Assembly: GCA_963969395.1 (NCBI GenBank)
Contig: OZ017795.1
Coordinates: 31,477,063 to 31,541,062, forward strand
Direction of reading: 5' to 3'
DNA: 64,000 nucleotides
Source: Pseudoscleropodium purum
Lineage: Eukaryota > Streptophyta > Bryopsida > Hypnales > Brachytheciaceae
Shown here: one piece after another, positions 1 to 64,000 of the stretch
Layout of the letters: every line of letters begins with the position of its first letter
Numbering within the stretch: the first letter of the stretch is position 1
Position numbers and translations under genes: made by a program
Notes under the pieces: generated by a model
What the model was told of the DNA's origin: nothing
Seen by the model: the letters and a program-made list of their open reading frames with translations, nothing else
Databases searched by the model: none

Positions 1-3000
1 TCTTGAAGATTGGGCATGCAATAATCTAAATTGTGAAGTTTGATCTTTTTTCAAAACTGTGGGGTATTCTCAATTTCAAAAGTGGCAATTTTTTTTAAGA
101 TTGTAGTATTAAGAAGTTTCTCAAATATAAAAGCTAGTTAAGTAAAGGTCACAAAATTTAAGATGTGATATAAAAATGGCTTGGAATGATAACTAGAGTC
201 ACATTCCAAAATTGTAAAGTTGTCTTATAAAATGAAGCTTAAAAGAATAATTTGATAATGGATATTGAACAATAGTTGTAAAATAAGATCCATGGGTCTT
301 TTCCATATAATGAAGTCTACTACAACACTATTAGAAGTGAAACCGATAATTAAAATTCTTTCTAAATGGATTGTAGATGAAATATTTGAAATTTCCAAAA
401 GATGTTTTTGCTTTAAGCTAGAAATGTAAAGATCTAGTTATAGTAATGTTTAAAGATTTTTTTTTATTACTTTGTTTATTTGAGCCTTTTTTAGAGTACT
501 TTCTTAAATTCTAATAGAAAATTTTTAAAGTGAAAAATACTTGTATGTGATGAGCAATAGAATCTTTATAATGAAAAATTTTGAAAATTTGTGTTGTTGA
601 AGAACTAACACAAGAATTTACAATCATTTAGGTATAGCTGATGAAATATCATGATTTGGTATGTATACTTAGAACTTAGTCTTTCTCAAATAAAAAATTG
701 AATCTAGTTTGCTTTACAATCTACAATAGGAAATGCCCTCTTGTAAGGAAAGTAAACTTGAAACCAATTTAGCTATTTGTCTAGTTAGATATCTATATGT
801 GCTATTGTATTCTGCATTAGAGATCTAAAAATATATATTTTTAATCCTTAATAGAATTTCTCATGCCTTAGAATAATACAAATTGTGGTTATTGTTGTCA
901 ATGATCTTTTGAATTTTAAGTGGACTAAGTTGTTGGGTTTGTCCTCAAGCAATTAACATAGAGTAAACTTATTCATGTGGAAAACTTTGAATCCTATGAG
1001 AGACATGTGGATAATCAAAGGATGCTTGTATTGCTTGTTGCACTATCCAAGGAGAGGATATCTATGGAGTGAGTCACTTAGTACCATCTTCCAAGTTTTT
1101 TGTTACATGATGTTAATAGTTTATTAATACAATTGGTTACATTTTTTTGGTACCTTTGAATTGTAATTGTCAGTGTGCTTCACTTTTGAGGGCTCAGGAA
1201 GGACATTTCTAATAGTTCTAGTAGTTGGTTTGTTAGGAAAGGCTACTAGCACTACCTACAAGGTCAAGCTCATATATTCCTCCCTTCATAAGAATTATGA
1301 GGTTGTTGCAAGAAACACTTGTCCTATTTCTTGTCCTTTAGTCTCAGACAAGTTTTTTTGGCTCATAACTTTTGCATCGTGTATCAATTTCCTATGAAAT
1401 TTGAAAAAAGGTACACATAGTAGTTTTCCAATTTTTTCTAATTTTTTTTCCAATTGTTTCCAATTTTTTTACTATTTTTAAATTGACCTCAATTAGAAGA
1501 CTACTTTAGTAATTTTAGAATTTCTTAGAACTATTTCTGCCCAAAAATACAAAGTTGAAAGTCAAAACTGGAATACAAAGAGTTATACTAAAGTTACACA
1601 AATCTATGAGAGATTTTCTAAAAATAGAAAATTGTCCATCTTCCACATGTGTTCAAAGTGAACTACCTAGGTACATGTATAGAAAACATATTTTTCATTT
1701 GCCAAAGATGAAAAATGGTTGAAAAAGAGCACCTCCAAGTTAGAAAAAATAAATTTTTTTCTTTATATTCTTTGAATTTTTTTACTATTTTCTAAAAATC
1801 AAATTCAAAAGTATCTATTTTCTTGTATTTTTCTAGGCCTCATTTGTTGTGCATAACTTTCCGAAATAAATTTTTCTAAGCCTAAATTTTCTCACATATA
1901 CTATTTTGAATGCTTTACAAATTATGCATATTTTATTTTATTTAGAAAAACTTATTCCAAAAGTCACAATATTCATTTCTTGAGGCCGTTTTGGCCAAAA
2001 AATGGTAGGTGTTTCTTGCAATTATCCTATAGTGTTTAATTATATTGTTTAGCAACAGAGTTTATATGGAGATGCATTCTAGAAGGATTTAAAGAGATAG
2101 TTATAAGAAAATCATGGCAATTTGATGGTATCCAAGTGCTTGCATATGCTTCACAAACAATATTTCTATTCTCTACCATTAGTGAAGGGAGTTGTGTGGT
2201 TGTTTGTCTTAGACTACCAAATTTCAAATTCCTCTTTAAGTACCAAGTTGCTCATCTTCTTAGGTGGATAGTGGATAGAGTAGCAAATCAAGGGGTAGAA
2301 TGAATCTTCTCAACAATTGTCAATGACCTTCCAATCACATAAGTTCATCTTCTATGTGGTTGAAAGAGAGTAGTTGGAAATGACACTCACACCAACAAGG
2401 ATAAAATGTAGGTTGTATTGCCACAACTATGAGATGTGTTGATTATGCAAATGATGAGATTCACATATAAATTTATGATGGAAGCAAACAATTTGCTACA
2501 TTAAGGGAGCTGACCTTTTTCTAACCACTTAAGCAATTACAAGCATATGGAGTGCAAATTTCTTGAGTGTAGAAATTTTTCCTAATGTAGAAATAGAGTC
2601 TGAAAGGATTATATAGTTTTCTATAATTTTTTTAACTCAAAATATAATTATCATAAATTTTTTAGTTGAACTATATTACTTGATCTATACTAGTCATGTA
2701 GACTAATCTATTTCCAACCATGAGTTGGTTGCAGAATCAATTAAGGGCTAGTTGCAATATTAAGAGCCTAACAACCAATGGTAATATACCACAATTACTT
2801 CCGATCGCACTACAACTTCACAAGAAAGAGATCAATCTATAGGTTGGAAATTTGGGGGGGTGATTAGAAATAGGTTGGCTCCTATATAGCACATTAGGTG
2901 GCAATTTCAATGAGTGCATTTTTGGAGCAAACCATTGCATGCACAATGTTAGCAATAATCAAACACTCTTTTAAGAGTTCCACAAGCCATGATGTACTAG

Positions 3001-6000
3001 AATAAGGCCTAATGCTCTAAAAAAAGTTGGCTCCCAAAATTGAATTCTTACATCCACGACAACCAATTCACCTCTTAAGGTACACAACCTTTAGTTGTAT
3101 GTCATTCTTTACCTCCTCATTGTAATCTTACTTTCATCCATTGTAACATTGGGCAAAAGACCATTACTCCTAGAAGCCCTAGTCCTAGTGTCAATGATCT
3201 AAGGTAGGAGGCTCTAAAAGCGTTCACCTCCTCAAATGTACACTATATGTACATGTTGCTTTTTTGTAGCCTTTAACAATGTACAAACAATGTACGTTTT
3301 AGGTAGTCGATGCTTTTAGAGTCCTATACCATTTCAACTTCAAAATTTCATAACTAATTCTACAAAGCTTCAAAAAATATAAATAACTTGGGTTAGATGC
3401 CAATTCCGCTTGTCTTTCAACGAAAAATTACTAAAAAATATTTCAAGAAATTTCACCTCCCCAAAAATTAGTTCCAACTCTTAAATGGTCCATTTACGGA
3501 CCTCTTATCTTACTCGTAGTTCTAATCATCAATGAGATTTGCAACTTCTCCAACAATGGTGGAGCAAATTTCAAGAAGGTTTGGCAAATTTGCCAGCTCA
3601 ATGTTTCTTGATTATGTATCACTAGGATATGAAAATAGAACATGATTGCATGTGCCATTAAGCTTATTTGATCTTAACTTATGTGGAAAAACATGTGCCT
3701 AAGCTTAAGTCCATCTTGAATTTTTGTGTGACCATACAATGGAAACACCCAAAATTGCCAAGTTAAGCAATTCAACATAGTTGGAGGCACCTTTTATTTA
3801 AAATAATATTTTGCAATATTAGTGAGTGAAAATCATGAATATTAAAAAAAAATAGATTTTTTGGATATGATATGTAATTTCTATAAATTTTCAAAGTGTT
3901 GGATTTCAAAACCACTAAAACAGTCTCTTAAGTGCATCCAAAACCAAAATCTGAGAAAATTATGTGTCAGCGAATGAAAAAGCAAATATATGTTTTACAA
4001 TTGCATCAAAAAATTAAAATCAAACATTTGTATGACACCTTAATAGATGGTTACAAACAGGTTTAGTCACTATCTAGAGTACATGAATGAGGGTAGAGAT
4101 GGTTTTAGATGTTTCTACCTTAGTGATTGTTGTAAAGTTTCTAATTTGCCATTATGGGTCAATTACTCAATACTCTTCTTGCTTTGATGACTTCTATGGA
4201 CACAATAGGTTCTAAATACATACCTTAGGAGGGTCAAGTACCAATTGTAGTAAATAACTACATGAGAACAAATCTAAGGTTTCATTTTAAAATAATAGCT
4301 AATGATTATAGTGATGTTTTTAGTTAAACTATAAGAATACTTCAAATGTATGTTGTTAAAGGGACAATAGTAATCATAGTGCACTTGATAAATGGGTGTA
4401 CTAGTTAGTGAAGTAGAACCAATATAGAATGTCCAAAATCAAATAAATTAATTTAACAACACGTGCAAAGTGAATAGACAATGCTGGAGTTGGTAGAACT
4501 CCAAAAGTGCTCCTTTACATATGAGGCTTGTTTATTGTACAACCAAAGTTGATTTTATTTCGAGTGTTTTAGGAGAATGAAGTAGTTTTGGAATTTTGTG
4601 TGGGTGGTTCAAGATTCAAACCACAAAAGTGCAATTTTTTTCCATGCATATAGATGTGAACTTTGAATGATATATTTCTTATATAAAAAGCAATGTATAT
4701 TAAAAAGAAACACAACATTGGCATTCGTTCTTGTAGTTCTCTTTCTTGCATTTAAGAAGAAAGTACTTTTAAGTTCATTTTCATTTTTTTCTTTTTCTTT
4801 TTTGAATGGTGTGTTTTACATGCAGTTATAGAAGTGTGTGTTGCTCAACAAAAGTTTAAAACTATGCTAATAAATGAAAGATTGCTTAACCCCTAAAGGA
4901 CCAACATGCATTTTTTGGTAACATAACTTTTTTGGGCAGGTGCATGTGAGCATAGATCTCCATATTTTTGGCCCAAATTTTAATGAAAGGTGTGGACGAG
5001 GAATATCTTTCATGTACACTAAATTTCAAGACATTTGGAAATATGAGTAAAAAGTTATGGCCTAATATGTAGTTTATTTCTCAACTCGGGCAATCTGGGT
5101 AGATCTAAAAAAAATCTTTTTTTTCAGAAGTAAAAATTTAAAATTAATTTTCTAGATTTATATATACATAGAAAGCTTTGAATCATTCTATTTAGATCAA
5201 TGAGTCCAAAGTTATGAGATGTTTTGGTTTGTTGGCGATCATGGATTCTCTACTCCAAAATAAACTTTGAAGTTCTTTATTGAACTCAATTCTCAATTTT
5301 TTTGAAAAAAATAAAAAAATTAGGTGAAGATTTTTTATTACAACATTACCACCATTTGAGATTGGCATTTTTCAATTCCATAACTAAATTATTAACAATT
5401 TAAAATTTTGATTCATTCTCTACTTCTTTCTACTTACTATTTTTTTCCAATATGTTGTACAATTCCAAATGATTTGAAAATTTTCAAGCATGGAGCCAAA
5501 TTGACTTTAAATATAAATCTAAAGAGTTGAAACCATTTTGGACATTTTTTCATACAAATGTGATCTTGTGAAGTGTAGCTGCCAAGTTCTATGTAGGGCC
5601 AAAAAAAAGCTTTTTGTCAATTCAAATGCTAATATCTTGCAATCTACAAGGTGGAAATTTTTGGAATTTTTTATACATCTTCTAAAATTATCATAATTTG
5701 AGAGCCTATAGTTAGATGTGTCCAAAAATGTTTTAAATTTTTTTTTTATACTTGTCCTAAAAGTGGCAGTTTTGGAGCGTTTTTTGTTAAAATATAGTCA
5801 TAGAACTTTAGAGGTTAACTTTGTGCATAGTACACATTTTTTTTTGTTATGTTATATCTTTGTTGCATCAAAATTTGTGCTGGAATGAGGTAGCCTCATA
5901 CACAATCAATTACATTATAGTTAATTTGTCACCCAAGAAAAAAAAATTATCATTACACTTACAATATGGTTAAAAGAAAGGTTTTGGAATATTATGTAAG

Positions 6001-8196
6001 TATGAAATAGCACCCCCCTTAAAAGATGTTCAATTGTCCATGGTCAATAAAAAAATATGGGTAGTAACTTAACTCCCCCCAAGATATATGGGTCTAAGAT
6101 ATATGGTAGAACCACCTATTGTCAAGTATTTTAGCAATTTTGCTCATGTTCTAGAGAAGTTTAAGACAATGTAAATTTTTTGCCATAGAGGAAGATAGAA
6201 ATCACAGGGAATGCAATTTTTTTGGTAATTTTATGCCTTAAATTGAAATTACTATGAATTTTGAAAGCCGGTAGCTAGTCCAAACATGCTTGCTTAGAAA
6301 TTGCACATGTAGTGCTCTTTGTCATTTTCAAAATTTAGTAGACTCTTTTTCTTGGAGCAATTTATAGTGGAAATGTAAATCCCTATTTCAATTTCTCATT
6401 TTGTTTTGGTCCACAAAAATGCTATAGACTATTGTACAAATGACAAACTTCTACATTGCATCCATTCACGCAAATGGGAGCATCAAATGTGACATTTGCA
6501 ATTTGTTTTTGTTGAATTTGACATTTTGCATCACAAATTACAAATGTCACCCATAATTTGTTTGTTCAACGTATTTTTCTACTAGTATAAGTTTGATTCA
6601 AATTATAGCAAAGTAGCCAAGACTGTATGGCAAGTTGATGATTATAACAAACATTGTAGTAAATATTGGAATCTAGAGTAACAATTGAGCATGGACAAAA
6701 TGATGGTGAAATATCTTAGAAAATATGCATTTGTTTGTCAATACCTAAAAGAAACAACAATCCCAACTAGTGAGCACAAAGACGTGAGCCTACAAGCCTT
6801 GAACCTAATTGTAGGTATGTATCTACAACTAATTAACAGTGTCTATGAAAGAAGTAGTTATAACATAGGTACACTATAATATGGAAAGAGTTTATAATAT
6901 AAGCACCTATAATATAGATACCTATAATCTTAAAACATGTTTATAATGTATTCCTAATACTATTAGAGAAATCAATGTCCAATTCAACATAGATTTAGCA
7001 TAGTTTTGTTAATAAACATGGTTAGATATGACATCTTAATTTGGACACTTTTTAGCATAGTTTCATTGATTATGCCATGTAGGATGAATGTCCTTATGAA
7101 TGTTCCACGTTAGTTTAGATCAACTACCACATCATCAAAATATATAATAATTATTATTAACAACAAAGATATTATTATTAATATTTGAAATTTGCCATAT
7201 AGGCTACCACATCTAGGCAAAACCTAACATATAAGTAGAGATGCCACATCAATAGACCCTACCTATAGGACATAATTATTCCATAAATGCTAAACAATTA
7301 AATAAAGTTTCCAAATAGATTTTGCACTTCAAAATTTAAAGTAGAATTTAGAAATATATTTAATATAATTCAATACATTTAGAAATTGAACTTTGAATGT
7401 CAGTATGACACATACCTCAATATTGAAAAAAAATGAGAAGACAAGCTCTTTATACAAGTGGGGTGGTAGTAGGTAGAATAACCCATGTACAATATGTAAA
7501 TTAGAATTAGTACAAGCTCAACCACCCATAGTCAAGTCAAAAGTAGGAATTGTGGTTAAAATAAAATTTCAAACTTCATTTAGGCAATGTAAAATAATTT
7601 TTTTTCGGAAACTTTGAACAAAATTAATATTAAAAATCAAGATAAATTTCATTTCTAAAAATCTATTTGAGATTTTGAGACTTTAATTAGAAGTTATAAA
7701 CAAATTTTAGAGAGGGGTTTATAGGAACATTTTCATTGACAAATTCAAACATCCTCACTAAAAAATTTCCATAACTTTTGATTGGAGTTTTGATGTATCA
7801 AATAGATTTTCTAAGATGAAATTTGGCTTAATTTTCTGGTTTTTTTAGTTCAAAGTTTTTGAAAGAAGAAAAAATTCTACAATGCCAAAATGAGATATGA
7901 AATTCTTTTTGCACACAGTTCCTACATTTTGACAATGAACAGTTAAACTCTTATCTTCAAATTATCCCATAGCCTTTGAGAATTCATGATAGACGATGAA
8001 TTTCTTTATAAAAATGGTCCTTAAGCCTCTCTACATTCTCACTAAATATCAATGGAGTAAGTCCTTTACCTGACTATCTAAAAAATTCTTGATGATAGAT
8101 AGTCATTAGACTTAATTTTGGACTTTTTGGTAACATTGGACGCTTTCATTCTTACAACATCTTAGTCATTTAATTTTTGTTGAATTTGATAACATG
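1..8196. other. AT-rich intergenic DNA, no gene seen
   Basis: No reading frame here has a recognisable domain, and open stretches are short with mostly non-ATG starts. The text is low-complexity A/T-rich DNA with scattered polyT and polyA runs, typical of decayed repeats in a large plant genome. I found no pair of direct or inverted termini that defines an element. Confidence 0.6.
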
Positions 8197-8198
8197 GT

Positions 8199-9480
8199 TG
8201 TCATGCCCCTGTCTCCTTAGGGTGCCTGAAGTACCTTAGTGAGCAAGGAGGACCTTGGGAGTGACTTCCCAAGCCTTGCAATAGTCCAAGTAGGGAATAA
8301 TGAGAGACTTCTAAGCAAATAAAGCACAATAGCACCTTGGACTTGAAGAGAGCGGTGGCATATTATATATTCTTGGAAAGCTCTTAAAAAGATGCTTTTA
8401 ACTATCTAAAAAATGTAAGATTTGGACTAGTTGGCTTGAAGTTATGGCCATTCAAAGTTGGGGGTGTCCTAGTGGTACTCAAACACTTAAGGCCTAGGAG
8501 TTAGGGGTTCTCAAAGAATCCTTTAAGGAAGTATGGCATGTATTATACCATTGAAAAGCTATGAACATGAGAATGTTAGATTGGCAAGCATTATGGGATT
8601 TTAAGCTATGAAGCAAAAGTTATGGCCAAGAAAAGGGTCATTGTGAAGGCATGACACTTCTCATAGTGAATCTGAATCTTTGGAGGGCAATAACTTTGTG
8701 AGAACTTATTCAAATGGAACAAATGAGATGTCCATTGGCACCTACTCGTTGATTAAATATTGAAAATGATCTTGCATAAAATTATGCCATTTGGAAGTTT
8801 GAGAATCCAAATGGTGATACAACTTGGTGGTTTCGGTTGGAAAATGGGTGCTCTTTTGAAACCCAAGTGGGTTTAGGACTTCCTTTGACCCACAAGGGGG
8901 GACTGCCAAATGACATAGAAAACACTATAGGAGGGATTGATCCTCCTCCTCATTCATTCTAAAAGCTTTGGTGAATCTTGGTAGCTCAAGGTTGGTGATA
9001 CAGCTTCACCACTGGCTTCAAGGCACCATGGGACCTTTGTGTGTGGCACTGGTTGGGTGGAGTTTTGCTCCTTATTAGGCCACTCTCTATGTACCCAAAG
9101 TTGTGAGTCCTAATTTAGCTATGGTGTGAAAGTAGCAAATACACAATAGACTAGTATGGAGTGGGATGACACTTAAAAGGCAGTTAGGATCATGATGAGT
9201 AGTGCCACCATGAATTCTAGCACATTAAGGTGGAAGTTCTACCTCATGTTACTAAGTAACATGCCTAGTGTCATGAGTGGAGTATATGCTAGTAGTTCCA
9301 AAGATTGGAACTTAGCAATGAAAATTGGTAATGGGAACTAATGATCTGGATCTGTAGTATGTGTAGTTTTAAGCAATTGTGACCCAAGTCCAAGTGATGC
9401 TAGAACTGAGGGGTGGTAAACCCATTAAGTAGTGAAAGGCTGTTGAAACTTTGAGGTATTATTTAGATCACAATAGTGGC
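8199..9480. repeat. possible solo LTR or retrotransposon remnant
   Basis: GC content rises here relative to both flanks, and the segment opens with TGTCATGCCCCT, which resembles the TG-start of many plant Gypsy LTRs. No protein-coding remnant is visible. I could not find a convincing CA end followed by a 5-bp duplication of the left flank, so the right boundary is only where base composition falls back. It could equally be an internal piece of a decayed retroelement. Confidence 0.25.
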
Positions 9481-12400
9481 AATTCTTTACCAATTTGATT
9501 TATTTTTGGTCAAATCAATACAATTACGTTGATTGACTTTTTACAAATAATTTGTTTAAACAATTTATATTGAATTTCAAAACGAACCATGCAAAATTGC
9601 CATTTTTGCAATATGGACAATTACTATCAATACAATTCAACAAATATTTTGTTAATTTGCATCCCCCTTTCTAATAGTTAGGCTCATAGATTCTACACTC
9701 ACAAGTTAGCATTTCCTCCTAAAAAGAAACCTATTCAATATGGTATTTGGCAATAGCTCTTCAAATATATGTAGAAGATTGACATTTACTAAGGCTTTAG
9801 AAATTCAAAATAAGAAAAGAATGTGGGGGGAACAAACCATTTTATCTCTTATACAAAGGTTTTACAAGCCATTATTTGTTTTGGCAATTCACTATTACAA
9901 ATCTACCATGGGTTGAAATGAATGAGTGTTAAATCCATGCTAAATCCATGCTAAAGCTAATATAATTTGCATAGAAACTAATATAGAATAAACACAAAAC
10001 TTTTTCAATTGGGGGTGGATTTGTTTTAGTAATTGTTAGGAAGTGGTATATGTGTGATTGACTCTTATTCCACCAACAACAAGGATTGATGGGAGGCACT
10101 TACAATGTCTCATCAAGAAGCAAGCATAGGCAACTATAGTATTGCATACATGCAAGTAAATGCATGATTGTTGTCACATGTTATGACAATAAACTTGTAA
10201 CTTTGTTATCAATTGCTTATAGTTCTATTGATCTTTTTTAAGACATTGTACATCAATAGGTGGCATGTTGGTGGTCACATTGAAATCCCAACATTGCCTA
10301 TTCTTATCCATTACAAAAAATATTTGATGTAGGCAGCTAAATATGATCATGTATGTACATGAATGACTACTACTTAGTGTAGAAGTAGGACAACAAATGG
10401 TGGCATAAATTATTTTTTCACATTACTGATTAATCTTTTCTAAATGCCTACATCTTGTACAAGAGTGTAAGTAGAATGTAGAAACCCATGATTTATTTGC
10501 CATTCAATATTAGTATTGCTTATACTATTACAAAAATTTAAGAACCTCCAAAAAGGGCTACATGTTGAGTATAAAAGTGAAAAATCTAATTAAAATTTAT
10601 TATACTATGTTTTGGTCAAAGTACAAGAAGAGAAAATGTCAATACTATGTGGAGTGTACAAAGATTAGGCAATGGTATTTGCCTCACATGATTACTAATT
10701 ACTTATATAGGAAACTGCTTTGTGATTTACCAATGGTAAGAATTCTTGGACTATATGAGGTCATAAACGGTACAAAGCCATATGTTTGTTTGTGATTTAT
10801 TTACTAATGTGTGTTCACGTCTTTTATATGATCACATATTATTTCGAATGTAATGAAATTTTGTTCTTTGCTTTTGGAGTTGAGTAGGTAATTATAGTCT
10901 TTGCATCTTCAACTATGGTTTATGTCTTTGAAGAGGTTAGTTTGCCTAGGTTCAACTCTTAAAGTCTTAGGTTGGCTAAATGGATGTTGTCCTACTTTTT
11001 ACACCATCTCGCAACCTTTTCTATTCACTTGTCATTTATTCATTCAACAGTCCAATGAGCTATGGTTGCCCTAACTAAAAGATTCCTTAAATAATTTTCT
11101 AGGTTGTCCTACAAAGAATGAATTAAGTCTTTTAAGGATTAAAAATATTATGACACTCGCAAAAAGAGATTTGAAATGATTCACAAGATTGAGTCATTTC
11201 AATTTCATAGAGATATTTGTATAGAACCAATAACAAAACATATTTTTCTTTAAATGTTTTGTGCATCCTATAAATTACATCATTTGCCTTATAGATTTTT
11301 ATTAAATTATATTAAAAATTAAAAATTATTATAAATAATATGTGAATATATATTGTGTGAGAGAGAATTATTGATTCAATATGACAAGTTGTATAAAAAT
11401 GAAGCATTCAACTATTCAAAGTACAATACAATTTGATAAAACTCAATATAACAGGTATTTAATTTTATTGATTTAAAAATTAATTAATTTGAAAAAAATT
11501 CAAGATTTTATTTATGTGTAGTTTTTAGGAAACAGCTACTTAAAAATCTATTGGCATATTTGAACATATCATTTAATAGATTTTCAGATTTGTAGACAAC
11601 TTTGAAAAGAAAAATTCTTCATCACCAGTATTTCAAAACTAATAAAATTTATTACATTATCATTACTATCATCTAATGTTGACTTTTAGGATACGTAAAT
11701 CTCTTGTATAAAGACTCATATAGAAGACACTTATGTAAATGATACTTCTTCTGTCCCTCAAAAAACCTCCCAAAACTTTCTTCATGAAGGATTAACTATA
11801 TTTTTAGTCTTTGTGGTAGTGAGACATGCATTCAAGAACTAATATCCCCTAAATCTATGCAAAATCTCCAACTTAGGTGCCATCATTTAGGCCTTCAAAA
11901 TCCATGCAAAAACTATCATTTTTGAACATCATCCATGAAATCAATGTTGCTAGCTTGTCATTCTTGATGATTTAAAGGTTGGTGGCAACAATGGGAATCT
12001 AGAAATATTTGCTCCCAACCTAATACCTGCAACAAAGAAACCTATTCCACTTCATGATTACATCTTCATAGTGCCCAAGTGGTCACAAAATTCATCATCA
12101 AGACAATTGTTTGAGGAAGCAACAAGTAAAAGGCGCATCATATGGACAAGGCCGAGCTTGCTAAGAGAGGAATGCTCCTAGATCACTTGCTACTTGCCCC
12201 CACTAGATCATTCAACACAACCAATGCTTACTCAAAAGTCAAAATTAGTAATGGAACTTTTTAGTGGGACATGAATCGTGTCGGATTTAAAGGTTTTAGA
12301 AGGATAAAAGGAGTATGTATTTAGGGTTAAAGGTGCCTTCACAATGCTCAATTATTCTAATGACATTTCAATTCAATGACATATTTTTTTGTATTATATT

Positions 12401-12982
12401 CATTTTGTATCTTATCCATTGAATGAATATCAAATCCATTAACTACATATATCTAATTTATGAAATAAATATTTTTAATTTTACTATGCATTTTAATTTC
12501 AACATACATGCATACCATATTTGCAACAATAAACAATAACACTTACAGGGTATTACCAATACTACGGTAATAAAGTAATAGAGACACTTTTTTCTTTAAG
12601 TAATTTCAAATGTAAATAAATATCATCATTTTGTAATTGATATATAAATTCTAATTCCTTCTTGCATTTTGGTTATGAATTTTCTTCATATAATTTTATT
12701 TTTATAGATAAAAATAGACTTGTACACTTATTCCATGTAATTGCGGCCAACTAAAATAGATGGGAAGATGAAGTTCAATTTTTGGTAGAATTAAGATAAC
12801 AATGAGTTATATCTTTTAATTAATTTTTGACAAATAACACTAGCAAGTTCACTTATCAATATACTTTCCAAGATCACATAGGACCACATATTTAGATTTA
12901 AAATAACCACTAAAAGTACATAAAAAGATCAAATTTTGGTTGCTATAATAACTATTTTAGTACTCATTAATATGATTTAAGG
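9481..12982. other. AT-rich intergenic DNA, no gene seen
   Basis: No supported coding region. A short phrase near 9684-9722 (starting TAGGCTCATAGATTCTA) recurs at about 14809-14852, so part of this stretch is dispersed repeat. Confidence 0.55.
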
Positions 12983-14370
12983 TTATAATATAAAGATGTC
13001 AAAGTTTGTAAGTAAATCAGGCATTCGCATTAATAGTCCTCGAAAATCCATAAAAGTTAATCCTTCACTATGTGGATCGATTTCTAATATTACTTTATGA
13101 GCCATGTCAAAAAGTTCATTTTCTTCAAGACCTTCCGATGATGGAGTACGTTCTAGTATATTTTTGAATGAATATCCAACTACCCCACTAGATGTCAATA
13201 ATCCAATACCATGCATTATATCATCTGAAAATTATATAAAATCTATAATATGAATATTACGAGAACCAAAAGTCAATTGTTTACTACTTAAATAGATATT
13301 ATTTTAGCTTGTGTTGATAAATATGTTCAATTTCATTTACGAAACTATTAATTCCAATTACAAAATCCCACTTTAATAGGAAATACTTGAACCAATGTAA
13401 AAATCAAATCAACCTATTAGGCAAACTATTATGGAGATTTAGTATATGAAATAGAATTCAATTTGTATAATTTTACAATGCATTTAGCTATTCTAAAATA
13501 ACTATCTAATATGCTTTGACACCTTCTTACACAAAATTTGACCTATTAAAGTAAAACTATTTTAAATTTGAATTAATTTTCAAAAGATAAAAAAGTCATT
13601 TGATATAAAATATTTTTTATATTATTTCAATAAAATAATAATAATAATAATAATGATTAATGCCAAAGAAAATATCAATCAAGTAATAGAACAAAGAAAT
13701 ATATTACATCTCACCTATACCAATAACATCGTCTCCATCAAAATCCCACAGACAAAATATCCAAACCGTTTTGATTTCCGATGATGTATGTTTTGAAAAT
13801 GTTGAAACTACATCGAGGAACTTTTGAAATGTTAGCCTTCCACTACCATCTTCACTAAATACCATGCATATCCTAGCCGCAAATGGATTGACTCTCATTT
13901 GTTCAATTTTAACAAACTCCTCAACACCAATATAAAACAACTCTTGATTACAAATAGTCTACATTTTTTAAGAATTTTTTTGTAAATCATTGATTCACTA
14001 TTGGTTTATTCATTTATTTATTAATAGAATTTATTAAATTACATTAAAAATAAATTATTAAAATTAAAACAATGAAAAATCATAAAAATAATGTATAAAT
14101 AAAATTCTTTTAATTTGATTTTCTTATTATTTGTAATATCATTCAAAAATGTAATGGGTTTGAATTAAATTCCCAAAATTGTAAGCCACTTACTCTAAAA
14201 ATTGTGTATAAGTATGATAATTCATTTGGTGTAAAACTGTGTTTATAATCAAAGGATAGATTATATTGTTCATGATTTATTGCACCTTCTTGATTTCTTT
14301 GCCTAGTAGGGTTTGCAATACTTCCAAATCTACTAAAAAGATTAGAAAATTTTGATTTTATAATATTCAT
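12983..14370 (-). CDS. CIB-like EF-hand calcium-binding protein, three exons
   Basis: Exons on the minus strand are 14370-14194, 13958-13715 and 13224-12983. Introns are 235 and 490 nt, with donors GTAAGT and GTGAGA and acceptors ending TAG and CAG. Phases agree and the join gives an uninterrupted 220-residue protein from an ATG to TAA. The middle and last exons match the calcium and integrin-binding (CIB) family: an FxxFLDVVSTFSKH segment, then an EF-hand loop DFDGDDVIGIDD with Asp rather than Glu at position 12, as in CIB EF3, and a C-terminal MPDLLTNF resembling the family's SPDF tail. The fourth EF-hand is degenerate and lacks the usual acidic ligands. Animal CIB proteins bind calcium and transmit it to partner proteins; the plant partner is unknown. 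Human CIB1 is about 190 residues, so the N-terminus here is longer and unconserved. A calcineurin-B-like protein is the main alternative, but the EF3 Asp and the tail favour CIB. Confidence 0.78.
13634..13654. repeat. (ATA)n microsatellite in CIB-like intron 2
   Basis: About seven uninterrupted ATA units lie inside the second intron of the CIB-like gene, well away from the splice sites. Confidence 0.9.
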
Positions 14371-15192
14371 TTCTTTTATTTAAAAGAAATCAAGTTCAAT
14401 AAAGATATGAATAAAAAGATAATTATATATTAAAATAATTACAAAAAATATTCAAAAAATATTTAAAAATTTACACTATTGAAATGATAAAATAAAACTT
14501 GAATTAACTAACACTTTATTATTGATTCTGATTTGTGATCCTATGCTACAATTATTGGCATTATCTAGTACAAGCCCATGAGTTAGTTCAAATTTTTAAA
14601 GATGAAAATATATAATATAAATTGAAATTTAGACTAATAATTGTTTTTAGTTTTTATTACCAAATAAAAGTTGTAAATTATGATTTATAGATATCATTTA
14701 TATAATTAATTCATTTGAAACATCTAAAACCAAAAATTTAAAATATCTTCTACCAAATATAAGTTGGACATTTGTGATTTTTATAAGATTTTTTTATTAT
14801 GAGACTCTTAGGCTCATAGATTCTATATACACTCACATGTTGGCACTTCCTTGCACTAAACTAGTATAAAAATATGCACAAAAAAATTCAAAAGCTTTGA
14901 TTATGTAGATTTCAAAATAAATATATTTAGAATAAAGAAAATAGTTGTTTTGCACCCTGAGTGATTAGATTATACAACTTTAAATCTTTTTTATTTAGAA
15001 TTCTTGCATTGCAAATTTTAAATTAAATGTTTTTGATGATGAAGAATTTAGATGAGATTATAGGAAAAATAATAATTTAGTTTTATTCTTTAAATTTTTT
15101 TAGTAGAAATATGTCTAAGATTGAAGGAAAAAACTAAATTTTTACTAGCACTATAAGATGGAATTCAAAACACCTTTATCCCATCAATAAGA
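14371..15192. other. AT-rich upstream flank of the CIB-like gene
   Basis: This stretch would hold the promoter of the minus-strand CIB-like gene. It is strongly A/T-rich, so many TATA-like strings occur and none can be singled out. The repeat phrase shared with 9684-9722 lies near 14809-14852. Confidence 0.45.
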
Positions 15193-15735
15193 TTGCTTTA
15201 TATAGCAATAGTGCTAGTATGTGAGCCCAAGAATGCAAGCTTGTGAACATTGAGCCTACAATATAGATACCTATTATATAGATACTACATATTATAGAAA
15301 GTGTATGTATTATAAACACTTATAATATAGGTATTTATAACATATAAATCCTATAATCATAGACAATTTATATAGTATATACACCTATAATATAGGTGTG
15401 TAGTATTTTAGGCTCATGGGCTCACATTCCTAAGCATTAGAAGATTTTGGGGGGCTTCAAAAGCTTGTTTCAGGCCTGTTTCCTCGTAGCTATTCCTTGC
15501 AGCGGAGGGAACGGCCTGCTATCATAAATTTTTAAAAAGAAAAAAATTCATTAATTCTTCAAATGTCAAAAAAAGTTGAAAAAAATTTGGGCAATGATGT
15601 GGCAAGGTCTTAGCTACGTCATTTTGTTGCATCGAACTTATTCCTTGCGTTCACAGGGTGCGATAACTTGCATGCTTCTGGAGGCCCCAAAAATCTTCTA
15701 ATGCTCATATAAATGATATAATAGCAACCCTCATA
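15193..15735. repeat. AT-rich foldback repeat with a nested MITE
   Basis: The left edge reads AGCAATAGTGCTAG then ATGTGAGCCCA. The right edge, read on the opposite strand, begins GAGGGTTGCTATTATAT, which also occurs in direct orientation at 16645-16661. ATGTGAGCCCA recurs inverted near 15411-15427. The body is built from short ATAATATAG-type units. It appears to be one copy of a small non-autonomous family interrupted by the element at 15433-15705. Confidence 0.45.
15433..15705. mobile_element. MITE-like element with about 30-bp terminal inverted repeats
   Basis: The left end (AGCATTAGAAGATTTTGGGG...) and the right end (...CCCCAAAAATCTTCTAATGCT) are inverted copies of each other over roughly 30 bp with a few mismatches. 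The 273-bp interior is distinctly more GC-rich than its surroundings and has no coding capacity. No clear target-site duplication is visible, so the class is undetermined. High copy number elsewhere in the genome would be expected. Confidence 0.6.
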
Positions 15736-16644
15736 TGCAATGCATACTTTTCTAGAAACCTTGAATAAAAAGATTATAATTTATTTTTTCAAAATCACAT
15801 TCAATTTGATGCTAATACATAATTCAAAGGGTATTCAATTAAAACAAAATATTTAGTAGAGGACATTGCTAAGATCTTATTTAAATTAAGGTTGATATCT
15901 AAATAGGGCATCTTCAACATTTAGGGATTAATTTTTTTTTTCATTCCATAAAGCACATTTTCCTTTTCATGCTAGAATTGTACGCTAAAATCTCTTTCAA
16001 AAATTGAGTAAAGTGGAGTTGTTATGCAATATCATCCATTTTTTGTAATGCTTCTTGAGCTTTAGAGACAAATACTAGTATATCAAAACCATCACTAAAT
16101 CATTAGATATAAAAATTCTTGACTATTTTCATTGAAGAACATTTTTGAAGAAAATTGCCAATTTGCTATAAAAATCAATGTCAAAGTAACTAACATATTC
16201 TAATATAAAGAGCTTGTACAAAATTATCAAATAATGTTTATTAAAGATTAAAGGCTCTAAAAAAAAATCATAATCCAAAATTCCCATTGTTCTTACAAAG
16301 AACAAAGTGGATTCTATAATCTCAATTTTTGCTTTGATTTTTTGAATTTTTTGAAAAGAGAGAAAAATACATTAGCTTTGGGAGAACATACTATTTATTT
16401 CAATTAATGTTCAAGAATGAAAGTCATGCCATTCCAAGTACAAATTCCAATTCATTGGATAATAAAAAAATCTTCAAAATGGAATGCCTGACAATTCAAA
16501 ATAGTGATGCCAAAGTTATAGATCTTCTTGTTTTTTTAGGCAATTTAAGCAAATTCTTGAAAAATTAATACATAGAATTTTTTTAATTCCATTTAAACTA
16601 TTTTCAAAAACAATAAATCTACACAAGTAAGTATACTTTATAAA

Positions 16645-16870
16645 GGAGGGTTGCTATTATATAAGCCTAAGAGTGTAAGCCCATGAACTTGGAAGACTAT
16701 ACAACTACATTATACATGTCTATATTACAAAAATCCTTCATCATTACAGTATAACTATGTTAAAAATACCTACATTATAGTTGTTTATATTATAAATACA
16801 TGCAACGGTTGTAAGATATTTACTTATATATATGCTCAAGGCTCACATGCTTGCATTTTCATGCTTACCT
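16645..16870. repeat. second copy of the AT-rich foldback repeat
   Basis: It starts GAGGGTTGCTATTATAT, the same string that ends the 15193-15735 repeat on the opposite strand. It continues with AAGCCTAAGAGTGTAAGCCC and closes with GGCTCACATGCTTGCA, a partial inverted copy of that segment. It is 226 bp and non-coding. It probably belongs to the same family as the 15.2-kb repeat. Confidence 0.4.
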
Positions 16871-18772
16871 ACTAGCATAATTGGTCATAAATAAAGAATC
16901 ACTAAGGTTCAAAATGGATGATAGAATGACATAGAATCCTACATGTCCTAAAATGGATAAGGTTTCATATTTAGATTTTGCGGTGAGACACCCTCAATAA
17001 GTTCTCTCGCTTGATTTTTAGGGTGACCAAGCGATCTAATATAGTTAATTGGTCTCTTTTTGTCAATCTTTAATGCTGTTTACTATAAAAAAAATGTTTC
17101 TATACTACTATGAAAGCAATTTTAATTGCTAGATTGTTGTTTTTATTCTTGAATTGTTGTTTTATTATGAAAGTTAAAAAATGCTTTTCAATCTCAGTAA
17201 TTGAAATTTTATTGCAAACAATAAATTATTATTGAAATATTATTATAGTAAATGAATTTTGTATTATATATTTTATCAATTTCATTATAAAAACATACTA
17301 AAAAATGGCCCAATCATTTACATAGGACCTTCCACTTTATATTGTTGACTACAATTTTCAAAACCAATTTTGTATTATTTTTGGTTACAAGTTTTTTCTT
17401 CTATTTTTTGGAGTCCTAGTAGATGAACTGATTTTATTAGGAAGTAAGAAGAAATAGAGGGGGGAGGAGGAAAAAAGGAAGAGAGGATGAATAAAAGTGA
17501 ACATTAAGTTATCAAAAAAAATTTAGAATTTCATTTAAAATTGAACCCCTAAAGAATTAGTCTTAACTTACTTTACATACATTGGAGGTGACCAAGGGAT
17601 GACAATACTAAGTCTTGGTCACAACTCTTGACTATAACATGACCAAGAAAATTATCTGGACTGGTTCTTGGTCACAAGTGTAAAGAGGTCCTAAGGTTCA
17701 TAGCAATGGTAGGGCTAAATGTAATAATATAAAGAATATAAATAGCTTTTGAAAAGAAACTATTACTTAGCACAAAAAGACAAGCCATTTGCTAAGCTTT
17801 CATAAAAAAGTTTGAACAATTGGCAAAAGAAAAAATGGTGAAGTTTCGTAACATAATTTTATAATAAAGTACATGATTAAAGGAGTTTTTGGCTTACACT
17901 TATGGATTAGTTTATCATGTTTATGAAAATCCTAAATTTTCACTAGTTTTCCATCCATTTGCATAGAAGTGATTGGCGCTTCATTTAGTGACCTTTCATG
18001 GTAGAAAAGGCATTAAAGCATAAGCATCTAAAAACTCTATTTTCTCCGCTCTAGTAGATGGGTGGTCTAATGAATGCCAATACTTTTATAAGATTATCAA
18101 CCTTCTAAAGAGAAAATCAACTCAAGATATTTTATAATTACCTCACATTAATTATATCCTACAAATTTTCAAAATGAAAAGTTTGAGTTACCTACTTATG
18201 CTATTCAACTCAACTTTAATGACATCAAATGCTTTGATTCTTATTAGTTGTTTTAAAAAAATGATAATTACCAAACAATTGGACCTAAAAGTGATATGAA
18301 AACCTAGTTAGATATAGAAGTCACGAGGTGTATACAATGACAATACAAGAATTTAGGAGAGTCTAATTTTGATTTTTGGTCCACTACAGACAATACTTTG
18401 AAATTTCACCTTAGTCACTTAGTGTCCAAAGAAATGCATCCTAAAGTGGGTTGGAATCTTCTCACTTGCTAAAAAGATTCAATAATATCAAATATGCTCA
18501 TGGTTGCTACTAATGTCAATTATGGGTATACTTAAGGTAATTGCATGTAATTCTGACTCCTTCAAAACTTGATTGCTACAAATTCTTGCCTTTAAATATA
18601 TTGCCTTTATTTTTGATGATTTTTGATTGTTTTTTGTACATCTAATTTCAACAATAATATTTTTTATAATTTATTAATAAAATATCTGAGAGCTACATGA
18701 GTAAAAAAAATCTGGAATACTCTTTAGACTTCCAACCGAAAAAATGAGATAATTTAACAACAGCCAGTAACA
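16871..18772. other. AT-rich intergenic DNA
   Basis: No coding frame, RNA gene or bounded repeat is recognisable between the foldback repeat and the GC-rich VQ gene region. Base composition changes abruptly near 18780. Confidence 0.55.
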
Positions 18773-18789
18773 ATGCTCAATTGTTTATT

Positions 18790-19525
18790 TTGGACGCAAT
18801 TAGGTGTCGTAACCTTACCTTGTTCCGCATGCTCTCAATGCAGTCCACAAGAACCCCATCCACGTCCCCCTCCACGTCCCAACATTCATCCAATCCGGAA
18901 CCTTCGTAACGTCTTCCCAGTGGCCGTTGGAGCAGCCCGTCCGGAGGCGGAAACCCAGCCGATCCCCAAAGCGACAAACCCAGTCGCCGGCCCGCTCTTC
19001 CGCCCTCCCGGAGTCCTGGGCTGGGCCGGGCCGGGCCGGTCGCGGGATGGTCAACATTTTCAACACCCGTTCCGCGATTTCCCAAAGGCAAGCCCATAGG
19101 CTTCGTTTAGCAAGGCTGACTCTGACTTCGCCGTCTCTCTCCTTTTTTCGCTTCTTCTTCTTCATCGCCATAGCCCATCTCCCCAACCGGAACTCTCCCT
19201 TCTCCATCGCCTCGTGTTCCCTCACAACATCAAATCGCCACACTTGAGCTTTCTCTCGATCAACTTTGCAACAACAGCTTCGTTTGAGAACTTAAGTTTT
19301 CTCGCCATTGTGCCTTTTTCGCCTCACTTATTGTCATCGCCTGGGTCCCATCGTTGGCAATGTAGGCTCGGAACCTTGTGCGGGATCATGTTCGCGCTTT
19401 AGTTCTCCTTTGATCTCCGATTAATCTCTTACACGACTGTTTTAGGAGTTATTTTCGAGTGTTTGGGTTTTTTTTTTTGCGTTTCTGGGGTGTTTCTTGG
19501 GGAGGGGGTTGGGGCGAGTGGCGTT
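18790..19525 (+). promoter_or_regulatory. GC-rich promoter and 5' leader of the VQ gene
   Basis: The sequence switches from A/T-rich DNA to a CpG-rich island here. It contains several GGCC/GGGCC boxes around 19018-19045 and a pyrimidine-rich patch at about 19128-19165, a common feature next to plant transcription starts. No clear TATA box is seen, which is usual for such island promoters. Open frames on both strands here have no family signature and are best read as leader or GC-rich shadow frames. Confidence 0.55.
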
Positions 19526-20329
19526 ATGAAGCGAGGTGGAGGTTTTAGTGGTGGTGGAGGGAATGCGAATGGCCCAGGAGGCCTTCCATTATTATCCCCT
19601 TCCTCTCGAAAACTGCCTCCCCCCAGTCCTACATCTGGCTTAGGGTCGTTGTCCCTTAACGAGAAAGAAGCAACAAGCGCTCAGGAGTTTGCTTCGACGA
19701 CGACATTTGTGCAAGTCGACACATCCAGTTTCCGTGAGCTTGTGCAGAAGCTCACAGGCGCATCGGATTCCGACGTGGAGAAGCTGCCGATCACGTTACC
19801 CTCGCGGCAAGCTTCCCGCGGGGGGGTTGATGCTGCGGCTGCGGCGGCGAAGATGGACAACACGTACGGAGGCTTGATCCCGAAGCCCGTAGGCGATTTG
19901 AGCGCCAGACGGCCTGCATTCAAGCTCCACGAGCGGCGTCAGTCCAATCTACGGAAACTCGATGTCAAAGGCTTGGGCGCGGCTGCAGCCTTTCGTCGCG
20001 GCGTGGCGGGCTATGGCGGAAGCTCCCCGACACCCGATCTCTCCCCGAAGTTCCCTTCATGCATTGCCAGCCCGGTAACGCCTCTCTCCAAAGACGTGTT
20101 CGAAAGTGCTCATGCGCCAACGACGCCAACATCCTACGAGGGATACACAGACAGACTTATCCACACTCAGACAGACAGATATTCTTCGAGAGAGTCCTCC
20201 CGCAGCAGGACGGACATTGAGCCGCAATTTTTTTTGCATCCCCCGGCGGAACGGCCGAAGCAACAACAGCCTGAGCTGCTGTCGCTCTTCCCACTCACGT
20301 CGCCTCGCGTCTCGGAATCAAGTTCATGA
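19526..20329 (+). CDS. VQ-motif protein of the VQ4/VQ33 (MAPK-substrate) type, single exon
   Basis: The first in-frame ATG is at 19526, giving 267 residues to TGA; the open frame further upstream begins only with TTG, so it was not used. The VQ core FRELVQKLTG is at residues 69-78, preceded by FVQVDTSS. Further family blocks follow in order: FKLHERR (132-138), the SPVTPL block (182-187), an FFLHPP block (235-240) and a C-terminal LLSLFPLTSPRVS (251-263). This order is that of the Arabidopsis VQ4/VQ31/VQ33 group, nuclear proteins that bind WRKY factors through the VQ core and are phosphorylated by MAP kinases. Eight SP or TP sites are visible (for example S24, T169, S182, T185, S259). The usual KGFYLHPSP block is weakened. 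Plant VQ genes are usually intronless, as here. A role in stress or defence signalling is inferred from the family. Confidence 0.9.
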   Translation: MKRGGGFSGGGGNANGPGGLPLLSPSSRKLPPPSPTSGLGSLSLNEKEATSAQEFASTTTFVQVDTSSFRELVQKLTGASDSDVEKLPITLPSRQASRGGVDAAAAAAKMDNTYGGLIPKPVGDLSARRPAFKLHERRQSNLRKLDVKGLGAAAAFRRGVAGYGGSSPTPDLSPKFPSCIASPVTPLSKDVFESAHAPTTPTSYEGYTDRLIHTQTDRYSSRESSRSRTDIEPQFFLHPPAERPKQQQPELLSLFPLTSPRVSESSS

Positions 20330-22200
20330 CAGTTCTCCATAGTTTCCGAGGTTTGCTGCAATTAGTTTTTAGGGTATGGGATGCAGGCAGGAGCATTCCA
20401 TTGCAGTGGCGATGGCGATTGTAATCCTGTTTTTTTATGGTGTAGCATCCATCGCCTGATGTTCTGACAATGTATTTTATAAGGACGGTGTGGATGCACC
20501 GCGTGGCTCGGCATTAGGAGCGCCGCCAATGCAGGAGGACTGGGAAGCCTGACAGGATTCAATTTGGAGTTCAGGTAGAGAGATCGATGCATGTCGAAGT
20601 TTTTGGGAGATTCTTATGGTGTTGCCAATGCTTGGAACAACAGCTCAGCTGTGAAGGTGGCACTCCCCCTTTGAGATGGGTTCAACTCAGACTTTTTTTG
20701 AAGACTCTTCTGATGTTGCAAATGCTTTGGGACGTCAGCTGTGAAGGTGTGCTCCCCTTTGTGGTGTGGTACCTTGCTGTCGAGGTTGAAGATCAGTGCT
20801 AGTGTCTCCTTCTGCAGTTTTTGTTGGGTAAGGTAGCAGCAGGAATCATGTAGGTTATTCTTCCTTTAGTACATATTGTGGTATGTGTCCTCATCTCGTA
20901 CTACTACATGTTAATCGCAGGCTTTTAGTTCAGTTAGCGACCCTAGGTTCAGGTTTTTTTGACAAGTAGCTTGCTCGATTTTCGTCAAAATCCTCTGCTC
21001 ATGGGGCCATCTCATTTTTTTTGTTTCGTAGACAGTAGCAGCTAGGCCGGCACGTGTATTCTCTGTAGTTAGTTAGTTAGGAGCACTTCTTTTACGTTGC
21101 AGGCTGTCCACTGACATCTGTGAGGTTGTACATTTTTGATGCCCAGCTCTTTTATCAACTCTAGCACTTCCTATTTTCTTCTTCAAATGGCACCGTGGTA
21201 TGATCAGTGGAGCACTTGTATGTATGAGCATCACCAACCCACTGATTCTCTCTGTATGTATATTGTACATTATCTTTTGCTACATGTTTTCCACATAGCA
21301 AGTGTTGAGTATCAGTTTTCAAGCGGTGACGGACTGCTTGTGTAAAAGTAAAAGTTTAGCGGCAATTTAGCATCCTTCTGGAATTACCAGCCATCTTATC
21401 CTCCATGGTTTGCATGATTCTGTGGTACAATACCTGAAACTGATGGACGTAGAGCCTGTTGAATGGCAGCTATTTCAGGATAACCTTTGTCACTGAGATT
21501 CGGAATGTCAGTGTATAAAATTAATGTTAAAACAAAGAGCTCCGTGGCTCAAGTCAACGATAAAGTATGCTTTCTCCCACTACAAAAGTACTTATTGCAG
21601 GATCGTAAAGTCCAATTTGACTGTAGAAGAAGGCGCGTCGTTCGGAGAAAAAGCCGCTTCAATTGGGAGTTCTATAGTCGGTCACTTGGTCCTACTCAGA
21701 TATGATTCGTTGAAATTTTGCTCATGGGCTTCTCTTTGATAACCTACTATTTCGGTTGTGAACAGGGATGGGATTTGTCTTGTTCATTTTAGATGTTTCT
21801 GAGTTACGTGTTCATGCACAGTTGGGTGGCTGCACTTTCACTTTCTCAAATTTTTTAATTCTTTACCGGAGAACTGTTTGTACTACTGATGAGTGGGTGG
21901 ACCAAATGGGTCTCCACGATATTGACTTCAATTTGAAAAAGTGGGACGGAGGAATTTGTTTGCAATTTTAGCTATGAAAAATATCAATTTATTGGATAGA
22001 ATCAGAGCTGAACTTCAAAGTCTTCAACAATGAAAAGATGTACAGTTAGGTTAGCTTTGTACATTCTTATAACCCGAGGTTAGGTTTAATAGATTTGGAG
22101 TTGTGTAGTCAGTTAACTGCCAAAAGGACGGAGGTGTTATGGAAGCGGAGGAATTCCAAAGCTGCTAACTTTCCATGCATTGTCCAAATTCAAAAATTAA
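20330..22200. other. 3' flank of the VQ gene, moderately GC-rich and apparently single-copy
   Basis: For almost 1.9 kb after the VQ stop the composition stays intermediate between the CpG island and the A/T-rich background. No frame has a recognisable domain, and most start at non-ATG codons. Part of it is probably the 3' UTR. A spliced 3' UTR or a non-coding transcript is possible but cannot be shown from sequence alone. Confidence 0.4.
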
Positions 22201-25200
22201 AACATTTAAAAAAAAAATTCCAATCATAAAATAGTGTATTAAACAACTAAGGCAACGTGTGGGAAAAATTTCAGCCCATTTGATCTGTGCATTGAAAGAT
22301 TATATTGTTTGAAGTACAGAAAAAACATTTTTCTTGAATCCTGCAAAATGGGATTAGCAGACTTTGAGCCTTCTTAGAGTAAATTTTTTTCCATATACAA
22401 AAATGAAGATTTATACCATTCATAAGTTTATGATGTTAAGTTTACTCATTAAAAAATTTAGAAGCAAATATGGATTTTAGATTATTCTAAATCACAGCGT
22501 GCAATTCAAGATTTCAAGATGTGTACTTGCAACACACTTATATTTTTTTTTTTATGGTTTTTTGTTCCATGAGGAAATATTTTCTTTGAATTCCAAATAG
22601 TGAAAATTTAATGATAAACATTTTGAATATGTGGAAAACAAATTGAAGAACTTTGACTTCACACATTTCAATATAATAGGGCTTGAAGTTTAAAGAATAT
22701 GTTTTTTCATGAAATTGGCCCGTCATAGCTAACAAAGTTGGACTCCTCTTAGAATGTGATTTGAGAATTAAATTTTTTTTTCTTTAAACAATGGTATGTC
22801 ATATTTTATTAGTTACTCAAATGCCAAATCTCAAAAGTTGATGAGGGTTTTAGCAAAAGATGTCTAAATTGCCTAGGCTTCCCCCAAAGTTCAAAGTTGT
22901 ATAGCTTTTGATCGAGCAACCGATTGAAAAAAAATTATATTCCCATTAAGGAGGTATATGTTCACACCTTGTAATAAAATTTTGTGAACATCCAACCAAA
23001 CTTGACTTTGTAGCTTGAACCTACTTGAATTTTCAATAGTTTGTTTAATAAACAATTGTCTTCTAGGGTTAAAGATATGACCATTTTAACAATACATGGT
23101 TTTCAAAAAGTCAACAAAATTTGACAAGCTACAAGTTCATGACTTCTTATGCAAGTTGAAAAAATGAAAATATAAAAATTTAGCCCCTAGAGGTTCATGA
23201 CTATGTTTCTCCCCAAAACACTTTGAAAGTACCATTTTTTAATACAAAGCTATGATAATTTAAAAAAATCTATTTTTTGCATATTCAATTGTAAGATCTT
23301 GCATTAGACTTGTACAAGAATGTGCAAATTTTTTTTGACACTTTGACCATAAAGAATTAAAGATTTTTTTGCACCATGCTTTACTTATGTTTTAGACTCT
23401 AAATTCCTTAAATTTAATCCATTAAGGACCAAACATTCAACTTTTGAGCAATGGATGAATGCAAATACATTCTAAGCACATAAAATAGGATTTTCTATTC
23501 ATCAAATTTTTGAAGATTCTTGCTTTACTTCTTTAGCATTTGTATGGTTTAGATTCTAAAGACCTTGCTTTGCAAATATTCTACAATTCAATGGGAATCA
23601 GTTTAGCTTCAAAAAGTAACTTTTTAAGTTCAAATATGATCCTTGAAAAATAAATTGAATAAAAAACAAAAATAAAAATCTTCAAAAATCACTATCATTA
23701 GAACTTAATATTTGTCCTCAAAGGCAAAAATTCCTTGTGAAAATCATAAATATTCAATGTGGAATTGATTTTAGAAGGAATTTTCAATTTTAGGCTTCAA
23801 ATATTATTGAAATTTTTGGTTTGTGTATTAGTTGATCAAACCATATGGATATGACTTATGGAACATATTGTACAACTATTGCCATGAGTACCATCATTTT
23901 AAGTTGCATTTTATAATACATCTTTACAGTTTTCAAAATTTGGACTATTCTCTACCATAGGGGATTAAATATATTGATATATAGTTTTTATTTTAATCAT
24001 AATTTTTATTTTCCTGTTCATGCTCAAGAATTTTGTGCTTAGGAGACATAGCTTTTTTACCTTGACATTAATTGAAATAAAGATTTTAAATTCCCCAAAA
24101 TAAATTTATTCCTTTGCTTTTAAAAAATATTATACTTTACTTTACTATAATAATAGAATATGTGGTCAAAGTGAAATTGTAGAAATCTATGAGTTTGGAT
24201 TTTTGTCCATCTATTCTATATATTAACTTCTAAAGTTAGAAAACAAGTTTGAATTTTCAGAAAGACAAATTATTTTTTATTTAATTTTTTTAAATAAATT
24301 AAATCCAAAAATTGTAAATGTATCCAAATTTATGCAAAAATTTCATTTCTCCTCCAAAGGGATAGTTGAAATTTGGGGGTTAAATTAAAGAAAATTCAGA
24401 AAATAAGACATATGGGTCAAGAGAATTGACAAAAATTAGATAAACAAAATTAGATAGTATAGAGGAATTTTTTTTCAAATTGTTCATTACTTCATAAAAC
24501 TTATAGCCTTGTCTTTGAATAAATATATTTCTTGAATTCAAAAATAATTCTCTCAAACCCAAAAGTATTGAGTCAATTAATTGACTTTTTTGAGATCATT
24601 GAACTATCAACAATGAGCTCAAATTTTGTTTAATTAATTTTACTTCATTATATTTACCCCCCAATCAGCTTAGGAATAATTTAAATTAAAAAAATTTCAG
24701 TATATCTTCTCCTTCCCCTCCCCCTCTTTGTAATTTTGAAAGTCAAGTTACTTGTCAATGAATATGCAATATATGAAGTTTGTGTTTTCCAAGTACATAT
24801 ATGAGTATGTATATATAGTACATATTTGTATTAAAATATTTGTATTTATATCAAAGTGTCATGTCCGTATTAGAGTGCCGTATCCATATCTTGTGAGAGT
24901 TTTTTTAGAGATCAATAGTTTGGAAGGATATGTAATTTAAAAAAAAATCAATAGCTCTTGTTTTTTTAGCAAAGATGGGGTTGATTAATTAATGGCCTAG
25001 CTTCCTATGTCTCTTTTTGGCTCATTGTCACTGTCACTTAAATTTGATTACATTTTTTTAAGAAAAGTATTGACAAAAAGGTATGCTATTATCTTTTAAT
25101 AAAGAATAATTTTTGGTATAAACCTTCATCAATAGTAAAATTTTATTTTCTATTGAAATTTAGTATTTTAAAATAATAATATCCAAACTACATTGCTCAA

Positions 25201-26215
25201 TGATTGCTTATGCTTTTCCATTGCATTCATTTCAAATTTTTTCAGATATAATTTATTAATATCTTGAATTTTGTATTTGTCACATTAATACGTATTGTAA
25301 TGAGTATTATATTAGTTCAATTGAAATTTTTTACACAAAATGAGGCAATAAATAATTCTAAAATTAAACATGGTTTACGAAAATATTAATTTAATTTCTT
25401 AACAAAAATTCAATTAGACTATACTTAAATAATATCCAAGAAAACAAATAACCTTTTAAGCCCTTAAACCACAAATTTTGAATCTCTAAAAAGCCAATCC
25501 AATCAAGCATTTTATAGTTACTACATGACTTTGGACAAAGTTTTAGGGTAAATGATTTTTCAATTTTTTTCTATGAAATTTAGATCAAGTAGTCCTTCAA
25601 TTTTTACATTCAAAACCAATATTGCTACAATAAAAAACTATAATGAAAATAGTACAATGTATTTAGACCTTGCCTAGTGTTGTAGAATGATAGTATGTGC
25701 ATGTGTAGTACTTTGAGTGCTTAGTGACAAAAAGTCACCAGATGGGAGCAGAGGTATAAAATAAATTTCACTCAAATAAAATTTCAAATAAAAGTCACTT
25801 ACTTTGCACAGATGGCACACAACGGTAGGTCTTTATTGAAAACTTTTCAACAGAAAAATCGTATAAGGTCAATAAATGGAGTGCACAAGTGTATCAAAAG
25901 TATACAAAAAATTCAATAGGAAACCAAGAAATCGAATATGGAATTGAAGACTAGACAACAAAACTATTGAAAGTGTCTTGATCACCATACACAACATGTA
26001 TGTGCATAACATCACGAGTATTGTCAGGAAGAGTAGGAAGAGTGTCTTTGGCTATGGCTGTAGGAGATAATGGAGTTTGGTGAGTGTCTTTGACAACAAT
26101 GACATTGTCTATCACTCAACATAGAACTCCAAGAACAATGTCTACAAACTAGGGTACATAAGAATAAGAGAAAAAAGAAAGAAAATGATGGAACACAAAT
26201 TAAGGAAGATGTGTT
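22201..26215. other. AT-rich intergenic DNA
   Basis: No supported gene. The text is A/T-rich with many short polyA and polyT runs and no bounded element that I could define. Confidence 0.5.
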
Positions 26216-27487
26216 TTACAAAGAAAACGCAAAGGGTTGGAGAATGATACCAAAAACCTTGTAATCGTGTTGTGAGCCTTCTTGAGCCTCTTCTAATGTT
26301 GTAGCTAGGCATTGCCGTTCCAAGTCAACAAGACGAGATTTAAGATTTGTATGCTCAAAGAATATTTGAGTTGCATCATCCATGGTGATTGTACTCGGTT
26401 GTATCATTCATTTCCAAAGTGTAGTGGCTCTTCTATATTCCATGCCACCTTACCTAACGGAAAGAACCCAAGAAGCAGATGGGATGTATTGTTTGGAGTG
26501 CAGCATTGGAAGGAGTGTACAAAGAAGAGTTTTGCCTAATTGTTTTTCAAGTTTGAATCTACAAAAGGTAGCAACTCTCTCAATGAGATTTTTGTGTGTC
26601 AAAATGATATGATTTTTGGCAAAAGGATTTCCATATTTAACATACTCCTCTACACACCCTTGTCAATTTGCTCTAAAGTCAGATTCCGCTTAATACAATC
26701 AAAGTAATCTTCTCCTTTGTCCTTGATGTAGTAACCCAACATACCTATGTAAGTATGGAGACTAATATTGCATAGTGTTTTACTGAGGATATGGTAACCA
26801 ATAGGGGCATCTCCTAGTTTATTCCAACTAAGATAGGTTTTGATCAATTTACTAACCACAACAGCAACGGTAGCCATAATTCTATAAACCATCTGTAAAT
26901 GAAGCCTCATCATAGTACCACCTTTTTCAATTGCACAAAGGCTAGAAACACATTCATTTTTGAGAAAATTTTCCATTGTTTTCAAGTGATCAAGGGAGAT
27001 GTTTGAGCTGCAAACAAATTTTTTTATACTAAGATCTAGTAGCTTGCGCTCTAGTTGCTTTTGTTTTGCAATAGGTTTTGAGATAGTAGTCTTTCTTAGA
27101 AGAAGAGCTTTTCTAAGTCTAGTGCTCTTAATAGCGTTGGTACCTACTCCAAGAGCTGCATCAACTTTATGTGATGCTCTAGGGTTTCTTGTGGTAGGTT
27201 TGGTTGTTAATCCCATCCTTGTGTCGTGTGCAGTAGAACAAGTAGCTATGGTAGTAAGAGCAGGAAGAACAACTATGGTAGCATTGGCAACAAGCACGGT
27301 AGCAGGGGCCAGGGGCAACACTGACACTAGGAGATCCAACATTGACGACATGAGCAAAAGGAACAACCACGACAACATCAACAGCTAGAGGAGCTACACC
27401 AGCAATAAGAGTAGGAATCGTCTCTATTTGCAATTGCCAACTAGAACGGGCAGCAACATTAAGAGCTTGTGACAAAGGAAGTCCCAT
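26216..27487 (-). pseudogene. decayed mobile-element-type gene, family not identified
   Basis: A coding trace starts at an ATG at 27487 and moves through several frames to 26216. The frame from about 27320 to 26653 is long and carries a conserved-looking stretch, GYHILSKTLCNISLHTY then GMLGYYIKDKGEDYFDC, near its end. Past the stop at 26650-26652 the coding sense continues in another frame (EEYVKYGN..., then KNLIERV... and KLEKQLGKT). A final in-frame piece from 26407 has MDDATQIFFEHTNLKSRLVDLERQ, a likely coiled coil. Frameshifts and stops make it non-functional. The style resembles ORFs of large plant transposable elements, but I cannot place the family and assign no activity. No termini or target-site duplication were found around it. 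Confidence 0.45.
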
Positions 27488-28300
27488 GTCTAAGGAACAA
27501 AAGCAATAACAAAATACACAAAATCAAGAGACTCAATAAGTAGCATCTCTTTTTATTCCAGTTATGTACATTGATACTAAATAGGCCTTTTCTAAATCCC
27601 TACATTCATGATCTTATATAAGATCTCCTACATTGTGTGGGTTGAAACTTTCTAAAGCCCTAAATCCACAATAACTACAAATAATTACAACACTCAAAAG
27701 CAATTAACCTACTTGATTGAATCAGAATCAAGTAGTGCAGATTTGGAGCATACCTCCTCTACACACACTTGCCATTCATTCCAAAACAAAAGGAGAGTGA
27801 GAACGAAACAAAAAATATGACTCACTCATTAGCATCACTTATCAGACTTCAATCCTTCACAAATTTACAATGTAGAAAGCCACATTGAAATCCATCTACT
27901 AGGAGGGACCTTCTTTTGTAACAAAATAGGGCTTGGCGGAGATGTAGCGCCATGTTAAAAGTAAACTAGTCACATCCAAGATTAGCCGTGTCTCTCTGTA
28001 CAAAGTAGATGTCATGTTCAATGTGAGCTCTACAGAGCATCTACCAAATTTTGCACAACCCAACATTTGGCTATCAATTCTCACAATCAGAAACACAAAT
28101 GGATACACAAGTTTTTAGAAGCTAACACAATAGAAGCAACAGTGATTACCAAAGATGAGCCGTGCCGAGATCAACTAGAAGCAACAGTGTTAAAGAGGAG
28201 TGCTAAAGAAAGAAATACAGCAAAGAAGGAAGCCGAATGCTGCACCAAATCCTACCCTCACAAGATGTGTTGAGAGGTGGGTGGTTTGTTAAAATATTAT

Positions 28301-28548
28301 TTATGGCACATCCATGGCAATTGGGAGGGGGTTCATTTTTTCCCTTACAGATCTAAAGGCAGAGGATTTATCAAGTGGAAAGGAGTGACAAGGCAGGGCT
28401 AACATGTAATCAATACATAGCAATAAGTTCCATTTTTCTGGCACATTGATGGCAATTGTTTCTTTTTCACTTTTTCCCTTCCATATCTAACGGCCAAGGT
28501 TTTTTCAGATAGAAGTGGGTAGCAAGGCATTGCTGGCTTGTAACCACA
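28301..28548. repeat. two-copy tandem duplication, unit about 137 bp
   Basis: The block beginning TGGCACATCCATGGCAATT (about 28303) recurs in diverged form from about 28440 (TGGCACATTGATGGCAATT). Both copies are followed by TTTTTCCCTT, an ATCTAA stretch, an AAGT/GAAAG segment, AAGGCA and a TAAC-rich end. The copies differ at many positions, so the duplication is old. Non-coding. Confidence 0.6.
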
Positions 28549-31500
28549 ATAGATGGTTTAATACTTTAAGAAAGTGTTGATGCTCTCATTGTTAAATTTT
28601 ATGCCTCTTCACAAATCAATTGAAAGTGCAATTTTGAACAATCATAAAACATTCATATGTTGAAGATAAATTTCATTTATGGTAATTTATAGAATCTTCT
28701 AAACACAATTGAAGCAAATCTATAAATAGTTTTGAAATTTTGACCATGTGGATATTTTCTACTCTAGATGTTAAATATTATCCTCTTTGATTTAAACTTT
28801 AAAAAAAAATTTGGAATGTATATTTTGTAATATATTTTTGTTTTATTCAAAGTAATTGAGCTTTAGGAATAGGAAATACTTTTCTAAATGTTAGACAATA
28901 TTGTGGATTTTTGCCCATTTCAACCAATAGTTTCAGTAAAGTAATAATGTAACATTGATAACCATTAGTCAACTTAAACTATATTATTCTACATGCCTTT
29001 TTGAAGGAAGTCAAAAGACAAATGGTTCAAATATTGATATTCTTTCCAATTGCATTCATAATTTCAAAAAACAATATTTTCAAGTAATGCTTGTGTCTTC
29101 AAGTTGGTGCATAAATCTCTAAAGAAATTCAATTGAATATCCTAATGTTGTCTACTTGAACAAATTAATGAACTTTTGAATCTTTTTTTATTTGACTGAA
29201 CAATAATTCTATAAATTTTTCAAGCAAATTTTTTTAAACTTTGGAAGTACTTCTTTGGAATTTTTTTTGTTTATCAAAAATCCATTAAGAAGTCAAAACT
29301 AATATTTTTGGTCAAAAATGTTTTATTTGTATGATGTTACCTTTTTTTAGTGCAATACCTTTTTCTCAGTTTGATTAAACAACTATAGAATTATGGAATA
29401 AAAGTGTTTATGGTATCAATCTAGGTGGCTAAATTTATTTATTATTTTGATAATTCAAACATAAATTCATTTAGATATTTCTTTAAAATGTATTGTGTTA
29501 AAATTTCAAATTAATAAACCTCTTGAAACTTTGAAAAATAATTATTCCACCTATTTTGCATCTTCTAAAAAACTATAGCAAAATGAATATGGAAAGTCTA
29601 AAATGTACTTCAATTACAAAAATATAATAAAAATAAAAATATAGAGCTACTATTACATTTGCATTTATTTTGTTTATGAAGGACTCAATATTTGTATACT
29701 TGGAGATTTGGAACTGCACTTAGAATACTCCAAGCATTTGCAAAAATGACAAGGAAATTAAGTGGTCTATTTAATTAAAAAAAACAATTGCTAAGATATC
29801 ATTTGGATGTAATTCTAATATTTTAAAGAGTAAAAGGTTTTATCACCTTAAATTCCATCAGGACTAGTTTCTTTGTAACTATCTTAAGATTTATGTGTAT
29901 AAATTTTGATAGATTTGTAGTTAATGCTATAAGTCTTGCACGTTCAATATAAATTTTTTGTTTTTGTACAAGCCTTTTAAATTGTGCCATTTACTAAAAG
30001 TTATACCTCGCTTTCAAAGTACACATGTGCCTACATTCATAGCATTGATTGCCATAAACTACAAATTTATCTACTCTGATATGTTTTTATATCACTCCAA
30101 ATAGGTTCATTGTCCGTGTCTTCCAATTTTTTCTTTTAGCTTGAATGAAAATGTTAATTTAGGCCTTTGTTCGCATAAATAATATTCCTTTGAAGTTTTC
30201 CATTCTTTGACCTTCTTGATATTTCTTACTAAGAAATGTAGCTACATTTTCTTGGACATAGTCATTTCTATTATCAAATAACTTTCAAAGCACTTCTATG
30301 CAATTTGTATATTATACTATTATTACATTCCATTGCTAAATTTGCAACATTGAATTTTATAGCAATAAATTCTCTCTTTAGATTCCAAAACGTGGATGAA
30401 AAGATTGAATAAGACAATGTCCATTTGCATGATGAATGACATTGTGACATATTTTTGTGACATTGTGCATTTATTATAGTAGATTTTCAAACCTAATCGT
30501 CTCGTACTTTGGCCATCATGGCTTGCTAATAATATACAAACCTCATTTTTGTTGTTCATTTGTTTTAGCCAAATTCTACCACATTTGCCATATAAAATAA
30601 TAATTAGACTCATTTATGTTTGATTCATATACTAGAAGAATACAATCTCTCATTTATGTTTTTGAAGATTTTTTGTATTAGAAGTTTATTTGTAAATGCT
30701 CTTTGGAAATGTAAACAAGTGGTATTCTACTTATCTACTAGTAATAGTGATGGCCACAACTTTCTTACTCCAATGATCACCTTCAAGATGAAATGCTTTA
30801 AAGTTTAAAAGAATCTTTTGGACTCAGCACAATAAAATTGAATTTTTTTTGTTATTTGTAAGAAAATAAGATTTTATATACACATACTTCTATCAAGGAA
30901 TTTCCATTTGTTTTATTGCAATCATTAAACTAGCACTACATTTAAATATGGACAAAACAACCTTCAAAAAAATCTCAATCCTAAAACAAGTCCTAAAACA
31001 ATTACACAATGGATTATCTTTTAGCATAGCTATATAGAAGAAGAAATGACTCTTTCTAAACTATAACAAGTTCCTTTTTTTTTAGAGAAGGGAGAATAGG
31101 AGAGATAAATTAGTTATAAGAAAACATTCCTTTTTCCTTTCCTTTTTTCTTTTAATTTCATGTTCTTTATGTTAGATTTTGCTAAAAGCCATTGAAACCT
31201 TTTAAAACATGTTGTATTAACAATTTTTAATATGCTTTAACAAAAGATTGTCACTTTAAATTTCTTGTTTCCTTCTTAACAAGATTCTAAAAGAACTTGT
31301 TAAAAAATTGTTAAACATTGTTCAGTATAACACTTCTTAACAAGTTTCCACACATTTCAACAAAATCTAACATGATGAATATCAAAAAAGAAGGAAATAT
31401 AGTTATGTTATAATTGAGGAGTGGTTTTGTGCTCATATGAGACATTTTTTCTTAAACATACGGCCTTCAAGAGTGTGAGATAATTTCTTTTAGTTGTGGA

Positions 31501-32107
31501 TACAAATAGTTTCTATGGTCTTACCAAGTCACTTTTCAATGTTTACTTTTTCCTCCACAAATAACTTATGGTACAAATTACTACTGTATTGAAGGTGAAA
31601 AACTACATGGTAGTTACTAAATTATTAACCATGACATGACTTGGCAGTTTTTGCACATGTGTCAAGTTAAGCAAAAATAACTATCTTGCATCTCCATGGT
31701 TTATGTTCAGGTGGGCACCCCAAAACCGACACTTTTTTGCTATGTGCCTAATTACTATTGGGGCTTTTTTTCATTTTTTAAAAGGTGCCAAAGTGGCTAT
31801 ATACAATTTTATAGTATTGTTTCAAATTTCAACATTCATCCACATATTGGATAGAAAATATTACATTAGTACATATCACATGTTCATAATTCTATTTTCA
31901 TTCACAATCTAGTGATTTTATCTAAGATTTTGTTTTATTCAAAGTTTGTTGTCGAAAAACTTCACAATTTGTTGTCATTTTTTAGTCAAATAATATTTCT
32001 TGGTGCAATCTAGCATCAAAAAGCCCCCCCAAATTCTTAGTTATTATTATTATTATGAGATCAATTACATTTCCATGTTTTTTTGTTAGCAAGTGAAAAG
32101 AGGTTCC
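28549..32107. other. AT-rich intergenic DNA
   Basis: No domain-bearing frame and no bounded element were recognised. The right edge is the 8-bp target site of the hAT element. Confidence 0.5.
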
Positions 32108-32115
32108 AATGTACC
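32108..32115. repeat. hAT target-site duplication, left copy
   Basis: AATGTACC lies immediately before the element's CAGGGTTGAC end and is repeated exactly at 41936-41943. Confidence 0.92.
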
Positions 32116-32129
32116 CAGGGTTGACATGA

Positions 32130-32275
32130 CGTCCAGACGCGGACGCTGTGTCCGTAGCGTCCACTGACATTCGCGGTCCCCGCGGACGCAGCGTCCGCCG
32201 GGACCGCCCCGTCCGCTTGTCACCTCGTCCACCCCGCCCGTCCGCCCCGTCCGCCCCGTCCGCTTTGACGGCCCT
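32130..32275. repeat. left subterminal GTCCG array
   Basis: A dense run of GTCCGC, GCGGAC and CCCGTCC words, very CpG-rich against the A/T-rich background, lies just inside the left terminus. In hAT elements repeated subterminal motifs are transposase binding sites; that role is inferred here. Confidence 0.75.
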
Positions 32276-32499
32276 ATTTCCCCCTCCCGCCTTACCCAAA
32301 CTGCCCCGCGGTCACTCCCTTAATCTTTAAACCATTAAATGTTAAATGAAGTGCAATGGTTCGCGATTTGTCATTAAAACAATGTCTCTTATAAGTTGAA
32401 AGATTATAAAGTTTGACCATGAGTCCATGATAGTTTTGAAACTATGAAAAAATTCCAATTCATTTTCAGAAAGCAAACTAAAAAAGTTTGTGACTTCAA

Positions 32500-32517
32500 A
32501 TATATATATATATATAC
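32500..32517. repeat. (TA)n microsatellite
   Basis: About nine TA units inside the hAT element, downstream of the kinase-like gene's stop codon. Confidence 0.9.
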
Positions 32518-32713
32518 TATTTAAAAAATCGAGATCAACACAAATACAAACATAATCAATATGGGCAAAATATATTGAATTTAATATAGAATACCATACA
32601 TTGTGCACATTTGGCTAATTGTACATATAATTTTTTTCATTCCAACTCTATATTTCTAAACTAATTTTTAATGCATATATAACCTATTCAACTACTACTT
32701 CTATACTACCAAT

Positions 32714-34207
32714 CTAATATAAATGGCAGAAATGTTCATCTGGCATCGGCCAACGATATGTATTAGAAAATTGCGTAATTACATGGGCCAAACTAGTATT
32801 TTCATCGTCAGTCTTCAAAGAAATGCGCTTCAAGTAAGTATAAAACACTTTTGCAAAGTCATGAAAGGCAAATTGTGTCGCACTAGGTGTTTTAAGTAGC
32901 ACGTTGAAATACGCCTTTGACATGTTGTTTCCATTCATCCGCCGAGCAATTTTTCGAATGGCATACTCTTCTGACTTACGTGAATACATCGGAATGACTT
33001 CCACATCTGCACGTGCTTTATGCAAATATGCAATACATGGATCCACCCACCATCTCCTCTGCAAAGTCTGTTTCATCTCATTTGCTGATGTGAATGTGTA
33101 CAAAGACTTCATTGGCTGAGAAGCTAAGGTGGTCATATCCCAATCGCAAACTCCAATGTACACACACGACTCATCCTCTAGAATATGCAATAAGATGTTG
33201 TCAGTAGAAAGATCATTGTGCAAATGTTCAGTAAGATGCACTGCATACATTATATGCATAAAGGCCCATATCAGCTCTGTGCGCTTCTTCCGATATCGCC
33301 CTAAACGGTGAGCTTTTACAACCTCCTCTTCGGTTGGATTCGTATACATCAAACGGATTTGAATGTTGTCTGGAAAGTCCTTATCCATATTCAACATTTG
33401 TCGAAGAGTTCCACCATTCCACCAATACGCATAACCTTCACACGTCGTTCCGTGCACTGCAGCAAACCGTATCACACCCGCGTATGGAATTTGAACAGCC
33501 ATTGATTCGTTTTGATATTCTAACTTTGCAAGATCGGGTCGAGTTTGGTGGTGAATGGATTTCTTTGCTGCAAATTCCCAATAAGGAAGTACTCCTGAAC
33601 ATCCTTCAATATGGACCTTTTGAATCGTTGCATATCCACCTCTCATCATTCTATCATCAACAGCAATCACGCGTGCTGTATCTGGAAGTGCTATTAGGTG
33701 CCGTTTGGTCCTTTCCGCTTCAGCAACTCCATCATTGATTTTCCACCAACCAATTGAACCAACTCGATTGTGCTTTTTGGCGAATGGAGCACATCGCCCC
33801 CTAAACAAGTCCGCTTTCAAAATCACTTTTTCAAACTGGGCGTCATTGGGTCGATATTCCTTGCCATATTTAACCAAAATGACTTTGGAATTCCACAAAG
33901 CATCATGAACCTTGTTCTCCAAACATTTGGTGAAGTGCATTTTATGCATTTCGTCATGTCACTTCGCCACATTCAATGCATCCAACAACATCTATGTCAT
34001 GTCTACCTTGAATTTAGACACGCACTCCTCTTGATATTTGATGTACTTATTGTCTAAAGACAATGTTGTTTCCGATTCATAAAATTGAACGATGCGCTCA
34101 ATCATGAATTTTTTGCATTCCTCCGAAGGACTTTGGTGAGCTACCTCCAAGTTTGATGGTCCCTCTCCATGTTTAAGCTTCGCAACCTACTTCTTCCCCT
34201 TCGTCAT
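32714..34207 (-). pseudogene. protein-kinase-like gene carried by the hAT element
   Basis: The frame from ATG 34207 to 32714 is 498 codons including the terminal stop and has three in-frame stops: TAG at 34189-34187, TAG at 33994-33992 and TGA at 33961-33959. The stretch from ATG 33949 is open for 411 residues. Within those 411 are the landmarks of a kinase fold: a glycine-rich loop GGYATIQKV (104-112), a beta-3 lysine candidate in WEFAAKK (124-130), a hinge-like YWWNGGTL (175-182), the catalytic loop HNDLSTDN (244-251, in place of HRDxxxxN) and DWD (269-271, in place of DFG). The order and spacing fit a protein kinase, though a small-molecule kinase of the same fold is possible. It lies wholly inside the transposon, opposite in orientation to the transposase, so it is cargo. 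Whether it came from the host or is an old component of this hAT lineage is unknown. Confidence 0.75.
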
Positions 34208-34394
34208 CGTGACAAATGAAACTGATATAGATGAAAATTTCTAATTTAAATGTGAATTTCACGCACAAATGTTAAAAAAATTGACAACAAGGGGGCCCCA
34301 ATAAACCACTCTTGCCTTGCCTCGGAAAGGAGCCAATGGAGGATGAACCACCAAGCTCTCCGCTCCACCTTGAATTTACAAGGGGCAAAGCAAA

Positions 34395-34790
34395 AGTGAC
34401 AATGCGGACGGCCCGTCCGCCCCATCGGACGGCCCTAAACCGTCCGCCCGATCGGATGGGCCAAGGGTGGCGAACGGATCGGACGGCCACGGGCGGACAA
34501 ATCTGGCGTCCGTCCGATCGGACGGTCCAGGGGGGGGGGGGCGAGGGGCGGACACATCGGTCGTACCGAGGCGGATGGGTATCGGGGCGAACGGAGCGGA
34601 CAGGGCGGATGAGTATCGGGGCGGACAGGGCGGACGCCGGATCGGATGGACAGGGCGGACGGAGGACAGGTATCGGGGCGGATGGGGTCTGGGTGGATGG
34701 GGCAGACGGGGCGAACAGGGCGGACGGCGGACAGGTATCGGGGCAGACGGGGGTCTGGGCGGATGGGGCGGACGGGGCGGTTTGACCCTA
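34395..34790. repeat. internal GGACGG/GGGGCGGA array upstream of the kinase-like gene
   Basis: About 400 bp of CpG-rich words (CGGACGG, TATCGGGGCGGA, GGGCGGAC), including a short tandem array of a GGTATCGGGGCGGA-type unit between about 34575 and 34755. It sits about 190 bp before the start of the kinase-like gene on its 5' side. Frames on both strands here encode only low-complexity Gly/Arg/Asp or Pro/Arg text and are not genes. Confidence 0.7.
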
Positions 34791-35109
34791 AAGCACTCCG
34801 ACGTCCATATTTTGCACGATAAACAGAGGTCTTCATGGCACTGTATAGTCCAACTAACTTTTCATTCATTCAATGTAAAATTTGAAATTAAAAAAGGTAG
34901 CCTTCCTTTATAACCGAATTTATGAATTCTTGGTAAATGATATTTTTGTATAAAGATATGAGCTAAAATGTGCAAAAATTCACGAAAGGATTGCGACGTT
35001 TAATATATGTACCCAAATATTCAAGTTGCATTGTGTATAAAGCAATTGTAAGAAGGTAGTTGAATAAAAATTCTACTATTAAATTGAATTAGTTGATGTC
35101 TAATCACTT

Positions 35110-35240
35110 AGTAAACCGCTAAATGTCCAAGTCTTTGCAAGTGTGTTTTGGCTATCGAAAAAGAGCATGGACTTATAGTTATCCCCAATGAAGCAAATTG
35201 TTCTTTTTTCAAAATCTAACGGTATAGATGTTTAACCCCT
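35110..35240. repeat. dispersed repeat, copy inside the hAT element
   Basis: It shares a long diverged match with 42288-42410 in the same orientation, including GCAAGTGTGTTTT versus CCAAGTGTGTTTT, ACTTATAGTTATCCC versus GCTTATAGTTATCCC, and a common TATAGATGTTTAA end. Confidence 0.7.
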
Positions 35241-35642
35241 AAAGTTCTTTTCACTAAAAACACTTCAAAACTGCCATTAGTAGTGCAAATACCAAGTCTT
35301 GGAAGAAAAATACTTTTGGGCATATGTAACCGTAGGATCTTGTAGTAAATTAGTTGGAAAAGATGTGGAAAAATTTTTAGACAAATCCACCATTTGGATT
35401 GTAAGATACTAGATATTGAGTGTTTTATTTAAGGGGGCTATTCAATTATGTCTATTAATGAACAATTGGTAGGCTAACAAACCTAACTTAGCATGTATTT
35501 TAATATTTGTTGCAATTGTTTTAGGAATATTATAACATAATACTATTATAATATTCTTATAAATGATATAGTACTAAATCATTTCAAAATCAACAACATT
35601 TGAACACAATCTGTCAATCTTGTCTTTCATATTCCTTTAATG

Positions 35643-35667
35643 ATATATATATATATATATATATATA
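35643..35667. repeat. (AT)n microsatellite
   Basis: About twelve uninterrupted AT units, followed by further imperfect AT-rich sequence. Confidence 0.9.
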
Positions 35668-37587
35668 AATATACATATATAAAATATATTAGATAAATCA
35701 ACATGAACAAATCAATGATTATATATTTCATAGATCTATTCTTCATCAATCAAATAAGAGTGCATGTGCAAATATAGACAAAGATGGTTTCTCTATTTGT
35801 TCCCAAAAATTAAATAAACAAATAGAGAAAGATATGAAGTGAATGTTACTTGGAGAATTGAAGGGAAAGAAATTGAAGTACTCAATTGCATTTTATTAAA
35901 TTGGAAAATTGCATGTGGATGGCATGAATTAATCTTCATAGATGCTAAACTCATACGAGTTGCATTTCAACATTTATGATTTATGCAATTGATTGAATTG
36001 AAAGCTCTTGTAATTACATTTTCAAATTTTCGATTCAATCATTCAAATTTGCAAGAGTGTTTTATGATAGATTTATAACTTTAAATGTGAAAGCATTCAA
36101 TGCCTTTATGCGTTTGTTCATCAATATATTAATTTTAAATAAATAATATTTTTTTTTATAACATATGCATAAACCATTGCATTAAAAAAAACAAAAACTA
36201 AGAGCCAAGCCAAATAGGCTGGTCAAATGAAAAGAACAAGAGAACAAGAGCCCTACGAGAAAGCAAAGGAAAAAAAAAAAATATCAAATGGATTCAAAAG
36301 AAAGAGCAAGATGCATTCTTGCAAGACCGTAGAATACATAATGATTTCAAAATCCAAACACAAATATATTTTCTATTTCAATTAGAGTAAAAAATGAACT
36401 ACCCTGCTCTCAAAGATTGTACAATGTACACGTTATACAAAATGAACATATAACAGAAAGAGTAGAAGACATCGTTTATCATGATTGAAAACTGAAATGA
36501 TTTTTTCTTTCTATGTAGAATATTTTATGAAATGTAACAATGTATTTAATTATCATAGTAATTGGTAGAAATCTTTGTGCAATACATAGAAACATTTTAT
36601 TCATGTGGAGTTTTTTCATTTATTTAGGATTAAAATTGAAGTATTATACTCTACAAAGTACAAACTGAAAACAATACCATATACCTAAGTTCAAAAGTTT
36701 TCAATTGTTTCGTGAATTCATTTTGAAAACTCAAATGAAGAAATATTTTATAATCAATATCTTGTTCATTTGAATCATTTCAAAATTCGAATTCCGAATT
36801 CAATTCCTATTTATAATAGAAATTATGTTTGTCAATTTTTTAGATCTTTAAACAATGAACCCTCTTTTTTAAAATTAATATTTAAAAACATCTGAAATAA
36901 GAATATTGGAACTACCCTTCAAAATAAATATAGCACATGTATAAGTGTATAATGTATTCTACTCAACCAACTCAAGTAACAAATTTTTCTATGTTTTTAA
37001 GGAAAAATATAGCCATACATGATTTGAAAGTTAAAACATTGATTCTTTTTCTTTGTTTTCAAATCTAATCAAAATTTCATTAAAAAATATGAAAGACTCG
37101 ATATTCATTTGAAGATTGTGATGCACTTCTAATTAGAAATCACAACCTTTCATTAAATATCATGAGGTTGAAATCCATTAAACTGTTATTCTAATTATGT
37201 ATTGAGGCCTTTTTTTAAAATTTCATTTGCTTACGATGAAAAAGGAATTGATTATTTCTGCAAAACATTTGATTTCCTAATGAACTTTAAAAAAATCCCC
37301 ACTGTCTTCAGATCTTTTCAAAACCTATTTAGAATGATAATATAAGTAAATAATCCAAACATATTCAACTTAACCACATTCCCCTCATTCGTAAAACAAT
37401 TTAGGGGAGAAAAGAAAAGGTTTAGGGTAATTAGGGTATAGGGTTTAGGATTTACATTTTTTTTAAAAATAAAATGATAAATCAATTACATTGATCCTCA
37501 TTTAGCAGTGATTATTAGGCTGTTTTTTTTGGAAATGTTACCGCTCTTTTTGAGTAATATCGGCCTCATAGGATATTCCAATGGACA

Positions 37588-37790
37588 ACTGGGCGGACGC
37601 CGTCGGCGGTCAGTGTTTAAGTGGGGCGGTCGGCATGTCCAAAGTGCGGACGGCGTCGGAAGGCGGACAGTGCGGACAGTCCTGTCCGACCGCCCTGTCC
37701 GCCGCGTCCGACCCGTCCGGCCTGTCCGCCCGCCCCATTTGGCCTGTCCGCCCATCCGCCCGTCCGCTTCAGCCCCGTCCAGGCCGTTGC
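37588..37790. repeat. internal GTCCG/CGGAC array upstream of the transposase
   Basis: A CpG-rich block of GCGGAC, TGTCCG and CCGTCCG words occupies about 200 bp, ending about 50 bp before the transposase TATA box. It matches the subterminal blocks and the block upstream of the kinase-like gene in word content. Confidence 0.7.
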
Positions 37791-37842
37791 TTGTTTTTGA
37801 ATGTAAACCCTAAAAATGAACCTTAAATATTCTGGAGGGGAC

Positions 37843-37848
37843 TATAAA
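37843..37848 (+). promoter_or_regulatory. probable TATA box of the transposase gene
   Basis: TATAAA sits in GGGGACTATAAATG, directly after the GTCCG array and a telobox-like AAACCCTAAAA string (about 37805-37815). It lies about 250 bp before the ATG at 38096, a plausible leader length. Inferred from position only. Confidence 0.5.
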
Positions 37849-38095
37849 TGTTAGAAGAGAAGCTTTTGTATTCACTCTCGAAAAACCGAACGCTAAGATT
37901 TCCAAGGGCTATGAGCTTCAATTTATTGTGTCTCTTGCTTGGTAATGCATAGTTTGGTGAACGGGGGGCTTTGATTTTCAAAGCTTTGTGTGACTAATTT
38001 CATTGATATTGTATACATTGTCACGTTGTGGATTTCAAATTTAAAACATTCTATTGGTTTCTTTTGAAATTGAGGTAAAACATACACTTGTCAAT

Positions 38096-40203
38096 ATGGT
38101 GGCCAAACCGACGGGGGATTTTTCTCCTTCATATAGTGTGCAAGAGGATGGTAAAGTAAAATGTAGGCTTTGCAAAGCGATCATGTCAAGGAGGCTCAAC
38201 CGTATGTTCAGCCACTTAGGCTATTCTGGGTCTGAAGGTGTACGTGATAAAGGGGTGAGCCTTTGTTTATGATTATCAATGGCAGTTCGAGATTTATTTC
38301 GGCATTGCGAAGGAGTTTTTCCAAAACGCGTTGTAATGGACAATGTGAATGGCAACTCTGGCCCTTCAGATGTCCAAGAGTTTTCGGTCGGAAAGGCTGT
38401 GTCGCATTCTGACCACGAAGACTCTTGTCCAACGTCCAAAGAATTGGTATCAATGCTATGTGCCACAACTGAAATGACTTTGAGTACGGAAGCTTCTAGT
38501 GAACGTGAAACCCTGAGGGCATCAAGTTCTAGGCCTCAAAGGCAAGGCAGCTTAGTGAATGGGTTTGAAGAAGGTCATAGACGCAAATTACATTCAGTGT
38601 GGGCAAATTTTTTTTATTCGGCGAACATACCATTTTCCATGGCTCGAAACCCAGCTTTTAAAGAAGCAATGAAGAAAACAGCTGCGTTCGGTAGGCCATA
38701 CATTCCTCCCTCATACCACGACCTTCGGTACAAATTGTTGAATGAGGCGAAGACCAACATTCAGACACAGTTGAATGCACGGACGGAAGATAGCATTCGA
38801 AAATTTGGAGCAACATTGTCCATTGATGGATGGAGCTCCATGATTAATCGACCTCTCATCAATGCCATGCTTGTATCATCCGCAGGTGAAGAATTTCTTA
38901 GATCTGTGGATACAAGTGGTTGTGAAAAAAATGCGGAGTACTTGGCAGTTGTGTTGGAAAAGTTCATTAAACAAGTGGGGTCCAAGAACGTCGTGTTAAT
39001 AACTACGGATAATGCTCCTGTGAATCCGTCCGCATGGGATGTAATATCTGCAAAATATCCTCATATTTTTTACCAAGGGTGCATGGTACATGCATTGAAT
39101 TTGTTGTTGAAGGATTGGGCTGCACAGAAATGGATTGCTTCCAAATTGGATAAAGGAGTTCTTGCAGCTAAATTTATCAAGAAGAGACATATATCACTAG
39201 CTCTATTGCGAAAGTATTCGCCAAATCTTGGTCTCTTGATGCCTGGGGATACAAGGTTCGCCTCTAAATTTATTATGATGGAGCGTTTGACAAAATTGAG
39301 AGGAGCATTGGAACAAACGGTGGTAGATCCGCAATGGGTTGAGTATGTACATACTCTCAAGAAGAAACGTGGAGCCAAAGTCCAACCAAAAGACTTGGCC
39401 TTAGCGGTGAAGAAATTTTTCTTGATGACCATTTTTGGAATCGGTCCATCAATTATGTGGAGATGGTTGAACCAATCATATGTGCACTCAACGATTTGGA
39501 TTCAAAATCACCATGCATGGGGAAGGTGTTGCATATCATGAGGAAGTTAGAGAAGTATGTGAACGGATTACAAAGTCCACCATTTTGTTTGCTAGAAGAA
39601 CTTGCAATTCCATTGGTACAGTTTTTTTATGCTCGAAGAAGAATGGTGAACAACGATCTCCAATCAGCCGCAACTTTTTTGAATCCATACCTTCTTCATG
39701 ACAAAGAGCTAGTAGATGATGCGGATGCAATGTCAGGATGTAAGAAAGTTTTGGAGAGAATATATCAATCGGATGAATATGCAGCAGTGGTGAAGGAATT
39801 TGTGGCTTTTCGACACAAGAAATCTCCATTCCACAATATGTTGAATCCGGGAAATCAAATGTTGTCCGCACATGCTTGGTGGGATTTTAAAGGTGTATAT
39901 GGCAAGTTTATAGCTCCATTAGCAAAGAGGATATTGGCTCAACCGGTGTCATCATCTTCATGTGAACGGAATTGGAGCAACTATTCTTTTGTTCACAACA
40001 AATCTCAAAATAAATTGAAGCCGAAGAGAGCAGCGGATTTGGTGTACGTGTATACCAATTCCAAAGTATTAAACGCATCAAAGAAAAAAGATGAAAAAAA
40101 ATGGTATAATGATAATGTGGATTCGATGGAATCAGAGGATTCAGATAGGCCGACGTTAGAAGAGGATGATGACGAGGATTTGGAAAGGACCTTTCACCTG
40201 TAG
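38096..40203 (+). pseudogene. hAT transposase with BED-like finger, DUF659 and dimerisation domain
   Basis: The start is ATG 38096, because the open frame further upstream begins with TTG. The N-terminus has a CRLC pair and a downstream His/Cys region of a BED-type zinc finger, followed by an in-frame TGA at 38270-38272. From 38279 the frame is open and carries the DUF659 signatures LSIDGWS (first catalytic Asp, codon at 38825), LITTDNA (second Asp) and CMVHALNLL, the CxxH pair of hAT enzymes. A one-base frameshift in the T-run near 39415-39421 moves the sense to the next frame, which continues LDDHFWNRS and the C-terminal dimerisation block with SSSCERNWS (about 39955-39980). In an active copy this protein would excise and reinsert the element. 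The one stop and one frameshift inactivate this copy. Confidence 0.88.
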
Positions 40204-41448
40204 ATGGCGGAGATGACTTCAATCGTGCGACAGCATGGGGAGATGAAGACGTTATGGAAGGCTTTCCCGATTTGGTGAATGATACGCATGATTATCATCT
40301 AAACCACAAGGATGTCGTTCCCGACAATGCAAACGATGCATATACCTTTTGTGAAGACGAGGACAATGTAGAGGTACAAGAGAATCTACCTTCTTTAACT
40401 GCATATTGCAATGGAATGGGATTCTTGAATAGCAAAAACATTCTATCGGAAAAGGCAAACGCTATTGCCAAAGAGGTGAAAATCAATGAGAATGCTATTG
40501 GTGATGATGGGAGAAATGAAGAAGTTTTAATTTCTCAATCTCCATCTGTGGCATTAAATGTAGTGCAAGGAAACGACAAAAGAGAAGATGCGGTTATGGA
40601 GGTGGACGTTCCAAAAGATGTGGGCAACAATAGTGGTGATGAGGGGGAACCAAATATTGCGGTACAGAAAAATAGTGATTCAGTTGGGATGGCAGTCACA
40701 AATTCGGCAATTGTAAAGAGTGATAAAGGAAAAGAGCCAATGAAGTCAATTTTTGAAGTACCGAGATCTAGTGCTCTTTCACCAATACCGTTGAAGTCTG
40801 TTAGCACACGATTGAATGATTCTCAGAGCTTTGGATATGGAAAACGCCTAATGAACATTTCCAAAGAAATTTCTACAGGCGGTAATCTACGGAAAGTAGC
40901 GTCATCACCTACAAGCCTAAGTGATACGGATAGTGATCGGATGTCATTGGCATCTTTGCGTGATCGCATTTTAGGAAAAGGAATGGCGCAAGAACCCATC
41001 AAATCAACAAATGGCACTCTATTACTTCAAAAGAAAGCCAAAGTGGAGATAACCGTTCATGGACATGTCGACCCTACATCGAGATTGATGGTTCAAGAAT
41101 CGAGTAAGGTGAAAGCGAAAAGAGAAATGCAACCTTTTGCTATCTCTCCAGTGAAGAATAAGACCCCTCTTGATGAAAATGTTGCTACTTTGTCAAATAG
41201 AAAGAAAAGAAAGGTTCCTATTCAAAAAGCCTTTAATCGTTTTGTCAAAGTAAAAAAAGAAAAATTAAATTCGAAAGAAGGGAGTAAACCTATTTCGAGA
41301 GAAGACTTGAAGGAGACAACGATACTTGATTCCAATAATGAAAATGACTCCGACAATGAAGATGACTGATAATGAAGATTTTGAATGGAGAGCTGCAGGA
41401 GAGAGTAGTGAGGCTGAGGTTAAAGGAGATGTGGATTGGCGTCCATAG
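40197..41448 (+). pseudogene. long charged tail or second ORF of the hAT element
   Basis: Where the transposase frame stops at 40203, the neighbouring frame reads on without a break (PVDGGDDFNRATAW...) through an ATG at 40254 to a TGA at 41367. It then shifts once more and ends WRAAGESSEAEVKGDVDWRP at a TAG at 41446-41448. The product is rich in Asp, Glu, Ser and Lys, has no recognised domain, and contains basic clusters such as NRKKRKVP that could act in nuclear localisation. The acidic sequence before the transposase stop flows into it, so the simplest reading is a roughly 400-residue C-terminal extension separated by a one-base frameshift. A separate second gene starting at 40254 is the alternative. 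No function is assigned. Confidence 0.55.
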
Positions 41449-41804
41449 GAATTGTGGAGATGTGAATTTAGATGTTTGATTGTTTAGTTGCTCATGATAT
41501 ATGGAGCTCATATTGACAAATGACAATGGTTTCTTCAATTATTTTATTATTATTAAATTGTTTGTTTATTGATGATATACATCTCGCTGGATTTTAAAGT
41601 GATTTTGTTTCTAAATCAAAATGAAATTTAACAAAAAAAATTAAAAATATATTTCATATTTTAGCTTTTACATAAATAGTGATATACAACTCTATTGAAT
41701 TGCAATTGCAATATAAGAAAAATCCAAATCCAAATGACTTCACTCTCAATCTCTCATTGGTGAAAACAATCAAAACAAAAAACCCAAAACGGGTTTTCTA
41801 AGCT

Positions 41805-41917
41805 GCCCCGTCCGTCCGCCCCGCCCGTCCGCCTTCCAACGGCGGGAGGGACGCTGCATCCGCTAGCATCCGTGCGTCCGGACGTCTGGAAAACGGACGC
41901 TATTTTGGGGCGGACGT
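41805..41917. repeat. right subterminal GTCCG array
   Basis: CCGTCCGTCCGCC, GCCCGTCCGCC and GGACG words cluster just inside the right terminus, mirroring the left subterminal block. Transposase binding is inferred from the hAT family. Confidence 0.75.
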
Positions 41918-41935
41918 AGAGATTCGTCAACGCTG

Positions 41936-41943
41936 AATGTACC
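41936..41943. repeat. hAT target-site duplication, right copy
   Basis: AATGTACC follows the element's GTCAACGCTG end and is identical to 32108-32115. Confidence 0.92.
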
Positions 41944-44900
41944 AAAGAACGCAACATTTGAATACCGTATGCAATAGTTACAAAGGGTCAAAATTTATTT
42001 TGGTAAGTCTCTTAAATCATTTCTTTTGTATAGGTACATATTGATTTTGGAGATGTAAACATATTAATGGTGGTGGTTTTGCATATAATGGTGCATTTTA
42101 TATATTTGTTTTTTTTGAAGGGGAGCACCTTAAGTTAAAACAAATCCCTTGGTAGTGGAACTCACACATTCTTATTCCATACTCTTGTGTTTGTAGTCTC
42201 TGAATGCACATTTCCATTTGCATAGGGAAGGTCTCCACAAATAGCAAGGACTCAAATACTGAATTTTTGCTTTTTAACTGTGAATCCTTAAATGCCCAAG
42301 CCTTTCCAAGTGTGTTTTTTGTATGAAAAAAGAACATGGGCTTATAGTTATCCCTAGGGAAGCATATTATTTTTTCTTTTAGAATCTAACTATATAGATG
42401 TTTAAAAAGCTTGTTTATTAGAGTACAAATCAATTTTGAGTATAAAAATTGCATAGGAGTTGTGAGATTATAACAAGAGAAATGTATGTATCATATTTTT
42501 AGTATGATGTCTCTCCCCACAATGTTTGAGAAATTTGCATAAAAGAGTTTTTTTGGATTGGAGGTGACACGAACAACTAAAAATTGTGTTAGCACACTAA
42601 AATGCACTTCCAAAAATCTTAAGTGTAAACAAAGAGCTATCAAACTCATTACACAATCAACCTTGCAATTGTTGAAATGAATTTTTTTTTGTAAGCAAAT
42701 AACTCCAAATCAACACTTACATGTTTAAGTTTTCAATGGTGAAAATTATAAAAACATTTTACTCTTTCCATTGGGACCATTTTCAAAGCAAATGGATAAG
42801 TAGAATTTTTTTCAAATCCCAAATGAAGAGAAATTGGTACATTTTGCTCAAAGTCGGGAAATGAAGTAAAATTAGCAAGCTACACTCTTTCACTAATAGA
42901 CATATATGGCTTTGAAGACCTCCCAAAAATCAAATATTTACTTTTTTCAATGAAAATAAAAGTTTTCAATAGTTAACATTCAAAATTGCCAATAATTTTT
43001 TCTAAATGGTCAAAGAAAGTAAATTACCCAAAACAAAATGAGTTTGAAATTTGAAATTGAACATGTATGGTTGATTGAGTAGTTATGGATTAAATGCCAA
43101 ACCTACTAGCCCCTTGGATTGGGTTTCTTGGGAAACTTTGACCTTGCATTTGAAGTTATGAATGATTGCTTTTAGTGGGACTTGGCTCATTTAATGCAAC
43201 CAAGGCCAAAGGCAAGGTTCTGAAGAGCTTCTCACATCATTAGAAATTGGACACTACTTGTGTAAATTGCAAGACCAATTGGTGGTGGACGTACACTAAA
43301 CTTTTTTTTTTCAACTTATTCACATACTCTGTTGTTGTTAAGAGTCATCACCATCGATTCAAGCATTTTCAAGGGGAAATTAGAATACAAAATGAGCAAT
43401 GGAGGGCTGATTATGCAAGAGGGACCATTTTTGCTATAGGACTGTAGTGAGAATGTCAAGGAATTGCACTTGACTTGACTCTAGGGAATGTATTGTGTGG
43501 GGTGTATTTTGCCCATGAATATGCCCAAGGTTTTTATCCTTTGCAAAATGTGCCCTATATAGCAAGTTTTCTAGTACAAAATTCTCTTGTTAGGTGCTCT
43601 ACTTCATGCTAGCAATTATTTCAAGTAACATAGGAGCTTGCCTCTACCAACAATCCCTAAATTAGCTAAAACTAGACAAGTTTCTACCAAAAAACCATTG
43701 TACTAGTAGTACATTGTAAAAAAGGGCCTTTAATGGAGACATGAAAGCCAAAATTACAATAAACAATAGAATTTGATAGCCAATTTGCAACTTTCTCTAT
43801 ATTGAAATTAGCATCTAATTAGTTAGTTTTGTATTACAATTTTCTCAATAATCCTTCACAACTTGCAAAATCCTATCTTTCCATCTTTTTCTTTCATAAT
43901 ACTGACTATTAAGATAGCCAAAATTGATGCTTGTTTGTCTTGAAGGTAACATATTGCACTAAATTCCATAAACTAGTTATGGGATCACTAGCCCCTACAT
44001 CAAGGTCAAGTTTGATTGATTTCCTAAGGGTTGGTTGTCAGGTATTAACTTAATGATGTTTAAAGATTAATTTTTAGTCTAGGGTCAGAGGGAGATTTGA
44101 TTCTACATTTAGTAGAATTAGAGAAAATGAGGTAAAGGTTTGTCAATTTTGTTATCTTTTAAGGTGAAAACACCCAAAATCTATCAAAAATATGCTATTG
44201 AGTACAATGAAAAGGTTTTTTTTCAAGAATTTTTTTTGTAGGATTAGCAATTAAAAATCATGAATTAAAAAATTTATAATTTTTGGATATGATATCTAAT
44301 TACTAAGAATTTTCAAAGTAGAACTCCTTTAGCCATTGGAATTGTCACATAGCTTGGTAGATTTGCTCATACTAGGCATATAGATGTTGTAGTATCAATT
44401 TTAGTTTGTAATGAACAACAATGTAGTTACCAAATTAATCCAATTATTGGTCCAATAGGTGCATTATATGTTTTTACTTCACCTGAAAAAGGCAAGTTGG
44501 TCACCACAGAAATCAACTTTTTAGTATCATGAATCAATGCTTGAAAAACTTGAGCACTTATTGAAGGTCAAATTATTGTGCAAAGACCTTTCCATTTCAT
44601 GTGCAAAATTCTATAGATGAACATCTACACTTTTGTCTTACATTGAAGAATTCTTTGTCAACCATGAGACATTGCATGTCCATGACATCCTTCTAGGGTT
44701 AACAAGTGAAGCCATCCATTGAACCTTTTAGGTCCACAACATCCTTCTAGGATTAACATAAAGGTTAACATAATTGTATTTCATCTTTGCAACCTCAAAA
44801 ATCATTGCTCTATTTCCACAATAAGCTAGCTAGACATAAGTCATGTCAAATGACAATGAAGTTAAGTTGTGAGTCACCAAAATGGTCTATGAAGATAGGT

Positions 44901-47179
44901 TTTCCACTAGAGCAATTTAGGCTATTATAGTATAGTGGGTAATAAAATTGAATTTAAGTAAAGTCTATATCTATGCAAATTTCATAGATGGACTAGTGTA
45001 GCCTTGTGCTATTGGTTTATAACTCAAAAATCCATAACATTCACATTGTATGTGCAAATACCACAAAACAAAGTCCATGCACTCTTCTTTGCGAAGAACT
45101 TTCTAATAGTACGAAGGATCAACCAAATGGTGCACAATCCAAAAGATTCTTAATTTATGATAATTCAAGATTAAAAAACAACTCAAAAATCTAGGACTTT
45201 CATATTGTACATGTCCAAATGCCATGAAACAATGTCCATTCACCTTGCTTTGCAAAGAACTTTCTTATCTACCAAGAATGTGATTGGACAACACACAATT
45301 CTAGAAACCTCACTATAATAAAACATAACAAAACAAAAATTCAAACAAACAATCTAATTTCATATATGTGTGAAAAAAATTAACAAGTATAATGTAACAT
45401 TTTAAATACAGATCATTTTAATGAGCTTATTAAATAGGAAACAAATTGATATCTTTAACCTAAAATATTGAAGTACAAAAGACTCAATAATATGATTGTT
45501 CATCTTTAAAATCCATTTTGTTTCTTTTACAAAACTTGAAAAGACCTAGGTCACAAAAATCAATCGCTTATGGAGAGTGAAAGAGAGTTGTATTGGAGAA
45601 TTCAACATACACAATGGCCATTGAAAATATAGTATTTTGCCTTTGAGGAAAAGTTGAGGGGTATTTACTATTACAATTGGAAGATCTAAATTTGTATCTA
45701 CATATAAATAAGTAAGATTATCACTATCCCTTGAGAATTTTTAGGTAATCAATCCCCCCCAAATAAAGAAAAAGGATGTTAGATGAGATTAAGACCACCC
45801 TTTGTTGCCATACAATGTGAATTAAAAAAAATGTCATTAAAGAAATAGTCATTGTCTATATACACAATATACATTCTCATCTATATAGAGAGAGATTTGT
45901 ATGTATACACTCTCATATATATTCACCATTGATTGCTATTGTGAGAGATGTTTGGATGCATAGTACCTCAAAAGACATATGTATTGCTTTAAATTTGGGT
46001 TTTTTTGTCACTATTAATTGCAAAAGAAACATCAAAAAGAGAAATCAAGCAAGAAATCAAGTCATTACTAACTTCCAATGAAGTCTTGAAGGTATGTTTT
46101 TATTTAGAGCCCTCTTTGAGCCTCCATCAAATACAAAATCTTTATTGATTTCTTTATTTTTCAATAATTTATAATTTATATGCTTTTTTTGGTTTGGATG
46201 CTAGAACATCTTTGCTCTTTTTTTATGTACTTGGAAATTATTATGTGTAAATATTGGAGGTCAGTGAAGGTCAAGATCACTTCATTTAGTAATGCCTAGC
46301 AATTTAATCCATAGAACTCATGTATTTGCAAGTGCTCCTAGAATTCATCAAATTGTTTGTAAATTTTAGGGTTTGCAAGAATATGTGATTAGTCAATTGA
46401 TTTTGGAAATATTCTTAGCATTGCCATTATAAAAAAGAAACTAAAATCACCTTATTGACATTGTTGTTGTTTGGGGAGTGTAGGAATGCAATTGGAGGTA
46501 CTATAGTATGAACACTCTAAAGGTTGGCAATACGTCTTGTATAAATTATTAGAATTAAAGTACTCCTAGAATTCTCTAGAATTTTTTTTATTAATTTTAG
46601 GGTTTGAAAATGTGTGTTTGAGATAAGTTGTCAAGATCCATTCTTACAACAGTAGTTTACATATTCATTTCAATTTCCTAAATGAATGTGTTTTTCCAAC
46701 CTGTAGGTGGTTTTTACTCGTGCCTAAATTTTCAGGTTTTTCAGAAAGAAATTGCATGTTTACAAGGTTTGAATGAAGATTTGTATACAAACATTTATTA
46801 TAAAAGCCTTTGCAGGCTTATATTTTGTCACAATGCCAGATTTGAATGGTACAAGTTTGGTGGAAAGAAATTGCTTGTTTATAGAGATTTTCAAATCATA
46901 ATTGCAAAGGTGGAATGAAATAGAAATTTTGTATTAGATTTGTGTAACCTTTTTGTAGAAGATTTGTTTCTTATAAAATAACATCAATAAATTCACCAAA
47001 ATTTCAGAAATGACTTATTCTACAATCCAAGACATGATTCTATTTTTTAAATATTACCCCTTAAATTTTCCAACAACCCAAAATGGGTTGATTCAGATTT
47101 AAGAATGTCCATTATTGAACTTGGGAATGTAAAGAGTCACTTGAACTTGGATTCATTCTTAAGAGAATCAAGTTAGCTA
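41944..47179. other. AT-rich intergenic DNA between the two large transposons
   Basis: No supported gene. It contains the dispersed repeat copy at 42288-42410. The rest is A/T-rich without recognisable coding sense or bounded elements. Confidence 0.5.
42288..42410. repeat. dispersed repeat, copy outside the hAT element
   Basis: Diverged direct match to 35110-35240, described there. It begins about 340 bp beyond the right end of the hAT element. Confidence 0.7.
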
Positions 47180-47189
47180 TCTAGTGGTG
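47180..47189. repeat. MULE target-site duplication, left copy
   Basis: TCTAGTGGTG precedes the element's CAACGGTGCTAG end and is repeated exactly at 59768-59777. Ten bases is within the 9-11 bp range of Mutator-like elements. Confidence 0.8.
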
Positions 47190-48209
47190 CAACGGTGCTA
47201 GAGTATGAGCGTTGAGCGCTCACTACGAGGAATTTTACTAAAAATAGACATGTCAAAGTAATAAATAGGGTTGTGAGATCTAAATATAGAAATATTAGAA
47301 ACCAAAAATTAAAAAATTAATCTAAAAAATTGCAATTTTTTTATTGAAAATAATGAGTTTTACATTCAAATGTTGCATGAATGGGCATGAATGAAGGACT
47401 AGCATTTCCCTCAAGTAGATGATTTTTCAACCATAGACTTGATGAATGAATGAGCTTCATTCATGTTGTCCATTCATCATCTATCCTCCCAAAACTTTCT
47501 GTACATATTTGTAACATGTCTTAAAAAAATGAACTTTTTTTCCTTGTAAAAATAATAATTTACAAATTTTTTGAAGTTTGCATTGTTGACTTTAAAACTT
47601 TGTTAACTATTCTAAGGTTGGTTGTGTTCTTTGTAACTAAGGAACTCTTGGAAGGTTCATTTAGAGATATGTAACAATCAGTTGTACAATTTTATTTCAT
47701 TATATGATAAATTCTCCTTGGAATTTAGTAGCACTTTCAAGATTCATTTGTAGAATTGTAACATTTCTTTCTACAATGTTTTGTTGGTTGAATTTAGCCT
47801 TTTCTTATGTATTTTTTTTATGCTTATGGTTTTACAAATCATTTCAATTGTCTTTAAGCTGCTAAAAACTATTTCCACCTTAAACTAATTAGGATTTAGT
47901 ATATGTATCAACTACTTCAATAGGCCATTTTGTATCCACTTCTAAACAAAAGTAGTTTTTCAACCTAATACTACAAGATGAATATACAACATCTTATAGA
48001 TTGCTACCTACAAGAAGTAGCTTCACTTCATCAAAGCTCAAATTTGGTGCATATATGTACTTATTGTCCTCAGAATTTGCCTTGCAAATGAACCTAAAAA
48101 CATAATACAAATGCTTGCAGTTCACCTAGGATTTCCTACTACCAAGTGCAGCAGTACTCATAGTGATGAAATCTTCACAGGTACAAGTAGGAAAGTCTGA
48201 AATTGTAAC

Positions 48210-51004
48210 TTAATAGACCTTCTTGTTGAGAAAGATGCTGGACAGCAGAGTTATTACTCTACCATAGCCAGGATATGGAATAATGACTATGGATCCCAAC
48301 TTGAACTCCATGACAAATCTTTCCTTCTTTTTTGCATCTAGCAATGTGCCACAAAGCAGGGTTGCAGTTTGTTTCAAGTACCTTGGTAGCATGGGGACAA
48401 AGTGTGCTTGATTGTTCGTCCTCTATCAACATTGGTGTTGGTGTTGGCATTGATGCGCTTGCTTTAGTGCGTGCTCTAGTTCACCGAGTTTGAACTTTGG
48501 GTGCAAAAAAGTTTACTCTATTGTGGCGGTGAGAATTACTATTTGACCCAAGTGGGAGGTTTAGTTTGCCCTTTAAAGAACTAAATACTTTGTCTCCTTC
48601 CAAGTGGGGAACTCTTGTGGTGAATAGATAAGCATCTGGTAGTTTGGCAACAACCTTAGCAAAGTTTGTTTGATTTTTGGTTCGTCTTGTAGCTCATAGG
48701 CAAAGTTCATCTGAGTAGGGACTAGTTCCAGATGCATATCCTTAGAGGTATGCCCAATAATTAGTCAATTGTTGTATAGCCCACATCATGTCATCAGTAG
48801 TGGTGACGTTCAAGCATGTTCCCCTCTTCTCAAACATTTGCAATCATTTGTTGTAAACTGTCTCACCTAAGTTGCATGAAGGCATTTTGGCTAGTTCTTC
48901 TAGGTTCAAATTTTGTACCAATAACAACAATTTAAAATAACGATATAAGGCTCCCTTGATTCTAAAAGTGTCATTTGAGTACTAAGAATTTCTATGTTCA
49001 AATTAGATTTGTATGAATTTAGTAGATGTGAATGAAAACAATTAAATAGAAACCACATATACATTTAGGACAGTAAAACAACTACTCCATGAATAGAAGT
49101 TAAATAATTAAGTAGAAAAATTGAAATGGAAGGAGACATGTATCTTACCAACTCTAAGAATCTACCCCACTATCAATATTGGAAGTGCCAGAAATCCAAC
49201 CAATCATCTAGTTGTCAAAGAGAATCCTCTAATACAGCCCTTAAAGAAAGTCACCAACCCTTAATTCCAAGGTATCTTTCTTCTGCTTCTGCCATTGTCT
49301 TTGCATCCTTGTATTGTTTGCAAAGCTTCTTGTGAGTTTCTTGGAATTCAAGTCAAATGAGTTTTTCTATATGTCTGTTTAATAAAGTTGTCCAATGAAG
49401 TAGACAAGAGTGCTCTCGATCTTGCATGGGCTCTTATTTGTTGCCACTTCCATACACCACTTAAATAGCATGCAAGTTTGCCATCACATTATCAGCCATA
49501 AAACCCTTGAAATGTGGAGAAGAAATCCCATGGCGTGCCATGACTAAGTTAAAGGATCTCTACATGTATTCTTGGGATTGAGCATCCTTGCTCATTATGT
49601 CGCAAATGCAAATAGTTTGAATCCAACAAAATTCAGGGTTGTATACGTGGGCAACCATTGACGTCCATCCTTTCACTCTTTTTACATGATCAAACATGCA
49701 CCAAGAATTTTGCAAGTCTCTCCTCGGTTGCATTTGCCTTATCAAATCCACTTCACTTCCGAGGCCTTCCTAAGACATCTTAAAAAGGTAAGCCTTATCT
49801 TTACTTTGGCCTAGAAATACACTATTTTGAATAACAAATAAGTACTCTTCATTTTCAATGAGATAATGTTGTCAATGGGTCCCCCACTTGTACTATGATG
49901 GAAATTTGAGATGGTATTTCAGATACTCGGTGAACTAAGTATTCAAAATTTATCCATGATTGCCTCAAGGGTCTCTCCACAAAGTGGCTTTCGGTCACTT
50001 GTAGTCCCTCTTCTTCGAGCTCCTCTCCAAACAATTCAAATGCAAAGAATTCCTTGATAGCAGTAAGTTGTATGGCCAAATTTGTTGTTGTAGGCGTCCT
50101 GATACCTCTTCACCAATCAAAGATGTTCTTTGATCAATAGAATCACAATAGATGCCTCTACCCACAAGATGATCATGAATTCCAACATGGATACAAGCTC
50201 TAGGAAGGCCTAAAGAGTTCAAGACCCTATACATGCAACAAGGGCATGAAGTTTTGAAGAAAGGAACTGTTTGCATATTTGACATACAAGAGTAGACTTT
50301 GATGGAGACTGCTCTCCTATAAAGAAGACGTTAGGTGATGACCCCTCCCACTCTGTCTCGTTTTTGCTGCCACTTCGGCGTAGTCTAGGGTAAGCTTTGT
50401 TTTCACAAACTAGGTGGCCCACACACAAGGAGTAGCGGAACTTCAAGCTAGAGTTGTTTGCAATGTTTGTAGTATGTGTGTGTATCCAATTATGGCCATT
50501 AAATTTACGGTCCATGCCTTTTAGTTGTTGACCTACAAAAGATGAAGAAGTTGAATTTGGTCAACTTCTGAAAGAAGATGTCGAAGAAAGAAGAGGAGGT
50601 AATTCAAAAAGAACATCTTCATTAAATGATTGAGGAAGATGACATGCAGATTCACAATGAAGTGTACTAAGGTTTAAGAACTTCAATTCATTTTGTGCAC
50701 GTGGATGACTTTGCATATCTTTAAGGCATTCTAACACGCTCACAAACTTGGATGCCCTCTTATGAACTGAAGGATGCAACATGCTATCATGTTGAATGTC
50801 GTCCATACTTCAAATAGTGTTTATACACTTTTTGGATATGGTAGGTAGCTTGTGACTTACATCAATGAAAATAGTAGTATCATCATCAAAAGACTTTGTA
50901 AGATCAATATGGCTATGACTCAAAGACTCTACTTTCACACAAGTTCCCCAAGACATTTGAATAGTAGAAGTAGTAGACTCAGGTATGAGAATTTCGGTTG
51001 TCAT
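48210..51004 (-). pseudogene. decayed MULE-type transposase
   Basis: Coding sense runs from 51004 leftwards through several frames with many stops. A His/Cys-rich segment (50515-50222) holds HNWIHTHTT and SLCVGHLVCENKA, resembling the WRKY-GCM1/FLYWCH-type zinc fingers that begin many MULE transposases. It is followed by CIHVGIHDHLVGRGIY and an LIGEEV block. Near 49680-49570 the trace reads GWTSMVAHVYN and ICDIMSKDAQSQ. Further on come HFKGFMADNVMANL, carrying a catalytic-type Asp, and HSCLLHWT with a C-x-x-x-H pair, both in the 49520-49370 region. The order fits the RNase-H-like core of MULE transposases. A last fragment around 48450-48260 has CNPALWHIAR. The identification rests on my recognition of this family's sequence pattern; frames are too broken for any activity. 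Confidence 0.6.
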
Positions 51005-51790
51005 TGATCTAGTGAACTTAGGAGTGCCAAAAGCATGATACTTGTCTAGAGAAAGCCTCTAGCCATTTCCGAAGTCTGTTTTGATCTTCAATAGCATGAC
51101 TGTAGATGTGACTTGAAGTCCCTAAGAATCAAATAGCTCTTCTTCCACCCATAGAGACAATAACTTCAAATTGAAGCATACACTAAGAATTAAAGCAGAT
51201 ACCCATGCACTACTAGCATCGCTACAAAGAAAGAAATTAGAATGCTAGACTTGTCACTACAAACAAGTTCCATGGCCATACTGGCATGTGTATACAATCT
51301 ACAAATTCCTATAGAATGTCATTGCTTACATGGAAATATTGGTAGAATCCCAAAGGTTTCTAGTGATAATAGGTAAAAGACAAAGAGGTAGTGGACAATT
51401 GGACATGGATTAGAGCTTTTTTATGTAGGATCTTGGTAATTTGGAATTTGAATTGAAAGCCTTATATTTAAGGATTTTATACACGACCAATAATTGATTT
51501 TTTAATTTAGTTACCAATATCCCATCTTTGGAATTATGAATTGTAGATAGCTCCACATTCACATTGAAAGGTGATTAGAAGGCCCCAAATGGAGGCCCCC
51601 TCCAATGTAGTGGTGGTATATTCAAATGTAAAAGTGATTATGAAGCAGTTGAGTGAAGAACGGATGATCTTATTGACCGTTTATATTATGGTCAATAGAT
51701 GTTTTGTTTCGAGAAACTAAATGAATTGGATGAGAATATATTCATTAGACTTGAAGAGTGCTATATATTGGAGAGTTTGTAGTGTTGCAA

Positions 51791-52129
51791 ATGAAAAAGT
51801 CGAGTTTGCTTTCTTGGATTTTTTTGGTTGGAGGGATGCCAAAAGGTTCCCACAAAAAGAGACGTAAGGCAAGATTTCACTTTTCTAGTAAGAAACAGCT
51901 AGAGAAATCGAAGATGTTTAGACACTTGCAGAATTCCAATGGTAGTGAGATTAGTAGCATTGTTTGGACCTTGTTGTATAAGGATGATGCGGTTGAAGAT
52001 GCACCTTTTGAAGACAAGTATAGTTTGACACAAAATAGTGAAGGAATGGATATTGCTAAGCTTGAAACTATTAATGAAAATGAAGTGGATGTATGTCAAC
52101 CAAGTATACTAGAGAAGAACATGTTCTAG
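51791..52129 (+). CDS. hypothetical basic protein inside the MULE
   Basis: ATG 51791 opens 112 residues to TAG; the open frame begins upstream with GTG, so the first ATG was used. After a short hydrophobic start comes a strongly basic stretch (KGSHKKRRKARFHFSSKKQ, about residues 18-36) and then an acidic half. No domain is recognised. It may be the first exon of the plus-strand cargo gene, because it lies upstream in the same orientation within the same element. Coding status is uncertain, since codon use here cannot be separated from chance on this length. Confidence 0.3.
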   Translation: MKKSSLLSWIFLVGGMPKGSHKKRRKARFHFSSKKQLEKSKMFRHLQNSNGSEISSIVWTLLYKDDAVEDAPFEDKYSLTQNSEGMDIAKLETINENEVDVCQPSILEKNMF

Positions 52130-52862
52130 TGATCAGTGCAAAGTTGGTAAGTTTATGTATTCATTCCTAGGACTAGAGCCATTAGACTGTGAGGAGTTGA
52201 TTGTATGTATTGAATATTTTTTTGTTAGAGGTGAATTTGACACCAAACTTCATTTTGTGTATTTCGAGAAGACAATTCCAACGGTATATAGCATGCAAAA
52301 AACTGAGTGGTTTTGAATGTTTTATGGCCTAAAAACTAACTCAGCATCTTGGAATCTTCTCTGAAATCTTCAGAATCGGCTGATTTTTCGGCCAAATCTT
52401 GCCCAAATATTTTTAGGAGACTTTGCCAATTTTTGTAAAATTCCTCGTAACTTCAAAAAATCTGAAAAAAATTGGAGTTACTTGTGAGGTTATAATCTAT
52501 GTGCCCCAAAAATTTGGATAAAAAATCTTTGAAATCACAGATTTTATTTGAAAGATTCCTTTGGCCAATATCTACCAATCTCTTGTTTTTTTGTTTCTTT
52601 TTAGACCAAAGACCAACTCTATGGGCTGGTCTTTGGTTTGCTTTGGTGTAGTCCTCTTCCTTTCCATTTTTGTGTTTTGGCTTAAAATTGCTTCCGCAAT
52701 GAATTTATGGAGTGGCAAACTGTACAAGGATGGAGAAGCGCACGATGACGGTAGGGAGGGTGTCTCTAATAGCATTGAAGGTGTCAATGCAATGGAAGTT
52801 CAAGTTCCTAGAGATCCTCAAGAGGTGCCATTTTTTAACACTCATTTTTCAAGTTGTGAAAT

Positions 52863-53932
52863 TGACCTTGTTGACGAGGTCACTTTTTCGAGGGTTTAGG
52901 AGATCACTCAAATGGTTTCGGTTTTGATGTATGATTTTCATAAGATTGTTGTTCCAGGGTTTGAAACTTGAACTTGTTAACGAGGTCACATTCTTGGGTT
53001 CAGTATAGTCTTTCTAAGACAATTTCTAGTTTTTATGCATAATTTGAAATTCTTTCTACGGATTGCTGAATTAGACTAGAAAATGTTAACAAGGTTATTT
53101 TTTTGAGATTTCTGAAATCACTAAGACAATTTTAATTCAGGATTTATGTTTCGCTTTTTTTTGTAAAGACTACTGAAATAAATTGGAAAATGTAACCTCG
53201 TTAACAAGGTTACTTTTTCAAGGTTTTTGGAGATGACAAAGATAGTTTAGTTTTGATTTTAGGCTTCATTTTTTTCTTGCAGACTGTTGAAATAGATTGC
53301 AAAATGTGACCTTGTTAACGAGGTCACTTTTTCAAGGTTTAGAAAGATGACAAAGATTATTTTGTTTAGATTTTAGGCTTTGCTTTTTTTTGGAAGACTA
53401 TTGAAATAGATTGCAAAATGTGACCTCGTTAATAAGGTCACTTTTTGGAGTTTTTTAGAGATTACTAAAAGAATTCAGTTTTGACTTTAGGCTTCACTGC
53501 TTTGTCTTTTCATTGCTGAAATACATTGGAAAAACTAACCTCGTTAAAGAGGTCACTTTTTCAGATTTTTTAGAGATCACTCATATGGTTTCAATTTCAA
53601 ATTTAGGCTTCTCCATTTTTGCTACAGAGTGTTGAATTACATTGCAAAAAGTGGCCTTGTTAGAATTAGATTAGAAAAAATGACCTTGTTAACAAGGTTT
53701 CTTTCTTCAGATTTTTAAGAGATCACTCACACAGTTTAGTTTTGACTTTAGGCTTCATTGTTTTTTCTTAACATTGTTGAAATACATTAGAAAAAATGAC
53801 CTCATTAACGAGGTCAGTTTTTCAATTTTTCTAAAGACTCACTTAGAGAATCTAAACTTAAGTTTTAGGTTCAAAATGTATTTTTCCGATGCTTGCTTTG
53901 GGCTGAAAATGTAACCTTGTTAACGAGGTCAC
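52863..53932. repeat. ten-copy tandem array, unit about 114 bp, each with a 20-22 bp palindrome
   Basis: The consensus core TGACCTCGTTAACGAGGTCA is its own reverse complement. Cores lie at 52863, 52969, about 53078 (half lost), 53192, 53306, 53420, 53536, 53681, 53797 and 53911. Spacing is 106-116 bp except 145 bp before the eighth, where about 30 bp with an extra half-core is added. Between cores, each unit repeats a CTTTTTCAAGG then AGAGATCAC then TTTAGGCTTC pattern and ends with TTGAAATAGATTG-type sequence. The non-core parts are more diverged than the cores. Many copies mutate one arm only, so the palindromes are imperfect. Function is unknown. Confidence 0.88.
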
Positions 53933-55806
53933 TACTTAGACTGATTTTTAATAAAGATGTAAAAAATACTTCTTGTTTTTTCAAAATAGAGCTTCATGGA
54001 CATCAATGGAGGGCTTCCACAAATGGAGCGGTTAGAGCTAGTCACCAATGATGATTCTCAACTTGTGGTTGGCAATCCTCAAGTTAGATGCATTTCTATT
54101 TATGTTTGTATGATAACTTCTATGGTTGTTTTTGTATTATAGTTGTTATTGTGTTTGTTTTCATTTCCCATGACTTTTTAATGTTAACTATAACTTGGGT
54201 TCAATTTTCTATTGATTGCAGGTTGAAAGCATCATTGATATTCAAAATGTTGATCTAGTTTTTGAAGGGTGAATGTAGATGAGGTGGAAAAGGACGTGCG
54301 AAATGGTCAGAAATTGGACTTCAATGCAGTCATCAACATCATGTTCTTCAATGGTGGTGGTCTAGGATCTCAATTTGATATTCCTTTGTGCAAAATGATT
54401 GGGCTTCCATTGGTCCGTCCTCTCTTCTAAAGTCAAGTGAAACGATTGGAGACTGAGTTTGTTCATGGATATCGACAAGGTGATTGTGTACTTTACGTGT
54501 CAACAACAAATGACAAGGGAGCTTCCAAGTTAGTGACACCTGAGATCGTAGAGACATGGGATGAAGACTGGATATACAAGAATGAACAATTTGAGTGCTC
54601 ATTGAGTTTTCAACCAATCATCTCACATTTGTCAAATCACATGTTTTTCGTATGGGATGGCAATCATAGATTGGCGGCTTGGTATGCTTACATCCACAGA
54701 ATGCATCGTCATGATCGCAAGTGGCATTTGCTTATTGATTATATGTTTTTGATGTTCGAAGGCCATACATGCATTCTATTGGAGGCTATGAATGACATTA
54801 ATTGGTGAGTTTTAATGTTTGTTGAATCAAAATTTATTTTATTTTACCGCTTCTTCAATTGTATTGTAATATTTTATGCTTTCACATTCATTCATCTTAC
54901 ATTCTATTTCCATTGATATTTGAAGGTCTATGGAGCATTCCCATGTCAAAAGCAACTTGGTTCAATAATTGCATAGAATGAGTATCTATGGCAATTTGCA
55001 ATTGGAAGAGTTCAAGGGGCTTCTAAGTGATGAAGATTACAAGAAATGTGAGACTAGAAAGCTACTAGGTACTTGGTATCCATTGACATCTCTTGTCTTC
55101 ATACAATTCCTTCATTGGGTGAGTATCTTTTGTTTGTAAAACTTTTCCATTCATTTCTTGTGATTTGTAAAATTCATTTTATACTGATTTCAGGTTCATG
55201 CTTTTCATGTGTAGCAAGAAATTGCTACTATTTCAGATGTGGCTATGCGAACTTACTATGAGAAGACACAATTGGAAGAATGAACTCCAAAGGGTGTTCA
55301 CAAGGCTATGACTCAAGCCGCCACTACAGCTATCAAAGGATTTCAAATGAAGTTTGATAAACAATCTGCCATTGCAAATCCAAAAACGGCTTTGATTTCT
55401 AAAAGAGGTTTATTATTATGCCTACTTGCTTTTTTTATTTACATGATTATTTTTTAACTTGATTTTTACTATACTTTTGTCTTTTCAAATTTAAGATAAA
55501 CTTGCATTACAACGTCAACAAGAAGCCTGAGATGTCCTTGGAGAAACTTCAAAGGATTTTTACATGCCAAGTTCAACCAAACCACAAGGTTTTTTTGGCT
55601 TAGGTGGTGGAACTCAAGTGAGACTTTTAGGGAGGGTTTCAGATTTCCCACCCTTGGTTTCAACACAATGACCTTAGAGACTTGGCTTTGTAAGGCCTCA
55701 TTTTGGACTGAGGTATGTGATCGACTTTCTCTTTCATTCACATGAAAAAAATTTACATTTTATAAGTTCATAAATGTTTTGATTTTTATCTCATAGTTGT
55801 ACCATA

Positions 55807-56111
55807 CCAAAGTGTGGTAAAAAGAAACCGCAGTCAAAATTCATTGCAATTCTTTTCTCCACAGTGATATACATGCTACTGACTATAGTTGTAGCCTTCT
55901 TTTTCCATTTTTGAATTGAATTTTTCGAATTTGAAGGCGTGTAATGTACCATTGGAAAGGTACTGGAAAGGAACATTACACGCTTTGAAACTCTAAAATT
56001 CAATTCAAAAAATAAAAAAGAAGGCTGCAACTGTAATTAGCAGCATCTACAACACTGTGAAGAAAAAAATTGCAATGAATTTTGACTACAGTTCTTATTA
56101 CTACACTTTGG
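55807..56111. mobile_element. foldback MITE, copy A (about 305 bp)
   Basis: The whole element is one long inverted repeat: CCAAAGTGTGGTAAAAAGAA at the left is matched by the complement at the right, and the arms stay paired to a centre near 55955-55970 (GTACCATTGGAAAGGTAC). TA flanks both ends, the duplication of mariner/Stowaway-type elements. It lies between two coding pieces of the cargo pseudogene. Open frames across it are side effects of the palindrome. Confidence 0.85.
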
Positions 56112-57738
56112 TATAGTGTTGTACCATACTACCATGATATGCTTTACCTTCATAATGTCTTGATACTTATATTTTTGAATTTTCTTGTAGTTGGAGGAGG
56201 TAGCCAAAGCAGAATTTACAAGCATTATTAAGTTTGAAAGTAATGTAGTTCAATGGAATACCAATGATGAATTGGATTCAATTGGAGATTATATGGAGAC
56301 ATGGCGCATTGTATTGTGGGATCATGCTTTTTGGTGGTTGTTCAAGAAGGACTCTTCGTATTCACAATCTACTCCTTTCAAAGACCAAGAAGGCACAAAT
56401 GTGGCTATAAGAAGGATTCTATATAAGTATATCTTTTATTTTATTTGCCTTTAGTTTTGTAAATATTAATTGTTTCACAAAATCATCAAAAATGCATGTT
56501 CATCATTGTCATTATAATAATCACACCTATTCTACAATTGCAAATATTTCAAGTGAGAGCTCATTTTAAAAGGTGGAATTGAACAAAAATTCATACCTAG
56601 GTTGTTTAGAGGATGGTTTGGTGTTTCCTTGAAGGGTTGTATGTTTACTTTGACTCAACAATGAGGGTTTTTTGTTCAAGAGCTCGAAGCATGTCCTTGG
56701 TATCTAAAGTGTCCAAGGATTTTTGCCCCAACACTTGAAGCATCTGAGAAAGAGGCTGCCAAAGACCATTCTAAAACAAGTTTACAGGAGGAGTCTCTTG
56801 ATGAAGAGGAGGTTGAAGAAATTGCACCAGTGAAGAAGGGGCGTAAGTCAAAGGAGAAGAAAGCTACAAAGAAGACAACGAAAGAGACAACCACGAAAGA
56901 CGACGCTCCTTCCTTATCTGTTCCAACTTCTATTTTTGTACCTCCTCCTTTTTTTGTGCTTCATACCACTTTGGAAGTCATTGATATGGTCTAGTCTCAT
57001 TGCCCTCCAACTCTCATGTCTATTACGATAGATGTCTTTGCTTCATCAGAGTACATTGCTAAATTCACAATTCAACCTAACAGACATGGTATTGAGCTTT
57101 AGGCTTTAATTCTACCATCATTGATTTATGCAATTCTCAATGTTAAAGAGAAGACGGGGGACAATGCATCCATATGGAATCAAATGCTTGATTTTGCCCA
57201 AAAAGTAAGGTCTATGTTCTCTAGCCTTGTTATGATTAATTTCTTTCATTTCACATTAAGTTATTAACATGACATTATAATTTATTCATACATCTAACTT
57301 ACAGTGTGCATTTTTTATTGTCAAGGTTAGTAGGGACCAGGTACAAACTCGTGGAGGCTCCGTAAGCCCTATTGCATGCTTTGACTTGAGTGTTGCCAAT
57401 ATCCCGGATGGACTACTAGTCCCCAATGTCTCCATTCTACCTTCTAATATTCCTGCTTGGAACATGTTAAATCAAAAAGAGGTTATTGAACTTATCTTTG
57501 AATTTGCTTCGGAATTTGTTCATAATGATGGAGCAATTTTGTTGTTCTATCCAGAGAATAGTAAGGTAAGGGAATTTATCCTTGAGCATGCCAATACATA
57601 TGGTTTTTGTCTACTTGACTCTTAGATGAGTGAATGAGATGAAGCTTTTGAGTTTCAAAAAATCCAAACGTTGGATGAGTTTCACTGATTTTTTTTTCAT
57701 TTGTAGTTTTTGATGTTTTGAACAACTTCTACACTATA

Positions 57739-58052
57739 CCAAAATGTGGTAAAAGAACTGCAACCAAAATTCATTATAGTTTTTTTCTCCATAGTGCTGT
57801 ACATGATGTTGACTATTGCTATAACCTTCTTTTTTCATTTTCTAATTCAATTTTTGGAATTTGAAGGCGTGTAATGTACCATTGAAAAGTTATTTTAATA
57901 CCTTTCCAATGGTACATTACACGCCATGAAAGTCTAAAAATTCAATTCAAAAACTGAAAAAGAAAGTTGTAGCTGTAGTCAACAGCATGTACAACAATGT
58001 GAAGAAAAAAACTACAATGAATTTTAACTGTGATTCTTTTTACCGTGATTTG
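57739..58052. mobile_element. foldback MITE, copy B (about 314 bp)
   Basis: The same family as copy A: it shares the CCAAAATGTGGTAAAAGAA start, the AAGGCGTGTAATGTACCATT segment near the centre and the paired right arm. The right terminus is mutated (AAATCACGG in place of the CAAAGTGTGG complement). TA is present at both edges. It sits about 1.9 kb from copy A in the same host element. Confidence 0.82.
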
Positions 58053-59767
58053 TACGAAGACAATGGGAAGAAACATTGGTGGTATCTAAATTTTCTATCA
58101 CTATAAACCAATAGCTTAGTGATGTAGGTACAAACCTTGAAGAAGTTGACGTTCTCCACAACTACACCTTGCAAACTCAACTCATGAATGGTACAATTCC
58201 GTAGAGAGGTGCTTGTGAGAAAGACCCGCTATTTGTATAGCTATTAATTGAGGCATCTTCAAAACCTGGTGATGTGATATTGGATTGTTATGCATTTACA
58301 AGTACCTTTCATTAGTCATTACTTTTTATTATTCAAATCATGTATTTTTTACATTGTATGTAATATACTTGGTGCAACTAATGACATCGCATTCAATGAA
58401 TAAAGGCCTCTATCCATGCATGCTACAACATTGAACGTCATTTGGTAGCCTTGGAGAGCGATAGTGAGATTTTTGAAGGTCTTCTTCAACCTTTGATCAT
58501 CCTTTCTACTTCAACTGCCACCGTTCAAACTAAGCGGCCTTTACCTATAGTGTTGGATGATTTGATGACGAAGACATTATCAAACCTTCTACAAGGCCTC
58601 AAAAAAGACATTGTTGTAAGTAAGTTTATTGATGCTTTTAAACATGTGTTTATTTTCTTTTATTGTGTAATGTCTTTTAATTTATTCAAAGTTTTTAATT
58701 ATTTAATCATTGCATCTTGTAGAGGCAATCCTCTCAAGCATTTGGTGCTCTCGCCTTCTCCTAATCCAAAGAGTTCACCATGTTATATCAAGACTCTAAC
58801 GATAGCTCTAGCAAAGGCTTCATCACCCATTTCTATTGCCAAGCATCATTCATAAAATATTGTTGTCAAGAAGTTTTTAGACCTTGAAGCAGATGTTGAG
58901 ACACCAAGGCTTACATATAGTAATAGTAGTGAAGCTAGTGATCATTCGTCTCCCATATGTGGCATTGGGTCAAATTGATCTTATTCTAAAGACTATTGTT
59001 GTTACTTGATTTTCTAATGTCATGTAGTAAGACTAAAAGGGCCACTACATTCTTGCACTTTATCATATTTTTAAGTTATTTTGCATTTTGGTGATCTTTA
59101 GAATGGTAGTGAAAAAAGCATTTATTTCAAGAGATAATGGTTATTATTGTCAATTATTAAAAAAATTTGTGGATTGAATCTATTTCTTTCTATTGGCAAT
59201 ATCGTACTTCTCTTTGATAAAAACATGTAATTAGAAATAGTGATGTTGGTGTTAGCATAAAAATAAATTTGGTGAACTTCAAAAATGTTTAAAAAGAATT
59301 GTGAATTTTAATAAGAAGTGGTACCTTCACCCTAAAATGGTTTAAAAATACCATATAAGCATAGGTACTTAGTTTTAAAAAATCCATTTAAACCTTGGAT
59401 TTAAGATACTTGATAAGTGACATTTATTTAAAACAAATGATTTTATAGTCCCAATCATCCATTAATCATCCAAATTCATTTTCATCCAATGTTATAAACA
59501 AATGTATTTCATTCAATAAAGTCAACTAAAAAATAATTCATCCAACTTCGTTCAACTCCCATCATCTCCATTCATCTCCATTCATCTCTATTCATCTTCT
59601 TTCAGTACATCTATAGCTTTATGCTTTTATAATAAACCATGAACCAAAAAACTTTATGGTAAAAAATTATAGGTTTTTTACAAATTCTTCACAAATTTTT
59701 CAATGCTCAGCACTCATTGCTCAATGCCCAACTCTCATTGCTCCTTGCTCATACTTTAGCAATCTTG

Positions 59768-59777
59768 TCTAGTGGTG
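59768..59777. repeat. MULE target-site duplication, right copy
   Basis: TCTAGTGGTG, identical to 47180-47189, follows directly on the right terminus. Confidence 0.8.
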
Positions 59778-61825
59778 TTTTTACATTTAGAAGAAGAATC
59801 ACTATTGAATTTACAAAAAATTTCAAAGCATGGGTGGTCTAGATGTTGTAGCAAAGAGTCATTGCTTAAAAAAATTCTAGCCAATGAGGTAGAAGCATGT
59901 GTTTATGGACAAGCCAAGTCAAAATTGTACCACTTAGTATTAACAAGGTTGGCCCAACCTTTGGGATGAAGAAGAGGTGAGTGGACAATGATGACCCTTG
60001 AAATTCTAATGAATTCCCAATGTAGACCATTCCTGACCTTTTTCAATGAGCTACCTAATAATAGATTAGACATGGAACACTACAATCCTCTCCCTTTTTT
60101 TAAATTGTGGCCGGTTTATAGGTATGAACAATCATCTCAAATTTATTTTTCCTAATGTGTCTTTCTTGTGTTTCTTCATTTTACCATATTTGATCTTGAA
60201 TTTTGGCTTCAAATTTGTAACAAATCTTCTATTTCTCTCATAATTTTAAAAATTTAACAATGAAGTAGGTATTATTGCAAGACCATTTTTCCACTCATTT
60301 TTGGTCCTAAAAATACAAGACTTGTTTCCATGCATGTCTAACTTGATAACCTTCAGAATGAATGTAGGATGCCAACTTTTTAAAATATTATGTGTCCAAA
60401 AGATCCAGTCAAAGCACAATTTCAACTACTCAAAAACATTGATTTCCTTGTAGTGCCCTTCACTTTTATATTAAAATCTTCCAATCCATGACTTAGATTG
60501 AAACCAAACTTTGTGCAAATGATGAGGACTTGACTTTCTATAAGATCCTATGGTTAATGTTGCCTAAAAATGACTCATTGTCCTTTGAGCTTCAATCCTT
60601 CAAAACTTACAAAATCAAGATCCAAAACACCTTCAAAATGGTCAAAAAATTTAAGGGTCAAGGCAATATAAAATGAAAGAAAAAATAAAATGGAATGTTT
60701 AAGATAAAATCTCAATTTTTATCATCCAAAATGAACTTTTCTATCATGGTCCTCAACTGGCAAAAAACTTCTTGATCAAAATCCATCACCAATCTTTCAA
60801 AGGTTATAAAAATTGTTTTTTTGAAGTAAAAACACTCAATAATTCATAGAAATTGTATCCAAACTCATCCTACTCGCAAATTGTATCCTTGGATTTTTAG
60901 GAAAATTCCACATAAGAAATATTCTTTTGTATACAAGATCAAGCTAAAGTCAATTATAGTAGTTTGAAAAACTAAAAAATTGCACGCACAATAGTAAATT
61001 AGGTAAGTTATAGATTACAAAGTCCAAAAAATAAATATGTAAAACAATATATTTAACTAATAACGAATATTCAAATTAAAATGTATAACTGAGAAATGCA
61101 TGTTTTTTAGAAAAATAGGGATACATTTTGTAATGCTTCAAACCTTAAAGTATCAATTAAAGATCCTAAAAGAATGCTATTTGTATGCTATTTGAATGAT
61201 GCCAATATATTCAATATACAATTGTTTATACATTTATATGTGTGTGTTGACACTTCAAATTTTCCAAAGAAGCATTTGAATATCATTTTTATTATTGAAT
61301 TGCCGTAATTTCTATAGGATCTCTCTAACAATTAAAAATGAATTCAAACTAGTATTATTATGTATTATTTAGACAATATATGAATAAATTATGAATTTGA
61401 ATTGTACAAGTGCATTTAAATCAACCTTTTACTTTTATATTCAAATCATTCACATACTAGACAAAATGTCAATTTTATTAAATTAATTGTATTTGATGAC
61501 TTTATTACCTTTTGGAATACTTAATTTGAAATATAAATCCATATTTTCTTAGATGTTAAACCTTTACTTACATATGTTACAATTTTGGGTGTTGGAATTA
61601 CCACTTTAACAAAATTGACATTACAAGAACTTGAATAGGATTACTTTTGGATAATGGAAAAATATAGTAGTAGTTACTTTTAGCTTACATTGACAACCTT
61701 AGGATTTGGTAACATTTGAGAAAATTGAGCATTGCAAGAACTTGATCAAATGAATCTATGTAACATGGATAGGTGTTGATGATTATTGTACAACTTGTAT
61801 GTTCTATACTATGACTGCTACTTAC
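59778..61825. other. AT-rich intergenic DNA
   Basis: No supported gene or bounded element. One open frame overlapping the MULE right edge has no domain and is not considered real. Confidence 0.5.
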
Positions 61826-62260
61826 CAATAAATTTTAGTCTACGAATCACCATCAAATTACATTTCTTTCACCCAACTTAAATCAAAGAAATAATTCCCC
61901 TAGCTACTTGAGACATTCTAGTATAGAACATTGGATTTGGTTTTCTATTGCCCTTGAATCTTGGTCCACAAATTACTATCAAATTGTATTCTTTTCATCC
62001 AACTTTAATTGAAGAGACAATTTCCTCTATATATTTGACAACCCAATAAATTTTGGTTCACCAATCATCATCAAACTACATTCCTTTCACACAACTTTAA
62101 TTAAAGAAGAAATTTCCCTAACTACTTGAGACATTTTAATAGGGAACATTGGATTTGGTTTTCAATTCCCCTTGAATCTTGGTCCACAAATCACCATCAA
62201 ACTACATTCCTTTCATCCAACTTTAATCAAAGAAATGATTCCTCTAGCTACTTGACATTT
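61826..62260. repeat. dimeric tandem duplication, 220-bp unit
   Basis: The segment from CCAATAAATTTTAGTCTAC at about 61826 recurs from about 62045 (CCAATAAATTTTGGTTCAC), 219-220 bp later. Shared landmarks are CTACTTGAGACATT, GAACATTGGATTTGGTTTTC and CCTTGAATCTTGGTCCACAAAT. Within each unit a roughly 95-124 bp subunit with ATCAAA...TTTCATCCAACTTTAAT also repeats, so four subunits are present in an ABAB order. Non-coding. Confidence 0.8.
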
Positions 62261-63541
62261 TCGTAGAGGTTGTTGGGGCTTCTTTAGAGCCAATTTTCAT
62301 TAGGGAGCTAGAGCTCTAAGAATCACAAGAAGCCTAGAAGCAGTTTGGACATCCAGTGATTTCTATTGAGCTTGTCTTTGCAATATATCAGCTATCTATT
62401 TCCAACGAGCTATAGTGTAGTGGACATACATGCTATCCATTTCATCATAGATTTTTTTTTTTTTTTTTTTTTCCTTCAAATAACTCCTCTAGGCTCCCCT
62501 CCAAGTCTCCAACTCTACAAAGTTCAAATACAAAGGCTAGAAGCTTGCGAGGGTGTTAGAGAGGAAGTTGGAACTCTAAACACAAAGGAAAATGCTTGGA
62601 TGATCTAAAACTAGAACTTCAATGGGGCAATGGAAATATGCCCATAGTGCACAACCTCAATGCATTCTTCAATAAATTGCTAACTTTTCAATGGTTTATA
62701 ATTCAAACTTGAATTTTTTTTAATTGTTTGAAATGCATCCCAAAAAACTTTGAATAGGTATAAGAAAAAACTCAAATTTAGAAATTTGAAAATAAAATAA
62801 AGTGCTTCAAAAGTTAGCTAAAACACAAATATTTAAGAGGTTTAGCAAATCACACTTACTAAAGCACATTGCACTCCAAATTCGCACTTAAATTGTGGAT
62901 AGACCAACTGAGCTAGGACAAAATTTGGTAAGTGAAAGTGTTGTCTTTTTGGAATCAGATATTGAATGTCCGTATCAAAGATTCAATTCAATCATGATAA
63001 ACCATTGGAAAGTTGTCGTATGGAAAATAAGTTTGAAAAGAAAACCGAATTCAAAGATTTCATGCAAATCCCAGCACTAGGATCACAAAATCCTGCTCGT
63101 ACTCAATAGGATGAAGACTTTTAAATAAATGTGTTCAATCCACAAGCGTGAAAATCAAAGGCATGTCCTCCCCCAACCTAGTGTACATTTCTAATGTTCC
63201 TTAGAACTGAAATGGAACCAATAAGGGCAATTCACTATTCACTAAAATGTTACACAATAACCAAATCGAAACCTTACAACTTACAAAGCTGATTGACAGC
63301 AATGTCTCCAGTACCTTGTCACTACTCATCAAAAAATCAACTGTACAAGATGTTGAACAAATTGGGACAGGGAATATCCAAAGCGTTCAAACAAACTACC
63401 AAAACAGGCCCATGACTAGCCGAGAGCCAACTAAATCACATGACACCTCTTCGTGGCTTGGACGATATAGTCGAAAGAGATCGTTAAAATGAGAAATTCT
63501 TCAACTGGTCCATCTCCGTGAAGACAGTTGATGCCCTGCTG
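62261..63541. other. AT-rich intergenic DNA with a long T run
   Basis: It contains an uninterrupted run of 21 T at 62452-62472, possibly the A tail of an old retroposon in minus orientation, although no recognisable LINE or SINE body follows. Otherwise nothing is supported. Confidence 0.45.
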
Positions 63542-63730
63542 CTACTCTTCATCCCAAGGACCGTGGAACACAGTCTCACGATTCTTGAGCCACTGAATGC
63601 ATTCTTTATTCAGCTTCGTTTTAGAGACAGCTGCATCTAACATCGGACTGCCAAACAGTCCTCTATCACTCTTGAAATTCCATAATTCTGGAGTGAATTT
63701 TCGAGTCCACTTTTTTTGTGGTTGAGTCTC
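63542..63730 (-). CDS. probable last exon of a gene entering from the right edge
   Basis: On the minus strand a TGCACGTGCAG acceptor at 63731 is preceded, about 30 nt upstream, by TACTAAT, a good plant branch-point string. It opens 62 codons ending in TAG at 63542-63544. The peptide (starting ETQPQKKWTRKF and ending FHGPWDEE, with Trp-rich segments) has mixed, non-repetitive composition like a real conserved protein. I do not recognise the family. An ATG at 63742 is also in frame, so a 66-residue stand-alone ORF is the alternative reading. Upstream exons would lie between about 63.9 kb and beyond the window; I could not place them confidently. It is not linked to the transposons. Confidence 0.5.
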   Translation of the reverse strand, partial: ETQPQKKWTRKFTPELWNFKSDRGLFGSPMLDAAVSKTKLNKECIQWLKNRETVFHGPWDEE

Positions 63731-64000
63731 CTGCACGTGCATGAAAATTTCATTAGTACATAAACAACGTCATTTAAAATTACCCCCGAGTGTCGAGGTT
63801 ACAGAATAGAAAGTTCACTTCGGAAACCACTAGGCTATCATAATCACATGACTTTAACATGTATCTTGAAAAAATGTGAAGTATAATTTCTTCTGTCTTT
63901 ATGCACGTTCCTTGAAGCTTCCGAAATGATTTGTTTCAGCTCCTAAAGATATGGAAGCGGACACATTTTGGCCATTTGCACTTGGGAGTGAACATACGGT

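What the first reader, a model, noticed from the sequence alone, without database searches (positions are those of the whole stretch)
32108..41943. hAT transposon with exact 8-bp duplication carries a divergent protein-kinase-like gene
Seen: AATGTACC on both sides, CAGGGTTGAC/CAGCGTTGAC ends, a hAT transposase on the plus strand and a kinase-like frame on the minus strand between the same ends. Known: hAT elements make 8-bp duplications and normally encode only a transposase. Inferred: a kinase travels as cargo, or is an integral component of this hAT lineage, for example acting on the transposase or a host factor. This is the best candidate here for an undescribed system.
Basis: partly seen in the sequence, partly recalled or inferred. 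Interest (0 to 1): 0.88.

Follow-up and report, generated by a model that had tools for sequence, protein, structure and literature searches.

The report
Plant hAT transposon encoding a kinase
A cut-and-paste transposon present in hundreds of copies in what is probably a moss genome carries its own protein-kinase gene as a fixed second gene beside its transposase, which is unusual because such transposons normally carry only the transposase.

Summary
A 9,820-bp hAT element (32116-41935) lies between perfect 8-bp duplications, with a DUF659/hAT transposase on plus and a divergent kinase on minus; both genes are broken in this copy.

The kinase is part of the element. The window's genome (313 Mb, unnamed, probably moss) has 873 kinase, 513 transposase and 411 RING-gene 24-mer hits. 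Of 30 kinase loci, window included, 27 have a CAGGGTTGAC-type end at the same place with differing flanks. Twelve of 17 copies examined at both ends have exact 8-bp duplications. On scaffold C1, 34 of 46 transposase hits have a kinase hit divergently upstream at 3-9 kb (random 0.23).

Form A has kinase and transposase; form B has kinase, RING-type and Cys-motif genes and no transposase; an apparent larger form has both. Kinase internal branches look constrained (46 N:42 S:0 stop against 59:22:6.5), in a score-picked sample. Catalytic residues are mostly kept. Ten paper searches found no such hAT. The substrate is unknown.

The parts
32108..32115 (.). target-site duplication, left copy (AATGTACC)
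32116..41935 (.). whole hAT element, form A, 9,820 bp
   Evidence: homologous complete copies L031 and L032
32116..32125 (+). left terminal inverted repeat CAGGGTTGAC
32116..32330 (.). GC-rich subterminal array a (GTCCGC-type repeats, 7 against 0.28 in shuffles)
32714..34207 (-). protein-kinase gene, ~497 codons, three in-frame stops in this copy; longest open part 32714-33949
34400..34790 (.). GC-rich array b, upstream of the kinase gene (12 GTCCGC-type motifs against 0.57)
34791..37579 (.). AT-rich spacer between the two divergent genes; largely shared with other copies at 93-96%
37580..37800 (.). GC-rich array c, upstream of the transposase gene (8 motifs against 0.30)
38096..41369 (+). hAT transposase gene: N-terminal Cys/His finger-like stretch (my reading), DUF659, hAT dimerisation region, acidic/Lys-rich C-terminal extension; one stop and two frame changes in this copy
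   Evidence: other copies without internal stops have open frames of up to 1,155 aa
41800..41935 (.). GC-rich subterminal array d (3 motifs against 0.18)
41926..41935 (-). right terminal inverted repeat CAGCGTTGAC (read inward)
41936..41943 (.). target-site duplication, right copy (AATGTACC)

Best explanation
This is a decayed copy of a high-copy, multigene hAT transposon family in which a protein kinase is a fixed gene of the element. SHOWN: (1) kinase and transposase lie divergently between one pair of hAT ends and move as one unit with 8-bp duplications; (2) the same kinase is in a sister form B that has no transposase but carries a RING-type protein and a related Cys-motif (zinc-finger-like by my reading) gene; (3) in a score-picked sample of 30 copies, the kinase changed as under purifying selection on internal branches. 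INFERRED: the kinase is catalytically active and raises the element's success, most likely by phosphorylating either the transposase (its long acidic and Lys-rich tail is a plausible target) or a host silencing or repair factor. Because form B keeps the kinase without a transposase, I lean to an effect on the host or on the element's own locus rather than on the transposase alone. Form B would be moved in trans by form A's transposase at the shared ends.
Against: Only 14 of 30 kinase copies are free of stops, although they were picked by protein score. The selection sample is the top 30 of 101 scored copies (1,483 first-look candidates), which favours low dN on terminal branches. The transposase, which must work in some copy, shows no clear constraint in my sample (0.77 internal, P 0.18; 0.88 terminal, P 0.14), so the test is weak; that sample held a duplicate pair (L054/L055). 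The transposase frame is interrupted in L031 and L032 too. On C1, 20 of 70 kinase, 9 of 46 transposase and 8 of 24 RING hits have no listed partner, though exact-match lists miss diverged partners. DFG is DWG and the glycine loop is not canonical. No substrate, expression or activity data. Linkage in other species could not be tested.
Confidence: 0.72

Rival explanations
1. Old passenger: an ancestral hAT captured a host kinase once and then spread; the kinase is carried along without helping the element, and its apparent constraint is inherited or a sampling effect.
For: Only 14 of 30 copies open; sampling by protein score; the spacer travels along equally well.
Against: Internal branches have no stops where 6.5 are expected and N/S 0.42 of neutral. 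The kinase is kept in both A and B while the other genes differ. The wider family (39 full-length proteins, down to 25% identity) keeps the Lys, HxD Asp, Asn and DFG-position Asp invariant, in clusters of up to 126 members.
Confidence: 0.17
2. Macrotransposon: two neighbouring elements, one with the kinase and one with the transposase, moved once by their outer ends and were then amplified as a composite.
For: Four GC-rich arrays bound the two genes as if each were an element; an 8-of-10 end-like match stands at 37803 at the edge of array c. Forms A and B differ next to the arrays.
Against: No inner end has an exact duplication; 35 such 8-of-10 matches occur in the window; the spacer is shared by A and B at 93-96%. 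It could describe the remote origin, but not the present unit.
Confidence: 0.06
3. The kinase belongs to another transposon that repeatedly inserted into this hAT.
For: Kinase hits (873) outnumber transposase hits (513).
Against: The excess is of the size of form B (RING 411 hits). The kinase sits in the same orientation at the same distance from the same end in 27 of 30 loci, and listed kinase-transposase pairs are all divergent (20, with 0 same-strand and 0 convergent).
Confidence: 0.02
4. Form B depends on form A and A also profits from B's genes: a divided (multipartite) transposon.
For: Shared kinase, spacer and ends, complementary other genes, copy numbers of the same order. Loci with RING arm next to transposase arm exist (L054, L056).
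Against: The RING frame has 3-4 stops in 5 of 5 further form-B arms, with frame changes in two (L046, L048), and one stop upstream in the reference copy. No evidence that A needs B.
Confidence: 0.1

Closest known systems
hAT superfamily DNA transposons (Ac/Tam3/hobo; DUF659-type plant transposases)
   Same: 8-bp duplications, CAGGG-type ends, DUF659 plus hAT dimerisation region, subterminal repeats, MITE-like derivatives
   Different: Fixed divergent kinase gene; a form with RING-type and Cys-motif genes instead of the transposase. That hATs normally encode only a transposase is recalled.
Two-gene MuDR elements (mudrA/mudrB) and Spm/En two-protein elements
   Same: DNA transposon with a second element-encoded gene (recalled; PMC9168764, on barley MULEs, seen in search listing only)
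   Different: Other superfamilies; second proteins are not kinases (recalled)
Pack-MULE / transduplicated host gene fragments (recalled)
   Same: Transposon carrying a host-type gene
   Different: Here one gene at the same place in copy after copy, with signs of constraint
Mos1 transposase phosphorylated by host PKA (PMC3902898; title and start of abstract seen)
   Same: Kinase control of a transposase
   Different: There the kinase is the host's, here the element's own; whether it acts on the transposase is unknown

Membership tests
hAT superfamily | 8-bp target-site duplication | tested here: met
   exact in 12 of 17 copies examined at both ends; L003 6 of 8 and L015 7 of 8 bases, L016 not matching, right end not found in L020 and L004
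hAT superfamily | short terminal inverted repeats beginning CAGGG | tested here: met
   27 of 30 left ends within one mismatch of CAGGGTTGAC or CAGCGTTGAC
hAT superfamily | transposase with hAT C-terminal dimerisation region | tested here: met
   PF05699 E 8.9e-8, 32.3 bits against cut-off 21.4; DUF659 E 1.6e-32
hAT superfamily | catalytic acidic triad and conserved Trp of the RNase-H-like domain | not tested
   residues not mapped
hAT superfamily | transposase is the only gene (usual, not strictly defining; recalled) | tested here: not met
   kinase and, in form B, further genes
protein kinase superfamily | kinase fold | tested here: met
protein kinase superfamily | catalytic Lys, HxD Asp, loop Asn, DFG-position Asp | tested here: met
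   invariant in 39 homologues; 30, 30, 30 and 28 of 30 copies; present in the window copy
protein kinase superfamily | DFG motif and GxGxxG loop | tested here: not met
   the six commonest motif variants shown (30 of 30 copies) hold DWG in 23, none DFG; DWD in the window; loop reads RGGYATI
protein kinase superfamily | curated Pfam kinase score reached | tested here: inconclusive
   window 12.1 bits and P0001 24 bits, both below cut-off 31.7; 38 of 39 homologues match at E<=0.01
protein kinase superfamily | phosphotransfer activity | not testable with these tools
   needs protein
Pack-MULE-like captured fragment | host gene fragments that differ between copies | tested here: not met
   the same gene aligns over all 1,494 nt in 28 of 30 loci and over 1,453 and 1,305 nt in the other two; loci were chosen by a long match

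The most novel reading that the evidence does not exclude
A eukaryotic cut-and-paste transposon that encodes its own signalling kinase for its mobility, in a modular four-gene family (kinase, zinc-finger-like gene, RING-type gene, transposase) whose GC-array-bounded modules are lost or kept separately, giving complementary forms A and B that share the kinase and may depend on one another.
Probability: 0.3. Interest if true: 0.92.

Novelty: new variant of a known kind. Interest (0 to 1): 0.76.

Why it matters
Phosphorylation of a transposase by a host kinase is known (Mos1, listing). Here an element brings its own kinase, which makes it directly testable whether a DNA transposon can control its activity, or its silencing by the host, through a kinase that it encodes. 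The kinase family has TE-like copy numbers (clusters of up to 126 members; the two with eukaryote names are Ceratodon purpureus, one named as a protein-kinase-domain protein), so moss kinase counts may be inflated by it (inference).

Tried and rejected
Second hAT end pair around the kinase alone: none with an exact duplication in 30-44 kb. End-like matches of 8 of 10 bases lie in array b (34626, 34651, 34716) and at the edge of array c (37803); 35 such matches occur in the window.

Relatives in viral and prokaryote contigs: none confirmed.

RING domain of form B: PF17123 E 2.7e-5, 24.2 bits, below its cut-off 27, so 'RING-type' only; the other two form-B frames had no Pfam hit at E<=0.1.

Complete larger form: its ends were not recovered, so it may be nested copies. 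The right-hand piece L076 (printed) reads by eye like an antisense RING gene of a neighbour; I made no alignment.

Literature: ten searches listed no paper on a kinase-encoding hAT; only open-licence PMC papers are held. I opened no paper.

Full report
CHECK. The transposase is certain. The kinase frame is weak by Pfam (E 0.12) but aligns end to end with a 499-aa homologue. This copy is dead: three stops in the kinase, one stop and two frame changes in the transposase.

THE KINASE FAMILY. 85 proteins at E<=0.001, 26-71% identical to the window frame; most have no informative name, three clusters name an organism: two Ceratodon purpureus and one 'Bacilli bacterium' bin. A profile of 39 finds 97 (only 7,995 candidates scored). 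In the 39 full-length proteins the catalytic Lys, HxD Asp, loop Asn and DFG-position Asp are invariant. The AlphaFold model of P0001 (pLDDT 85.5) is a kinase fold with an added N-terminal helical domain. By sequence only one PDB chain, listed as arginine kinase (6vvg), passes E 0.001, over a short stretch. No relatives were confirmed in viral or prokaryote contigs.

THE OWN GENOME. The window lies in a 313-Mb, 52-contig genome, unnamed; moss is my inference from the named homologues. Kinase search: 101 scored of 1,483 candidates; transposase: 100 of 1,342. 24-mer hits with up to 2 mismatches: kinase 873, transposase 513, RING gene 411, controls 0. The right subterminal 20-mer has 1,637 exact hits, control 0, so there are also many copies without these genes.

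ANATOMY OF COPIES. Of 30 kinase loci (window included), 27 have the left end within one mismatch at the expected place; L008, L025 and L030 do not. By the sequence beyond array b, 19 are form A, 9 form B, 2 unclassified (L007, L030). L031 (9,702 bp, AGGACGGG) and L032 (9,496 bp, TTACTTAG) are complete form-A elements with exact duplications, an open 505-aa kinase frame (stop to stop) and an interrupted transposase frame. Eight more form-A right arms: transposase in 8 of 8, exact duplication in 5 of 8, 6 of 8 bases in L003, none in L016, right end not found in L020. Form B, complete in L033+L035: 11,651 bp, TATAAAAC, with kinase, two minus frames of 242 and 135 aa, the shared spacer, and a plus frame of 1,075 aa with a RING-type stretch. 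The 135-aa frame and the start of the RING gene are paralogous (36% over 127 aa, E 5e-23, one stop inside the aligned RING stretch). Five more form-B right arms: B arm in 5 of 5, transposase in 0 of 5, exact duplication in 3 of 5, 7 of 8 bases in L015, right end absent in L004; all five have stops in the RING frame.

IS THE KINASE ALWAYS THERE? From the transposase list I took every sixth row (17 rows); two (rows 44 and 80) were not fetched because their kinase was already listed. Two of seven transposase loci examined (L054, L056 of L050-L056) show the RING arm directly upstream of the transposase arm: an apparent larger form, whose ends I could not recover. On C1 and C40, 3 of 64 exact RING hits have a same-strand transposase 4.7-5.3 kb downstream. 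On scaffold C1, exact 24-mers only: 34 of 46 transposases have a kinase divergently upstream at 3-9 kb (random 0.23); 36 if four kinases are added, 37 up to 16 kb; convergent 0, same strand 0. RING: 16 of 24 within 3-12 kb; convergent 0, same strand 1. 20 of 70 kinases have no listed partner, 9 of 46 transposases and 8 of 24 RING hits no listed kinase; the lists hold exact matches only. Of 32 kinases on C1 and C40, 26 have a listed transposase or RING partner.

SELECTION. 30 kinase copies, 1,494 columns; only L013 has a gap against the window; L007 and L028 align over part of the gene. With a neutral spectrum from 168 changes in the 3' flank: internal branches 46 N, 42 S, 0 stop against 59.1, 22.4, 6.5; terminal 426, 269, 24 against 482.5, 182.7, 53.8; P 4e-5 for internal S and 0.001 for internal stops. 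The transposase in 16 copies: internal 42, 24, 5 (ratio 0.77), terminal 251, 124, 25 (ratio 0.88), neither significant. So the kinase looks more constrained than the transposase, but both samples are small and chosen by score, and L054/L055 are a duplicate pair that puts shared stops on an internal branch.

MECHANISM. Shown: one mobile unit, kept kinase, two forms and an apparent third. Inferred: activity and substrate. If the kinase only served the transposase in trans, form B would have no reason to keep it open; 6 of the 9 form-B kinases are free of stops (L002, L004, L005, L010, L015, L019), against 8 of 19 in form A. That favours a benefit local to the copy or through the host. The GTCCGC arrays stand at both ends and upstream of both genes (33 motifs in the element, 1 in the rest of the window); I infer transposase-binding sites that may also regulate both genes and serve as recombination points where modules are lost.

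KNOWN OR NEW. It is a hAT by the tested features. A fixed kinase gene in a hAT was not found in ten searches of open-licence papers (listed under Tried and rejected). I rate it a new variant of a known kind.

Noticed in passing
window 26650-27381 (-): Frame with a Replitron HUH endonuclease domain (PF21859, E 2.8e-10): a second, different mobile element in the window.
   Followed up: no
window 19463-20329 (+): VQ-motif protein gene (PF05678, E 1.8e-11), a normal plant gene.
   Followed up: no
G000 C44:13714574(-)/13728151(+), C49:12646667(-)/12671550(+), C43:14674863(-)/14716611(+), C44:22708944(-)/22753664(+) and others: Transposase copies with identical scores lie as inverted pairs some 13-56 kb apart (kinase pairs): inverted duplications, either an assembly fault or a product of aberrant hAT transposition.
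   Followed up: partly
L004 455-733, L028 574-735, L043 686-993: MITE-like elements of 160-310 bp with the same ends (within one mismatch) and exact 8-bp duplications.
   Followed up: partly
window 35120-35235 and 42289-42405: 117-bp repeat, 82% identical, once in the element's spacer and once just outside its right end.
   Followed up: no
protein P0002: A 70% identical kinase is filed under a 'Bacilli bacterium' metagenome bin (IMZ40_01335): probably plant DNA in a bacterial bin.
   Followed up: no
protein P0037: A Ceratodon purpureus kinase cluster of 126 members with locus tag KC19_VG055000 on a 110-Mb contig; the tag suggests the V sex chromosome (inference).
   Followed up: no
window 53084-53851: Cluster of internal repeats 73-80% alike.
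   Followed up: no
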